Below, piece by piece: positions 1-64,000 of a stretch of DNA of 64,000 nt. The stretch comes from a bacterium (lineage in GTDB: Bacteria; Elusimicrobiota; Elusimicrobia; Elusimicrobiales; UBA9959), in the NCBI GenBank assembly GCA_021786295.1, contig JAJYNO010000024.1, positions 190,214-254,213 of the forward strand. The letters are read 5' to 3'. Both the position numbers and the translations under genes were made by a program. The notes below the pieces were generated by a model, which was not told where the DNA came from, did not search any database, and was given only the letters and a program-made list of their open reading frames with translations. The first letter of the stretch is position 1, and each line of letters begins with the position of its first letter.

Positions 1-667
1 GCATCAGCGCCACGGCGAGCTCGCGGCTGGGCTTGAAATCCTTAAGGAACGCGCCGGAACCGTACTTCACGTCCATCACCAGGCCGGTGATGTCCTCGGC
101 GTACTTCTTGGAGAGGATGCTCGCCACGATCAGGGGGAGCGCCTCCACGGTGCAGCTGGCGTCGCGCAGGGCGTAGAGCTTCTTGTCGCTGGGGGCGAGG
201 CGCTCGGTCTGGCCGAACATGGAAAGGCCGGTGGCCTTGAGCTGCTTCACCACGTATTCGGGCTTGAGGCGCACGTTGAAGCCTTTCATCGCCTCCAGCT
301 TGTCGAGCGTGCCGCCGGTGTGGCCCAGGCCGCGGCCGCTCATCATCGGCACGATGACGCCGCACGCGGCCGCTATGGGCGCGAGCGCTATCGAGATGCC
401 GTCGCCGACGCCGCCGGTGGAGTGCTTGTCCACCTTGACGCCCTTGATGGACGAGAGGTCCAGCCGGTCGCCGGAGCGTGCCATCGCCCGGGTCAGCGCG
501 GCGGTCTCGGCCGGGGTGAGCCCGTTGAGGAAGGCGGCCATCAGCCACGACGAGAGCTGGTAGTCGGGGATGGAGCCGTCGGCGGCGCCCATCGCGATGA
601 AATCTATCTCGGCGGGGGTGTGCTCCAGGGCGGAGCGTTTCTTCAGCAGCAGGTCCAGCATTCGCAT
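1..667 (-). CDS. deoA: Thymidine/pyrimidine-nucleoside phosphorylase, 5' part (truncated by window edge)
   Basis: Minus-strand translation MRMLDLLLKKRS...KVDKHSTGGVGDGISIALAPIAAACGVIVPMMSGRGLGHTGGTLDKLEA is the characteristic KHSTGGVGD / GRGLGHTGGTLDKLE signature. The ORF track lists only other frames here. Confidence 0.9.
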   Translation of the reverse strand, partial: MRMLDLLLKKRSALEHTPAEIDFIAMGAADGSIPDYQLSSWLMAAFLNGLTPAETAALTRAMARSGDRLDLSSIKGVKVDKHSTGGVGDGISIALAPIAAACGVIVPMMSGRGLGHTGGTLDKLEAMKGFNVRLKPEYVVKQLKATGLSMFGQTERLAPSDKKLYALRDASCTVEALPLIVASILSKKYAEDITGLVMDVKYGSGAFLKDFKPSRELAVALM

Positions 668-677
668 AACGGCCTCC

Positions 678-1520
678 TTAATCCTTCAGCGCCTTGGACT
701 TGAGCAGCCCTTCCAGCAGCGGACGCATCTTTCCCGAGACCTTCTCTCCCAGTTCCAGCACTTCCTCGTGGGACAGCGCCTCCCTGGAAATGCCGCTGGC
801 GAAATTGGAGATCCAGCAGATACCGGCCACGCGCAGCTTCATCTGGCGGGCCGCTATGGTCTCTGGCACCACCGACATGCCGGCGACGTCGCCGCCGAGC
901 ATCCGGTATACCTTCACCTCGGCGGGGGTCTCGTAAGAAGGCCCAGTAACGGCGGTGTAGACGCCCTCCACGGCCCTAATGCGCGCCTTTTTGGCAAGCT
1001 TCACGGCCTCCCGGCGCAGGGCCTTGTCGTATGGCTCGTTCATGTCCGGGAACATCTCGCCGAAGGCCTCGTGGTGGTTGCCTATCAGCGGGTTGCCGCC
1101 CATCAGGTTGATATGGTCCTTGAGCACCACCAGCTGGCCCGGCTTGATGCCGGGCTTCAGCGAGCCCACGGCGGCGGTGAGGACCAGGTTCTTAACTCCG
1201 AGCGCCCGCAGCACGCGTATCGGGAACGCGATGAAGCTCATCGGCCTGCCCTCGTAGTAGTGGAAGCGGCCGCGCATGATCACGGCGTCGCGCCCGCCGA
1301 GGCGCCCGAACACCAGCTCGCCGGCGTGCCCCTTGACGGTGGTGGAGGGGAAGCCGGGGATGTCCTTGTAGGAGACCGAGAGCCTGTCCTCCAGCCTGGG
1401 CAGCGCGCCGCCCAGGCCCGAACCGGCGATGATGGCCGTAGCCGGACTAAACCCGGCCGCTATCTTCTTGAGCCAGCCCGCAGTATGCTCCACGCTGCGC
1501 AGTATCTCCGAAGGTTCCAT
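678..1520 (-). CDS. Purine-nucleoside phosphorylase
   Basis: IIAGSGLGG, GHAGELVFG, RFHYYEG, TAAVGSL, GPSYETPAE, MSVVPE motifs of trimeric PNP. Confidence 0.93.
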   Translation of the reverse strand: MEPSEILRSVEHTAGWLKKIAAGFSPATAIIAGSGLGGALPRLEDRLSVSYKDIPGFPSTTVKGHAGELVFGRLGGRDAVIMRGRFHYYEGRPMSFIAFPIRVLRALGVKNLVLTAAVGSLKPGIKPGQLVVLKDHINLMGGNPLIGNHHEAFGEMFPDMNEPYDKALRREAVKLAKKARIRAVEGVYTAVTGPSYETPAEVKVYRMLGGDVAGMSVVPETIAARQMKLRVAGICWISNFASGISREALSHEEVLELGEKVSGKMRPLLEGLLKSKALKD

Positions 1521-1577
1521 GTTCTCGCTCCTTCCGCAGGCTGGCCCGCCGTCTGGCGGCCGCGCCGGCGCCGTTAT

Positions 1578-1934
1578 TCAGAAACCAAAGCCGTCCGCGC
1601 CGAAAGCGTCCTCTATGTGCTCGGGCTCGGCGCCAGGCATCAGCCCGATGAAATCGAACCTGTACGATTCCGCCCTGGGCGCGCGGGCCTTGAGGTAGGC
1701 CATCGCAGCCTTTATTATTTTAACACGTTTCGGGCGGTTCACGGTCTCGGAAGGCAGACCGTAGGCCGCGCTGGAGCGGGCCCGCACCTCGACGAAGACC
1801 ACAGTTCCGTCCTTCCTGGCCACTATGTCCAGCTCCCCCATGGGGCAGGACCAGTTGCGGTCCAGTATCTCGTAGCCGGCCTTCTTCAGGAAGAGCGCTG
1901 CCTGCTCCTCGTAGGCGGCCCCTTTCCTGTTCAC
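1578..1934 (-). CDS. yraN: YraN / UPF0102 family endonuclease-like protein
   Basis: AALFLKKAGYEILDRNWSCPMGELDIVARKDGTVVFVEVRAR; next to rnhB as in many genomes. Confidence 0.9.
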   Translation of the reverse strand: MNRKGAAYEEQAALFLKKAGYEILDRNWSCPMGELDIVARKDGTVVFVEVRARSSAAYGLPSETVNRPKRVKIIKAAMAYLKARAPRAESYRFDFIGLMPGAEPEHIEDAFGADGFGF

Positions 1935-2575
1935 CGCGCGGCCGCCTTGCGCACCGGGGCGAAGCTCAGGCGATGCTGCGGAGAAGGGCCGAGGCGCCGA
2001 AGCGCCTCCAGGTGGGCGGCGGTGCCGTAACCCTTGTGGCCGGCCAGGCCGTAGCCTGGATGGCGGGCGTCGAGAACGCCCATCCAGCGGTCCCGTAGAA
2101 CTTTGGCGTAAATGCTTGCGGCGGCTATGCAGAGCGACCTGGCGTCCCCGTCCACCACGGGCCGCTGAGCCAGGACGTCCAGCCGCTTTATGCGGTGCGG
2201 GCCGTCCACCAGCACCAGGACGTCTCCGGGCCCGGCTCCAGTGCAGCCGAGCAGCCGCCTGACGGCGCGGCCCATAGCGTTGAAGGTGGCCTCCAGTATG
2301 TTCTCGGCGTCTATCTCCGCGGGACGCGCGAAGCCGAAACCGAAATATACTCCGGAGGCGCGCATTACGCGCAGGGCCTCCTCGCGCCTCTTCGGCGAGA
2401 GCTTCTTGCTGTCGTCGACCACGGGGGAGATGCGGCTGTGGGAGGAAGGGGGGACCCAGGCTGCGCAGGCTGTTACCGGGCCGGCCAACGGGCCGCGCCC
2501 GGCTTCGTCCACGCCTATCAGGAAAGCCGGTTTTTCTGTTTGCAGGAGAGCGAGATCGAACTTGGATAAGGGCAC
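1931..2575 (-). CDS. rnhB: Ribonuclease HII
   Basis: GVDEAGRGPLAGPV, DSKKLSPKRRE and SIYAKVLRDRWM motifs. Confidence 0.95.
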   Translation of the reverse strand: MPLSKFDLALLQTEKPAFLIGVDEAGRGPLAGPVTACAAWVPPSSHSRISPVVDDSKKLSPKRREEALRVMRASGVYFGFGFARPAEIDAENILEATFNAMGRAVRRLLGCTGAGPGDVLVLVDGPHRIKRLDVLAQRPVVDGDARSLCIAAASIYAKVLRDRWMGVLDARHPGYGLAGHKGYGTAAHLEALRRLGPSPQHRLSFAPVRKAAAR

Positions 2576-2663
2576 GAGATTACGCCTGTCCGCCTGCCTG
2601 CGCTATGCGCGTGCCGCGTCAGAAGCCTCCCCCCGCGCGTCCGCCGCGCGGGGGGACATCCGG

Positions 2664-3071
2664 TTACTTCGCCGAGGTCTCCCCGGCGGCTGGCGCCGGG
2701 ACGGGAGCGGGGGCCGGGGTCTCCGCGGAATCAGCCTTCTCCACTTCCTCGAGCCTGGCGGCCTTGCCGGCCAGAGCGCGGATGTAATAGAGCTTGGCGC
2801 GGCGGACCTTGCCGCTCTTGACGACCTCTATCTTGTCGATGCGGGGGGAGTGCAGCGGGAACACGCGCTCCACGCCCACGCCGTAGGAGATCTTCCGGAC
2901 GGTGAAGCTCTCGGAGATCCCGCTGCCGCGGCGCGCTATCACTACCCCGTCGAAGATCTGGATGCGCTCGCTGTCGCCTTCCACTACCTTGGTGTGGACC
3001 TTCACGGTGTCGCCGGGCTGGAAATCGAATTTCTCGTTCTTGAAGCCCAGGTGTTTAGCGATGTCTTTCAT
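2664..3071 (-). CDS. rplS: 50S ribosomal protein L19 with Ala/Pro-rich C-terminal tail
   Basis: [60 protein letters not shown]. Confidence 0.95.
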
Positions 3072-3113
3072 ACTGCCTCCATTTGTCGCATCCGCCTTTG
3101 GCGGACGTTTTAC

Positions 3114-3821
3114 TCAATCCAGAATCTGCTTCCTCTTTCGAGCCGGCTTCGCCCTCTCCGGCGCCAGGTCCGGCCTGGCCTTCCCGGTGAGCGCCTCGGC
3201 CTGCGCGCGGCGCCATTCGGCTATCAGCCGGTGGTTGCCGCTGACCAGCGCCTCCGGCACCTTCTTGCCGCGCCAGACGGCGGGGCGGGTGTAGTGCGGC
3301 GCCTCCAGCAGGCCATCCGTAAACGTCTCGTTGACCGTGGCGTCGTCCTTGCGGAGCACTCCGGGGATCAGCCGCGTCACGGCGTCTATCACGGCCACCG
3401 CGGCGGGTTCCCCGCCGGTGAGCACGTAGTCGCCTATCGAGAGCTCCAGGTCGGCCAGCGGGGTTATCCGCTCGTCTATGCCCTCGTAGTGACCGCATAT
3501 AAAGACCAGGTGCTTCTTCTTCGACAGGGCCTGCGCCAGCTTCTGATCGAAGGGGCGCCCTTTCGGCGTCAGGAGTATAACGTAAGAGCCTTTCTTCCCG
3601 ACCTTCTTGAGCGCCCTGTACACCGGTTCGGCCATCATGACCATCCCGGTGCCGCCGCCGTAAGGCTTGTCGTCCACGGTGCGGTGGCGGTCCTCCGTGA
3701 AATCCCTCGGGTTGGAGAAGCCCAGCTCGAGGAACCCTTCCTGCCTGGCGCGGCCGACGATGCTCTCCGAGAGCGGGGCGTCTATCATCCCCGGGAAGAG
3801 CGTGACCGCGTCTATGCGCAT
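3114..3821 (-). CDS. trmD: tRNA (guanine-N1)-methyltransferase
   Basis: MRIDAVTLFP, VDDKPYGGGTGMVM, CGHYEGIDER, SIGDYVLTGGE motifs. Confidence 0.96.
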   Translation of the reverse strand: MRIDAVTLFPGMIDAPLSESIVGRARQEGFLELGFSNPRDFTEDRHRTVDDKPYGGGTGMVMMAEPVYRALKKVGKKGSYVILLTPKGRPFDQKLAQALSKKKHLVFICGHYEGIDERITPLADLELSIGDYVLTGGEPAAVAVIDAVTRLIPGVLRKDDATVNETFTDGLLEAPHYTRPAVWRGKKVPEALVSGNHRLIAEWRRAQAEALTGKARPDLAPERAKPARKRKQILD

Positions 3822-3824
3822 CCT

Positions 3825-4052
3825 TTAATCTATGTCCAGGTAGACCTTCTTGTTCTGCCTGGCGGCGGCGGTCTGCAGCACGGTGCGGATGGCCTTCACC
3901 ACGCGCCCTTCCTTGCCGATGACCTTGCCGCGGTCGGAGGAGGCCAGCGTCAGCTTGAAGCGGGTGACGTCGCCGTCCTCGTTCACGCCCACCTTGACCT
4001 CCTGCGGCTTCTCCACGAGGGAGCCCACGATGTACATGAGTACGTCTTTCAT
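3825..4052 (-). CDS. khpA: KH-domain RNA-binding protein
   Basis: 75 aa with GKVIGKEGRVVKAIRTVL (KH GxxG); between rpsP and trmD. Confidence 0.88.
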   Translation of the reverse strand: MKDVLMYIVGSLVEKPQEVKVGVNEDGDVTRFKLTLASSDRGKVIGKEGRVVKAIRTVLQTAAARQNKKVYLDID

Positions 4053-4064
4053 CGCGGCCTCCGC

Positions 4065-4334
4065 TTACTTCTGCTCCGCGGCCTTCTCGGCCTTGCGGGC
4101 GCGGGCGATCAGGGAACCCACGGTCTCGGACGGCTTGGCGCCGTTCTTGACCCAGCGGTCCACCTTCTCTCCGTTGATCGTGACCTTTTCGCTGACCTTG
4201 GCGGCCTTGGGGTTATAATGGCCCAGCACCTCCAGCGGCTCGCCGTGCGGCCCGCTGGATTTTTCGATAGCGACGATCCTGTAATGCGGCTGGGTGCGTT
4301 TGCCTATCCTCTGAAGCCTCAGAACAACTGCCAT
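4065..4334 (-). CDS. rpsP: 30S ribosomal protein S16
   Basis: Start trimmed to MAVVLRLQRIGKRTQPHYRIVAIEKSS; the longer ORF N-terminus is not S16. Confidence 0.94.
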   Translation of the reverse strand: MAVVLRLQRIGKRTQPHYRIVAIEKSSGPHGEPLEVLGHYNPKAAKVSEKVTINGEKVDRWVKNGAKPSETVGSLIARARKAEKAAEQK

Positions 4335-4495
4335 GTTTTCCTCCTTGAGTACCGCCGCGCCCGGACGCGCCCTGCGGCGTCCCCGGCCTCGTGCGGCCAA
4401 AAAAATCCGTACGCGGACCCGCCTCACCCGAGGGTCTGCGCGAACTGTTATTATATTATATTCCGCGGGACTTTGGGAACAGGAAAACGCGGCCG

Positions 4496-4861
4496 TCAGC
4501 CGATGAGGTCCTTGATGTGCGCCTGAAGACGGGCCCATTCGTAGGGCTTGTTCACGTACAGGTCCGCCCCGGAGGCGAAGGACCTCTCCATCTCGCCCAT
4601 AAGGCGGTGGCCTGTCAGCATGATGACCTTTATCCGCTTGGTATCAGCCCCGGTCTTGATCAGCTCGCAGAGGGTATTGCCGTCCAGTTTGGGCAGACCT
4701 ATGTCCAGTATCACAAGGTCAGGCCTCTCCGTCCTGACCTTGTCCAGCCCCTCCTCCCCGTCCAGCGCGGTGGAGACCTTGTAGCCCATGCCCTCGAGGC
4801 GTATCGAAAGGACCTTGCCGATAAGCGCCTCGTCCTCCACGATGAGTATCTTCTTGGCCAT
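4496..4861 (-). CDS. Stand-alone response regulator receiver domain
   Basis: KKILIVEDEALIGKVLSIRLEGMG...PDLVILDIGLPKLDG...VIMLTGH...VNKPYEW; no output domain. Confidence 0.9.
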   Translation of the reverse strand: MAKKILIVEDEALIGKVLSIRLEGMGYKVSTALDGEEGLDKVRTERPDLVILDIGLPKLDGNTLCELIKTGADTKRIKVIMLTGHRLMGEMERSFASGADLYVNKPYEWARLQAHIKDLIG

Positions 4862-4865
4862 AAGT

Positions 4866-5537
4866 TCAGGCCCTTTTCAGGCGCCTCAGGAAGGCCGCCG
4901 GGTCCCTGGAGGAAAAGAGCGCGCTCCCTATGACGAAGGAATCGGCTCCCGCCTCGCCGGCCTCTACGGCGGTGGCGGCGTTTATGCCTCCGTCCACCTG
5001 CAGCCAGACCGGCCGGCCGGAGGCCGCGATGGCCGCCCTTACTGTCCTGACCTTGGGCATCATCTCCGGCATGAAGGACTGGCCTCCGAAGCCAGGCTCC
5101 ACCGTCATCACCAGCACCATGTCGAGGACCTTCAGATAAGGGAGCACGCGCCTGGCGGGGGTCTTCGGGCGCAGCGCCAGCCCGGCCGTGAGTCCGAGCG
5201 CCTTTATCCTCCTGACGGCGGCGGCGGCGTGCGCGGCCTCGGCGTGCACGGTTATGTGCGAGGCCCCTGCCCTGGCGAAAGCGTCCACGAACCGGAGCGG
5301 CTCCTCCACCATCAGGTGGGCGTCCACCGGCAGGCCGCAGGCCCGGGCCACTCCCGGAACCAGGACCGGGCCGAAGCTCAGGTTTGGCACGAAATGGCCG
5401 TCCATCACGTCCACCTGCACCCAGTCCGCCAGCCTCTTCACCGGCGCCAGGCTTTTGCGGAGGCAGAAAAAATCGGCGGAAAGCACGGAGGGGACGAGGG
5501 CCGGCCGGCCGGAAGGTCTCGGGAGGGGCGGCCTCAT
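4866..5537 (-). CDS. rpe: Ribulose-phosphate 3-epimerase
   Basis: PSVLSADFF, VQVDVMDGHFVPNLSFGP, DAHLMVEEP, MTVEPGFGGQSFMPEM, VDGGINAATA. Start trimmed to the ATG overlapping the upstream PASTA ORF stop. Confidence 0.92.
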   Translation of the reverse strand: MRPPLPRPSGRPALVPSVLSADFFCLRKSLAPVKRLADWVQVDVMDGHFVPNLSFGPVLVPGVARACGLPVDAHLMVEEPLRFVDAFARAGASHITVHAEAAHAAAAVRRIKALGLTAGLALRPKTPARRVLPYLKVLDMVLVMTVEPGFGGQSFMPEMMPKVRTVRAAIAASGRPVWLQVDGGINAATAVEAGEAGADSFVIGSALFSSRDPAAFLRRLKRA

Positions 5538-6544
5538 TTCACCGGACGCTCCTCGACGAGGATGCCGTTGACGAAGATGCGGATCTTCTGCGCGCCGTCG
5601 TAGGGGACCGTGAGGTCTATTTTGGAGCCGGGGTCGCGCAGGCCGTTGAAGATCTCGCGCTCCCCGTTCTTGCCCAGCGCGACGACGCGGATATGCCGCT
5701 GGGAGCCGCTCTGCGAGACCTCGTAATGGACTCGGAATTCCTTGCCGGGGGCACCTTCCCCTTTGCGGGCGCTGACGGTCAGCGTGACCTTGGAACCGGG
5801 CTGGACCACGGTGTCCGGCTGCGGGTCCTGCTCTATGATCGTGCCGCCGGGGAAAAGCGAGCCTGAATCCTCGGCGATGTCCAGCTGGACGTTGTTCTGC
5901 GCGGCCCACTGCTGGGCCTCGTCGGTCTTCTTCTGCCGGAAGTCGGGCATCATCACTATGCCGGCAGGCGGAAGCCCGGCGGAGACCACCACCTGCACCA
6001 TAGTGTTCTTGGAAACGCTGGTCTCGGACTTCGGGTCCTGGGAGAGGACGGTGCCCTTGTCCGCCTTGAGCGAATAGGACTCGCTAACCTCGCCCAGCAC
6101 CAGCTGGCGCTGGCGCAGCAGCAGCTCCGCGTTGCGCAGCGGCAGGCCTATCAGGTTCGGCGTGTAGACGGATTCGCCGCCGCGGCTGAAGACGACGCGC
6201 ACTATCTTCCCTTCGCGCACGGTGGTGCCGGCGGCCGGGGTCTGGCGCAGCACGGTTCCTATCGGCACCTTGTCGTTGAACTCCTGCCCCTCTATCTCCA
6301 TGGCCAGGTTCTGGTCCGAAAGCGACTGGAGCGCGTTCATCGAGGAACGGCCCATGATATCGGGCACTATCACCTCCTTGCGGCTGTGGACCACTGTCGC
6401 GATGGTCCAGGAGAACAGGAAATAGGTGAGCAGGAAAAGGGCGAGGCCGACCGCAGCCAGGCGCAGGAAAAAGCCGGGGCTGAGTATCCGATCATCGGAA
6501 CCGGAAAAATGTTTCTGCCAGAATTCTTTAAAGTTGGCCGCCAC
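5534..6544 (-). CDS. Membrane-anchored PASTA-repeat protein without kinase domain
   Basis: N-terminal TM segment (LGLALFLLTYFLFSWTIA-like) followed by three PASTA-like units (VIVPDIMGRSSMNA..., VYTPNLIGLPLRNA..., VMMPDFRQKKTDEA...). Confidence 0.82.
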   Translation of the reverse strand: MAANFKEFWQKHFSGSDDRILSPGFFLRLAAVGLALFLLTYFLFSWTIATVVHSRKEVIVPDIMGRSSMNALQSLSDQNLAMEIEGQEFNDKVPIGTVLRQTPAAGTTVREGKIVRVVFSRGGESVYTPNLIGLPLRNAELLLRQRQLVLGEVSESYSLKADKGTVLSQDPKSETSVSKNTMVQVVVSAGLPPAGIVMMPDFRQKKTDEAQQWAAQNNVQLDIAEDSGSLFPGGTIIEQDPQPDTVVQPGSKVTLTVSARKGEGAPGKEFRVHYEVSQSGSQRHIRVVALGKNGEREIFNGLRDPGSKIDLTVPYDGAQKIRIFVNGILVEERPVK

Positions 6545-6574
6545 TGTAGTTCTCCTTGGATATCTCCGCCCGGC

Positions 6575-7522
6575 TCAGCCGAGAAGCCCGCCCGGGCGCA
6601 GGCGCAGGCCGTTCAGGAAATCGGCCGCCGGCATTGCCTTCTTGCCTTCGGGTTTCAGCGTCCTCAAAAGCAGTCCGCCGACGCCACATTTTACAACAAA
6701 GCCGCCGCCGGCCTCAACGGAGAGGACAGTGCCGGGTGCGGCGGCCGCCACCGCGCCCGCCGGCAGCGCCGCGGAGAGCACCTGCACAGCGGTCCGCCGG
6801 CCGCCAGGCGAGACGAAGAACCTGGCGACAGGGCCGCAGGCCAGGCCCCGGACCAGCCCTAGCAGCGCCGGCGCGGGCCGGGAGAAATCCAGCACCGAGT
6901 CCGCCTGCGTAAGTTTCGGGGCCAGGGAGGGCTCGCCCGTCTGCGGCTCCCGAGCAAGCTCTCCGGCCGCTATCTTTCGCAGGCCTTCGGCCAGCAGGTC
7001 CGAGCCGGCCGCCGAGAGGCGGGTAAAAAGCGAGAGCGCGTCGTCGTCGGCGCGCACCGGCTCCTCGAGGCGCAGAAAGACCGGACCGGTGTCCATCCCC
7101 TTGTCCAGCCAAAAGAGCGTGACGCCGGTGACGGCTTCGCCGTTGATCAGGGCCCACTGCACCGGCGCGGCGCCGCGGTACTTGGGAAGGAGGGAAAAAT
7201 GCACGTTCAGGAAGCCGATGCGCGCGAGGGCCAGCGTCTCCTCCGGGATAAGGCGGCCGTAGGCCACCACGACGCAGAGGTCGGGGGCCAGCGAGGCTAT
7301 CACGTCGTGCAGTTCCCTCTTGGAGGCCGGCTTATAGACCTTTATCCCGAGGTTTTCGGCGAGGACGGCGGCCGGCGCGCAGCAGAGCCTCAGGCCCCGC
7401 CCCACCGGCCTGTCAGGCTGGGTAACGGCGCCCGCGACCTCGTGGCCGGACGCGGCCACGCGGCTCAGGAAGCCGCAGGCTATGTCCGGGGTGCCGAGGA
7501 AAGCGACGCGGAGTTTCGGCAT
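6575..7522 (-). CDS. fmt: Methionyl-tRNA formyltransferase
   Basis: RVAFLGTPDIACGFL, NVHFSLLPKYRGAAPVQWALINGE, TGVTLFWLDKGMDTGPV; start trimmed to MPKLRVAF. Confidence 0.93.
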   Translation of the reverse strand: MPKLRVAFLGTPDIACGFLSRVAASGHEVAGAVTQPDRPVGRGLRLCCAPAAVLAENLGIKVYKPASKRELHDVIASLAPDLCVVVAYGRLIPEETLALARIGFLNVHFSLLPKYRGAAPVQWALINGEAVTGVTLFWLDKGMDTGPVFLRLEEPVRADDDALSLFTRLSAAGSDLLAEGLRKIAAGELAREPQTGEPSLAPKLTQADSVLDFSRPAPALLGLVRGLACGPVARFFVSPGGRRTAVQVLSAALPAGAVAAAAPGTVLSVEAGGGFVVKCGVGGLLLRTLKPEGKKAMPAADFLNGLRLRPGGLLG

Positions 7523-7545
7523 ATGGCGTGGGGGGCCAAAGGGCC

Positions 7546-8091
7546 TCACATCGGCTTCATCTTGCTCTCGTCCAGCTTCTTCCAGCGGGCCTTGAGCTTG
7601 ACCAGGGTGGGCTTAAGCTTGAGGCGGGACATCAGCGGGAGATGGTCTATGAAGACGATGCCGTCAAGGTGGTCCATCTCGTGCTGCAGGGCCTTCGCGA
7701 AGAGCCCCTCGGCGTTTATCTCTATAGGCAGGCCCTTCTCGTTGAGGGCGCGCACCTTGACCTTGGCGGCCCGGCGGACCTTGGCGAAGAGGCCCGGGAA
7801 GGACAGGCAGCCCTCCTCCTCGTATAGCGAGCCGGTCTTCTCCACTATCTCCGGATTTATGATGACGATGCTGACGGGCTCGGCGTCCTCGCGTTTTATC
7901 TTTATGGCGGCCAGGCGCAGGCTTAGGCCGATCTGGTTGGCGGCCAGGCCGATACCGCCCACCGCGTCCATCGTCTCGAACATGTCGGCCAGCAGCGCGG
8001 GCAGGTCCTTCTTCAGTTCGTCGAAGCTGACCTTCCTGGTCTTCCTGTGCAGTATCTTCTCGCCGTACTTGCAGATCCTTCTTATCGCCAT
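7546..8091 (-). CDS. def: Peptide deformylase
   Basis: GIGLAANQIG, EEGCLSFPG, QHEMDHLDGIVFID motifs. Confidence 0.95.
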   Translation of the reverse strand: MAIRRICKYGEKILHRKTRKVSFDELKKDLPALLADMFETMDAVGGIGLAANQIGLSLRLAAIKIKREDAEPVSIVIINPEIVEKTGSLYEEEGCLSFPGLFAKVRRAAKVKVRALNEKGLPIEINAEGLFAKALQHEMDHLDGIVFIDHLPLMSRLKLKPTLVKLKARWKKLDESKMKPM

Positions 8092-8102
8092 AGTTCCCTC
8101 GC

Positions 8103-10109
8103 TTAAGAAAGCTGATACGTCATCTGGCGGCCTTCCCAGACCACCCTGGCCAGCAGCGGCTTGGCCGGCTCGCCCGGCTTCTTCAGCATGCCCCAGGCCA
8201 TCGCCAGCCGCTCCAGCTGCACCTCGGCCCCGGTCGAGCCCGACACGCCCATCACGATCTCGTCGGCGCCGGCCGCCTGCGCCACCTGCGCCATCGAATA
8301 GAACGGGTCGTTGGAGAAGACGAAGATGGGCTTGACGGTCTTCCCGTACTTCTCTGCCATCAGCACTATAGGTCCAAAGAGGTCCTGGTCCTCCTCCGTG
8401 ATTGTGCCTTGGTCGCCCTCGAGATGGGCGCCTTTGGCGATCTTGGCCGACAGCACTATGATATCGGTGGTGTCGTCGTCGGCCGTCTCCAGCACGCTTT
8501 TGAGATGCACAAGATTGTTCGGATTGCGCACCGGCACCAGGATCTTTTTCGGCTTGCTCAGTTCCGGCAGGATCGTGGTGATATCGTCCTCCTTCCTGAG
8601 ATTGAGCTTCTCATCCGAATCATCGGCCTCGGCGTAAAGCTTCGCCTTCTTACGGTTCATGTTCTCGGAGATCTGAAAGATGGCGTAGAAGACGATGGTG
8701 AACACCAAGCCGGAGACCGTGGCGATGCGCTTAGTAAAAAGATTGATGACGCTCGCTGACAGCAGGACGAGGAAGACGACTAGCATCCCTGCCGGGAAAT
8801 AGACCTTGTCCAGTTTGATGTTGAACGGAAACATCCATTCTCGCGGCAGTTCTTCGTTGAAACGCAGGATTATCAGCGACAGCGTCTTGAAGACAAGACT
8901 CCACATGACGCCGAAAGCGTAAGCTTCGCCGATGAGGTATATGTTGCCACGCGACAGGATGATCACCGCGATCTGAATTATTGCCACCATGTTGATCATC
9001 CGGTAGGTGGTCCCGTACTTCCCATGAAGATGGCGGAACCAGTCGTGCAGGATACCGTCCTCGGCCACGCGATTCAGCACTCCATTGGAACCCACCAAAG
9101 CAGTGTTGACGGCCCCTACCAGCATAAGGCTGCCGGAAACGACGACGAAGAACTGCAGCACGAGGCGGGCCCAGAACGGACCGTTCAGTTCCAGCGCCAA
9201 GCCGGAGAGCAGGTTGTCCGCGTACTTACCGCCGACCATGGCCGGCGGGATTATGGAGGAGGCCAGGAAGGTCAGCCCGCCGGTAAAGAGCAGGCTGAAG
9301 ATGAAGATGAGCACGGCCGCCTTCTTCAGGTTCTTTATCTTCGGGTCCTCTATCTCGCGATAGACCTGCGCCAACGTCTCCAGGCCTGACAACGCCAGTA
9401 TCGAGTGGCCGAAGGCCATAAGTATGCCGACGATTGCTATGGAACGTAGCCACGGGAAATTTATCATCCAGCCCATCGACTCTTTGCTAAAACTGAGTTT
9501 AAAGGGCGGCACATTGAAGCCCCGCTGGCACACCGTCAACAGTGACCAGCCCATCAGCACCGCTCCCACGACGCTGACGAAGACCATGATCTTGAAGTTC
9601 TTGTCGCTGGACTCCTCCACGCCCTTGATGTTCTCACGCCAGAAATAGGCCGTAACCAGCACGGCGAAGAAGACCGCGAAGACATTAGGCGGCACATGCC
9701 AGCCGACATGGAGGAGCGGCAGCACATTGTACAGCAGGCCTGAGACATAGAGCCCTGCGCTGACGGCGCTGATCGGGCCTGTAACCATGTAGTCAAAGAT
9801 GAGCGCCGAGACCGAGATTTTGGCCATAGAATGGCCCATCGCCTCGTTAACGACTTTGTAGACGCCGCCGCGCACGAACATGGCGCAGGACTCCACATAG
9901 ACCATTATCATCAACCCGGCGAACAGCATGACCGCCAGCACGTACCAGGGAAAAGCGGGTCCGAAGGCGTTCATCGCTATGCCGCCGGCGTAGTAGGCGC
10001 TGGAACCGAGGTCGCAGAGCACAACGGCGGCCGCCTTCCAGAAAGAGATGAAACTGAGCATGGCCGTGCTCAGGACGAACACCTGCTTGAAGCGAGAAGA
10101 AGGGACCAT
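8103..10109 (-). CDS. APC-superfamily amino-acid/cation permease with C-terminal universal-stress-like cytoplasmic domain
   Basis: 668 aa; about 12 hydrophobic segments, then a soluble region KKILVPVRNPNNLVHLKSVLETA...GADEIVMGVSGSTGAEVQLERLAMAW resembling USP domains. Confidence 0.8.
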   Translation of the reverse strand: MVPSSRFKQVFVLSTAMLSFISFWKAAAVVLCDLGSSAYYAGGIAMNAFGPAFPWYVLAVMLFAGLMIMVYVESCAMFVRGGVYKVVNEAMGHSMAKISVSALIFDYMVTGPISAVSAGLYVSGLLYNVLPLLHVGWHVPPNVFAVFFAVLVTAYFWRENIKGVEESSDKNFKIMVFVSVVGAVLMGWSLLTVCQRGFNVPPFKLSFSKESMGWMINFPWLRSIAIVGILMAFGHSILALSGLETLAQVYREIEDPKIKNLKKAAVLIFIFSLLFTGGLTFLASSIIPPAMVGGKYADNLLSGLALELNGPFWARLVLQFFVVVSGSLMLVGAVNTALVGSNGVLNRVAEDGILHDWFRHLHGKYGTTYRMINMVAIIQIAVIILSRGNIYLIGEAYAFGVMWSLVFKTLSLIILRFNEELPREWMFPFNIKLDKVYFPAGMLVVFLVLLSASVINLFTKRIATVSGLVFTIVFYAIFQISENMNRKKAKLYAEADDSDEKLNLRKEDDITTILPELSKPKKILVPVRNPNNLVHLKSVLETADDDTTDIIVLSAKIAKGAHLEGDQGTITEEDQDLFGPIVLMAEKYGKTVKPIFVFSNDPFYSMAQVAQAAGADEIVMGVSGSTGAEVQLERLAMAWGMLKKPGEPAKPLLARVVWEGRQMTYQLS

Positions 10110-10168
10110 TTCAATGGACTATTATATTATATATCCGGGGACGCCGGAAGGAACAGCGCGGAAGGGAG

Positions 10169-10639
10169 TCACCGGCCCGTTATCAGCGCCGCCGCCGCGG
10201 AAGGGTCAGCGAGAGAGGCCAGTTTTTCTATGAGCTCAGGCTGAAAGGTCTGGCTGAGCAGGGAAAGCATGTTGAGGTGGCGCTGGAAGAAAGCGGGCTT
10301 GTGCGGGGAGAGCAGCAGCAGGGCGGCCTAGATCGGGAGGCCGGTGGCAGGGTCGGTGAAGCCCTCCTGCATTATACCCAGCACGGCGAAGAAGCCGTCC
10401 AGCTCCGGGAACTTGGCGTGCGGTATGTAGAACCCGCTCTCCAGGACCTGATTGAGCTTCTCCACCTCTGAGATGCGGTCCAGGAGCGCCTTGCGGCCTA
10501 TGATCCCGTCCACCTGAGGCAGGATCCGCTCCGCCAGCCGGCGCACGGCCTCCTCGCGGGTAGGGGCCCCGTCCAGGAAGATTATGTTTTCGGGTCTTAT
10601 TATAGCCGAGAGACTGACGCCGTCTGACTGTTGTATCAT
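10169..10639 (-). pseudogene. PTS EIIA (nitrogen-type, fructose/mannitol family) domain protein interrupted by an in-frame TAG
   Basis: Upstream part ...SGFYIPHAKFPELDGFFAVLGIMQEGFTDPATGLPI (phospho-His motif GxxxPHAK) ends in TAG at 10328-10330. The same frame continues AALLLLSPHKPAFFQRHLNMLSLLSQTFQPELIEKLASLADPSAAAALITGR to TGA at 10169, matching the C-terminal half of EIIA domains. Confidence 0.75.
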
Positions 10640-10699
10640 AGGACTGCCGGTGTCCTTATATGATATCATTTGGGAAGTCCCATCGTCAAATGTACCGAA

Positions 10700-11515
10700 A
10701 TGGCCGCGGATAAAGGCAAAATAGCTGCAGTGGGGGTGGACCGGGGCGGAACCTGGACCCGCGTTTCCGCGCTGGACCGCCGGCTGCGCCAGCTGCGCTA
10801 CGCCAGGCTGCGCACCGTTCCGCTGCGTTCCCTGCCGAAGCGCCTCGTCCCGCTCGTCTCTTCCTGGCCCGGCGCCGCGGCGGCCCCGCTGGCCATAGCG
10901 ACCAGGGGGGCCTTCAGCCGCGAATGGAAGAAACCTTTTCTTTTCAAGGCCCTGAAAGGGCGCCTGAACCTCAGGCTCGTGATCTCGGACGCCGAGGCCG
11001 CCCATTACGCGGCCTTCCGCGGCGGCTCGGGAGTGCTGCTGATAGCCGGGACCGGCGCCGTGGCCTTCGGCGGGAAGCCCGGGAACTTCAGGAAGACCGG
11101 CGGGCACAATCCGCCCTCGGGGGACCCCGGTTCCGGGCGCTGGCTGGGCAGGAACTACCTGAAGATGCGCGGCCGCCTGAAGGAGGCGGCGGACATGGGG
11201 CACGGGCGCTGCGCGGCCTGCGCCAAGCCGCTGCTGGCCCTGGCCAGGCGCGGACACGAAGCCGCAGCCGCCCTGGAACGCGAGGCGCTGCTGGAGCTGG
11301 CGGCCCTGCTGAAGGAAGCGGCTCCCGTCAAAGGCGGCGTCAGGATAGCCCTCGCCGGAGGGCTGATGAAGGACGGCGCCTTCAGGCGCGGCCTGAAGCG
11401 GGAGGCGCGCCTGGCGCTTAAGGGGCGCCGGGTGCGTTTCCTGCGGCCGGGGCTGACTGCGGAACAAGCGGCCGCCCGCATGGCCATTGAGGCCGGGAAA
11501 GGAGGGAAGGCGTGA
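10700..11515 (+). CDS. BadF/BadG/BcrA/BcrD-type ATPase (N-acetylglucosamine kinase-like)
   Basis: AVGVDRGGTWTRVSALD, LLIAGTGAVAFG, GGHNPPSGDPGSGRWLGR; ASKHA fold signatures. Confidence 0.8.
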   Translation: MAADKGKIAAVGVDRGGTWTRVSALDRRLRQLRYARLRTVPLRSLPKRLVPLVSSWPGAAAAPLAIATRGAFSREWKKPFLFKALKGRLNLRLVISDAEAAHYAAFRGGSGVLLIAGTGAVAFGGKPGNFRKTGGHNPPSGDPGSGRWLGRNYLKMRGRLKEAADMGHGRCAACAKPLLALARRGHEAAAALEREALLELAALLKEAAPVKGGVRIALAGGLMKDGAFRRGLKREARLALKGRRVRFLRPGLTAEQAAARMAIEAGKGGKA

Positions 11516-12303
11516 AGGAATTTTCCGTTCTAAAAGAGGCCGCCCTGGAGGGCGGAAGGATACTTGCAGCCAAGTTCGGCAAAGTAGGCTACAGGCTTAA
11601 GGGCAGGGCCAACCTGTTGACGGAAGCCGACCTCGCATCGCAAAAGGCGGTGATCTCCGTCATAAAGCGCGCCTTCCCGGAAGACGGGTTCATGGCCGAG
11701 GAAAGCCCGGTAGAGAGCTCCCCCAACGGCAGGCTTTGGATAATAGATCCGCTGGACGGCACGACCAATTACGCCCACTCGTTCCCCGCGGCGGCCGTCT
11801 CCGTGGCCTTCGCCGAGCGCGGTTCCGTCAGGGCCGGAGCGGTGTACGACCCGTTCCGCCGGGAGTTCTTCACAGCTCAAAAGGGGAAAGGGGCCTTCCT
11901 CGACGGCAGGCGCCTTAAGGTCTCCCGCGTGCCGTCCCTTTCCAGAGCCCTGCTGGTGACAGGCTTCGCCTACGACAGGGCTGAAAAGGCCGAGTTCTAC
12001 TGCGGCTTCTTCGCCGAGTTCATGAAACTGTCCCACGACGTGCGGCGCATGGGCGCCGCTTCGCTCGACTTCTGCTGGCTGGCCGCCGGACGCACGGACG
12101 GCTACTGGGAGTTCGGGCTCAAGCCGTGGGACGTGGCTGCCGGCGGGCTCGTCGTGAGCGAGGCCGGCGGCATGGTCACGGATTTCTCAGGGAAGCCCTG
12201 GTCCGTCGGCGAGTCTATGGGGACGCAGACGCTCGCCACCAACGGCAGGCTGCACCCCGCCATGCTGAGGATCATAAGGCGCCGGCTCCGGCGGCAGGCA
12301 TGA
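11512..12303 (+). CDS. suhB: Inositol monophosphatase family protein
   Basis: LLTEADLASQKAVISVIKRAFPEDGFMAEES, LWIIDPLDGTTNYAHSFP, KPWDVAAGGLVVSEAGG. Confidence 0.93.
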   Translation: MKEFSVLKEAALEGGRILAAKFGKVGYRLKGRANLLTEADLASQKAVISVIKRAFPEDGFMAEESPVESSPNGRLWIIDPLDGTTNYAHSFPAAAVSVAFAERGSVRAGAVYDPFRREFFTAQKGKGAFLDGRRLKVSRVPSLSRALLVTGFAYDRAEKAEFYCGFFAEFMKLSHDVRRMGAASLDFCWLAAGRTDGYWEFGLKPWDVAAGGLVVSEAGGMVTDFSGKPWSVGESMGTQTLATNGRLHPAMLRIIRRRLRRQA

Positions 12304-12812
12304 CGCTGTTCGACATACTTCTCTACTGCACCGTCTTTTCCCTGGCCTATTCCTGGGTGCTGGTCTGGATCCTGGAACGGCGGGAAAAGAAGTACGGGCA
12401 GGGGGCGCTCTCCTTCACCGACGCCTTCCTGTCCGGGGCCGTAACGCTGGTCCTGGTCTATGCTTCCAGCCTGGGGCTTCTGACCCGTTCGTACAGGGCC
12501 GGGATCACCTACGACGTCGCCCTGCTGACGGCCCTGGCCGGTTTCTGCCTCTACCGGGAGAGCCTCTACAGGCTACGCGCAAAAAGGATGCGGCACAGGC
12601 GTCTGGCGGAGATACGGCTGCTGAACGCGCACATAGCCAAGGACCCATCCAATGCGGTCTATTACGAGCGGCTCAGCGAGGTCTTCGAGAGACTGGGGGA
12701 AACGGGCGAGGCGCTTGAGGCGGCACGGATGGCGGCGAAACTGGACCCGGCGGTCAGGAACCAATGGCGCGTCAGACAACTGGAGGAAAGCCGGCCACGG
12801 GGCTCAGTCTGA
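12300..12812 (+). CDS. Membrane-associated protein with TPR-like C-terminus
   Basis: MTLFDILLYCTVFSLAYSWVLVWILERREKK...; ATGA overlap with suhB; C-terminal AYYERLSEVFERLGETGEALEAARMAAKLDP-like helical repeat. Confidence 0.65.
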   Translation: MTLFDILLYCTVFSLAYSWVLVWILERREKKYGQGALSFTDAFLSGAVTLVLVYASSLGLLTRSYRAGITYDVALLTALAGFCLYRESLYRLRAKRMRHRRLAEIRLLNAHIAKDPSNAVYYERLSEVFERLGETGEALEAARMAAKLDPAVRNQWRVRQLEESRPRGSV

Positions 12813-14201
12813 GAATCCGGCGGCGAGCCTGCGGGCGGCGTCCCTGAACAGATAGCCCTCGGCCGCGCTCTCCGTTCCCGAGCGCAGCACCTTCCCGGTC
12901 CGCGCGTCGGAGATGGTTACCGTTATCCGATAGCCCCTGCCGTCCCGCCCGACGGAGCCGAAAACAGCCAGGTCGGCCCCGGCGGACCTGGCCAGTTCCT
13001 CGGCCGACCGCTCTTCGGAAAGACCGGCGTAGGCCAGCTTCTTCTCCTCCAGTATGAAATCCAGCTTGTCGCGGTCCGCCGCGCGGAAGCGGCCGGTGCC
13101 GGTCAGCTCCGCCTCTACGAGGCTGCGAGCCACGGCGGCCTCGGTCCCCGAGACCCCGTCCTCCGCGGTAAAGGGGGCCACCGCGACGAGCGGGACGCGC
13201 CCGCCTTCGTCCGAAAGCCGCGCCGGCGGCGTCCCGCCGTTCCCGGGCGCGCCGCCCCAGGAAAGGGCGGCCGAGACGCGGTGCGTGGAGCCGAGGTCGC
13301 CGTAGGGGACGAAGGCGTAATCCAGCGTGAAGCCGCCGGACCTGAAGCCGAACCCGCCGGTGAAAGCCCCCATGATCCCCTGATCGGAATAGTTCCTGAA
13401 GTTGAGGCCGGAGCGCAGGAAAAAACCGGCGGCCCCGGAGTAAGGCAGGAAGAGTTCGCCGGCGAACAGCAGGTAGGGAGCGTGGTCGCAGGGCAGGCGG
13501 CCCTCAGCGAGGACGTCGAAGTCCGGCGCGTACTTCCATTTGAGCCCGGCCCCCAGCTCGAAAGGCAGAGGGGCGCTCTCCGAGCCGAGCTTCAGCGGCG
13601 CGCCCAGGTTGCGCACGGCCAGGCCGAACTCGGTTTTCGATGGGAGGGGCCGGCGTATCCGCACTCCGGCGTCCAGCGCCGCAGTGGAACCGGACGCCTC
13701 GGCCAGGCGGGACTTTATATATTTGACGTCCAGGCCGGCGTCCACCCAGCCGAAGCGCCGCGCCCAGCCCGCCGCAGCGGCCATGTCATAGGCCGTGATA
13801 TCGTGCGCCCCGGTGGCCTGCGCGGCCCCGTCCACCGGCTCCAGCCCGGGAGTATAGTCGTTGTAGATGAGCCCGGCGGAGAAGGTGCCGGCGGAAGAAG
13901 GAGCCGAGAAGACCATGCCGGTGCGGGAGGAGCCCAGCAGCAGGGACTCGTAGGAGACTGACAGCGACTCCCTGCCGGCGGCCGCCGCCGCGGCCGGTTC
14001 CAGGAAGAACAGGTCGGGCCCGGAAAGCGTCAGGCCGCCGCCGGCGAGCGCGGCCGACCTGGCGGAAGGCGGCGCCTTAAGGAACTGGGCCCCGGCGAGG
14101 CCTCTGGCTCCGTCGGTAAAGGCGTTGGCGGGAAAAAGGCCCGCGTGCAGCGGCGCCGCCGAAAGCGCCAGCCACAGCGTTATGGCGTACAGAGTCTTCA
14201 C
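12804..14201 (-). CDS. PorV/UPF0164-like outer-membrane beta-barrel fused to CsgG/FlgO-like C-terminal domain
   Basis: Signal peptide; PSARSAALAGGGLTLSGPDLFFLEPAAAAAAGRESLSVSYESLLLGSSRTGMVFSAP...; C-terminus VAVAPFTAEDGVSGTEAAVARSLVEAELTGTGRFRAADRDKLDFILEEKK...GADLAVFGSVGRDGRGYRITVTISDARTGKVLRSG. Confidence 0.65.
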   Translation of the reverse strand: MKTLYAITLWLALSAAPLHAGLFPANAFTDGARGLAGAQFLKAPPSARSAALAGGGLTLSGPDLFFLEPAAAAAAGRESLSVSYESLLLGSSRTGMVFSAPSSAGTFSAGLIYNDYTPGLEPVDGAAQATGAHDITAYDMAAAAGWARRFGWVDAGLDVKYIKSRLAEASGSTAALDAGVRIRRPLPSKTEFGLAVRNLGAPLKLGSESAPLPFELGAGLKWKYAPDFDVLAEGRLPCDHAPYLLFAGELFLPYSGAAGFFLRSGLNFRNYSDQGIMGAFTGGFGFRSGGFTLDYAFVPYGDLGSTHRVSAALSWGGAPGNGGTPPARLSDEGGRVPLVAVAPFTAEDGVSGTEAAVARSLVEAELTGTGRFRAADRDKLDFILEEKKLAYAGLSEERSAEELARSAGADLAVFGSVGRDGRGYRITVTISDARTGKVLRSGTESAAEGYLFRDAARRLAAGFSD

Positions 14202-14211
14202 GTAGCGGCGG

Positions 14212-14808
14212 CTATTTTTTCAGGTCCGAGATAAGGTACTCTATCCGGGCGCGTATCTTGGCCTTGTCCAGCGAGTCAAGGTCCTGCAGCACGTCCTCCA
14301 GGAACTTCACCGTGAAATCCCCGTTGACGCGGCTCTTGGAAAGGACGGCCTCTATGTTCTTCATCCTCTCGTCGAGGTCGGAAATGCCGGCGTAGATGCC
14401 CCGCACGAAGTTCTCCGCGCGGTTGAAGTCGCGCCGTCCGGCCTCGGTCCCGCCGGCGGCGTCCGCAGCCTGCGGAACGGCTCCGGTCTCCGGCCCAAAA
14501 GAGGCCTCCCGGGAGTTCTCGCCGGCCTGGCCCTCCTCCTCCCGCGCTGTCTCGCGGAACTCGGGCTGGAAGGAGGGGGGCGCCGAGATCGGCTTTTCCG
14601 GCTCCTCCCCTGACTGCCCGGGGGCCTCGGCCGGCATATCCGCTTGCGCGGAAGGAGCCTCTTCGTCCTCTTCCGAGGCGTTCTTCAGCTCCAGATACCT
14701 GCGTATCGAATAGATCAGCGAGACCAGGGCAACCGCGAAGACCGCGGCCCAGAGGTAGAAATTAGGGTCGATCCAGAAAGAATAGGTGTTCAGTTTGGCT
14801 GGCATCAT
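14212..14808 (-). CDS. Single-TM hypothetical protein with acidic/Pro-rich linker and helical C-terminus
   Basis: YLWAAVFAVALVSLIYSIRRYLEL then low-complexity E/A/P linker; adjacent to the barrel protein. Confidence 0.55.
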   Translation of the reverse strand: MMPAKLNTYSFWIDPNFYLWAAVFAVALVSLIYSIRRYLELKNASEEDEEAPSAQADMPAEAPGQSGEEPEKPISAPPSFQPEFRETAREEEGQAGENSREASFGPETGAVPQAADAAGGTEAGRRDFNRAENFVRGIYAGISDLDERMKNIEAVLSKSRVNGDFTVKFLEDVLQDLDSLDKAKIRARIEYLISDLKK

Positions 14809-14827
14809 AGATGTCGTCTCCGCGTTG

Positions 14828-15667
14828 TCAAAGTTTAATTTCCTGCCCTTCCCTGACGGCGAAGACCTTCAGGCGCGAGCCCGAATCCGCGGCGCGCCGG
14901 GAGCACTCGGCCACGATGCGGTCCAGCTCCCTGTCGGAGCGGTCCTGGTTGTGGTGGAAAAGGCCCAGGGCCCTCGCCTCCGCCTTGAGCGCCATGTCCA
15001 GGGCCTGCTGCCAGGTGGAGTGCCCCCAGGTCCGCCGCTTCCGGTATTCTGCGTCAGTGTAGTCGGCGTCGTGCACCAGCAGGTCGGCGCCGCGGGAGAA
15101 GGCCACGTAGTCCTCCGGCTTCCTGCCGCCTGGATGGATGTAGCCCAGCTCGTTGTCCGTCAGGAAAACGAAAACGCGGCCGTTCTCGCTGAACTTGTAG
15201 CCCAGGCCCTGGTTGGGATGGCTCAGTTCTATCGGGACGACCTGCATACCGCCTATCTCGCAGCCCGCGGCGCAGACGGTGGCGAAGTCGAACTTGGCGG
15301 AGATCTCCTCGAACTTAACCGGGAAACCGGGAGGCTGCATGGTCTTGGCTATGATCTCGCGCACAGGGTCAGAGGAGAAAGAACAGCCCATTATGCGGAT
15401 CTTCGTCCTGTTGCTGTATATCGGGGCAAAGAAGGGGAAACCGAGCACATGGTCCCAGTGCGAATGAGTGAAGAGCATGTGGAACCTGTTGACGGAGTTC
15501 TTCAGCAGTTCCTTGCCCAAGAGGCGTATACCGGAACCCGCGTCCAGCACTATAAGCTCGTCCTTCCTCGAGCGTACCTCGACGCAGGTGGTGCAGCCGC
15601 CGTACTTTATATAGTCCCGCCCCGAGACGGGGATGGAGCCGCGCGCGCCCCAGAACCTTATTTTCAT
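14828..15667 (-). CDS. MBL-fold metallohydrolase
   Basis: MKIRFWGARGSIPVSG, VLDAGSGIRLLG, THSHWDHVLGFPFF, HDADYT. Confidence 0.88.
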   Translation of the reverse strand: MKIRFWGARGSIPVSGRDYIKYGGCTTCVEVRSRKDELIVLDAGSGIRLLGKELLKNSVNRFHMLFTHSHWDHVLGFPFFAPIYSNRTKIRIMGCSFSSDPVREIIAKTMQPPGFPVKFEEISAKFDFATVCAAGCEIGGMQVVPIELSHPNQGLGYKFSENGRVFVFLTDNELGYIHPGGRKPEDYVAFSRGADLLVHDADYTDAEYRKRRTWGHSTWQQALDMALKAEARALGLFHHNQDRSDRELDRIVAECSRRAADSGSRLKVFAVREGQEIKL

Positions 15668-15723
15668 ATAACTCCGTTATATTAGCAAATAGGGGAATGA
15701 TATCAAACGTGGCAAGGGGAAGA

Positions 15724-16749
15724 TCAATACATCCCGCTTTTTTTCAGTTCCTCCCCGGAAAACGGCCGCTCGAACAGCCTGTGGACCCAGAGCTGGTAGC
15801 CTATCACCACGGGCAGGAGAACGACGACGGTCCAGGTCATGATCCCCAAAGTGTAAGGACTGGACGAGGAATTGTACACGCTCAGCCCCAGGTCCGGGTC
15901 TATGCGCGAAGGCAGCAGGCAGGGATATATCCCGGCGAAGCCGGTAAGGGAAAAAAAAGCGATGGCCAGAAAAGAGGCCTGGAAAGCGCGCCCGGAGAGG
16001 CCGCGCGACAGCAGCGCCTTGGACGCGAAGAGGGCCGCCGCGAAGAGCAGCGGCAGCAGCAGCAGGTATTTGCGGGCCAGAAAATTTCCGGAAAGCCCGG
16101 TGGAAGCCCAGCTGTAAGCGGCGAAGACGACCGACAGCGCCAAAAGGCCGTACCAGGCCGCGCCCGCCAGCGCGCCGGCGCGCCGGGACGTGTCTCCCGG
16201 GACCTTGCACGCCGCCCAGAGCAGCCCGTGGTAAAGGAAGAGCGCGCAGAAAACCAGTCCGGTAGCCAGCGCGTAAGGGTTCAACAGGCCCAGGAAGGTC
16301 CCCTCGTAGCCCTCCGGCCCTATGGGCAGGCCGCGGAAGAGGTTGCCGAACGCCACCCCGAAGAGCAGCGCGGCCAGGAAGCTGGAGACCGCAGCGGAGC
16401 GCTCCCAGAAAGCCGTCCACGACGGGGACGGGGATTTGCCGCGGAATTCCAGCGCGACGCCGCGGGCTATCAGGGAGAACAGTATCAGCAGCAGCGCAGG
16501 ATAAAGCCAGCTGAACAGCGAGGCGTAGACGGGGGGGAAGGCCGCGAAGGTGGCGCCGCCCGCGGTGATCAGCCATACTTCGTTGCCGTCCCAGAAGGGA
16601 CCGATCGACGCGAAGACGCGCGAGCGTTCCCCGCCGGCCGGAGCGACCAGCCAGGCAGAGAAGGCCGCGCCAAGGTCGAAGCCGTCCAGCGCGAAGTAGG
16701 CCGTCCAGAGCACAGCCCACAGCACGAACCAAAGTTTAGCGTAGAGCAT
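15724..16749 (-). CDS. cydB: Cytochrome bd ubiquinol oxidase subunit II
   Basis: LWFVLWAVLWTAYFALDGFDLGA, FWDGNEVWLITAGGATFAAFPPVYA. Confidence 0.94.
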   Translation of the reverse strand: MLYAKLWFVLWAVLWTAYFALDGFDLGAAFSAWLVAPAGGERSRVFASIGPFWDGNEVWLITAGGATFAAFPPVYASLFSWLYPALLLILFSLIARGVALEFRGKSPSPSWTAFWERSAAVSSFLAALLFGVAFGNLFRGLPIGPEGYEGTFLGLLNPYALATGLVFCALFLYHGLLWAACKVPGDTSRRAGALAGAAWYGLLALSVVFAAYSWASTGLSGNFLARKYLLLLPLLFAAALFASKALLSRGLSGRAFQASFLAIAFFSLTGFAGIYPCLLPSRIDPDLGLSVYNSSSSPYTLGIMTWTVVVLLPVVIGYQLWVHRLFERPFSGEELKKSGMY

Positions 16750-16782
16750 AAATCCACCTAGTCCCTTTTCCTACCGCCGCCC

Positions 16783-18093
16783 TCACACTTCGATGCCTTT
16801 GCGGGCGTATTTCGCCAGCAGCCAGAAATCCACGACGCCCAGCGACGCGTAGAACAGCGTGAAACCGCCAAGCGACAGCCAGACCTGTCCCGGCGTCACC
16901 GTCCTGGAAACGGCGTCGGCCGTACGCATGAGGCCGTAGACCGCCCAGGGCTGGCGCCCCATCTCCGTCACCAGCCAGCCCATAAGCATGGCCAGGTAAG
17001 GCAGCGGAATGGCGAAGACCAGGACGCGGAGAAAAAGCGGGAAATCCTGGAGGCGGCCGCGCCGCGACAGGAAGACGGCCAGCGCGGAAAGCAGAATAAA
17101 AAGCGTTCCCAGCCCGACCATAGTCCTGAAGCCGATGAAGACCGGCAGCACCGGCGGCCTGTCCTGCGGGGGGAAATCGTTCAGCCCCTTCACCTCGGCG
17201 TGCAGCGAGTGGAAGGCCAGCAGGGAGAGGCCGTGCGGGATCTTCAGCGCCTCCACGTAATTGCCGTCCCCGCGCAGCCTGGGGACGGTCAGCAGCGCGT
17301 AAGGCGCGTCGCGGCGCGTCTGCCACACCGACTCCATCGCGGCCAGCTTGGCCGGCTGGTTCCTGGCCGCGTTCCCGCCGCTGACGTCGCCCATTATAGC
17401 TACTAGAAGCGAGGCCGCCAGCGCGAAGGCCGCACCCGCGGAAAAAGACCGGCGGAAAAGCTCGTCCTGGCTGCGGCGCAGCAGGTGCCAGGCGGATATC
17501 CCCATCACGAAGAAGCCGGCCACGGTCCACGCCGCCAGCACGGTGTGGCCGAACTCTATCCAGCCGTAGGGGTTGAAGACCAGGGCGGCGAAGCTGGTCA
17601 TCTCGGCCCGGCCGTTGCGCAGCGCGTAGCCGACGGGATGCTGCATCCAGCCGTTGGCCAGCAGTATCCAAAGGGCGGAAAGGTTGGTCGCGAAGGCCAC
17701 TATCCACATGACCGCGGCGTGGGCCTTCCTGGAGAGGCGCTCCCAACCGAAGACCCAGACCCCGATGAAAGTGGACTCGAGAAAGAAAGCCGCCGTGGCC
17801 TCTATGGCCAGCGGCGCCCCGAAAATGTCCCCGACGTACTTGGAATATTCGGCCCAGTTCATGCCGAACTGGAATTCAAGCGTTATCCCGGTAACCACCC
17901 CGAGAGCGAAATTTATCAGGAAAAGCTTGCCCCAGAACCTGGCTATGGCCAGGTACTTTTCGTCGCCGGAAGAGGCGTAGCGGGTCTCGAACCAGGCCAC
18001 CAGCCAGCCCAGTCCCAGCGTCAGCGGAACGAAAAGAAAATGGAACATCGCCGTCACGGCGAACTGCAGCCTGCTCAACGTCAAAGTGTCCAT
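16783..18093 (-). CDS. cydA: Cytochrome bd ubiquinol oxidase subunit I
   Basis: LSRLQFAVTAMFHFLFVPLTLGLGWLVA, GITLEFQFGMNW, MEGW-region equivalent, EMGRQPWAVYGLMRTADAVS; start trimmed to MDTLTLSRLQ. Confidence 0.94.
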   Translation of the reverse strand: MDTLTLSRLQFAVTAMFHFLFVPLTLGLGWLVAWFETRYASSGDEKYLAIARFWGKLFLINFALGVVTGITLEFQFGMNWAEYSKYVGDIFGAPLAIEATAAFFLESTFIGVWVFGWERLSRKAHAAVMWIVAFATNLSALWILLANGWMQHPVGYALRNGRAEMTSFAALVFNPYGWIEFGHTVLAAWTVAGFFVMGISAWHLLRRSQDELFRRSFSAGAAFALAASLLVAIMGDVSGGNAARNQPAKLAAMESVWQTRRDAPYALLTVPRLRGDGNYVEALKIPHGLSLLAFHSLHAEVKGLNDFPPQDRPPVLPVFIGFRTMVGLGTLFILLSALAVFLSRRGRLQDFPLFLRVLVFAIPLPYLAMLMGWLVTEMGRQPWAVYGLMRTADAVSRTVTPGQVWLSLGGFTLFYASLGVVDFWLLAKYARKGIEV

Positions 18094-18197
18094 GTCTGCC
18101 CCCGGCACTTGTTTTGTCCGAATAAGCATTATATATTTATTCCTTCGGATGCGCGCGCCGGGGACTGCGATTTTTGTAGAATATCCCTGTACCACCA

Positions 18198-19835
18198 ATG
18201 GACAGACACCTGAAATACGCGGCGCCTCTTGTCTTTCTCGTCTTCGCTGCCACTCTCCTCCCCTGGCGCTGCAACTTCCCGCTCAACGACGACTGGGCCT
18301 ACGCCCTGGCCTCCCGCGCGCTGGCCGAGACCGGCCGCCTGCGCCTCTGCGACTGGGGCGCGTCCACGCAGCTGCCGCACCTGCTCTGGGGCGCTCTCTT
18401 CACGAAGCTCTTCGGTTTCAGCTTCGGCGCGCTTCGCGTCGCGAACCTGCTGGTCTCGGCCGCCGGTCTTTATTTCTTCGTCAGGCTGATGGAGGAGTTC
18501 GATATCGCCCCCGGGCCCAAAGCGGCCGCGGCGCTGGCACTGGCGCTGAACCCGCTCTACCTGGTGCTGGCGGATTCCTTCATGACGGACCAGCATTATC
18601 TGCTCTGGATGCTGGCCGCCTGCCTCTTCTACGTCAGGCGGCTCAAGGACCCCTCCGACGACAGGTCGCTATGGCTGGCAGGGGCCTGCTCCGCCATGGC
18701 CTACCTGACCAGGCAGCTGGGGGTAGCGCTGCCGCTGGCCTTCACGCTGGCCCTTTTCCTGGAGCGCCGCCCCGGACGGCGCGAGCTGGCCGCGGTCTGG
18801 GCGCTGCCGGCCGCCGCGATGCTCGGCTTCGCCCTCTGGTTCAAGTACGTCAACGGCCCCACGTGGGCCTCGGAGAATTACGTCGGGGCGGCCACGCTGG
18901 CCCATCTTTCCAGGTTCGGCGCCTTTTTGGGCGACGCCGTCAGGCGAGTGCTCGCCTCGGCCATGGAAACAGGGCTGTTGCTGCTGCCGCTGGCGGCCGC
19001 CTTCCTCTTCAGCGCCGGAAGGTTCCGCCGGAAGAACGGCTTCAGAGTGAAGGTGCACGCCGCCGTACCATGGCTGGCGCTGGCGGCGTTGACGGTTTTC
19101 GCGCTGACGGGCGGCCCGCTCCCCTACCTGCAGAACAACATCTCTCCCTCCGGACTCGGGGCCCTCACGCTTGGAGGCTCCGTCCTGAAGCCCTCGGGAC
19201 TGTTCGCCAGCCCGACGTTCTGGCGCCTGGCGACCGTGCTCTCTGTCGCCGGCGCCGCGCTGCTGGTCTGCGCCTCTGACCTCGCGCTGCGCGCCGGGCC
19301 GCATGCGCTGCGCTTCGTCTTCGCGGCCGCCATGCTACAGCTGGCGCTCTCCCTGGTCGGGGCCAAGTACTTCGACCGCTACCTGCTGACGCTGCTCCCC
19401 TGGTTCGCGCTGGCCGCGGCCTTCGCGGCCAAAGGCGTGCGTTTCTCGCTCCCGGCTGCCGGCACCGCCCTGGCGCTGTACGCCGCACTGGGCTGGGCGG
19501 GGATGAAGGACTACATGGCCTGGAACACGGCCAAGTGGGAGCTGACCGAGAGACCGCATCCAGGCCTGCTCTCCGGGGAGATCGCGGCCGGCTTCGACCA
19601 CGACGCCTGGCTGAACTACGAGCAGGACATGGCCTATCTGAAGTCCATGAAGCCCCTAGATGCGATAGGCGAATGGGAGTGGCAGAGCCTCATCCAGTAC
19701 AAGGCGCTGGTCTCCTTCGCCCCGGACCAGCGCCTCAGGCTCCTCGACCGCATAGAGTACTCGACGCCGCTCTCTGCCGAGAAAGGCGTTCTTTACCTGA
19801 TGGCCCTGCCTCCGGCCGCGCCGCCGGCGCGTTGA
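18198..19835 (+). CDS. Multi-pass membrane glycosyltransferase-like protein (GT39/PMT-type)
   Basis: FPLNDDWAYALASRALAETGRL (DD-type loop near N-terminus) followed by many TM segments. Confidence 0.65.
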   Translation: MDRHLKYAAPLVFLVFAATLLPWRCNFPLNDDWAYALASRALAETGRLRLCDWGASTQLPHLLWGALFTKLFGFSFGALRVANLLVSAAGLYFFVRLMEEFDIAPGPKAAAALALALNPLYLVLADSFMTDQHYLLWMLAACLFYVRRLKDPSDDRSLWLAGACSAMAYLTRQLGVALPLAFTLALFLERRPGRRELAAVWALPAAAMLGFALWFKYVNGPTWASENYVGAATLAHLSRFGAFLGDAVRRVLASAMETGLLLLPLAAAFLFSAGRFRRKNGFRVKVHAAVPWLALAALTVFALTGGPLPYLQNNISPSGLGALTLGGSVLKPSGLFASPTFWRLATVLSVAGAALLVCASDLALRAGPHALRFVFAAAMLQLALSLVGAKYFDRYLLTLLPWFALAAAFAAKGVRFSLPAAGTALALYAALGWAGMKDYMAWNTAKWELTERPHPGLLSGEIAAGFDHDAWLNYEQDMAYLKSMKPLDAIGEWEWQSLIQYKALVSFAPDQRLRLLDRIEYSTPLSAEKGVLYLMALPPAAPPAR

Positions 19836-19975
19836 TTGCGCGCCGGATTTCTTGATAAAATATATATATGACATCCTTAAACGGCATCATCTGACCCGTT
19901 TACCCGTACAATTTGGACCAATAACGCGGGCGGCTCCGCAAGCGCAGCCCCCGCGGTTAAAGAGGCATACGGATT

Positions 19976-27994
<8,019 letters not shown>

Positions 27995-27997
27995 AGG

Positions 27998-28648
27998 ATG
28001 AGGAGCACTGCCGACAATACCGCCGAAGAGACCTGGCCCGGGACCGGGACGACGCTGCGCTTCGTCAGGGTGGCGGGACTCTCTCCCGACGGGGCGCTGT
28101 CGGAAAGGGAAGCCGCCGTCTACGCGGCCTTCCGCATGGAGAAGCGACGGGCGGAATGGCTGGCCGGCAGGCTGGCCGCCAAGTCCCTGCTTACCGCGGC
28201 CTCGGGCCGGAGGCCGGAGGAATGCGAGATAGGCATGGACCGTCTGGGCCGCCCCTGCTGCGGGGAGACTCTGGTCTCCATCTCCCACTCCGGAGGCTGG
28301 GCGCTGGCCGCGGTCAGGCCCGGCTCCGCTTTCCTCGGCGCCGATCTGGAGAGGGTCGAGGAGCGCCACCAGGCCTGGTACTCGGACTACTTCCATCCCT
28401 CGGAGCTCCCCGGCCATGACCCATCCGAGGCCACCAGGATCTGGACCATAAAGGAGGCCGTCCTGAAGGCCCTCGGCCTGGGACTGATGGCGGACCCGCT
28501 CCACGTCAGGACCGGAGAGCGCGTCATGCTCTCCGGCAAGGCCCTGGAGCGCTACCGCGAGCTGGGCAGCCCCGCGTACTCGGTGGAGACGCGGGCCTTC
28601 CCGGAAGGTTTTTGGACGGCCGTAGTGGCTGACTCGATTTTGAAGTAA
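27998..28648 (+). CDS. 4'-phosphopantetheinyl transferase (Sfp-type)
   Basis: EKRRAEWLAGRLAAKSLL, VSISHSGGWALAAV, FLGADLERVE, WTIKEAVLKALG. Confidence 0.9.
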   Translation: MRSTADNTAEETWPGTGTTLRFVRVAGLSPDGALSEREAAVYAAFRMEKRRAEWLAGRLAAKSLLTAASGRRPEECEIGMDRLGRPCCGETLVSISHSGGWALAAVRPGSAFLGADLERVEERHQAWYSDYFHPSELPGHDPSEATRIWTIKEAVLKALGLGLMADPLHVRTGERVMLSGKALERYRELGSPAYSVETRAFPEGFWTAVVADSILK

Positions 28649-28678
28649 AATATCAGGTAAAGAGAGGTTACACCACTC

Positions 28679-30310
28679 ATGTCGGATTTAATGGAAGATC
28701 CCATAGCGGGGGCGGCGCAGCAGGCCGACAAGAAGTCCCATCCCAAGAAGGTGCGCGTAGTCCCGGAGTCGCTCCGGAAGTTCCGGGAGATAAGGGAAGC
28801 GGCCGAGGCCGGCGGCCCGCCCGATAAGGTGGAGGCCCAGAAGAAGCGCGGCAAACTGACCGCCCGCGAGAGGATAGCCTACCTGGTGGACGAAGGCACC
28901 TTCCAGGAGCTGGGGCTGCTGATGGAGAGCCGTTGCACAGACTTCGGCATCAAGGACAAGCACATCAAGGGCGACGGCGTCGTCACCGGCTTCGGCAGGA
29001 TCGGCGGCAGGCTGGCCGCGATCTTCTCCGAGGATTTCACGCAGCTGGGAGGCTCGCTGGGCCGCACGCACGCCGACAAGATCGCCAAGCTGATGGACAT
29101 GGCGGCCGACGCCCGCTGCCCGGTCATCGGCATCCTGGACTCCGGCGGCGCCCGCATCCAGGAGGGGGTGGATTCGCTGGACGGCTACGGGGAGATCTTC
29201 TACCGCAATACCAAATACTCCGGCGTCGTGCCGCAGATCTCGATCATCGTCGGCCCGTGCGCCGGGGGCGCTGTCTATTCCCCGGCGCTGACAGACTTCG
29301 TCTTCATGGTGCAGGGCCTGAGCAACATGTTCGTCACCGGCCCCGAGGTAGTCAAGGCGGCCACCGGCGAGTCGGTGGACTTCGAGACGCTCGGCGGCGC
29401 TATGACGCACGCCTCCAGGTCGGGCGTCTGCCATTTCACGGCCAACTCGGAGCAGGACTGCTTCCGGCAGGTCAAGGAGCTGCTGAGCTTCCTGCCCGCC
29501 AGCCGCTACGAAACCCCTCCTGTGTCGGAGACGAAGGACTCGGACACGCGCCGGATCTCCCTCCTGGAGAAGCTCTGCGAGATGGATCCGCGCAAGCCGT
29601 ACCGCGTGCACCATATCATCTGGTGGCTGGCCGACGACCACAAGTTCCTGGAGGTGCACCACAACTACGCCAAGAACATCGTCGTGGGCTTCATAAGGCT
29701 GGAGGGGAAGGTGGTCGGCGTGATAGCCAATAACCCGGCCCACATGGCCGGCGCGCTGGACATCAACGCCTCCGATAAGGCGGCCCGCTTCATCCGCTTC
29801 CTTAACGCCTTCAACATCCCGATCCTGACACTGGTGGACGTGCCAGGCTACTGGCCCGGCGTGGCGCAGGAGCACGGCGGCATCATCCGCCACGGCGCCA
29901 AACTGCTGTACGCCTACGCGGAAGCGACCGTCCCTAAGGTCACGCTGGTCCTGCGCAAGGCCTACGGCGGGGCCTACATAGCGATGAGCTCAAAGATGAT
30001 GGGCGGGGATATAAACTTCTCCCTGCCCTCCGCGGAGATAGCGGTCATGGGCCCGCGCGGCGCCATAGAGATACTCTACTCGCGCCAGATCAAGGAGGCC
30101 AAGGACGAGGAGAAGGAAGCCCTGCGGGCCAAGCTGGCCAAGGAGTATTCGGACAAGTTCGCCTCGCCCTACCAGACGGCCTCTACCGGCTCCATAGACG
30201 AGGTGATAGAGCCCGCCCAGGCCAGGGCGCGGCTGATCTCCGCTTTCCGCCTGTTGGCGGAGAAGCGCAGGCCCGGGGAGGCCGGGCGCTCCGGCAACAT
30301 CCCGCTGTAA
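28679..30310 (+). CDS. Acyl-CoA carboxylase carboxyltransferase subunit (PccB-like)
   Basis: KLTARERIAYLVDEGTFQELG, LDSGGARIQEGVDSLDGYGEIFYRNTKYSGVVPQIS, LVDVPGYWPGVAQEHGGIIRHGAKLLYAYAEATVPKVTLVLRKAYGGAYIAM. Confidence 0.94.
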   Translation: MSDLMEDPIAGAAQQADKKSHPKKVRVVPESLRKFREIREAAEAGGPPDKVEAQKKRGKLTARERIAYLVDEGTFQELGLLMESRCTDFGIKDKHIKGDGVVTGFGRIGGRLAAIFSEDFTQLGGSLGRTHADKIAKLMDMAADARCPVIGILDSGGARIQEGVDSLDGYGEIFYRNTKYSGVVPQISIIVGPCAGGAVYSPALTDFVFMVQGLSNMFVTGPEVVKAATGESVDFETLGGAMTHASRSGVCHFTANSEQDCFRQVKELLSFLPASRYETPPVSETKDSDTRRISLLEKLCEMDPRKPYRVHHIIWWLADDHKFLEVHHNYAKNIVVGFIRLEGKVVGVIANNPAHMAGALDINASDKAARFIRFLNAFNIPILTLVDVPGYWPGVAQEHGGIIRHGAKLLYAYAEATVPKVTLVLRKAYGGAYIAMSSKMMGGDINFSLPSAEIAVMGPRGAIEILYSRQIKEAKDEEKEALRAKLAKEYSDKFASPYQTASTGSIDEVIEPAQARARLISAFRLLAEKRRPGEAGRSGNIPL

Positions 30311-30330
30311 AAAGCCGCTCGCCCCAACGG

Positions 30331-30359
30331 AAAAGGCCGGCCCCCTGACCGGCCTTTTT
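30331..30359 (+). terminator. Rho-independent terminator
   Basis: aaaaggccggccccctgaccggccttttt: GC stem flanked by A and T runs after the carboxyltransferase gene. Confidence 0.85.
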
Positions 30360-30463
30360 CCTTTGCCCGGCCGCCGCGGCATAAGTTTTGCTAATACATC
30401 CATTAATCTTTTTAAAAGGGGGGGCCTTTCAGCTTTTGATACAATTAACACTAAGGAAAACAT

Positions 30464-31903
30464 ATGGATCTCCCCATAAAAATGCTCACCACTGCAGTCG
30501 CTGTCCCGGTCTTCGGCGCGTTCCTGATACCGTTCGCCGGCCGGGTGTCCAGTTCCGCCCGGAACGCCTTCGCGGTGCTCCTGGGCCTGTTCACTTTCGC
30601 CGCGGCGGCCTCGCTGCTGAGCCCGGTGCTTGGGCGGGGCGCGGTAGACTACGTTATCGCCTTCCCGCGCGGCTTCGACCTGATCCTGCACGCCGACCTG
30701 CTCTCGGTCTTCATGGCGACGGTCTCCTCCTTCGTCAGCGCCGTGATCCTGATCTACTCGCTTGACTACATCTCGCACTACGAGAACCAGACCGAATACT
30801 ACACGATGGTGGTGCTTTTCCTCGGCTCGATGATGGGCCTGGTGTTTTCCGCCAATCTGCTGTGGATGTACGTGTTCTGGGAGATGACCGGTTTCGCGAG
30901 CTGGAGGCTGGTGGGCTTCTTCCGCTCCGACCGCGACGTCGCCAAGGCCAACAAGACCATCCTTGTCACCGTCTTCGGCGCGCTTTGCATGCTGATAGGC
31001 ATAATAATGATCTACGCCAACTACGGCACGCTGGACCTTCGCGCGCTGCACGGGCAGGCCATTACGTTCACGGCGGCCGTCTTCATCCTGGCGGGCATCC
31101 TCTCCAAGTCCGCCACGCTGCCGTTCTCCACCTGGCTGCCGGACGCCGGCGTGGCGCCCTCCACGGTGACCTCGCTGCTGCACGCGGCCGTGCTGGTAAA
31201 GATCGGCGTCTACGCCTATGCCCGGATCTTCGGCGTGACGTTCGCGGCGCCAGAGGCCTTCTCCACTATGGTGCTCTATATAACCGGTGCGAGCGCGCTG
31301 ATCTCCGCCGGTGCCGCCCTGGTCGAGACCGACATCAAGAGGATAATCGCCTACTCCACCATAAGCCAGCTGGCGTTCATCTTCCTGGGCCTGGCCTCAG
31401 GCAACAAGACCGCCTTCATCGGCGCCATCCTCTACATCCTGATGCACAGCGTGGCCAAGGGCGGCCTGTTCCTCTGCGCCGGCATCATCGAGCAGAAGAC
31501 CCACACCAAGGACATCAACCGGATGGGCGGCCTGTTCCGCTCGATGCCGTTCACCGGCGCGGCCTTCGGCCTCTGTTCGCTGTCCATCATGGGCATCCCG
31601 CCCTTCGGCGGCTTCTTCGGCAAGTACCTGGTCTTCGCCGGCGCCGCGCAGAACGGCAGCCTCGGCGTGCTGCTGATGTTCCTCTTCGGAGCCATGATGA
31701 CCCTGCTCTACCTGGCCCGCCTGTTCTACAAGGTGTTCCTGGGCGAGCCCGCCGGCCACGAGAGCCCGAAGGAAGGTTCCTACACGATGGTCGCCAGCGT
31801 GATGGCCCTCGCCCTGATCAGCCTGGCCCTCGGCGCCTTCATCTACTACCCGGCCAGTTACGCCAGCCTCCTCACCGCCACCCTAGGAGTGAACCTGCAA
31901 TGA
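30464..31903 (+). CDS. Antiporter-like (NuoL/M/N family) subunit 1 of group 4 [NiFe] hydrogenase complex
   Basis: Multi-TM; WEMTGFASWRLVGFF, SKSATLPFSTWLPDAGVAPSTVTSLLHAAVLVKIGVYAYAR, IAYSTISQLAFIFLGLA. Confidence 0.88.
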   Translation: MDLPIKMLTTAVAVPVFGAFLIPFAGRVSSSARNAFAVLLGLFTFAAAASLLSPVLGRGAVDYVIAFPRGFDLILHADLLSVFMATVSSFVSAVILIYSLDYISHYENQTEYYTMVVLFLGSMMGLVFSANLLWMYVFWEMTGFASWRLVGFFRSDRDVAKANKTILVTVFGALCMLIGIIMIYANYGTLDLRALHGQAITFTAAVFILAGILSKSATLPFSTWLPDAGVAPSTVTSLLHAAVLVKIGVYAYARIFGVTFAAPEAFSTMVLYITGASALISAGAALVETDIKRIIAYSTISQLAFIFLGLASGNKTAFIGAILYILMHSVAKGGLFLCAGIIEQKTHTKDINRMGGLFRSMPFTGAAFGLCSLSIMGIPPFGGFFGKYLVFAGAAQNGSLGVLLMFLFGAMMTLLYLARLFYKVFLGEPAGHESPKEGSYTMVASVMALALISLALGAFIYYPASYASLLTATLGVNLQ

Positions 31904-33765
31904 ACCTGATACTGATACCGATATTCCTTCCGCTGGCGACGGCCGCGGCCGTCCTGCTGATCAGCGAGAGGACGAAATACCTGAAGGAGATTCTGTCATC
32001 GGCCGCGGCGCTGGTGACCCTGCTGGCCGCCGCGGACATCTTCCTGCAGCTGCCGGACGTGCAGCAGCTCTCGCTGCCGTGGATCGGCTCCGGGCTCGGC
32101 TTCACGCTGCGGGCTGACACCCTCAGCGCTTTCCTGCTGCTGGCTGTCTCGCTATTCTCCGCGGCCATTTCGATCTACTCCTTCAGCATGCCCGACAAGG
32201 GCTCCTCGAAGTGGTTCTTCTTCAACCTGCTGATGACGCAGGCCTTCGCCGCCGGCGCGGCGCTGGCGGACAGCCTGCTGGTCATGCTGTTCTTCTGGGA
32301 GGGGCTGCTGGTTTTCCTCTATACCTTCATCGTCCTTTCCCAGGACTCCCCGGGGGCGCGCCGCACGGCCAAGAAGGCCTTCCTGATCAACGGCGTCACC
32401 GACCTCTGCCTGCTCGTCGGCATAACGATAACCGGCTATATCGCCGGCACGATGAACATGTCCGAGATCGCGCGCAACAAGCTGACGCTGGACTACGGCT
32501 GGTCCGTCTTCGCCTACGTCCTGCTGCTGATCGGCGCGGTCTCCAAGGCCGGGGCCATGCCGTTCCACACATGGATCCCCGACGCCGCCACCGACTCCAG
32601 CTCGCCGTTCATGGCCTACATCCCGGCGGCCATAGACAAGCTGCTCGGCATCTATTTCCTGGCCCGCGCGAGCGTCTATCTGTACCAGCTCAACGGCGCC
32701 ATGTCGATAGTGCTCATGACGCTGGGCGCGTTCACGATCCTGGCGGCAGTGATGATGGCCTTCGTGCAGAAGGACTACAAACGGCTGCTCTCCTATCACG
32801 CGGTCAGCCAGACCGGGTACATGATCCTCGGAATAGGGACGCTGAACCCTATAGGCATAGCCGGCGGCCTGTTCCATATGATCAACCACGCCACCTACAA
32901 GTCCTGCCTGTTCATGACGGCCGGCTCCGTGGAGCGGCGGACCGGGACCAACGACCTCAGCAAGCTGGGAGGGCTCTTCCGCCTGATGCCGCTCACCGGG
33001 ATCTTCTTCCTGATAGCGGCCGCGGCCATCTCAGGCATAGCGCCCTTCAACGGCTTCTTCTCCAAGGAACTCGTCTACCGCGGCGCGCTCGACAGCGGCC
33101 ACCCGCTCTTCTTCTGGGCGGCCGAGCTGGGCTCCTTCCTGACGCTGGCCTCGTTCCTGAAACTGGGCCACTCCGTCTACTTCGGCAAGCTGCCGGAGAA
33201 TCTCAAGAACACCAAGGAGGCCCCGTTCTCCATGCTGCTGCCGATGGCGGCCTTGGCCGCCATCTGCGTGCTTTTCGGCTTCGGCGCGCACCTGCCGCTG
33301 GAGCGCTTCATCGGGCCGGCCCTCGACTCGATAGGCGTCCGGCACGGCGCGCTGGCCGGCTTCGAGGCCGGCAAGCTCTACTTCCTCTCGGTCATAGTAA
33401 TACTGGCCGCGGTCATCAACCACATGCTGGGCCTGGCCGCGGGCGGGGGGAAGGCAAGCAAGGCCTCCGACCACATCCATTACGCCCCGGTGCTGAAGGA
33501 AGCCTACGCGATGGCCGAAAACAGGGTCTTCGACATCTACGAGCTCGGCATGGACAAGGTGGTGCCGGTAGTGGCGAAAGCGATGTTCAGCGTCGACCGC
33601 TTCTTCGACTGGGTCATAGACACGGCGCCAAGCTCGACAGCGGGGTTCTTCAGCGAAGCCTCGGAGCGCTTTCATAACGGCTCCTACCCGCTCTACCTGG
33701 CCCTCACGCTGGCCGGGGCCTTAGTGTACATCCTGCTGGCGGCTCTCAACGGAGGGTTGAAATAA
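31900..33765 (+). CDS. Antiporter-like (NuoL-type) subunit 2
   Basis: FFWEGLLVFLYTFI, SKAGAMPFHTWIPDAATDSSSPFMAYIPAAIDKLLGIY, LLSYHAVSQTGYMILGIG; start overlaps upstream stop (ATGA). Confidence 0.88.
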   Translation: MNLILIPIFLPLATAAAVLLISERTKYLKEILSSAAALVTLLAAADIFLQLPDVQQLSLPWIGSGLGFTLRADTLSAFLLLAVSLFSAAISIYSFSMPDKGSSKWFFFNLLMTQAFAAGAALADSLLVMLFFWEGLLVFLYTFIVLSQDSPGARRTAKKAFLINGVTDLCLLVGITITGYIAGTMNMSEIARNKLTLDYGWSVFAYVLLLIGAVSKAGAMPFHTWIPDAATDSSSPFMAYIPAAIDKLLGIYFLARASVYLYQLNGAMSIVLMTLGAFTILAAVMMAFVQKDYKRLLSYHAVSQTGYMILGIGTLNPIGIAGGLFHMINHATYKSCLFMTAGSVERRTGTNDLSKLGGLFRLMPLTGIFFLIAAAAISGIAPFNGFFSKELVYRGALDSGHPLFFWAAELGSFLTLASFLKLGHSVYFGKLPENLKNTKEAPFSMLLPMAALAAICVLFGFGAHLPLERFIGPALDSIGVRHGALAGFEAGKLYFLSVIVILAAVINHMLGLAAGGGKASKASDHIHYAPVLKEAYAMAENRVFDIYELGMDKVVPVVAKAMFSVDRFFDWVIDTAPSSTAGFFSEASERFHNGSYPLYLALTLAGALVYILLAALNGGLK

Positions 33766-35198
33766 TGGACAAAGGACTTCTGGCGTATCTCCTGATCCCG
33801 CTCCTGAGCGCGGTGCTGATACCCTTCGCTGCGCGCGCCCGCCGGCGCCTTGCCGACGTGATAGCCAACGTGACGCTGCTGGCCGGCCTGGCCAACCTGG
33901 CCTGGCTGGTACTGCGCCCGTCGATGATCTCCGGCGGCTTCGCCGACATCCCCGGCGACGGCCTCACGCTGCTGCTGGTAGGGGCGGTATACCTCGTGGG
34001 TTTCTGCGTCACGTTCTTCTCCGCCTGGTTCATGGAGGACGGGACTCCGAACAGGCAGGCCTATTACTCGCTGATCCTGGTCTCGGTCGCGGCCATGACC
34101 GGGGTTGTCAGCGCCACCGACTTCTTCACGCTGTACGTCTTCATAGAGGTCCTGGCGGTCACGTCCTTCGCGCTGATAACAACGGACGACTCCGGCCGCG
34201 GAGTGGAAGGCGCGCTGAAGTACTTCTTCCTGACCTTCCCGGCCTCCGCGCTGATCATCCTAGGTATCTCGATACTGATGCTGACGCTGGGCAGCCTCTC
34301 TTTCGACAATCTGCGCATCTTCATGGCCTCCGGAGTCCCCTCGTCCGGTCCGGTCACTTTCGGCGCGGCGCTTATGCTGCTGGGCTTTCTTATAAAATCC
34401 GGCGTCGCGCCTTTCCACACGTGGACACCCGACGCCTACCAGGGCGCCTACGCCCCCGTCTCGGCGCATCTGGCCGGCATAGTCACGAAGATCTCCGGGG
34501 TTTACGCCTTGATCCGCATGGCCGCCCTGCTGCACTTCTTCGACGGCCGCGCGCTGGCCCTCTCCGACCTGCTGATGTTCCTTGGCATGCTGTCCATCGC
34601 GGTGGGCGCGGTGGCCGCGCTGAGGCAGAAGGACTTTAAGCGCATGCTGGCCTTCTCCAGCGTAAGCCAGGTGGGCTATATCGTGCTGGCGGCCGGACTC
34701 GGCACCCCGCTGGCCATAATGGGCGCCATCTTCCACCTCTTCAACCACGCGACGTTCAAGACCGTACTGTTCCTCAACAGTGCCAGCCTAGAGAAGTCGG
34801 CCGGCACCACCGACATGGAGAAGCTCGGCGGCATGGAGCACGCGATGCCCTGGACCTCGTGGACCTCGGTGGTGGCGCTGCTCTCCACCGCCGGCGTCCC
34901 GCCGCTGTCCGGCTTCTGGAGCAAGCTGCTGATCATCCTCGCCCTCTGGCAGGCCGGGCTTAAGACCTACGCCGTCCTGGCCCTGCTGTTCAGCATAGTG
35001 ACCCTCGCCTACTTCATGGTGATGCAGAGGAAGGTCTTCTTCGGGAAGAAGTCCAGGGCCGCCGAGGCTTCCGCCGAAGTCTCCGCTCCGCTGCTGGCCC
35101 CTGCCGTGCTGATGAGCGCGCTGATAGTGGCGCTGGGCCTGCTGTTCCCGTACTTCTACACCTACGTAAGGATGGTGGCTGAAAGGATACTGATATGA
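33765..35198 (+). CDS. Antiporter-like (NuoN/MnhD-type) subunit 3
   Basis: FIEVLAVTSFALIT, IKSGVAPFHTWTPDAYQGAYAPVSAHLAGIVTKISGVYAL, MLAFSSVSQVGYIVLAAG; overlaps upstream stop. Confidence 0.88.
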   Translation: MDKGLLAYLLIPLLSAVLIPFAARARRRLADVIANVTLLAGLANLAWLVLRPSMISGGFADIPGDGLTLLLVGAVYLVGFCVTFFSAWFMEDGTPNRQAYYSLILVSVAAMTGVVSATDFFTLYVFIEVLAVTSFALITTDDSGRGVEGALKYFFLTFPASALIILGISILMLTLGSLSFDNLRIFMASGVPSSGPVTFGAALMLLGFLIKSGVAPFHTWTPDAYQGAYAPVSAHLAGIVTKISGVYALIRMAALLHFFDGRALALSDLLMFLGMLSIAVGAVAALRQKDFKRMLAFSSVSQVGYIVLAAGLGTPLAIMGAIFHLFNHATFKTVLFLNSASLEKSAGTTDMEKLGGMEHAMPWTSWTSVVALLSTAGVPPLSGFWSKLLIILALWQAGLKTYAVLALLFSIVTLAYFMVMQRKVFFGKKSRAAEASAEVSAPLLAPAVLMSALIVALGLLFPYFYTYVRMVAERILI

Positions 35199-35686
35199 TG
35201 AACGACTACCGCACACTGCTCTACGCGCTGGCGGTCTTTTTCTCTCTCTGGGCTGTGATGTCCAGGAAGCTGCTGATCTCGGCGATAATGCTCGCCCTCG
35301 TCAGCGTCTCGGTCTCGCTGATCTTCTTCGACTTCGGCGCCCCGTGGGCCGGCGTCTTCGAACTTTCGGTCTGCGCCGGGCTGATAACCGTGCTGTTCGT
35401 GGGCGCGGTCAGCCTGATCCGCGCCGAAGAGGAGAAGCACCCGGAGAGCCGCGCGCGCTTCTACGCGCTGCCGCTGGCAGCCGCCATCTTCGCGATAGCC
35501 GGCTGGTTCTATCTGCCGCAGTTCTTCGCGGAGATCGCCGGCTGGGCCCGCCCCGGCACCGGGAGCGGGACCATAGGGCTCGCCCTGTGGGACATGCGCC
35601 GCCCGGACCTGCTGGGCCAGGTCCTGATGCTGGCCGCCGGCGTCTTCGTGATCAAGTCGGTCTTCCCCAGGAGGAGCGAGAAATGA
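35195..35686 (+). CDS. NuoJ-like membrane subunit
   Basis: LLISAIMLALVSVSVSLIFFDFGAPWAGVFELSVCAGLITVLFVGAVSLIR. Confidence 0.75.
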   Translation: MMNDYRTLLYALAVFFSLWAVMSRKLLISAIMLALVSVSVSLIFFDFGAPWAGVFELSVCAGLITVLFVGAVSLIRAEEEKHPESRARFYALPLAAAIFAIAGWFYLPQFFAEIAGWARPGTGSGTIGLALWDMRRPDLLGQVLMLAAGVFVIKSVFPRRSEK

Positions 35687-35988
35687 ACTCTTTCCCGATG
35701 GAGTGGTATTTCACGGCCCTGATGATGTTCGTGGGCTTCTACTGCATGCTGGCCTCCCGCAGCATCGTGCGGCAGCTGATAGGCCTGGAGATAGTCTCCA
35801 AGGGCGCGATGCTCGCGCTGCTCTCGGCCGGGGCGCTGGCGAACAACCTGGTCTTCGCTCAGGCCCTGGTGCTTACGCTGATAGTCATAGAGGTGGTCGT
35901 CGTGGCGGCCGGCCTCGCGCTGCTGGTCAAGAACTTCCGGGTCAACGGCACCTCCGACATCTGGAAGCTGGACAGCCTCAAAGGATAA
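35683..35988 (+). CDS. NuoK/MnhC-like membrane subunit
   Basis: 101 aa, three TM: MFVGFYCMLASRSIVRQLIGLEIVSKGAMLAL...VLTLIVIEVVVVAAGLALLV. Confidence 0.85.
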   Translation: MNSFPMEWYFTALMMFVGFYCMLASRSIVRQLIGLEIVSKGAMLALLSAGALANNLVFAQALVLTLIVIEVVVVAAGLALLVKNFRVNGTSDIWKLDSLKG

Positions 35989-35992
35989 AGCC

Positions 35993-36328
35993 ATGGACAT
36001 ACTGCTCTTCCCTCCGGTCGCGTTCATTATCTCGCTCTTGTTCGTGATGGGTCTTTCGGCGCTGCTCTCGCCGCTGTCCGCCAAGCCGGACCGCGTGCCG
36101 GGCTCCGCCAAACACAAGGCGTACGGCTGCGGCGAGGAGGTCCCGTCGGAGAAGGCCATCCCGGATTACCAGGTCTTCTTCCCGTTCGCGATCTTCTTCA
36201 CGCTTCTGCATGTGGCCGGCCTGATGCTGGCCACCTGGGGTTTCAATCCGCTCTCCTCTGGCCTGGGGCTGGTGATAGGCTACGCGGCGGCGGTGATAGT
36301 GATCCTCGCCATTCTCTTCGTGGGATAA
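35993..36328 (+). CDS. NuoA-like membrane subunit
   Basis: HKAYGCGEEVPSEKAIPDYQVFFPFAIFFTLLHVAGLML; NuoA-like three-TM protein. Confidence 0.75.
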   Translation: MDILLFPPVAFIISLLFVMGLSALLSPLSAKPDRVPGSAKHKAYGCGEEVPSEKAIPDYQVFFPFAIFFTLLHVAGLMLATWGFNPLSSGLGLVIGYAAAVIVILAILFVG

Positions 36329-36332
36329 GAAC

Positions 36333-36770
36333 ATGAAAACATTCGACAAACTCGTAACCTGGTCGCTGCTGAAATCTCCCTGGATCCTGCACTTCAATTC
36401 CGGGGCCTGCAACGGCTGCGACATCGAGATAGTGGACGCGCTGACGCCCAAGTACGACGTGGAGCGCTTCGGCATGGTGCTGAAGGCCACGCCGCGCCAC
36501 GCCGACATCCTGGTGGTCAGCGGCCCCGTCACGCGCCAGCAGGCCAAGCGTCTGAAGACCATCTACGACCAGATGCCGGACCCCAAGTTCGTGATGGCCG
36601 TCGGCGCCTGCGGCTGTTCCGGCGGCGTCTTCAACGGCTGTTACGGCGTGATCCCCGGTATCGACAAGACCCTGCCGGTCTCCGTCTACATCCCCGGCTG
36701 CCCGGTGCGCCCCGAGGCCATCATAGACGGCGTCGTGAAGCTGATACGGTCCGTGGAAGGCAAGAAGTAA
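36333..36770 (+). CDS. [NiFe] hydrogenase small subunit (NuoB-like)
   Basis: NSGACNGCDIEIVDALTPKYDVERFG, VGACGCSGG, VYIPGCPVRPEAI: four cysteines for a proximal [4Fe-4S] cluster. Confidence 0.92.
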   Translation: MKTFDKLVTWSLLKSPWILHFNSGACNGCDIEIVDALTPKYDVERFGMVLKATPRHADILVVSGPVTRQQAKRLKTIYDQMPDPKFVMAVGACGCSGGVFNGCYGVIPGIDKTLPVSVYIPGCPVRPEAIIDGVVKLIRSVEGKK

Positions 36771-36780
36771 GGAGGACGCG

Positions 36781-37257
36781 ATGGGCGAATTAGAGAAGGA
36801 AGAAAGGATAAAGTCCGCTCTGGAGAAACAGTTCGGCGGTGCGGTCTCAAACGCCTCCGTCCAGCGCCGGAACCGCGTCTGGGCCGAAGTGGAGACCGCC
36901 AAGCTCCCCGAGGTGATGGCCTGGCTGAAGGCCGAGGGCTTCAACCACCTGGCCACGGTCTCCGGCTTCGACGAGGGGGAGAACCTGGGCGCCTATTACC
37001 ACACGACGGATTTCAAGACGGTGGTGAACATAAAAGCGAAAACCCCGCGGGCCAACCCGGTCCTGCCGTCCGTGCTCTCCGTGTTCCCCGGGGCGCTCTC
37101 CTACGAGCGCGAGCTGGTGGACATGTTCGGGATAAAGGTCCAGGGACTGCCGCCCGGCCGCCGCTACCCGCTGCCGGACGACTTCCCTACGGACCAGTAC
37201 CCGCTGCGCAAGGACTGGAAGTTCGTCCCGCCCGCCAACGAAACGGAGGCCGACTAA
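36781..37257 (+). CDS. NuoC-like 30-kDa subunit
   Basis: VLSVFPGALSYERELVDMFGIKVQGLPPGRRYPLPDDFPTDQYPLRKDWK. Confidence 0.9.
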   Translation: MGELEKEERIKSALEKQFGGAVSNASVQRRNRVWAEVETAKLPEVMAWLKAEGFNHLATVSGFDEGENLGAYYHTTDFKTVVNIKAKTPRANPVLPSVLSVFPGALSYERELVDMFGIKVQGLPPGRRYPLPDDFPTDQYPLRKDWKFVPPANETEAD

Positions 37258-38450
37258 TGTCCAAGATCACTATACCGCTGGGCCCCCAGCACCCCGCCCT
37301 GAAAGAGCCGGAGAACTTCATGCTCGTCCTGGAGGGAGAGCAGATCTCCGGAGCCACTGTCAACCTGGGCTATAACCACCGCGGCATGGAAAAGGCCGCC
37401 GAGGAGCGCACCTACATACAGGACCTGTACCTGCTGGAGCGCGTCTGCGGCATCTGCTCCCATTCGCACACCACCTGCTACATCACCAACGTAGAGGAGC
37501 TCGCCAAGTGCGAAACGCCCAAGCGGGCCCTCGCGATACGCACGCTCGTGGCCGAGCTCGAGCGCGTGCACAGCCACCTGCTGTGGCTCGGCGTGGCCGG
37601 CTACGAGATGGGCTTCGAGACGCTGTTCATGTACACCTGGCGCGACCGCGAGCAGGTGCTGGACTGCCTGGAGCTCATCAGCGGCAACCGCGTACATTAT
37701 TCCATCAATACGATAGGCGGCGTGCGCCGCGACATCACGGCCGAGCAGAAGGCCGAGGTCCTGAAGCGCATAGACTACCTGGCCGAGCGCACCAGCTACT
37801 ACATCAAGCTCGCCACCGAGGAGGCCACCGTGCTGGCCCGCACGCAGAACGTCGGCAAACTTCCCTACGACGTCGCGATAGAACGCGGCGCGATAGGCCC
37901 CACCGCCCGCGCCTCCGGCGTGGCGCGTGACGTCCGTAAGGACGAACCCTACCTGCTCTACAGCGAGCTGGACTTCAAGCTGATCACCGCGGACTCCTGC
38001 GACGTCTTCGGCCGCCTCGTCGTGCGCGCGCTGGAGCTGGTGGAGTCGTACAAGATGATCAGGCAGGTGCTTAACAACCTGCCCGAGGGCCCGATAGCTG
38101 TGAAGGTGCCGATGCGCATCCCCGCCGGCGAGGCCGTCAACCGCTACGAAGCCCCGCGCGGCGAAGACATCCACTATCTGAAGTCCAACGGCACAGACAA
38201 GCCCGAGCGCGTGAAGGTGCGGGCTCCCACGCTGGCCAACCTGCAGAGCGTGGCCTACATGCTCGAGGGCGGCTGGCTGGCCGACGTGCCGCTCGTGATA
38301 GCGGCCATAGACCCGTGCATGTCCTGCACGGACCGCGCCGTGGTCTGGGACCCTAAGAAGGGCAGGAAACAGACCTACGGCTGGGAAGACCTGCGCAAGC
38401 TGGCCATAGAGCAGTACAGGCGCCGCGGCGTGGACTTCACGAGGCTCTGA
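37257..38450 (+). CDS. [NiFe] hydrogenase large subunit (NuoD-like, group 4)
   Basis: N-terminal LERVCGICSHSHT and C-terminal AIDPCMSCTDR retain both CxxC [NiFe] ligand pairs. Confidence 0.93.
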   Translation: MSKITIPLGPQHPALKEPENFMLVLEGEQISGATVNLGYNHRGMEKAAEERTYIQDLYLLERVCGICSHSHTTCYITNVEELAKCETPKRALAIRTLVAELERVHSHLLWLGVAGYEMGFETLFMYTWRDREQVLDCLELISGNRVHYSINTIGGVRRDITAEQKAEVLKRIDYLAERTSYYIKLATEEATVLARTQNVGKLPYDVAIERGAIGPTARASGVARDVRKDEPYLLYSELDFKLITADSCDVFGRLVVRALELVESYKMIRQVLNNLPEGPIAVKVPMRIPAGEAVNRYEAPRGEDIHYLKSNGTDKPERVKVRAPTLANLQSVAYMLEGGWLADVPLVIAAIDPCMSCTDRAVVWDPKKGRKQTYGWEDLRKLAIEQYRRRGVDFTRL

Positions 38451-38459
38451 GGAAACGAC

Positions 38460-39401
38460 ATGGAAGCGATAATACCTCTGGCGAAGATCATACTGTTCCC
38501 CGGTTTCCTGTTCCTGGCCGTGTATGGGCTGTTCCTGCAGTGGGTGGACAGGAAGCTCTGCGCGGTGATGCAGAACCGCATGGGCCCGCCCTGGTTCCAG
38601 CCGGCGGCGGACTTCATTAAACTGCTGGCCAAGGAAGTGATAGTTCCCGACGCCGCGGACGCGGCGATGTTCCGCGTGCTGCCGTTCTTCGCGATGGCGG
38701 CCGTGATGACGGCCCTGGTGGCCATCCCGGTAGGCTCGTCGGCTCTTTTCAGCTTCCAGGGCGACCTGGTGGCCGTCATCTACCTGCTGACGGTCCCCAC
38801 GGTCACGTTCTTCCTGGCGGGCTGGAGCTCCACCAGCCCCTACGCCACCGTAGGCTCGATGCGCGTGCTGACGCAACTGTTCGCCTACGAAGTCCCGCTG
38901 ATGCTGGCGCTGATAGGTCCGGCCATCCTGGCAGGCTCCTGGAACATCTCGGAGATAGCGGCCTTTTTCTCCTCCCATCCCGCGCTGATCCCGGCTCAGC
39001 TGCTGGGCTTCGCGGCGGCGCTGATAGCCCTGCAGGGCAAGTTGGAGCGCCTGCCGTTCGACATCCCGCACGCGAAGAACGAGATCGTCGGCGGCCAGTT
39101 CACCGAGTACTCCGGCCGCCTGCTGGACTTCTTCCTGCTGGCGGTGGACATGGAGCTGGTAGTAGGGGCCGCGCTGCTCAACGCCGTTTTCCTGGGCGGC
39201 GCCCTCGGCCTTACAGGAGCGGCGGCCATAGCCGTGTTCCTGGCCAAAACTCTCGTCATAACCTTCCTGCTGGCGCTGCTGAAGGTGCTGATGGCCCGCA
39301 TCCGGATCGAGCAGATGATCAACTTCTGCTGGAAATACCTTGCGCCGATAGCCATGGCCCAGGTCGTCTGCGACATCCTCCTCAAGGCCAAAATAGGATA
39401 A
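38460..39401 (+). CDS. NuoH/HyfC-like membrane subunit
   Basis: WVDRKLCAVMQNRMGPPWFQPAADFIKLLAKE, ERLPFDIPHAKNEIVGGQFTEYSGRLLDFFLLA. Confidence 0.92.
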   Translation: MEAIIPLAKIILFPGFLFLAVYGLFLQWVDRKLCAVMQNRMGPPWFQPAADFIKLLAKEVIVPDAADAAMFRVLPFFAMAAVMTALVAIPVGSSALFSFQGDLVAVIYLLTVPTVTFFLAGWSSTSPYATVGSMRVLTQLFAYEVPLMLALIGPAILAGSWNISEIAAFFSSHPALIPAQLLGFAAALIALQGKLERLPFDIPHAKNEIVGGQFTEYSGRLLDFFLLAVDMELVVGAALLNAVFLGGALGLTGAAAIAVFLAKTLVITFLLALLKVLMARIRIEQMINFCWKYLAPIAMAQVVCDILLKAKIG

Positions 39402-39405
39402 TCCC

Positions 39406-39807
39406 ATGAAGAAACCAGCGAGAGTTTTCAGCGAGGTCATAAAGCACCTCTTCAAGAAACCGGCCACGTGCGCCTATCCGTTCGAGCCGGCCCGCATCAT
39501 GCCTCATTTCCGCGGCAGAATAGCCTTCGAGCAGGACAAATGCATAGGCTGCCAGATGTGCGTGCGGGTCTGCCCTTCGAAGGCAATAGAGATAGTCCTC
39601 TCCAAGGACCAGCCGCCGGCCCCGGCGCCCGTTGAGGGACAGCCGGCCGCTCCCGCCAAGAAGAAGTTCGACTGCATCATGAAGCTGGACCACTGCGTGT
39701 TCTGCGCGCAGTGCGTGGAGACCTGTCCCAAGAAGGCGCTGATCATGACGCAGGACTTCGAGCTCGCCCACGTGGACCGCAAGGAGCTCCGCCGACACTA
39801 CAAGTAA
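39406..39807 (+). CDS. NuoI-like ferredoxin subunit, 2x[4Fe-4S]
   Basis: CIGCQMCVRVCPSKAI and CVFCAQCVETCPKKAL. Confidence 0.92.
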   Translation: MKKPARVFSEVIKHLFKKPATCAYPFEPARIMPHFRGRIAFEQDKCIGCQMCVRVCPSKAIEIVLSKDQPPAPAPVEGQPAAPAKKKFDCIMKLDHCVFCAQCVETCPKKALIMTQDFELAHVDRKELRRHYK

Positions 39808-39824
39808 GGAGTTCCTCCGTAACG

Positions 39825-39851
39825 AAAAAGCCGGCCCAACCCCGGCTTTTT
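39825..39851 (+). terminator. Rho-independent terminator of hydrogenase operon
   Basis: aaaaagccggcccaaccccggcttttt. Confidence 0.88.
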
Positions 39852-39859
39852 CATTTTTA

Positions 39860-39936
39860 AAATAGGGACAGACACCTATTTTCGCAGACTTTTTCCTTCC
39901 AGGTATATCGCCCAAAATAGGTGTCTGTCCCTATTT
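39860..39936. repeat. REPIN-like element: perfect 23-nt inverted repeat around a 31-nt spacer
   Basis: Left arm aaatagggacagacacctatttt (39860-39882); right arm aaaataggtgtctgtccctattt (39914-39936) is its exact reverse complement. Confidence 0.9.
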
Positions 39937-39988
39937 AATCCCCCCTATTTAATCCCCCTATTTAATTCCCTATTTAATCCTATTTAAT
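39931..39988. repeat. Degenerating tandem array of the REP-end motif CTATTTAAT(C)n, five units
   Basis: Units CTATTTAATCCCCC / CTATTTAATCCCC / CTATTTAATTCC / CTATTTAATC / CTATTTAAT starting at 39931, 39945, 39958, 39970 and 39980. Confidence 0.9.
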
Positions 39989-40018
39989 ATGCAGGGGATT
40001 TCTTATAATAGAGAGGCG

Positions 40019-41287
40019 ATGAGAAGGCTATACCTAGCGGCAGCGGCGGCTCTGGGAATGTTATTATTCTCCGGAGCGGCTTCGGCTTTCGACCTGCCCG
40101 GACTGACCGCGGCGGACATCAGCGCGACAAGCCGGGCCCCGGCCGCTGGGCGCCCGGCACCGCAGGAGCGGGATTGGACCGTCATGGTCTACCTCAACGC
40201 GAAGAACAACCTCGAGGAGGCCGGGCTCAAGGACCTCAACGAGATGGAGAGCGCCGGTTCCACCGCCAAGGTGGCCATAGTGGCCGAACTGGGCCGCGTT
40301 AAAGGCTACTACGACGGGGACGGCGACTGGACCGGCGTGAGGCGCTACCTGGTGCAAAAGGACGCCGACATGTCGCATATAGCTTCCCCAGTGCTGGCGG
40401 ACCTGGGCGCGACCGACATGGGAGATTACCGCACGGCCGAGGATTTCGTCCGCTGGGCGAAGGAAAACTACCCTGCCCGTCATTATTTGCTGATAGTCTG
40501 GGACCACGGCTCCGGCTGGACCAGGTCGGCGGCTGTTTCCCGCGGCATCTCCTACGACGACGGGAGCGGGAACCACATGACGGTGCCGCAGCTGGCCGCT
40601 GTGCTCAAGGACTCGGGCGGGGCCGACATCTACGCTTCTGACGCCTGCCTGATGCAGATGGCGGAAGTCGCCGGAGAGCTGAGGGACCACGCCGCCTATA
40701 TCGTAGGCTCGGAGGAGACCGAGCCGGCCGACGGCTACCCGTACGACGCTATCCTGGCCAAGCTGGACGCCGACCCAGCCATGACGCCGCGCGAGCTGGC
40801 CGGGACCATCGTGAACGCCTACGGCGGCTACTACTCCGCGCGCGGCACAGGCGCGACCCTCAGCGCGCTGGATACCGCCGCTTTCCCGGAGTTCCTGCGC
40901 CTGACGGGGGCCTTCGTCTCCGCGGCGGAGGCCGCCGGGGACAGGGGCGTAATAAAGCGCGGCCTCTACTACGCCCAGCATTACTCCTACGAGGACAACA
41001 AGGACCTGGACTCCTTTCTGGCCTATGTCGCCGCCAAATCCCGTTCGCAGACGGTAAAGGACGCGGCCGGCGCCCTGCAGGCGCAACTGCGCGGGCGCCT
41101 GGTGGCGTTCAAGGCCGCGGCCGACTATGCCGCTGTCCCGGACGGCATGGAACAGACAGACTACACCCGGGCCGGAGGCCTGGCGGTCTACCTGCCAGGC
41201 AGCGTACCCGCCGCCGGCTATTCCGGCCTGCGCTGGGCCGCGGATTCAGGCTGGGGCGGCTTCCTGGACTGGACAGTACATAAATGA
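40019..41287 (+). CDS. Secreted clostripain-like (peptidase family C11, clan CD) cysteine protease
   Basis: Signal peptide; DWTVMVYLNAKNNLEEAGLKDLNEME, LLIVWDHGSGW (catalytic His), IYASDACLMQMAEVAGEL (catalytic Cys), IVGSEETEPADGYPYDAIL. Confidence 0.9.
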   Translation: MRRLYLAAAAALGMLLFSGAASAFDLPGLTAADISATSRAPAAGRPAPQERDWTVMVYLNAKNNLEEAGLKDLNEMESAGSTAKVAIVAELGRVKGYYDGDGDWTGVRRYLVQKDADMSHIASPVLADLGATDMGDYRTAEDFVRWAKENYPARHYLLIVWDHGSGWTRSAAVSRGISYDDGSGNHMTVPQLAAVLKDSGGADIYASDACLMQMAEVAGELRDHAAYIVGSEETEPADGYPYDAILAKLDADPAMTPRELAGTIVNAYGGYYSARGTGATLSALDTAAFPEFLRLTGAFVSAAEAAGDRGVIKRGLYYAQHYSYEDNKDLDSFLAYVAAKSRSQTVKDAAGALQAQLRGRLVAFKAAADYAAVPDGMEQTDYTRAGGLAVYLPGSVPAAGYSGLRWAADSGWGGFLDWTVHK

Positions 41288-42444
41288 ACTTCGTCTTCCT
41301 CTCGCCGCACTTCCCGCCGAACTACAGGTATTTCTGCCGCGCCCTCAGGGCGGCTGGCTTCAACGTCCTGGGCATAGGCGACGCCGACTTCGGCGCGCTG
41401 CGCCCGGAGCTGGCCTCAGCGCTCACCTGGTACTACCGGGTGGGGAACATGCATAATTACGACGAACTGCGCGGGGCCTGCCGCTTCTTTACGGACCGCT
41501 TCGGCCCCATCGCCAGGCTCGACTCGCTCAACGAGTACTGGCTGGAGACGGAGGCGGCGCTGCGCACGGAATTCGGCATAGCCGGGATACACGACGACAC
41601 GATAGCCGACATACGGCACAAGTCCAGGATGAAGCGGATATTCTCGGCGGCCGGCATACCGCACGCCCGGGGCAGGCTGGTCCGCACGCTGGAGGAACTG
41701 AGGGATTTCGCCTCCTGGACCGGGTTCCCGGTGATCGTAAAGCCCGATGACGGCATGGGTGCGGCCCTGACCTACAAACTGACGGACGGCGCGCAGCTGG
41801 AGACGTTCTTTTCCTCCAAGCCTGACAGGGAGTTCATAGCCGAGGAGTACATATCCGGCGATATCGTCACTTTCGACGGGCTGGCCGACAGGGAAGGGGG
41901 GGTGGCCTTCTGCACCTCCCACGTCTACGGCGAGAGCGTCATGGAGGCCGTGCTCGCGGACTCCCATGTCTCCTATTACTCGGAACGAAATATCCCCGCG
42001 GACCTGGAACTGGCCGGCCGCAGGCTGGTGGAGGGGTTCGGGGTCAGGGAGCGCTTTTTCCACTTCGAGTTCTTCCGGCGGCCCGACGGGGCTTTGTACG
42101 CCCTCGAGGCCAACATCAGGCCGCCTGGCGGCTTCACGATGGACATGTTCAATTACGCCTGCGACATAGACATGTATTCCGCCTGGGCGCGCATGATGGC
42201 CGGGGAGGACCTGCGCCTGGACTACACCCGCAAGTACCATTGCTGCTACGCCGGCCGCAAGCGCAGGCTCGTCTACCGCCATTCCCGCGAGGAGGTGGAA
42301 CGCCGCCTTGGCGCGGCGGTCGTGATGAGGGAAGAGCTGCCGCCGGTGCTGGCCCGCGCTATGGGGGATTGCGGCTATGTAGTGCGCTCCCCCGACCGCG
42401 CCTTCATCCTAGGCGCCATCCGCCTCATCCAGGAACCCGCCTGA
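41284..42444 (+). CDS. ATP-grasp domain protein (carboxylate-amine ligase-like)
   Basis: GFPVIVKPDDGMGAALTYKL, REFIAEEYISGDIVTFDG, FFHFEFFRRPDGALYALEANIRPPGGFTMDM; ATG overlaps C11 protease stop. Confidence 0.85.
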   Translation: MNFVFLSPHFPPNYRYFCRALRAAGFNVLGIGDADFGALRPELASALTWYYRVGNMHNYDELRGACRFFTDRFGPIARLDSLNEYWLETEAALRTEFGIAGIHDDTIADIRHKSRMKRIFSAAGIPHARGRLVRTLEELRDFASWTGFPVIVKPDDGMGAALTYKLTDGAQLETFFSSKPDREFIAEEYISGDIVTFDGLADREGGVAFCTSHVYGESVMEAVLADSHVSYYSERNIPADLELAGRRLVEGFGVRERFFHFEFFRRPDGALYALEANIRPPGGFTMDMFNYACDIDMYSAWARMMAGEDLRLDYTRKYHCCYAGRKRRLVYRHSREEVERRLGAAVVMREELPPVLARAMGDCGYVVRSPDRAFILGAIRLIQEPA

Positions 42445-42495
42445 CCCGGCCGGAACCGGTTCCCCCGGGCTCCGCAAATCTTTTATAATTTACAT

Positions 42496-43557
42496 ATGAA
42501 CGCACTGCACAACTGGTTCGATTCCAGCCTCATCCTGGGCAACACCCCGACCGCCTACGGCTACGCCCTAGCGGCTTTCCTCGTTTCGCTCGCCCTGCTT
42601 TACCTGCTCAAGAACATAGGCCTGGCCCGCCTGAAGGCGCTGGCCGAGCGGACGGCCACGGACATAGACGATATGGCAGTGGCGCTGCTGGAGAAGGTGC
42701 ACTGGTTCGAATACCAGCTGATCGCCTTATACATAGCCACCCGCTACCTGCAGCGCGGGCCGGAGTTCGACAAGGGCCTGAAGACCGTCATCCTGGTGGT
42801 CTTCACCTACCGCGCCATAATGATAGCCCAGGAACTAGTCAAATACTGGCTGCACAAGGTTGCCGAGCACCGGCAGCTCTCCGAAGCCGCCAGGGCTTCC
42901 GTGATCAACAGCACGCAGGTCATCCTGCGCACGCTGCTCTGGACGGCCGCAGTCCTCTTCGTGCTGGACAACCTCGGCGTGAATATCTCCTCGGCCCTGA
43001 CCGGCCTGGGCATAGGCGGCGTAGCCGTGGCCCTGGCCGCGCAGGCCATACTCGGGGACCTTTTCAATTTCTTCGTGATCCTGCTGGACAAGCCGTTCCA
43101 CGTCGGAGATTTCCTGGTGGCCGGCAATATATCCGGCACGGTCGAGCACATAGGCCTCAAGTCCATACGCATCCGGAGCCTCTCCGGGGAACAGCTGGTC
43201 CTTTCCAATTCCAAGCTGCTCGCCATGGAGCTGAAGAACTACAAGCGCATGGAACGGCGCCGCGTCGTGATGACCACCTCGGTGACCTACGAGACGCCGC
43301 TGGAAAAGATCAAAAAGGTCCCGCCGCTGATAAAGGAGATCATCTCCGAGGTCAAAGACGTCACGCTCGACCGCTCCAACCTCTCCAACCTCGGCGGGTT
43401 CTCCATAGATTTCGAGACGGTCTACTACGTGGAATCCCCGGACTACAACCTTTACATGGACATCCAGGAACGCATCCTGCAGGCCGTAATAGAGCGGTGC
43501 GGCAGGGAAGGCATAAGCTTCCCTTACCCGACGCAGACGCTTTTCGTCAAGAAATAA
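42496..43557 (+). CDS. MscS-family mechanosensitive ion channel
   Basis: LGIGGVAVALAAQAILGDLFNFFVILLDKPFHVGDFL and IRIRSLSGEQLVLSNSKLL. Confidence 0.92.
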   Translation: MNALHNWFDSSLILGNTPTAYGYALAAFLVSLALLYLLKNIGLARLKALAERTATDIDDMAVALLEKVHWFEYQLIALYIATRYLQRGPEFDKGLKTVILVVFTYRAIMIAQELVKYWLHKVAEHRQLSEAARASVINSTQVILRTLLWTAAVLFVLDNLGVNISSALTGLGIGGVAVALAAQAILGDLFNFFVILLDKPFHVGDFLVAGNISGTVEHIGLKSIRIRSLSGEQLVLSNSKLLAMELKNYKRMERRRVVMTTSVTYETPLEKIKKVPPLIKEIISEVKDVTLDRSNLSNLGGFSIDFETVYYVESPDYNLYMDIQERILQAVIERCGREGISFPYPTQTLFVKK

Positions 43558-43574
43558 GAGGAGGAACCGACGAC

Positions 43575-44432
43575 ATGAGAACCACTTTCATCGCAGCCGT
43601 CTTGCTGGCCCTCTGCGCCGGAGGGCTTCGCGCCGCCCAGCGGACCGTGGCCGTGGTCAACGGCGAGAAAATAACCGCGGAAGAGCTGACGAAGCGCCTC
43701 TGGTGGCAGCACGCGGCACAGGACCTGACCGGTCTGGTGGACGATACGCTGCTGCTGCAGGAGGCCCGGCGCCTCGGGTTAAAGCCCGAAGAGGAACAGG
43801 TGGACGAGCGCTTCGCCTCGCTGCAGGCCAATTACAAGAACAAGGCCGATTTCGAGAAGAACCTCAGGTCGGTGGGCTGGACCGACGAGGACCTGAAGAG
43901 CCTGATAGCGGACCAGCTGCTTATCCGCGCCGCCGTGATCGCCGACGGCAGGATCTCCGTTACCGACGCGGACGTAAAGAGCTTCTTCGACAAGAACAGG
44001 GACAGGCTGGGCGCGCCGGAGGCGGTGAAGCTTAGCCAGATCTTCGTCAACACCAAGGCCGAAGCGGACGACGCCTACGAGCTGCTCAGCTCGGTGGGGG
44101 CGGACTTCGCCAAGCTCTCCGCGCTGAGATCGGCGGACGCCAATCTGCGCAAGAACAGCGGCAGCCTGGGCTACATCCCGAAAGGCATGCTGCAGCCGGA
44201 GATAGAGAAGGCCGTATTCGCCCTGAAGCCGGGGGAATACACCAGCCCGATGGCGACCGGCAACGGCTGGAGCATCTTCAAGGTGGACGACGTCAGACCT
44301 GCCAAGCCCGCGGATCTCGCCGCAATACAGGCGGACCTCAAGGCCGCGCTGCTGAACCAGGAGATCGCCCGCGAACTCCCTCTGCTCGCCGCTCAGCTCA
44401 GGCAGAAGGCCAAGATAGAGATCGTAAAATGA
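43575..44432 (+). CDS. Secreted SurA/PpiC-type peptidyl-prolyl isomerase
   Basis: Signal peptide; AVVNGEKITAEEL, AVKLSQIFVNTKAEADDAYELLSS, GSLGYIPKGMLQPEIEKAVFALKPGEYTSPMATGNGWSIFKVDD. Confidence 0.88.
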   Translation: MRTTFIAAVLLALCAGGLRAAQRTVAVVNGEKITAEELTKRLWWQHAAQDLTGLVDDTLLLQEARRLGLKPEEEQVDERFASLQANYKNKADFEKNLRSVGWTDEDLKSLIADQLLIRAAVIADGRISVTDADVKSFFDKNRDRLGAPEAVKLSQIFVNTKAEADDAYELLSSVGADFAKLSALRSADANLRKNSGSLGYIPKGMLQPEIEKAVFALKPGEYTSPMATGNGWSIFKVDDVRPAKPADLAAIQADLKAALLNQEIARELPLLAAQLRQKAKIEIVK

Positions 44433-44458
44433 TCCCCCGGCGCAAGGGCCGGGCATAG

Positions 44459-44487
44459 AAAAGGCGGCCTGAAAGGCCGCCTTTTTT
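44459..44487. terminator. Bidirectional Rho-independent terminator between convergent genes
   Basis: aaaaggcggcctgaaaggccgcctttttt. Confidence 0.85.
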
Positions 44488-44504
44488 CTGGTATTCCCGC
44501 CCGG

Positions 44505-45233
44505 CTAGTTCGCAGCCCCGCCCTCAGGTTTTTTCTTGGCGAGCAGGCCGTGCACCAGGAAGTAGGCGACCATGCCGGCCAGCAGGACCTGCGTGGCGTA
44601 GAAATAATTGGCGCCGGAATAGCTGTACAGCTCGTCGAACCTGCCGTAGAGCAGCGAGAAACGGGCCATCACGGTATTGCCGAAGGTGGTGCCGAAGTAG
44701 GCCATCAGGAAGTAGATGCCGATGTTAGAGATCTTCTTGACCGCGCCCTTGTTCTCCACGGAGAAGAAGAAATAGAACAGCACGGCTATCGTGCCGACGG
44801 CGACGATCAGCGAGTTCAGCATCCCCAGACGCGTCATATGGGAGACGTCCGTGAACGGCTGGATGCAGCCGTAGATCTGGCTCATGAAGTTGGTGGACAG
44901 CATCGTCGGGATGGCGAGGCCCGCTCCGTAGCCCATCAGGAACGTAAAGCCGTAGCGCGAGACCCAGGAGATCTTCGGGAAGAACTGCGTGACCAGAGAG
45001 ACGCCCAGGACCGCCGGCACCAGCACCGCCCATTGGTGGGCGCGCAGCGGGTCCGCCACCTTGGGGATCCAGATGCTGTACAGGTAGACCTGGAACCACC
45101 AGCCCATGCCGGCGCCCAGGTAGAGGTGCTCGGCTATCTTGAAGAACGGGTTGTCCTTGTAAAGGAAACTGAAAATGAAGATGGTGAGCCCCGCGGCCAG
45201 CCACCCTCCCGCGATCATCCATGTATGTGACAT
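44505..45233 (-). CDS. Uncharacterised polytopic membrane protein (cassette gene 4 in transcription order)
   Basis: About seven hydrophobic segments; MSHTWMIAGGWLAAGLTIFIFSFLYKDNPFFKIAEHLYLGAGMGWWFQVYLYSIWIPKVADP. Ends in TAG. Confidence 0.7.
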   Translation of the reverse strand: MSHTWMIAGGWLAAGLTIFIFSFLYKDNPFFKIAEHLYLGAGMGWWFQVYLYSIWIPKVADPLRAHQWAVLVPAVLGVSLVTQFFPKISWVSRYGFTFLMGYGAGLAIPTMLSTNFMSQIYGCIQPFTDVSHMTRLGMLNSLIVAVGTIAVLFYFFFSVENKGAVKKISNIGIYFLMAYFGTTFGNTVMARFSLLYGRFDELYSYSGANYFYATQVLLAGMVAYFLVHGLLAKKKPEGGAAN

Positions 45234-45251
45234 ATCGTTAGATCCTTTCCG

Positions 45252-46076
45252 TTAAAGGTACTTCACCAGGAACAGCCCCAGGTTGGAGAAGACTATCAGG
45301 ACCACGACCAGGATGTGGGCCAGGTTGAGCGCGTCTATGCCGGAAGTCCCCTTGCCGGGCGCGTTCAGCAGGGTCTCGTAGTCGGCCGCGCCCTTCATGC
45401 CGCCGATAAGGCCCTTGAGCTGCCCGGTCTGCAGGTACGGGCCGTAGCTGGGCTGGCTTATGGCGGTGACGCCGGCGGCCAGCGGCACGTTGTACTTGTC
45501 CCCGGCGTACTGCACCCAGATGTCTATCGAGGAGGTGCCGGTGACGTCCACCACCAGGCCCATATCCTTATAGTTGGTAATGCCCTTCATGACAGGCAGC
45601 GAGGCCGCCTCGTTGCCGTACTTGTCCTTGTCGTAGATGCCGTACAAATTGGAGGCCATCTGGGTCAGCACGGCCACGATGTTGGGCTCGTAGGGAAAGA
45701 TCACGTAGTCCTTGCCGTACACTTTGTTGTACTGCTTGGAAAGCGTGGAGAACACCTCGTCTATAAGGCCGGTGGAGCCGGGGATGAAGGTGACCACGCC
45801 CACGCGCAGATTGCGCTCGAACGCTTGCCGCACCAGGGCCATCGCCTGGGGATGCAGCTCCGGGCGCGTAGAGGGGTCGTAATCCAGCGACAGCAGGATG
45901 AACGAGCCCGGCGGCAGCGAGTTCATCTTTTCGTAGACGTGCCTGACGTCGGCGGAGATGTTCTTGTTGGGCAGCCCCAGCGGCCTGACTATCGGGATGA
46001 AGATGCTCAGGGCCAGCAGCAGGAACAGCCATCTCCTGTCTATGTTGAAAAGCAGTTCGAGGGTCTTTTTAAGCAT
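45252..46076 (-). CDS. Uncharacterised protein, soluble domain between N- and C-terminal TM helices (cassette gene 3)
   Basis: RRWLFLLLALSIFIPIVRPLGLP ... PSYGPYLQTGQLKGLIGGMKGAADYETLL ... LAHILVVVLIVFSNLGLFLVKYL. Confidence 0.7.
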   Translation of the reverse strand: MLKKTLELLFNIDRRWLFLLLALSIFIPIVRPLGLPNKNISADVRHVYEKMNSLPPGSFILLSLDYDPSTRPELHPQAMALVRQAFERNLRVGVVTFIPGSTGLIDEVFSTLSKQYNKVYGKDYVIFPYEPNIVAVLTQMASNLYGIYDKDKYGNEAASLPVMKGITNYKDMGLVVDVTGTSSIDIWVQYAGDKYNVPLAAGVTAISQPSYGPYLQTGQLKGLIGGMKGAADYETLLNAPGKGTSGIDALNLAHILVVVLIVFSNLGLFLVKYL

Positions 46077-46079
46077 GGG

Positions 46080-46748
46080 TCAATCCTTGCCGAGGTACTG
46101 GCGCTCGATGCCGAAGACGATCTTGAGGGAGGTGACCACCGCGCCCACGGCGATGCCTATCATGATGCCGCGCTTGCCGGCCACCGAGGGGACGTCCACG
46201 ATCCAGTTCATCAGGCCGGACAGGGAATGGCCGGTCCAGCCCAGCGCCTTGCCCCAGAGGATCTCTCCTATCGGCACGCGGCCCAGTATGAGTATCAGCG
46301 CGGCCACGAACAGCACCATGGCCTGGACGGACTTGATCCTGAAGGAGCGGTAGGCGGTGGAGACTATGTAGAAGGCCAGCACCGCGAACATCGTGGCCAG
46401 CAGCGTGTTGTAGATGTAGCGGAACGACCAGCCGAGCGGCGTCATCTCCGAGCCGGACATCTGCCGGCCGTGGCTGACTATGGCCGGAACGACCACGGCC
46501 AGGAAACCGACGAAGACGAAGAGGCTGTAACCCCAGCCGTCGCCCTTCTTCTTGATCTTGGCGTAGTGCGTGTAGAACAGGCTGAACAGGCCCAGCAGGA
46601 AGGCGAAGGAGGAGACTATGTTCTCCCACTGGCTGACGGTGTCCAGGAAGGCCACCGACTTCGGATGCGGCACGTAGTAAGAGACCAGCGTCAGCATGCC
46701 GAACACGAAGACTATCGCGAAAGGGATCTGTTTCTTTATCAGTTTCAT
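46080..46748 (-). CDS. Uncharacterised polytopic membrane protein (cassette gene 2)
   Basis: About six TM segments, MKLIKKQIPFAIVFVFGMLTLVSYYVPHPKSVAFLDTVSQWENIVSSFAFLLGLFSLFYTHYAKIKKKGDGWGYSLFVFVGFLAVVVPAIV. Confidence 0.7.
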   Translation of the reverse strand: MKLIKKQIPFAIVFVFGMLTLVSYYVPHPKSVAFLDTVSQWENIVSSFAFLLGLFSLFYTHYAKIKKKGDGWGYSLFVFVGFLAVVVPAIVSHGRQMSGSEMTPLGWSFRYIYNTLLATMFAVLAFYIVSTAYRSFRIKSVQAMVLFVAALILILGRVPIGEILWGKALGWTGHSLSGLMNWIVDVPSVAGKRGIMIGIAVGAVVTSLKIVFGIERQYLGKD

Positions 46749-46749
46749 G

Positions 46750-48033
46750 TCAGTTGGCCTTGAAGATGTCGGTGACGAAGTTGACCAGGCTGTGCCAGTG
46801 CTGCCATTGCCCCAGCAGCACCAGGACCAGGCCTATCGAGACCCCGAGCATCACCACCAGCTTGCCGAAGTCCTGCACCTTCAGCGCCGAGAGGAGCATG
46901 GGCTCCTTCGAGAGGTAGGCGCCTGCCGCGTAGAGTTCCTCGCCGATCAGCGTGTAGTCGCAGGAGGTGAAGAAGAAGGGCAGCTGGTACTCTATGTCGG
47001 TCCCGGCTATCTGTATGGCTCCGCTTGCCGCGCCGACCTCTGAGAGCAGCAGGGACTCCGCCATGAAGTAACCCATGAAGAAGCAGGCGGCCGGCTTCTC
47101 GCGCGTGATCATGCCGTCTATCGAGGCGGCATAGGAGAACTGGTCCTGGCTTATGAACTGGTTGATATCCTCGCGGTAGGAGTCCGGGCGGCCGGCCTCC
47201 AGGTAGGACTGCTTGACGACCTCCTTGCAGACCGTCATCACGATGGGGTCGTAGTGCGGCACCTTGATGAAACTGTCGTACTGGGCGACCTTCTTCGAGA
47301 CCTCGCCCAGAATGAAGGTGGACGCTATCGTGGAAACCAGTGTCATGTCGCCGATGCCTGGCACGTAGTAGATGGGCTTGCCCATCTCGGTCGCGCGGCC
47401 GATGGCCTCGTCGATGGCGTCCAGGCCCGCGATGCGGCGGATGAACAGGCCCTTGCGCTTGGCGTGCGAGACGGCCAAGAAGAAGACGATCACGATGATG
47501 ATGAGCATCACCAGGTTGTTCAGACGGTCCAGGCGGAACCAGTTGCCGTAAGCGCGCGCCGTCTTGACCTCGGACTCCGCCACCTCGGCTCCGTTCTGCA
47601 GCACCGACACCTTGACCCGGTAGACGGTTCCCGGGGAAGCGTCCCCGAAAAGCCCGTTCAGGTCCAGCCGCAGCGCGTGCTCGGAAGCGCTCCCGTCCCA
47701 GGCCCAGAAAGGAAGATCTATGTCGGTCCCCTTGTTGGCGGAGGCGGGGAACTCGGTCCCCTGGAGCCAGCCGCCCTTCTCCTGGCTGGAGATATAGACG
47801 CGGTAGGAAGTGCCAGAGTCGTCCGCCGGGTTCACGGGCCAGCGCAGCAGCAGCGCCCCTCCGACGTCGTAAGGCATGTCCTCGGCCACGAGCCCCACGG
47901 TGCGCGGCGCGGGCGAGGCCTTCGCCGCCGGCCTGGAGACCGGCTTGGCGTGCCCGGCCGGCTTAGCCGCCAGGACAGGGGCCGCGGCTAAAAAGAGAGT
48001 GAAAAGACCGCAGACGATTCTGTTATTTTTCAT
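46750..48033 (-). CDS. Uncharacterised membrane protein: signal peptide, FN3-like ectodomain, TM, large soluble domain, TM (DUF6754-like by recollection, unverified; cassette gene 1)
   Basis: DVGGALLLRWPVNPADDSGTSYRVYISS... (FN3-like), LNNLVMLIIIVIVFFLAVSHAKRKGLFIRRIAGLDAIDEAIGRATEMGKPIYYVPGIGDMTLVSTIASTFILGEVSKKVAQYD. Confidence 0.65.
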   Translation of the reverse strand: MKNNRIVCGLFTLFLAAAPVLAAKPAGHAKPVSRPAAKASPAPRTVGLVAEDMPYDVGGALLLRWPVNPADDSGTSYRVYISSQEKGGWLQGTEFPASANKGTDIDLPFWAWDGSASEHALRLDLNGLFGDASPGTVYRVKVSVLQNGAEVAESEVKTARAYGNWFRLDRLNNLVMLIIIVIVFFLAVSHAKRKGLFIRRIAGLDAIDEAIGRATEMGKPIYYVPGIGDMTLVSTIASTFILGEVSKKVAQYDSFIKVPHYDPIVMTVCKEVVKQSYLEAGRPDSYREDINQFISQDQFSYAASIDGMITREKPAACFFMGYFMAESLLLSEVGAASGAIQIAGTDIEYQLPFFFTSCDYTLIGEELYAAGAYLSKEPMLLSALKVQDFGKLVVMLGVSIGLVLVLLGQWQHWHSLVNFVTDIFKAN

Positions 48034-48128
48034 AACTTAATTAGATGATACAATTAATGTTTTTTCCAGGCAAGGAGAAAACCGGCTTCGGCCCGACGAC
48101 GGGTAAAGGGAGGGGGGAGCGGGCCGCC

Positions 48129-49127
48129 TCAGACGTACGGGCAGGCGGCGAAATGACCTGGCCCCTTCTCCTGCAGTTCGGGCGCGCGGAGGGCGCATTC
48201 CGGCCTGGCCATGGGACAGCGCGTGCGGAAGCCGCACCCGGAAGGCTTGGCCAGCGGGCTGGGCACGTCGCCCTTCAGGATGATCCTGCCCCCGCGCTTC
48301 TTTGACGGGTCCGGCTGGGGGGCGGCCGACAGAAGGGCCCGTGTGTAGGGGTGCAGCGGGTTCTTGTTGATGTCGCGGCTGGAGCCGATCTCCACCATGT
48401 TCCCCAGGTACATCACGGCGATGCGGTCGCTGATGTGCTCGACCACGGAGAGGTCGTGCGCGATGAAGAGATAGGTGAGTTTGAACTCCTCCTGCAGGTC
48501 CTGCAGCAGGTTGATGATCTGGGCCTGGATGGAGACGTCGAGCGCGCTGACGGGCTCGTCGGCGATGATGAAGGCCGGGTTGGTGGCGAGCGCCCTGGCC
48601 AGGCCGACGCGCTGGCGCTGGCCGCCGGAGAACTCGTGCGGATAGCGGGAGGCGTAGGCCGCCTGCAGGCCGACCTTCTCCAGCAGCCAGGCGACGCGCT
48701 CCTTCCTCTCCGCGCGCTTCATGCCGGGCATGTGGATATCCAGCGGCTCGCCGATGATGGCCTCCACCGACATGCGGGGGTTGAGCGAAGAGTACGGGTC
48801 CTGGAAGACCATCTGCATGCGGGAGCGGAAGGGGCGCATGGCGGCCCGGCTAAGGTTGGCGATGTCCTGCAGCTTCCCGTCGGCCCCCGGGAACAGCACG
48901 CTGCCCGAGGTGATAGGAGCCAGGTTGACCAGAGCCTTGCCTATCGTGGTCTTGCCGCAGCCGGATTCGCCCACCATGCCCAGCGTCTCGCCGGGCCTCA
49001 CGGAGAAGGAGACGCCGTCCACGGCCTTCACCTCGCCGGTCTTCCTGAGGAAGATGCCGCCGTGGACGGGAAAATGGACCTTGAGGTCCTTCACCTCGAG
49101 CATGTTGCCTGAAACCGCCGGCGTCAT
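48129..49127 (-). CDS. Peptide ABC transporter ATPase (OppF/DppF-type)
   Basis: [51 protein letters not shown]-terminal Cys-rich oligo_HPY region [15 protein letters not shown]. Start trimmed to MTPAVSGN. Confidence 0.93.
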
Positions 49128-50125
49128 GACGAAGCCCCCTTTTCCGGCCTGCAGAGATGACAGCGCACCTGCCGGCCGGGAGAGACCTCCGCTAGCTCTG
49201 GCTCGGTCTCGCGGCAGACCTTCACCGCGTGCGGACAGCGGGTGTTGAACTTGCAGCCTTTCGGGAAATGCATGATGTCCGGCACCATACCCTCTATGAC
49301 GGGCAGGCGCCTGGCGCCCTCGTTGTGGAAACCGGGCAGCGAGCGCAGCAGACCCTGCGTGTAGGGATGCAGCGGCTTCTCGAAAAGAGGTCCGACCTCC
49401 GCCACCTCCTGTATCAGGCCCCCGTACATCACGCACACGCGCTGGCAGGTCTCGGCCACGACGGCCAGGTCGTGGGTTATAAGCAGGATCGCGGCGTCGT
49501 CGGTCTTCTTCTTTACGTCGAGCATCAGTTCCAGGATCTGGGCCTGGATCGTCACGTCGAGCGCGGTGGTAGGCTCGTCGGCTATCAGCAGGGCGGGGTC
49601 GGAGGCCAGCGCCATGGCTATCATCACCCGCTGGCGCATGCCGCCGGAGAACTGGTGCGGGTAGTCCTTCAGACGGGCCTTAGGGGAAGGGATGCCGACG
49701 AGGCCGAGCATCTCCACCGCGCGGGCCTCCACCTGCCTCTCGCTCAGGTCCTGGTGGAAGCGGATGGCCTCCTTGAGCTGCCAGCCGACCGAGAAGACCG
49801 GGTTCAGCGAGGTCATCGGCTCCTGGAAGATCATCGAGATGTCCTTGCCCCGCACCTTACGCATCTCCTCGTAGGAGAGCTTCAGCAGGTCCCGGCCGCG
49901 GAAGATCATCTCGCCGTCGGTTATCCTGCCCGGCGGGTCCGGGATCAGGCGCAGGATGCTGAGCGCGGTGACGGACTTGCCGCAGCCGGACTCGCCGACG
50001 AGACCGAGCACCTCGTTCTCGTAAATATGGAAGTCCACGCCGTTGACGGCGTGCGCCGTCCGGTTCTCCACCTGGAAGGAGGTGCGCAGACCTTTTATCT
50101 CGAGCAGCTTCTTCTTTACGCTCAT
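49124..50125 (-). CDS. Peptide ABC transporter ATPase (OppD/DppD-type)
   Basis: [76 protein letters not shown]. Confidence 0.94.
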
Positions 50126-50126
50126 A

Positions 50127-51506
50127 TCACCTCAGCCTCGAGAAGACCTTTGGGTCGAAGGCCTCGCGCACGGCCTCGCCTATCTGCACCACCAGGTACA
50201 GCGTTACGGCCAGCGCTATGGAAGGGGTAAGGATCAGGTGCGGGTAGTACTTTATGTACTGCATGCCCTGGTCCATCAGCACGCCCCAGCTGGGCGTCCC
50301 GACCGGCAGGCCGAAGCCGAGGTAGTCCAGCGAGACCAGCTGCCCGACGTAGCCGACTATGGCGAAAGGCGCGAACGTGACCACTGGCACCAGCGAGTTG
50401 GGCAGGATATGCTTCATCATCACGGACCAGTCGCCGGCGCCCATCGCCACTGCGGCCTGCACGTAGTCGCGGGACTTCTCGCGGTAGAACTCTCCGCGGA
50501 TATAATAGGTCATCGAAAGCCAGGAGCTCAGCGCCACGAGCATGATCACCAGCAGCAGGAAGCTGGGCTGCACGATCGAGGCGATGATCATGATGACGTA
50601 CAGGAACGGGATGGAGGCCCAGATCTCTATGAAGCGCTGGATCAGGATGTCCGCCCAGCCGCCGAAGTAGCCCATCACGGCCCCGACCACTATGCCGATG
50701 ACGTAGCCCAGGGCCGAAACGATCAGCGCGAACGAGAGCGAGACCCTGAAGCCGTACACCAGCTGGGCGAAGACGTCGGTAGCGGAGTCGTCCGTGCCCA
50801 GGATGTTCGTCCTGGTGGGTCCGGTGGGGGGGCGGCCCGGCATGTCCATCAGGTGCTCGTACGGGGAATAGGGGTAGAGCGGCATGATGATGGAGGCCTT
50901 GCCGGCCGAGAAGACCTCCTTGGCCTTCTTCAGCGCCGCTATCTCGCTCTCTATGTCCGGCACGGTCTCCTGCAGGTCGCGGTAGTCGAGCCTCTCGTCC
51001 TCGGTGGAGCCGGGGCCGGGCTTCGTGGCGGCTATCTCGGCCTCGGTATCCTTTATCTCCTTCTCCCGCTCCGCGATCTGGCCGTCCAGCAGCGACGGGT
51101 CCTTCACTTCGGCCGCGAACAGCCTGTAATCCACCTCGTCGTCGCCCACCTGGCCGAAGTCGCTCTTGCGGTCGATGTGACGGTGCGATTTCACGAACGG
51201 CAGCCACCCGCCCCATTCCGCGAAAGCGGGGAAAGCGACGCGCCCGTCGTAGTTGATCATCAGCGGTTTGTTGTTGACCAGGAACTCCAGAAAGAAGGAC
51301 AGCACGAACAGCGTAGTGATGATAAGGTAGCTGTAATAGCCGCGCTTGAGGCTCCTGAAGCGCTTCATGCGCTTCTGCCAGTCCGGCGAAGGCTTCATCT
51401 CGAAGCCGAGCGCCCTGCCCGCGGCCGTAAACAGCCAGGGCAGCGCCCTGTGCGTGAAGTAATAGGCCGCCACCAGTATCAGCAGGGTAGTCAGAAGCTT
51501 CGCCAT
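50127..51506 (-). CDS. Peptide ABC transporter permease (YejE/OppC-type) with a charged insertion
   Basis: LTTLFVLSFFLEFLVNNKPLMINYDGRVAFPAFAEW..., PPTGPTRTNILGTDDSATDVFAQLVYGFRVSLSFALI, DYVQAAVAMGAGDWSVMMKHILPNSLVPVVTFAPF. Confidence 0.92.
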   Translation of the reverse strand: MAKLLTTLLILVAAYYFTHRALPWLFTAAGRALGFEMKPSPDWQKRMKRFRSLKRGYYSYLIITTLFVLSFFLEFLVNNKPLMINYDGRVAFPAFAEWGGWLPFVKSHRHIDRKSDFGQVGDDEVDYRLFAAEVKDPSLLDGQIAEREKEIKDTEAEIAATKPGPGSTEDERLDYRDLQETVPDIESEIAALKKAKEVFSAGKASIIMPLYPYSPYEHLMDMPGRPPTGPTRTNILGTDDSATDVFAQLVYGFRVSLSFALIVSALGYVIGIVVGAVMGYFGGWADILIQRFIEIWASIPFLYVIMIIASIVQPSFLLLVIMLVALSSWLSMTYYIRGEFYREKSRDYVQAAVAMGAGDWSVMMKHILPNSLVPVVTFAPFAIVGYVGQLVSLDYLGFGLPVGTPSWGVLMDQGMQYIKYYPHLILTPSIALAVTLYLVVQIGEAVREAFDPKVFSRLR

Positions 51507-51507
51507 G

Positions 51508-52563
51508 TTATTTGGAAAACCTTATCCTCGGGTCCACCAGCGCCCAGACCACGTCGGAGATGATGTTGCCGAAAAGGTCGATCAGCACGAGGAAGACCAT
51601 CGTGCCGAGCACGATGGGGTAGTCGCGCTGGATCAGGGAATTGTAGCCCAGCAGTCCCATCCCGGGGATGTTGCAGGTCTTCTCGATCAGGAAGGAGCCC
51701 GCGAACAGCAGGCCGATGGCCTGGCCTATGCCGACCGTGATCGGGATCAGCGAGTTGCGAAGCGCGTGCACGAAGATCACGCGCTTCTCGGAAAGCCCCT
51801 TGGCGAAGGCGGTGCGCACGTAGTCCGCGCCGAGGTTCTCCAGCAGCGAGTTCTTCATCAGTATCGTCATCGTGGCGAAGCCGCCTATCAGGTAGCCGAA
51901 GACGGGAATGGCAGTGTGCTTGAGCTGGTCCCAGATCTTGGCGAAGAAGCCGAGCTGCGCCCAGTTGGCCGAGCGGAAGCCGCCCAGCGGCAGGATGTTC
52001 AGATAGCTGCCTCCGCCGAGGAAGACCATCAGCATCAGGCAGGCGACGAAGCCGGGGATCGCGTAGCCTATGAAGACCAGCACCGAGGTCCAGGTGTCGT
52101 AGCCGGTCTTGTGCTTTATGGCCTTGGTCACGCCCAGGGGAACGCAGACTATCCACGAAGCGAAATAGCCGATAAGGCCGAAATAGACGGAGATCGGGAA
52201 CTTGGAGACGATGACCTTTAGCACCGGTTCGCCGTAGACGTAGGACTGGCCGAAGTCCAGGTGGAGGATGCCCCAGAGCCAGTAGCCGTAACCGACCGGA
52301 ATGCTCTTGTCCAGGTGGTAGTACTTCTTGAGCTCCTTCATCGCGTCGGCCGGGATCTGCATCTCCGCTTCTTCCCCGGCGATGCCGGCCGCCGCCGCGC
52401 CGCCGCCTTCCTGCATCATGGCCTTGCGCATCTGCATCTGCGCCTGCTCGATGGGGCCGCCGGGCACGACGCGCAGCACCGCGTAGACCATGAAGGTTAT
52501 CGCCAGGAACGTGAGCGGGATCAGCAACAGGCGGCGCACGAAATAGGTGATCATTCCGTTCAT
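51508..52563 (-). CDS. Peptide ABC transporter permease (YejB/OppB-type)
   Basis: MITYFVRRLLLIPLTFLAITFMVYAVLRVVPGGPIEQ, RVIFVHALRNSLIPITVGIGQAIGLLFAGSFLIEKTCNIPGMGLLGYNSLIQRDYPIVLGTMVFL. Confidence 0.93.
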   Translation of the reverse strand: MNGMITYFVRRLLLIPLTFLAITFMVYAVLRVVPGGPIEQAQMQMRKAMMQEGGGAAAAGIAGEEAEMQIPADAMKELKKYYHLDKSIPVGYGYWLWGILHLDFGQSYVYGEPVLKVIVSKFPISVYFGLIGYFASWIVCVPLGVTKAIKHKTGYDTWTSVLVFIGYAIPGFVACLMLMVFLGGGSYLNILPLGGFRSANWAQLGFFAKIWDQLKHTAIPVFGYLIGGFATMTILMKNSLLENLGADYVRTAFAKGLSEKRVIFVHALRNSLIPITVGIGQAIGLLFAGSFLIEKTCNIPGMGLLGYNSLIQRDYPIVLGTMVFLVLIDLFGNIISDVVWALVDPRIRFSK

Positions 52564-52564
52564 A

Positions 52565-54358
52565 TCAGTGGCCGCCCTTGCCGGCCCAGGGCCGCACGTC
52601 CGTAGCTCCTACGGGCAGGCTGGTGTCGTTCTTCTCCGCCGCCTCCAGGGCCTTCTCCTTCCCGGGGTCCAGCCACCAGGTAGAGTAGATGGAGGAATCG
52701 TCGCCGGTCCTGGTGAAGTACGTCTTCGGGTGGCCGAACTTGTCGTAATAGAGCAGCCGGAAGAAATTGGCGCCCCAGCCGAGCGCGTAGGGGTAATCCC
52801 GGAAGATGAGACCGTCTATGCGGTGTATCAACTTCTCCTGCGCGGCCCTGTCGAAGGTGGAATTGTACTCGCGGCTCAGCTTGTCCACCTCCGCGTTCTT
52901 GAAGCCGTTGATGTTGTTGTTGCTGTTCTGGTCGGCCAGCTTGGAATCCCAGGAACTTTCCGGGTTGGGGAACAGCAGGCCGCCCCACGCCTGGTAGACG
53001 AGCGTGAAATCCCGCTCATCCACCTTCTTCATCAGGGTGTCGTAGTCTATCAGCTTCAGGTCCAGCTTTATGCCGGCCCTGGCCAGGTACTCCTGCACCA
53101 CCTTGAAGATGCGGTCCGAGCCCTGGTCGCCGTACTCGAGCGTGACCTCGAAGATCCTGCCGTCCTTCGTCAGCCAGCCGTCCTTGTTCCGGGTCTTCCA
53201 GCCGGCGCGGGCCAGCAGGCGCTTGGCCATGCGCGGGTTGTAGCGGACCTTCGGGTTGTCCGGGTTGGCCCAGACGCTGCCGGGGAAATAGCTGTCCAGG
53301 TAGGAGTACTGGTTGAAGAACAGCTTGTCTATCAGTTTGGCGCGGTTGAACAGCAGCGCGAAGGCCTTGCGCACGTTGCGGTCGTTGAACGGCGGCTTGC
53401 GCATGTTGAAAGCGAAACCGGAGATGCCCTGCGGGTAGTCGTTGTAGATCTTGCGCTTCTGCACCCATCCCATCCGCACCTTGTCGAAGTCGCACTCCTG
53501 CGCCCAGCGCTGGGCCTTGTTGACCACGAAGTAGTCCAGTTCGCCCTTCTTGAACTTCTCGAACGCCAGCGTGTCGTCGCGGATCACCGTCCAGTTGATG
53601 CGGTCGAAGTTATTGAGGCCTATGTTGAAGCGCTCGTCCCGGCCCCAGTAGTTCTTGCGCCGCGTCAGCGTTATGGACTGCTGGTTCCTGATGCCGTCCG
53701 GCCTCAGCTCGTAAGGTCCGGAGCCCATCTGCATCTTCCAGTTGTAGTCCTTCAGGTACCCGTCGCCGGTGAGCTTGTCCATCTCCTTCGCGGGGTAGAT
53801 CAGCATCGTGCCGAAGTAGTAGAAAAGGCGCCAGTCCAGGTGCTTGGCCCGGACCGAGACCACGCCGTCGCCCTGCGCCTCGGGCTGCTCGTAGTTGTCG
53901 TACCAGATCATGCGCGAGTACGGGTCCTTGATATCCTTGCGCACCAGGAACTTCCAGGTGTCCACCACGTCCTTCGGAGTGACCGGCGTGCCGTCGGCCC
54001 AGCGCGCCTTCGGGTTTATATGGAAATAGAACGTGCGCTTGTCGGGGGAGACCTTCCAGTAGTCGGCCAGGTAAGGGATGTACTGCAGCGTCTCGGGATG
54101 CAGGCCTATCAGGGACTCGTAAACCAGGCTCTGCATCTGGCTGGTGGCGAGCTGGTTGGAGTTCGGCCCCTGCGTGCGCAGCGTGGCCGGGAAATCCGAC
54201 CAGTAGGAATGCAGCGTGCCGCCCTTCACCGCCTCCGTGGAGCCCATCAGCGGGAAATCCCTGCTGGTCTGCCAGCCGGCCGGGGCGAAGCCGCCGGAAA
54301 AAGATGGAACGCCGAGCAGCAGCAGGAGGGCGGCGCAGGTCAGACGTTCCTTGAGCAT
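52565..54358 (-). CDS. Extracellular solute-binding protein family 5 (YejA/OppA-like)
   Basis: Signal peptide MLKERLTCAALLLLLGVPSFSGGFA; TFYFHINPKARWADGTPVTPKDVVDTWKFLV; PPFNDRNVRKAFALLFNRAKLIDKLFFN. Start trimmed. Confidence 0.92.
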   Translation of the reverse strand: MLKERLTCAALLLLLGVPSFSGGFAPAGWQTSRDFPLMGSTEAVKGGTLHSYWSDFPATLRTQGPNSNQLATSQMQSLVYESLIGLHPETLQYIPYLADYWKVSPDKRTFYFHINPKARWADGTPVTPKDVVDTWKFLVRKDIKDPYSRMIWYDNYEQPEAQGDGVVSVRAKHLDWRLFYYFGTMLIYPAKEMDKLTGDGYLKDYNWKMQMGSGPYELRPDGIRNQQSITLTRRKNYWGRDERFNIGLNNFDRINWTVIRDDTLAFEKFKKGELDYFVVNKAQRWAQECDFDKVRMGWVQKRKIYNDYPQGISGFAFNMRKPPFNDRNVRKAFALLFNRAKLIDKLFFNQYSYLDSYFPGSVWANPDNPKVRYNPRMAKRLLARAGWKTRNKDGWLTKDGRIFEVTLEYGDQGSDRIFKVVQEYLARAGIKLDLKLIDYDTLMKKVDERDFTLVYQAWGGLLFPNPESSWDSKLADQNSNNNINGFKNAEVDKLSREYNSTFDRAAQEKLIHRIDGLIFRDYPYALGWGANFFRLLYYDKFGHPKTYFTRTGDDSSIYSTWWLDPGKEKALEAAEKNDTSLPVGATDVRPWAGKGGH

Positions 54359-54372
54359 CAGGATGGGCCGCA

Positions 54373-55497
54373 CTATTTCTCCAGCACCTCGATATTGGCG
54401 CGCGGCACCACTATCACCTCTCCGCCCTGCAGCGCCACTTCCAGCACGCGGGCGTGCGATTCGCTGCCTATTACGGTCAGCTCCGGCGGCAGCGACTTTA
54501 CCGTACCTATCACGCCGAAATGCGGCTCGCGGATGATGCGGATCGGGTCTCCGGGCTCTATCCAGCCGCGGCCCTGGTCCTTCTTGCACTCGCTTACGTT
54601 CTTCGGGTAGCCGGGCACGATTATCTCCGGGCGCATAACGCCGGCGCGTATCTGCGTCGCGCCGGAGACGGAGGCCTTCTCGCCGTTGCGCGACGAGAGG
54701 AGCCTGAAGGTGTACTCCGCCATCGGGATCATGCCGAACCCCTCCGTGACCACCAGCGTGGTGCCGATCTGCTCGGTGCCAGTCACGGCCACTCCGATGT
54801 CGTAGCCCAGCAGTTGGCGCAGGTCGCGGTCGTGGATGCCGCCCACCACCACGGCCTTGACTCCCATCGAGACGGCGCGCTTGATGGCGCCCAGGCCGGC
54901 GTGCTTGCCGCCCACCACTATCTTGCCGCGGTGGTGTTCGGTGATATCCTCCTCCACCAGCTCCTCGTCGGGGCTCGAGACGGCCACGGCGATCTCGCCG
55001 TTGGTCTCGCCGCCGATGCCGAAGATGCCCTGTATGAAGGTGCCTTCGGACTCCACCGTGACGCCGAAATCCGGGACGACCTCCACCACCCTGCCCTTCA
55101 CGTAGGCCTGTATCGGGAGCACCTTGGGAGGCTCGCGCAGCATCACCTGCCCGGTGACGTCGGAGACGGACTCCACGGTGCCCGCCACCGGGGACTCCAC
55201 GGAGGTCTTGAACCACTTGATGAAAGGCTTGTTCTCGGCCAGGACCTCCCCGGCCTTTATCTCGTCGCCCTCCTTCTTGAGCATGAAGTTCTTTATCTCG
55301 CCGGGGGCGACGGACAGGCGGTTGGCCACGTTCACAGGGAACACCTTGCCGGGCAGCTCGGTACGGGCCACCACGTCGGTAGAGCCGACTTCGTCGCCCA
55401 CGGAGGCCAGCACTTTGCCGGGTATGGGCAGCAGGCGCTTCTTCCTGAGCACCGTGCATGGCATTACCTTGAGTCCTGGAGTGTATGCGTGAGCCAT
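54373..55497 (-). CDS. Conserved protein with barrel-sandwich (biotinyl/lipoyl or RnfC-like) N-terminus and KOW-like C-terminus, partner of MutL-like protein
   Basis: IKNFMLKKEGDEIKAGEVLAENK...VESPVAGTVESVSDVTGQVMLREPP; C-terminal WIEPGDPIRIIREPHFGVIGTVKSLPPELTVIGSESHARVLEVALQGGEVIVVPRANIEVLE. Confidence 0.65.
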   Translation of the reverse strand: MAHAYTPGLKVMPCTVLRKKRLLPIPGKVLASVGDEVGSTDVVARTELPGKVFPVNVANRLSVAPGEIKNFMLKKEGDEIKAGEVLAENKPFIKWFKTSVESPVAGTVESVSDVTGQVMLREPPKVLPIQAYVKGRVVEVVPDFGVTVESEGTFIQGIFGIGGETNGEIAVAVSSPDEELVEEDITEHHRGKIVVGGKHAGLGAIKRAVSMGVKAVVVGGIHDRDLRQLLGYDIGVAVTGTEQIGTTLVVTEGFGMIPMAEYTFRLLSSRNGEKASVSGATQIRAGVMRPEIIVPGYPKNVSECKKDQGRGWIEPGDPIRIIREPHFGVIGTVKSLPPELTVIGSESHARVLEVALQGGEVIVVPRANIEVLEK

Positions 55498-55531
55498 CTT
55501 TTATCTCCTTGAAAGCGCGTCCCTGCAGCCG

Positions 55532-57325
55532 TCAGACGGGGTACATCCCCATGGCCTTGTACCACTTGTTAAGGTCGGCGCGGCGGCGGGAGGCGTCCTT
55601 GGCGAGGCTGAAAGGCCTGCCGCGCCCGTCGAGCACCAGCCCGACCACGCCGCCCTCTATTTCGGCCTCCACCCTGTTGCCGGAGCCCGAGCCCATATCG
55701 AACCCTTTCACGGGCCTGGCTGAGAGCTTGGCCTTGGGCGCGTCGAACGGGATATGCTGCATCTCGCCGAAGCGCAGTTCTCCGCCCTGCTTCCTGCCGT
55801 CCGGGGTCGTGACCTCCCAGTCCATGATCTTCTCGCCCTCCTTGCCCAGGCCCTTCGGGGCCAGGCAGGTGCCCAGGCGCACCAGGCAGTCGTGATAGAA
55901 GACGTCCAGCGCGGCCTTTTCGCTGATCTGGGCCAGCACGCCCAGATGGGGCATCATGAAGATGGAGTCCACGGCCATGCGGGTCACGCCCTCCGGCTGG
56001 TAGGCGTCTATCATCATCAGCATCGACTGTGTGCGGCGGGGGGAATGGGCCAGGATGCCGCCGGAGCCTATGACGTAGTCCAGCTTCATCACGCTGATCA
56101 GGCTCTGGCCGGAGGCGGTCTGTTCGAAAGCGTCGGAGATCGAGCGCTCCTGCTGCACGCCTTTCAGCCCTACGGCCAGCGCCTTGTGCTGGTCGAAAGC
56201 CAGGCGCAGCGCCTCGCGGGAGACGGCGTGCTCGATCTGCAGGTCCTCGATGGTCTGCGGGATCGTGGTCGGCCGTATCATCTTGTTCTTCAGGCGGTTC
56301 CTGAGGTCCTGTTCCTCTATGTCGAACGGCAGCCAGCGCAGGATGTTTGCCAGGCCCGCCTCTGCCATCACGTTGGAGATAGAGTAGCTCATGCCGAGGT
56401 TCGCGCTGACCGTGCGGTTGAAGACCTCGCCGAAGACGCTGAACACGTCGGTGGTGGCGCCTCCGATATCGACGGCCAGCACGTTGAAATTGTTGGCCTT
56501 GGCGAACTTCTCCGTCATCGAACCGACGGCGGCCGGGGTGGGCATGATAGGCGCCCCGACCATCTTCATCAGCTTCGGATAGCCGGGCGCCTGCTGCATC
56601 ACGTGCTCCAGGAAGATGTCGTGGATCTTGTGGCGCGCCGGCATCAGGTTCTCGCGCTCGAGCGAAGGGCGCAGGTTCTCGGTCACGATCAGGGCGGTGC
56701 GGTCGCCGAGTATCTCGGTTATCTGCGGCCGCGCCTTGTTGTTGCCGGCGTAGATCACCGGCAGCTTGTACGAGGCGCCGAGACGCGGCTTCGGATCGGC
56801 CGCCTTCAGGAACTGGGCCAGCTCAACGACGTGCGTCACGGTGCCGCCGTCGGTGCCGCCGGAGAGCAGCATCATGTCGGGGCGCAGCTGGCGGATGCGC
56901 TCTATTTTCTCGTGGTCGGCGCGGCCGTCGTTGGAGGCCAGCACGTCCATCACGATGGCGCCGGCGCCGAGCGCGCAGCGCTGCGCGCTCTCTCCGGTCA
57001 TCGCCTTCACGGCGCCGGCCACCATCATCTGCAGGCCGCCGCCCGCCGAAGAAGTGGAGACGTAGATGTCCACTCCGGTCTTGCCGTCGTTGGGGGTTAT
57101 GATCCTCTCGCCGTCGAGGATCTTGCGGCCGGAGAGTTCCTCCACCTCGGTGATCGCGTTCAGCACTCCTTTCGTGACGTCCTCGAAAGGCGCCTCCACC
57201 GTGGTCGGGGCTTCGCCGCGGAAGGTCTGGCGGTAGGTGTCCCCTTTCTTCTCTATCAGGATGGCCTTGGTCGTGGTGCTCCCGCAGTCGGTAGCGATTA
57301 TGATTTCAAGGTCTTTTTTTGACAT
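55532..57325 (-). CDS. MutL/GlmL-family ASKHA ATPase (glutamate mutase-associated family)
   Basis: IIATDCGSTTTKAILIEK, STSSAGGGLQMMVAGAVKAMTGESAQRCALGAGAIVMDVLA, LLSGGTDGGTVTHVVELAQFLKAADPKPR, VLAVDIGGATTDVFSVFG. Confidence 0.85.
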   Translation of the reverse strand: MSKKDLEIIIATDCGSTTTKAILIEKKGDTYRQTFRGEAPTTVEAPFEDVTKGVLNAITEVEELSGRKILDGERIITPNDGKTGVDIYVSTSSAGGGLQMMVAGAVKAMTGESAQRCALGAGAIVMDVLASNDGRADHEKIERIRQLRPDMMLLSGGTDGGTVTHVVELAQFLKAADPKPRLGASYKLPVIYAGNNKARPQITEILGDRTALIVTENLRPSLERENLMPARHKIHDIFLEHVMQQAPGYPKLMKMVGAPIMPTPAAVGSMTEKFAKANNFNVLAVDIGGATTDVFSVFGEVFNRTVSANLGMSYSISNVMAEAGLANILRWLPFDIEEQDLRNRLKNKMIRPTTIPQTIEDLQIEHAVSREALRLAFDQHKALAVGLKGVQQERSISDAFEQTASGQSLISVMKLDYVIGSGGILAHSPRRTQSMLMMIDAYQPEGVTRMAVDSIFMMPHLGVLAQISEKAALDVFYHDCLVRLGTCLAPKGLGKEGEKIMDWEVTTPDGRKQGGELRFGEMQHIPFDAPKAKLSARPVKGFDMGSGSGNRVEAEIEGGVVGLVLDGRGRPFSLAKDASRRRADLNKWYKAMGMYPV

Positions 57326-57638
57326 TTGGGTCTTCCTTTCCGGAGGTTTCCTCCCCGAGGCGCCGCGCCAGATAATCCATCGCCTTCGGGTTCTCCAGCA
57401 GAGCTCGGTAGCTGTCTATCTTTTCCTTCTTGAAGATAACCTCGAGGATCGGCGCCAGGAAAGCCGCTCCGCCGGCGCCCAGGCCATGCAGGGGCTTGGT
57501 GCTCTCTACAGAGAAGGAGGCGATATCGCCCAGGCCCCGGGCCCTCACTTTTTCAGCCAGGCCGTCCAGCAGACTTTTCTCCTCTGGGGTCGGCTCGGGC
57601 GGTTCGGGTATCTTGAAAGCGTTGTCCCAGATTCCCAT
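57306..57638 (-). CDS. Small conserved hypothetical protein upstream of MutL-like gene
   Basis: 110 aa, MGIWDNAFKIPEPPEPTPEEKSLLDGLAEKVRARGLGDIASFSVESTKPLHGLGAGGAAFLAPILEVIFKKEKIDSYRALLENP; overlaps MutL-like start. Confidence 0.7.
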   Translation of the reverse strand: MGIWDNAFKIPEPPEPTPEEKSLLDGLAEKVRARGLGDIASFSVESTKPLHGLGAGGAAFLAPILEVIFKKEKIDSYRALLENPKAMDYLARRLGEETSGKEDPNVKKRP

Positions 57639-57700
57639 CGTTCACAATTCTAACATAAAAGCAAAAATATGTACTAGAACGGGATGCCGTCCCGGCCGGG

Positions 57701-58216
57701 TCATTTTTTCGCCGGCCGGGCGGCAGGACGCGGCGGCGGCTTTGGGAAGGAGATCTTCAGCGTCATGCCGGGCTGGAGGCGATGGGCCCGGGCCGTACCG
57801 CCGGCCAGTTCCAGCACGCAGGAAGCCGGGGAAGAGGCGCGCGCCACTTCGCTCTCCGGCTGGTCGGCCGTGCTGCGGGGCACGCGGTGGAAGATGCGTA
57901 CGATCTTCAGTCCGGAGTCCAGGAACACCATATCCAGGTCTATGAAGGTGTTCTTCATCCAGAAGTACTTGACCCCGGGATCGCTGAAGACGAAGAGCAT
58001 CCCGCGGTCGGCCGGCAGCCTGCGGCGGAACATCAGGCCGCGCTCCTGCTGCTCCGGAGTCAGCGCGAGCTCGGCCGTGATCCTGAAGCCGTCAGGCAGC
58101 CGGAGTTCCGCAACGGAAGCGCCTTCTGGCACGCGCAGGGACGCGGGCGCGCCGGCGGAGAGATCCGCGGCGCAGAGAAGCAGGGGGAGCAGGAACAGAG
58201 ATTTCAGTCTATTCAT
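57701..58216 (-). CDS. Secreted DUF192 family protein
   Basis: FRITAELALTPEQQERGLMFRRRLPADRGMLFVFSDPGVKYFWMKNTFIDLDMVFLDSGLKIV. Confidence 0.9.
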   Translation of the reverse strand: MNRLKSLFLLPLLLCAADLSAGAPASLRVPEGASVAELRLPDGFRITAELALTPEQQERGLMFRRRLPADRGMLFVFSDPGVKYFWMKNTFIDLDMVFLDSGLKIVRIFHRVPRSTADQPESEVARASSPASCVLELAGGTARAHRLQPGMTLKISFPKPPPRPAARPAKK

Positions 58217-58709
58217 TACGCACCGTCCCGGTGGAAAGCGGCGCTGCGGCCGCGGGAGCCGACGTCACCAGGAAAAGCGGCGCCCTCAGATCGGCCTCCG
58301 CCTTCAGCTCTCCGGCCTCCCGGAAAAGGGCCATGGCGTCCTGCTTGTGGGCTCGCGCAAGTCCGCGCAGGCCTCCCGCCTTGGGAAGTTCCGCCGCCAG
58401 TTCCTTGAACGGGACCGCGGTCTTCCCGGACAGCAGCAGCAGCGCGGCCAGCTGCTGCCTGTAGATGCCGGCGCGCATGTATTTCTGCATCTCCGTCTCC
58501 GGCTCCGTGGAACCGAAAACGGCGTAGAGCGTGGTACTGCTGACTTCGGAACTGAGGGCCCAGGCAAAAGCGTCCTCTCCGGAGCTGTCCGGTTTTTCGG
58601 GGGAGCTGCGGGAAAAAGAGTCCGGGCCGACCTCGGCGCCCAGATAGACCTGGGCCGAGGCCGGCAGCACGGCCGCCAGCAGGAATAGCGCTAGCGCCTT
58701 TCTTATCAT
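58209..58709 (-). CDS. Secreted hypothetical protein
   Basis: Signal peptide MIRKALALFLLAAVLPASAQ; overlaps DUF192 gene start. Confidence 0.6.
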   Translation of the reverse strand: MIRKALALFLLAAVLPASAQVYLGAEVGPDSFSRSSPEKPDSSGEDAFAWALSSEVSSTTLYAVFGSTEPETEMQKYMRAGIYRQQLAALLLLSGKTAVPFKELAAELPKAGGLRGLARAHKQDAMALFREAGELKAEADLRAPLFLVTSAPAAAAPLSTGTVRNE

Positions 58710-58720
58710 CTTGGCCGGGC

Positions 58721-58954
58721 TCAGAGCGACGTCGTTACGAGAGTTTCGGTGGAGAGTACGCCTGGAATGCAGCGTATCTCCTGCACCACTATGTTGGAAA
58801 GCTGGGGAAGGTCTTCCGTCTCCATATCCAGCACCAGGTCCCAGCGGCCGAAGACGGCGGACATATGGACCACGCTCTTCAGCGCGCGCAGCTTGGCCAG
58901 CGCCTGTTTTTCCTTGCCGGGCATGAGTTTCACGAGTACCAGTCCTGTTACCAT
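58721..58954 (-). CDS. Stand-alone Lrp/AsnC ligand-binding (RAM) domain protein, no HTH
   Basis: MVTGLVLVKLMPGKEKQALAKLRALKSVVHMSAVFGRWDLVLDMETEDLPQLSNIVVQEIRCIPGVLSTETLVTTSL. Confidence 0.88.
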   Translation of the reverse strand: MVTGLVLVKLMPGKEKQALAKLRALKSVVHMSAVFGRWDLVLDMETEDLPQLSNIVVQEIRCIPGVLSTETLVTTSL

Positions 58955-59085
58955 AGGTTGTTTCCTTTGGGCGCGCGCTCCGGCGCGCTCCGTATCCCTA
59001 TTATACAATCGGGCCCCCGGCGATTCAATAGCGGCCGCCCCGCGCGGGTCGAAAAAGAGGACGCAAAATAAAATATAATTTAACC

Positions 59086-59541
59086 ATGAGAGCGGTCATT
59101 CAGAGAGTGAAGCGCGGGGGGGTCAGCACGGGAACGGTGCGGAACCGGATCGGGCCCGGCCTTGTGGTGCTGCTGGGCGTGGGGACGGGCGACTCGGAAG
59201 CCGACGCCGTTCTGCTGGCGGAAAAGACCGCCAACCTGCGGGTCTTCTCGAATGCCGGGGGCAAGTTCGACCATTCGCTGTTGGACGTGAAGGGCGAGGC
59301 TCTCGTGGTGTCGCAGTTCACGCTCTACGGCGACGCCTCCAAAGGCCGGCGTCCGGATTTCGCCGCGGCGGCCAGGCCGGAAGAGGCCGTAAAACTGTAC
59401 GAGCGTTTCGTGAAGGCCCTCGCGGACAAAGGCGTCCCGGTCAAGACCGGCGTCTTCGCCGCGGACATGGAAGTGGAGATACTCAACGACGGTCCCGTGA
59501 CGATACTGCTGGACACCGCGCCCAAAAGTTCTCCCAGATGA
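59086..59541 (+). CDS. dtd: D-aminoacyl-tRNA deacylase
   Basis: [61 protein letters not shown]. Confidence 0.96.
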
Positions 59542-60245
59542 AAGCTCTCCCGCTCCGCCTCCTGCTGCCAGCCGCGCTCGCGCTGCTCTCTTCCGCCTGC
59601 GTCGGCGCGGCCCTGTTCGGCGGCGGGCCGCGGGTCCTGGAAGACATGGACACCTGGACCGGCTGGAACGGCGCTTACGGCAGATACGAGCCTGAAAGCG
59701 GCGGGCTCTATTATTATCTATCGGCGAAGCAGGACGATACGCGCGACGAGCCTTCGGACGGCTACTTCCCCGGCCTGATACTTTCAAGGGAGCTGTCCGG
59801 GACCTCCTGGACAGTGGACGTCGGAGCGGATTTCAGGCTCCCGCCAGGCTGTATAAAGCGCTTCTCTTACGGCATCTGGGTCGGAGGCGACGCCGCCAGG
59901 CCTTCCATCGGCAATCCCTCCGGGGCGCTGAAGCTGCTGGTGCAGCGCCAGAACGGTCCGTCCAAGATTTTCGACACCTTCGAACTGGTCCTGCTGCCAG
60001 GCGGCAGGCAGGTGGAACTGCCGAAGAAGCTGAAGACGCTGCGTTTCGAGCGCAGCGGGAGCGTTTACACCGTCTACTACTCGATGAACCGCCGGGATTT
60101 CGTGGCCGCGCTCAGCGTCGACGCCTCCTCAGTGGACGCTCCCTCCCAGAAGTTCTTCATCGGCGGGTTCTCCAGCGGGGACCCGGCCGGAGCCTATATG
60201 AGGGTCCGGAACTTCGAACTGAACGGGCAGGAAATACTGCGCTGA
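59538..60245 (+). CDS. Putative lipoprotein, hypothetical
   Basis: [26 protein letters not shown] (lipobox-like LSSAC); overlaps dtd stop (ATGA). Confidence 0.65.
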
Positions 60246-60262
60246 GAGGCGCGAAGGACAAA

Positions 60263-62212
60263 ATGAAAGAAAACCGCAAGAAGAACTGGCAGCGCGGCGC
60301 GGCCCCGGGAGTGGCCGCCGAGGTGGAAGGGACCATACAGCACCACGGGGCATTCGCTTTCCTGATCTCGGAAAAAGAGGGCGTGCCGGACGCATTCCTC
60401 CGGGGACGCGGCCTGGACCTGGCCATGGACGGCGACAGGGTGCTGGCCCGCGTGCGGCCGGAGAAGGGCGGACGTCCCGCTGGAGAGATCCTGAAGGTCC
60501 TGCAGCGCGCCCGCTCTTCGATGGTCGGAGTGCTGCGCCGCACCGGCGGCTCCTGGACGCTGCTGCCGGAAAAAGGGAGCGCGCCGCCCGCGGAGGTGAC
60601 AGGCTTCGCCCGGGGCGCGGCCCCGGCCGAAGGTGCCCTCGCCGTGCTGGAGGTGAAGCGCTGGCCCGCGCCGGGAGTACGGGCGGCCGGAACGGTGGCC
60701 GAGATACTGGGCGACCCGGCGGACGTGCGCGCGCGCATAGACGCCATCCTCAGGGCGCGCGGCATAAACGAGGAGTTCCCTCCGGAAGTTCTGTCTCAGG
60801 CGGCCTCCTTCGGCGCGCGCCTTCAGCCGGCCGCCTGGAAGGGGAGGGAACAGCTTTTCGCCCTTCCTGTCTGCACGATAGACGGCGCCGACGCCAGGGA
60901 CTTCGACGACGCGGTATCGCTGGAGCCGCTGCCCGGCGGACTGCTGCGGCTGGGCGTGCACATCGCCGACGTGGCGAACTACGTAAGGCCGGGCACGGCC
61001 CTGGACCGAGAGGCCTACTCCCGCGCCACCAGCGTCTACCTGCCTGACCGCGTCGTGCCGATGCTGCCTCCGGCCCTTTCCGACAACCTGTGCAGCCTGG
61101 TCCCGCGGCAGGAGAGGCTGACGGTCTCGGTCTTCATGGACCTGGACAGCTCCGGGAAGGTCCTGCGCCGACGCCTGGCCGAGACCGTGATACGCTCCTG
61201 GCGCCGCTTCACCTACGAGGAGGTCCAGGCGCTGCTGGACGGCGGGAAAGTGCCGGACGTGCCCCGCCGGGTGGAGGAGGCCGTTAAACTGATGGGGGGG
61301 CTTACCGACGTTCTCTACAGCCGCCGCGTGAAACGCGGGGCGCTGGACTTCAATCTGCCCGAGTACAAGGTCAACGCAGATCCGCACGGCAGGCCGCTGG
61401 GCGTGTCCCTGCGGCCGCGCCTCAAGAGCCACCGGCTGATAGAGGAGTTCATGCTGCTGGCCAACGAATCGGTAGCGGCCGAGCTGCACGCCGCCGGACG
61501 CCCCTTCCTGCACCGCCGCCACGACGCGCCGGACCCGCTCAAGCTGAAGGCCCTTTCCGAGGCGCTGGGGGCCTTGGGCTTTTCCGCCGGCCACATAGGC
61601 GGCCCGAACGCCGCCAGGGGTCTTCAGGACGTGCTGCGCAGGGCGGCCGGACATCCGCTGGAGCATATAGTGAACTCCATGATGGTCAGAAGCATGCGCC
61701 AGGCCGTCTACTCGCCGGTCTCCGAGGGACATTTCGGGATAGCGGCCCGGTTCTATTCCCATTTCACCTCCCCGATACGACGCTATCCGGATCTGCTGAC
61801 CCACCGGGCGGTCAAAGCGCTGCTGAACGGGAAGAAGGGTGCCCCCGGCCTCCCGCTGGAGAAGGCAGGGCGGCACTGCTCCGAACGGGAGCGCGCGGCG
61901 GCAGAAGCCGAACACAAGTCGGTGGACGTGATGAGGGCGGAGCTGATAAAGGAAATGACCGGCTCGACGGTGGAAGGAACGGTGACCTCGGTGATCGAGA
62001 GCGGGGCCTTCGTGGCCCTGGGGGACACCGGCGCCGAAGGCCTGCTGCGCCTCCCGGGACTGAAGCCGGGGGCAAAAGTGCGCGTGACCGTTGTCTCCGT
62101 GAATACCGCCGAGGGTAAGATAGACCTCTCCCCGGCCGGCCGCGCCGCCTCCGGCCGGGACCGCTGGAAAGTTTCGCGCTTCAGGGGGAAAAGCGGCGGA
62201 AGGGGAGGATAG
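60263..62212 (+). CDS. rnr: Ribonuclease R
   Basis: TIDGADARDFDDAVSLEPLPGGLLRLGVHIADVANYV, YLPDRVVPMLPPALSDNLCSLVP, FTSPIRRYPDLLTHRAV; C-terminal S1 domain. Confidence 0.95.
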   Translation: MKENRKKNWQRGAAPGVAAEVEGTIQHHGAFAFLISEKEGVPDAFLRGRGLDLAMDGDRVLARVRPEKGGRPAGEILKVLQRARSSMVGVLRRTGGSWTLLPEKGSAPPAEVTGFARGAAPAEGALAVLEVKRWPAPGVRAAGTVAEILGDPADVRARIDAILRARGINEEFPPEVLSQAASFGARLQPAAWKGREQLFALPVCTIDGADARDFDDAVSLEPLPGGLLRLGVHIADVANYVRPGTALDREAYSRATSVYLPDRVVPMLPPALSDNLCSLVPRQERLTVSVFMDLDSSGKVLRRRLAETVIRSWRRFTYEEVQALLDGGKVPDVPRRVEEAVKLMGGLTDVLYSRRVKRGALDFNLPEYKVNADPHGRPLGVSLRPRLKSHRLIEEFMLLANESVAAELHAAGRPFLHRRHDAPDPLKLKALSEALGALGFSAGHIGGPNAARGLQDVLRRAAGHPLEHIVNSMMVRSMRQAVYSPVSEGHFGIAARFYSHFTSPIRRYPDLLTHRAVKALLNGKKGAPGLPLEKAGRHCSERERAAAEAEHKSVDVMRAELIKEMTGSTVEGTVTSVIESGAFVALGDTGAEGLLRLPGLKPGAKVRVTVVSVNTAEGKIDLSPAGRAASGRDRWKVSRFRGKSGGRGG

Positions 62213-62230
62213 CCGACCCGCGAAAACCGC

Positions 62231-62262
62231 AAAAAAAGGCCGGAGCGCAGCTCCGGCCTTTT
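62231..62262. terminator. Bidirectional Rho-independent terminator between rnr and valS
   Basis: aaaaaaaggccggagcgcagctccggcctttt between convergent genes. Confidence 0.85.
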
Positions 62263-62290
62263 CCTTTCCTCCCCGCCGGGCCGCCCGGCT

Positions 62291-64000
62291 TCAGGCGGCG
62301 CCGAGCTCCACGGTGACTGAGAGGGCGGCCTCGTCCGAGGCGGTCTCCTTCAGCGTCAGGCCGGCCTTATCCACGCAGCCGGCCAGCAGCACGTCCTCGA
62401 GGGCGAGCTTCAGCGCGGCGGCCTGCTTGGGGCCGCATTCCACCGCAAGTTTAGCCACGGGCCACTTCACGCTGCGCTTCTCGGCGGCTTTCTTGGTGCG
62501 GACGGCCTCCAGCACCTTGCGGGCGGTCTCGAAAACCTCCCGGTCGCCGGCGGCGGAAGGCATCTCCGCGGCGGAAGGCCAGGCGGCCTTATGCACCGAC
62601 GGGCGGCCGGAGGAGGCCGCGTAGGACCAGCCCCAGACCTCCTCGGTGATGAACGGCATGAACGGCGCGAACAGCCGCAGGAACACGGACAGGGTCCAGT
62701 CCAGCGCGGCGCAGGCCGAACGCGCGGCCTCCGGCTTGCCGGAATAGGCGCGGTTCTTCACCAGCTCCAGGTAATTGTCGCAGAAGTTCCAGAAGGCGGT
62801 CTCCACGTAGAGCAGCACGGCCGCGTAGTCGTAGTTCTGGAAGTCCCCGCGGGACTGCTCCACCAGGCCTTTGAGGAACTCCACCCAGGCGCGGTCGAGC
62901 GGCTCGGTGATGTCGGCGGGGCCGGGCTTGGCGCCGGCGGCGGCCGGGCCCTTCATCTGCAGCAGCGCGAACTTGCTGGCGTTGAAGAGCTTGGTGGCCA
63001 GGCGCATGCCCACCTTGAAGACGCTCTCGTCGTACACGGTGTCCTGGCCCAGCTTGGCCTTGCCGCTCCAGTAGCGCAGCGCGTCGGCGGAATAGGTCTG
63101 CAGCAGGCCCTCGGGCGTGATGGTGTTGCCCTTGGACTTGCTCATCTTGCCCTTGTCGGGGCTCACGACCCAGCCGCTGATGCCGGCGTTGTACCACGGC
63201 ACGGAATTCTCGTGCATCCAGCTCTTCGTGATCGTGTAGAAGGCCCACGTGCGGATGATCTCGTGCGCCTGCGGGCGCAGGTCCGCGGGGTAGAGCTTGG
63301 CGTGGCGCTCCTTGTCTGCGGCCCAGCCGCTGGACACCATCGGCGTCAGCGACGAGGTGGCCCACGTGTCCATCACGTCGTGGTCGCCCATGAAGCCGCC
63401 GGGCTTGCCGCGCTGCGCCTCGGTATAGCCGGGCGGCACGTCGGTCTGCGGGTCCACGGGCAGGCGCTCGGCCGCGGCCACGATCGGGCTGGAATAGTCG
63501 GGGGCGCCGTCGTGGTCGAGCGGGTACCAGACCGGGAACGGCACGCCGAAATAGCGCTGGCGGCTGATGCACCAGTCCTGGTTGAGGCCCTCGACCCACT
63601 GCTCGTAGCGCTTGAGCATGTAGTCGGGGTGCCACTTCACCTTGCGGCCCTGCTCCAGCAGCGCGGGCTTGTTCTCGAGGATGCGGATGTACCACTGCCG
63701 GGTCGGCACGAATTCCAGCGGCAGGTCGCCCTTCTCGTAGTACTTAACGGCCTGCTTGGTGGGGCGCGGCTCGCCCACGAGGGAACCCTCGGCGCGCAGC
63801 AGTTCCACGGTCTTCGTACGGGCCTGCTTGGCGTACAGGCCGGCCAGCTGTCCGTAGGCCGCGTTGGCGGCGGCGTGGTCGGCGCTCTCGAAGAGGCCTG
63901 CGCCGAACTGCACCGGGATCAGGCGGCCGTCGCGGCCTATCACCTGGCGCAGCGGCAGCTTGTGGTCGCGCCAGAACTGCACGTCGGCGATGTCGCCGAA
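62291..64000 (-). CDS. valS: Valyl-tRNA synthetase, C-terminal part (truncated by window edge)
   Basis: CISRQRYFGVPFPVWYP, DVMDTWATSSLTP, KMSKSKGN, anticodon-binding domain FLRLFAPFMPFITEEVW. Confidence 0.92.
   Translation of the reverse strand, partial: FGDIADVQFWRDHKLPLRQVIGRDGRLIPVQFGAGLFESADHAAANAAYGQLAGLYAKQARTKTVELLRAEGSLVGEPRPTKQAVKYYEKGDLPLEFVPTRQWYIRILENKPALLEQGRKVKWHPDYMLKRYEQWVEGLNQDWCISRQRYFGVPFPVWYPLDHDGAPDYSSPIVAAAERLPVDPQTDVPPGYTEAQRGKPGGFMGDHDVMDTWATSSLTPMVSSGWAADKERHAKLYPADLRPQAHEIIRTWAFYTITKSWMHENSVPWYNAGISGWVVSPDKGKMSKSKGNTITPEGLLQTYSADALRYWSGKAKLGQDTVYDESVFKVGMRLATKLFNASKFALLQMKGPAAAGAKPGPADITEPLDRAWVEFLKGLVEQSRGDFQNYDYAAVLLYVETAFWNFCDNYLELVKNRAYSGKPEAARSACAALDWTLSVFLRLFAPFMPFITEEVWGWSYAASSGRPSVHKAAWPSAAEMPSAAGDREVFETARKVLEAVRTKKAAEKRSVKWPVAKLAVECGPKQAAALKLALEDVLLAGCVDKAGLTLKETASDEAALSVTVELGAA

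Follow-up and report, generated by a model that had tools for sequence, protein, structure and literature searches.

The Pfam entry DUF6754 (PF20539) describes one domain of unknown function. The MutL/GlmL superfamily of ASKHA-type ATPases (PF13941, TIGR01319, NF040745, NF040744) includes members known as chaperone-like reactivators of B12-dependent mutases, which are not motors, and membrane-linked ASKHA ATPases of the PilM and FtsA type occur in envelope and secretion machines. A search of the open-access literature found no mention of DUF6754, of PF20539, or of glmL together with Planctomycetes. Here, we describe a window (the whole 64,000-nucleotide stretch of Elusimicrobiota DNA that was analyzed) in which a DUF6754 gene, A, and a gene of the MutL/GlmL superfamily, G, belong to the same unit. 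The remaining genes (B, C, D, S and E), the operon and its topology all lie outside the DUF6754 entry.

A preliminary description reported four minus-strand genes at 44505-48033, separated by gaps of 1, 3 and 18 nt, and this is confirmed from the open reading frames. The bidirectional terminator reported beyond gene D (AAAAGGCGGCC-TGAAA-GGCCGCCTTTTTT) is also recovered, with both strands folding (z = -3.3 and -3.5). The promoter-like boundary proposed on the other side holds only in part: the stretch at 48045-48073 is A+T-rich and contains a weak sigma-70-like site (9/12), but same-strand peptide-transporter genes end ~95 nt upstream of A, so this boundary is not clean. The idea of a four-gene cassette is not borne out, since three more dedicated genes (S, G and E), one of them encoding an ATPase, lie upstream of A-D. 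In the window, a peptide ABC transporter is inserted between E and A (Table 1). It occupies this place in some relatives as well, and is an associated rather than a conserved part of the unit. The whole is a seven-gene system with its own ATPase, of which A-D make up the membrane half.

Table 1 Features of the seven-gene unit and its surroundings (window coordinates).
Feature	Position	Strand	Size or remark
Gene S	57306-57638	minus	110 aa; overlaps start of G by 20 nt
Gene G	55532-57325	minus	597 aa
Gene E	54373-55497	minus	374 aa
OppABCDF-type peptide ABC transporter	48129-54382	minus	PF00496, PF00528, PF00005/oligo_HPY
Gene A	46750-48033	minus	427 aa
Gene B	46080-46748	minus	222 aa
Gene C	45252-46076	minus	274 aa
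Gene D	44505-45233	minus	242 aa
Bidirectional intrinsic terminator	44459-44487	either	closes the unit

Within the groups reached by the searches, the unit is carried by one Elusimicrobiota family, about one quarter of Planctomycetota and some Bathyarchaeota. A survey of gene order, suggested as a check in the preliminary description, recovered A-B-C-D in 92 distinct copies (19 from Elusimicrobiota, 51 from Planctomycetota and 22 from Bathyarchaeota), in which the gaps have a median of 1 nt and 90% are 30 nt or shorter. Because archaeal homologues keep the same order down to ~19-30% identity, A-D are real coding sequence, beyond chance. Orthologues of the four genes evolve alike. The conserved order, S-G-E-A-B-C-D, begins with S, which holds the same position in all three groups.

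Genomes that carry A nearly always carry E, G and C, which are nearly absent from tested genomes without A. C is present in 41/41 A-positive and 0/35 A-negative genomes. For E, the corresponding counts are 12/12 and 0/28 in Elusimicrobiota, and 34/36 against a single fragment among 37 A-less genomes in Planctomycetota; all seven A-bearing Bathyarchaeota have it (7/7). G likewise co-occurs with A in phylogenetic profiles. In seven Planctomycetota the operon is broken and its genes are scattered on the chromosome, with C and D still kept elsewhere; in genome G446, for example, A-E lie at 0.29 Mb, G at 0.79 Mb, D at 2.30 Mb and C at 3.53 Mb. Planctomycetota in which B-D do not adjoin A had been candidates for singletons, a reading rejected because C and D are found elsewhere in the genome. 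Since the operon is kept, and the tested genes are retained even where it is broken, S-G-E-A-B-C-D almost certainly constitute one functional unit. The proposal that A-D act together is thus upheld by an order common to Elusimicrobiota, Planctomycetota and Bathyarchaeota and by co-retention of scattered genes. Homologues do not occur singly without co-occurrence, and no known transporter or secretion complex strongly matches all four proteins.

Gene A, which the preliminary description tentatively assigned to DUF6754, is indeed a full member of that family (E=2.3e-109; 364.9 bits against a gathering cut-off of 27). It encodes a signal peptide, an FN3-like ectodomain, a transmembrane (TM) helix, an alpha/beta domain and a second TM helix. 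In its AlphaFold model (pLDDT 90.4) the ectodomain matches PDB FN3 domains, as expected from the earlier reading; FN3 proteins or large multi-domain proteins account for the fold matches listed, and none of these recognizably involves the DUF6754 domain. Positive charges after TM1 place the alpha/beta domain, by prediction, in the cytoplasm. The FN3 ectodomain is present in bacterial A and missing from archaeal A. Alignment-averaged hydropathy gives a signal peptide plus two TM helices for A, six for B, two for C and ~6-7 for D, in agreement with the composition initially reported. B has an AYRAFRAR-like motif, predicted to be cytoplasmic, between TM4 and TM5, and its profile matches adjoin A in archaea and Planctomycetota; no Pfam family match was found for it. 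One B homologue carries a large extracytoplasmic insert. Invariant residues of D in an alignment of 49 are E35, R93, F155 and G181. A relationship between B and D was considered and rejected on sequence comparison.

C consists of a predicted extracytoplasmic alpha/beta domain between two TM helices, and its AlphaFold model (pLDDT 94.4, pTM 0.88) matches nothing at E<=1e-3 among PDB folds or in a viral fold library. In the AlphaFold models of A and C, the alpha/beta elements flanked by the two TM helices follow one another in the same order, and the soluble domains probably share a fold, as judged by comparing the topology of the models. This relationship had been suggested earlier; the models agree with it, but sequence profiles do not (hhalign probability 0.8%, not significant), and the agreement is one of topology only. 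By charge, the two domains would lie on opposite sides of the membrane. None of B, C and D matches a family, A and C have no significant match among PDB sequences, and searches of solved structures by sequence returned chance matches only; the statement that none of A-D matches a characterized family therefore stands for profile and PDB searches. Conserved clusters of Cys or His are nearly lacking from the alignments of A-D, which contain no conserved cofactor motif, with one near-invariant Cys in A and none in B-D; E has no invariant Cys.

G is assigned to the MutL/GlmL superfamily by profile (PF13941, E=4.2e-128), and the phosphate motifs D.GSTTTKA and GGATT are conserved (52 alignment rows). 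E is a soluble protein, better conserved than A-D, with a barrel-sandwich domain (RnfC_N/biotin-lipoyl-like), a middle alpha/beta region and a C-terminal KOW-like domain. RnfC_N matches 18/22 E proteins (best 7e-6), and the window's E scores 18.6 bits against a cut-off of 25.6. Biotin-lipoyl models match E about as well, so the RnfC_N match may be fold-level only. That E is itself biotinylated was rejected, since the lysine is not conserved. S matched no Pfam family, and in PADLOC none of the seven proteins matches an anti-phage defence family.

Bathyarchaeota carry 3-7 A-D cassettes (counted as A and C) per genome, usually with one G and one E, as gene counts from about seven related archaeal genomes indicate. 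When the six cassettes of a single archaeal genome are compared, divergence is lowest for A in 15/15 non-independent pairs (40% against 29-31%), as is expected if A meets shared parts. Genes adjoining the archaeal cassettes, recorded as plain occurrences, are mixed: amidohydrolase, creatininase-like, nitrilase-like, S-Me-THD-like, acyl-CoA dehydrogenase, aminotransferase and biotin carboxyltransferase genes. In most Planctomycetota, no recurring metabolic neighbor is observed. Peptide ABC transporter genes adjoin cassettes, and in some Planctomycetota an SBP gene lies next to the cassette.

We infer that A-D probably form a physical membrane complex with E, G and S. Our best guess, to which we give a probability of roughly one in three, is an ATPase-energized uptake or transport complex in which one shared cytoplasmic module serves several membrane modules. 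B and D would form the membrane path, flanked by two alpha/beta domains of matching topology, that of C exposed outside the cell and that of A facing the cytoplasm; E would dock on A, and G (with S) would drive or reset the complex. Cargo may be small nutrients that contain nitrogen or a carboxyl group, for example amino acids, amides or peptides. A single G/E set in Bathyarchaeota would be used by several membrane modules that differ in specificity, an organization like that of ECF transporters except that an ASKHA-type ATPase replaces the ABC ATPase. Two polytopic subunits and predicted anchored domains on both membrane sides are consistent with transport, as are the phosphate-binding motifs that G retains; cassettes adjoin peptide ABC transporters and, in Bathyarchaeota, the metabolic enzyme genes listed above. 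Against transport, A-D have no detectable homology to any transporter, the neighboring genes are mixed and in most Planctomycetota do not recur, and by analogy with its reactivator relatives G may not be a motor.

Those relatives suggest another, somewhat unlikely, explanation, in which G, with E and S, repairs or matures a membrane enzyme (A-D) that is inactivated in catalysis or needs a cofactor, one chaperone serving several enzymes. B12-dependent mutases are the partners of the best-known PF13941 members, a single G alongside many A-D modules in a genome fits a chaperone as well as an energizing module, and archaeal cassettes adjoin enzyme genes. However, A-D lack a conserved cofactor motif, glutamate mutase (PF06368) was not found in the window's assembly (79% complete), and G is far below the GlmL cut-offs (233.6 bits against 475 for the NCBIfam equivalog; 161 against 204 for TIGR01319). 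It is improbable that A-D and E instead move ions, as a complex with an Nqr/Rnf-like layout that draws on ATP or on metabolism (decarboxylation, for instance) and not on NADH. The resemblance of E to the RnfC/NqrA barrel-sandwich domain and the conserved charged residues of D are in its favor, although biotin-lipoyl models match E about as well, and no Fe-S or flavin motif or PDB sequence match accompanies it. One archaeal cassette class follows biotin carrier and PYC_OADA carboxyltransferase genes, and none of the eight genomes searched contains the sodium-pump subunit OAD_beta; since this link concerns one cassette class, and could reflect an ordinary pyruvate carboxylase, a sodium pump is kept as a rival only.

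A complex for assembly of the envelope, for secretion or for protein quality, with G acting like PilM or FtsA, is similarly improbable. The FN3 ectodomains of bacterial A, the large insert in one B and the precedent of membrane-linked ASKHA ATPases would suit such a machine, but the unit is common to bacteria and archaea despite their different envelopes, archaeal A does without FN3, no recurrent pilin or secretion gene was observed next to the cassette, and the presence of multiple cassettes in one small archaeal genome is difficult to account for. It is hardly credible that the genes lack a joint function and owe their order only to a mobile element or to recent horizontal spread. In the E tree, elusimicrobial E forms one clade inside Planctomycetota, which suggests transfer, but the order persists despite divergence to 19-30% identity, scattered genes are co-retained, and the profiles of E, G and C already contradict this explanation. 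No relative of A or E was found among plasmid and phage records or IMG/VR viral contigs; within those records, the unit is therefore not mobile-element or viral cargo.

Apart from the ATPase superfamily, no part of the unit has any described function, and its retention from Planctomycetota to Bathyarchaeota, even when scattered, suggests that it likely does something important. Should the unit be an energized transporter, its use of a MutL/GlmL-family ATPase for a motor would make it a new kind of primary transport, and it might explain uptake of organic matter by some small-genome archaea. Because many Planctomycetota with near-complete genomes carry the unit, the question is accessible to genetics.

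The unit may, tentatively, represent a new class of energized machine in bacteria and archaea, in which an ASKHA-type ATPase and a barrel-sandwich adaptor drive four-subunit modules with matching alpha/beta domains on both membrane faces, one set serving up to seven modules within a single cell. G shares its superfamily and intact phosphate motifs with GlmL, but it falls below every NCBIfam GlmL cut-off, its genome has no detected glutamate mutase, and its partner is a membrane module rather than a B12 mutase. Like Nqr and Rnf, the system is predicted to combine a cytoplasmic barrel-sandwich subunit (E), two polytopic subunits and anchored soluble domains on both faces; unlike them, it has no Fe-S or flavin motifs, A-D show no detectable homology to their subunits, and the partner is an ATPase. 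One archaeal cassette class recalls the oxaloacetate and methylmalonyl decarboxylase sodium pumps in lying beside biotin carrier and PYC_OADA genes, but OAD_beta is missing from the genomes searched and other cassettes are without such neighbors. As in ECF transporters, one cytoplasmic module appears, from the G and E gene counts of Bathyarchaeota, to be shared by several membrane modules. In contrast to ECF transporters, the conserved unit has no ABC ATPase and no EcfT or S-component homology; G is its only ATPase, and whole four-gene modules, rather than one substrate subunit, are multiplied.

Judged by its nearest named relatives, the window belongs to an Elusimicrobiota draft genome. The four adjoining membrane-protein genes A, B, C and D are on the minus strand, exactly where the preliminary description placed them; they are separated by 1, 3 and 18 nt, and the bidirectional terminator it noted is real and closes the gene run. 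B, C and D have no Pfam or NCBIfam family match, and none of the four matched a solved structure by sequence. Scanning GTDB genomes with A yielded 21 loci, from Elusimicrobiota, one planctomycete (two tandem copies) and two Bathyarchaeota, and wherever the contig extended far enough A was followed by B, C and D in the same order. In profile searches, 12 of 120 Elusimicrobiota genomes passed the DUF6754 cut-off, every one of them from the family to which the window belongs; so did 110 of 392 Planctomycetota genomes and, in the archaeal phylum that includes the Bathyarchaeota, 7 of 300. Across all fetched loci, 92 distinct A genes have B, C and D downstream on the same strand (19 in Elusimicrobiota, 51 in Planctomycetota, 22 in Bathyarchaeota), with a median intergenic gap of 1 nt and 90% of gaps at most 30 nt; the exceptions are eight Planctomycetota A genes with enough downstream sequence.

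The unit is larger than the four genes to which it was initially limited. An all-against-all neighbour comparison and profiles revealed three additional genes, S, G and E, arranged alike in Elusimicrobiota, Planctomycetota and Bathyarchaeota. S encodes about 110 aa, and G is a MutL/GlmL-superfamily ATPase (PF13941, E=4e-128) with its phosphate motifs retained. E (374 aa) combines a barrel-sandwich domain, kin to RnfC_N/biotin-lipoyl folds, with a C-terminal KOW-like domain. In bacteria the genes usually run S-G-E-A-B-C-D; L135, an archaeal locus, reads G-E-A-B-C-D with S close by. Opp genes lie immediately upstream of A in L003, L004, L015 and L016; in the Planctomycetota loci L020, L114, L182 and L188, tandem cassettes (A-B-C-D copies) adjoin genes for an Opp binding protein.

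Features of the window discussed in the text
Feature	Position	Strand	Remarks
S, G, E	57638-54373	-	all-against-all neighbour comparison and profiles
OppABCDF-type peptide ABC transporter	54382-48129	-	between E and A, inside the unit; also in some relatives
Gene A	46750-48033	-	DUF6754, E=2.3e-109
Terminator	44459-44487		bidirectional
386-aa ORF	41284-42444	+	no Pfam match at 1e-5; on impression only, resembles an ATP-grasp enzyme
Clostripain-family (Peptidase_C11) gene	39989-41287	+	signal peptide; directly downstream of NADH dehydrogenase/hydrogenase-like genes

Linkage was assessed by comparing A-bearing with A-less genomes within each phylum, with E, the MutL family (G) and C profiled genome-wide. 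E was found in 12/12 Elusimicrobiota with A versus 0/28 without, a comparison confounded by kinship since the positives are all one family; in 34/36 Planctomycetota with A, the 37 without it yielding one 28-residue contig-end fragment; and in 7/7 A-bearing Bathyarchaeota. The MutL family followed A similarly in Elusimicrobiota (12/12 versus 0/8), Planctomycetota (23/24 versus 2/20) and Bathyarchaeota (7/7, with one sub-threshold match among five A-less genomes), and C was present in 41/41 genomes with A and 0/35 without. The MutL-family genes in the two A-less Planctomycetota (G432 and G462), one near-complete and split across contigs, the other weak, point either to gaps in the assemblies or to family members that arose independently of the unit. 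In seven Planctomycetota, C and D lie away from A yet are present elsewhere in the genome; in G446, one contig holds A-E at 0.29 Mb, G at 0.79 Mb, D at 2.30 Mb and C at 3.53 Mb. Retention of these genes after operon loss implies joint selection on them. We therefore regard A-D with S, G and E as one functional unit (probability about 0.93).

Bathyarchaeota carry three to seven A and three to seven C genes but one G and one E, except for G121 with two of each; in G369 an additional piece of E is merely a fragment at a contig end. Neighbours of each cassette class are alike across different genomes, so the classes are ancient and specialised. When the six cassettes of a single genome were compared, A was the least divergent subunit in 15/15 (non-independent) pairs, with mean identity of 39.8% versus 28.6-30.9% for the others, whereas A-D orthologues are about equally conserved. 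Lower divergence of A between cassettes is expected if A touches the shared G/E set.

AlphaFold2 models of C (pLDDT 94.4, pTM 0.88) and A (pLDDT 90.4, pTM 0.73) are confident and show an identical element order, TM - helix - beta/alpha series - TM, so that the two likely have a common fold, although sequence profiles do not support homology. By hydropathy and charge, the soluble domain is outside in C and inside in A. Foldseek matched the A ectodomain to FN3, a domain missing from archaeal A, and found no PDB match to the C model at E<=1e-3. In one planctomycete, B (L151:4181-6595) carries a charged-residue-rich insert of ~550 aa in the loop after TM3, extracellular by the charge rule.

Together, these observations strongly suggest a membrane complex whose dedicated partners in the cytoplasm include an ATPase. 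Tentatively, the unit may energise uptake of small organic nutrients, given its two polytopic subunits and domains on both membrane faces, the associated peptide ABC transporters, the amide, amino-acid and carboxylic-acid breakdown enzymes adjoining archaeal cassettes, and the presence of one G/E set alongside several cassettes. Taken as raw neighbourhoods, the neighbour genes are weak evidence for nutrient uptake. Several of the same facts are compatible with two other readings: that G is a GlmL-like chaperone serving a membrane enzyme, which seems unlikely, and that the unit is an Nqr/Rnf-like ion pump, which seems less likely still. One Bathyarchaeota cassette class (L118, L128, L130, L131) lies immediately downstream of genes for a PYC_OADA carboxyltransferase and a biotin carrier protein, in genomes that lack OAD_beta.

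In a midpoint-rooted E tree, the archaea form a single clade and the Elusimicrobiota a single clade nested within Planctomycetota. This nesting suggests that the window's copy was acquired by horizontal transfer, probably from a planctomycete-like donor. Pfam lists PF20539 (DUF6754) as a domain of unknown function, and no paper in the open-access library searched refers to it. The whole unit matches no described kind that we found; as for GlmL, G is a fellow member of its superfamily, yet fails the GlmL tests.
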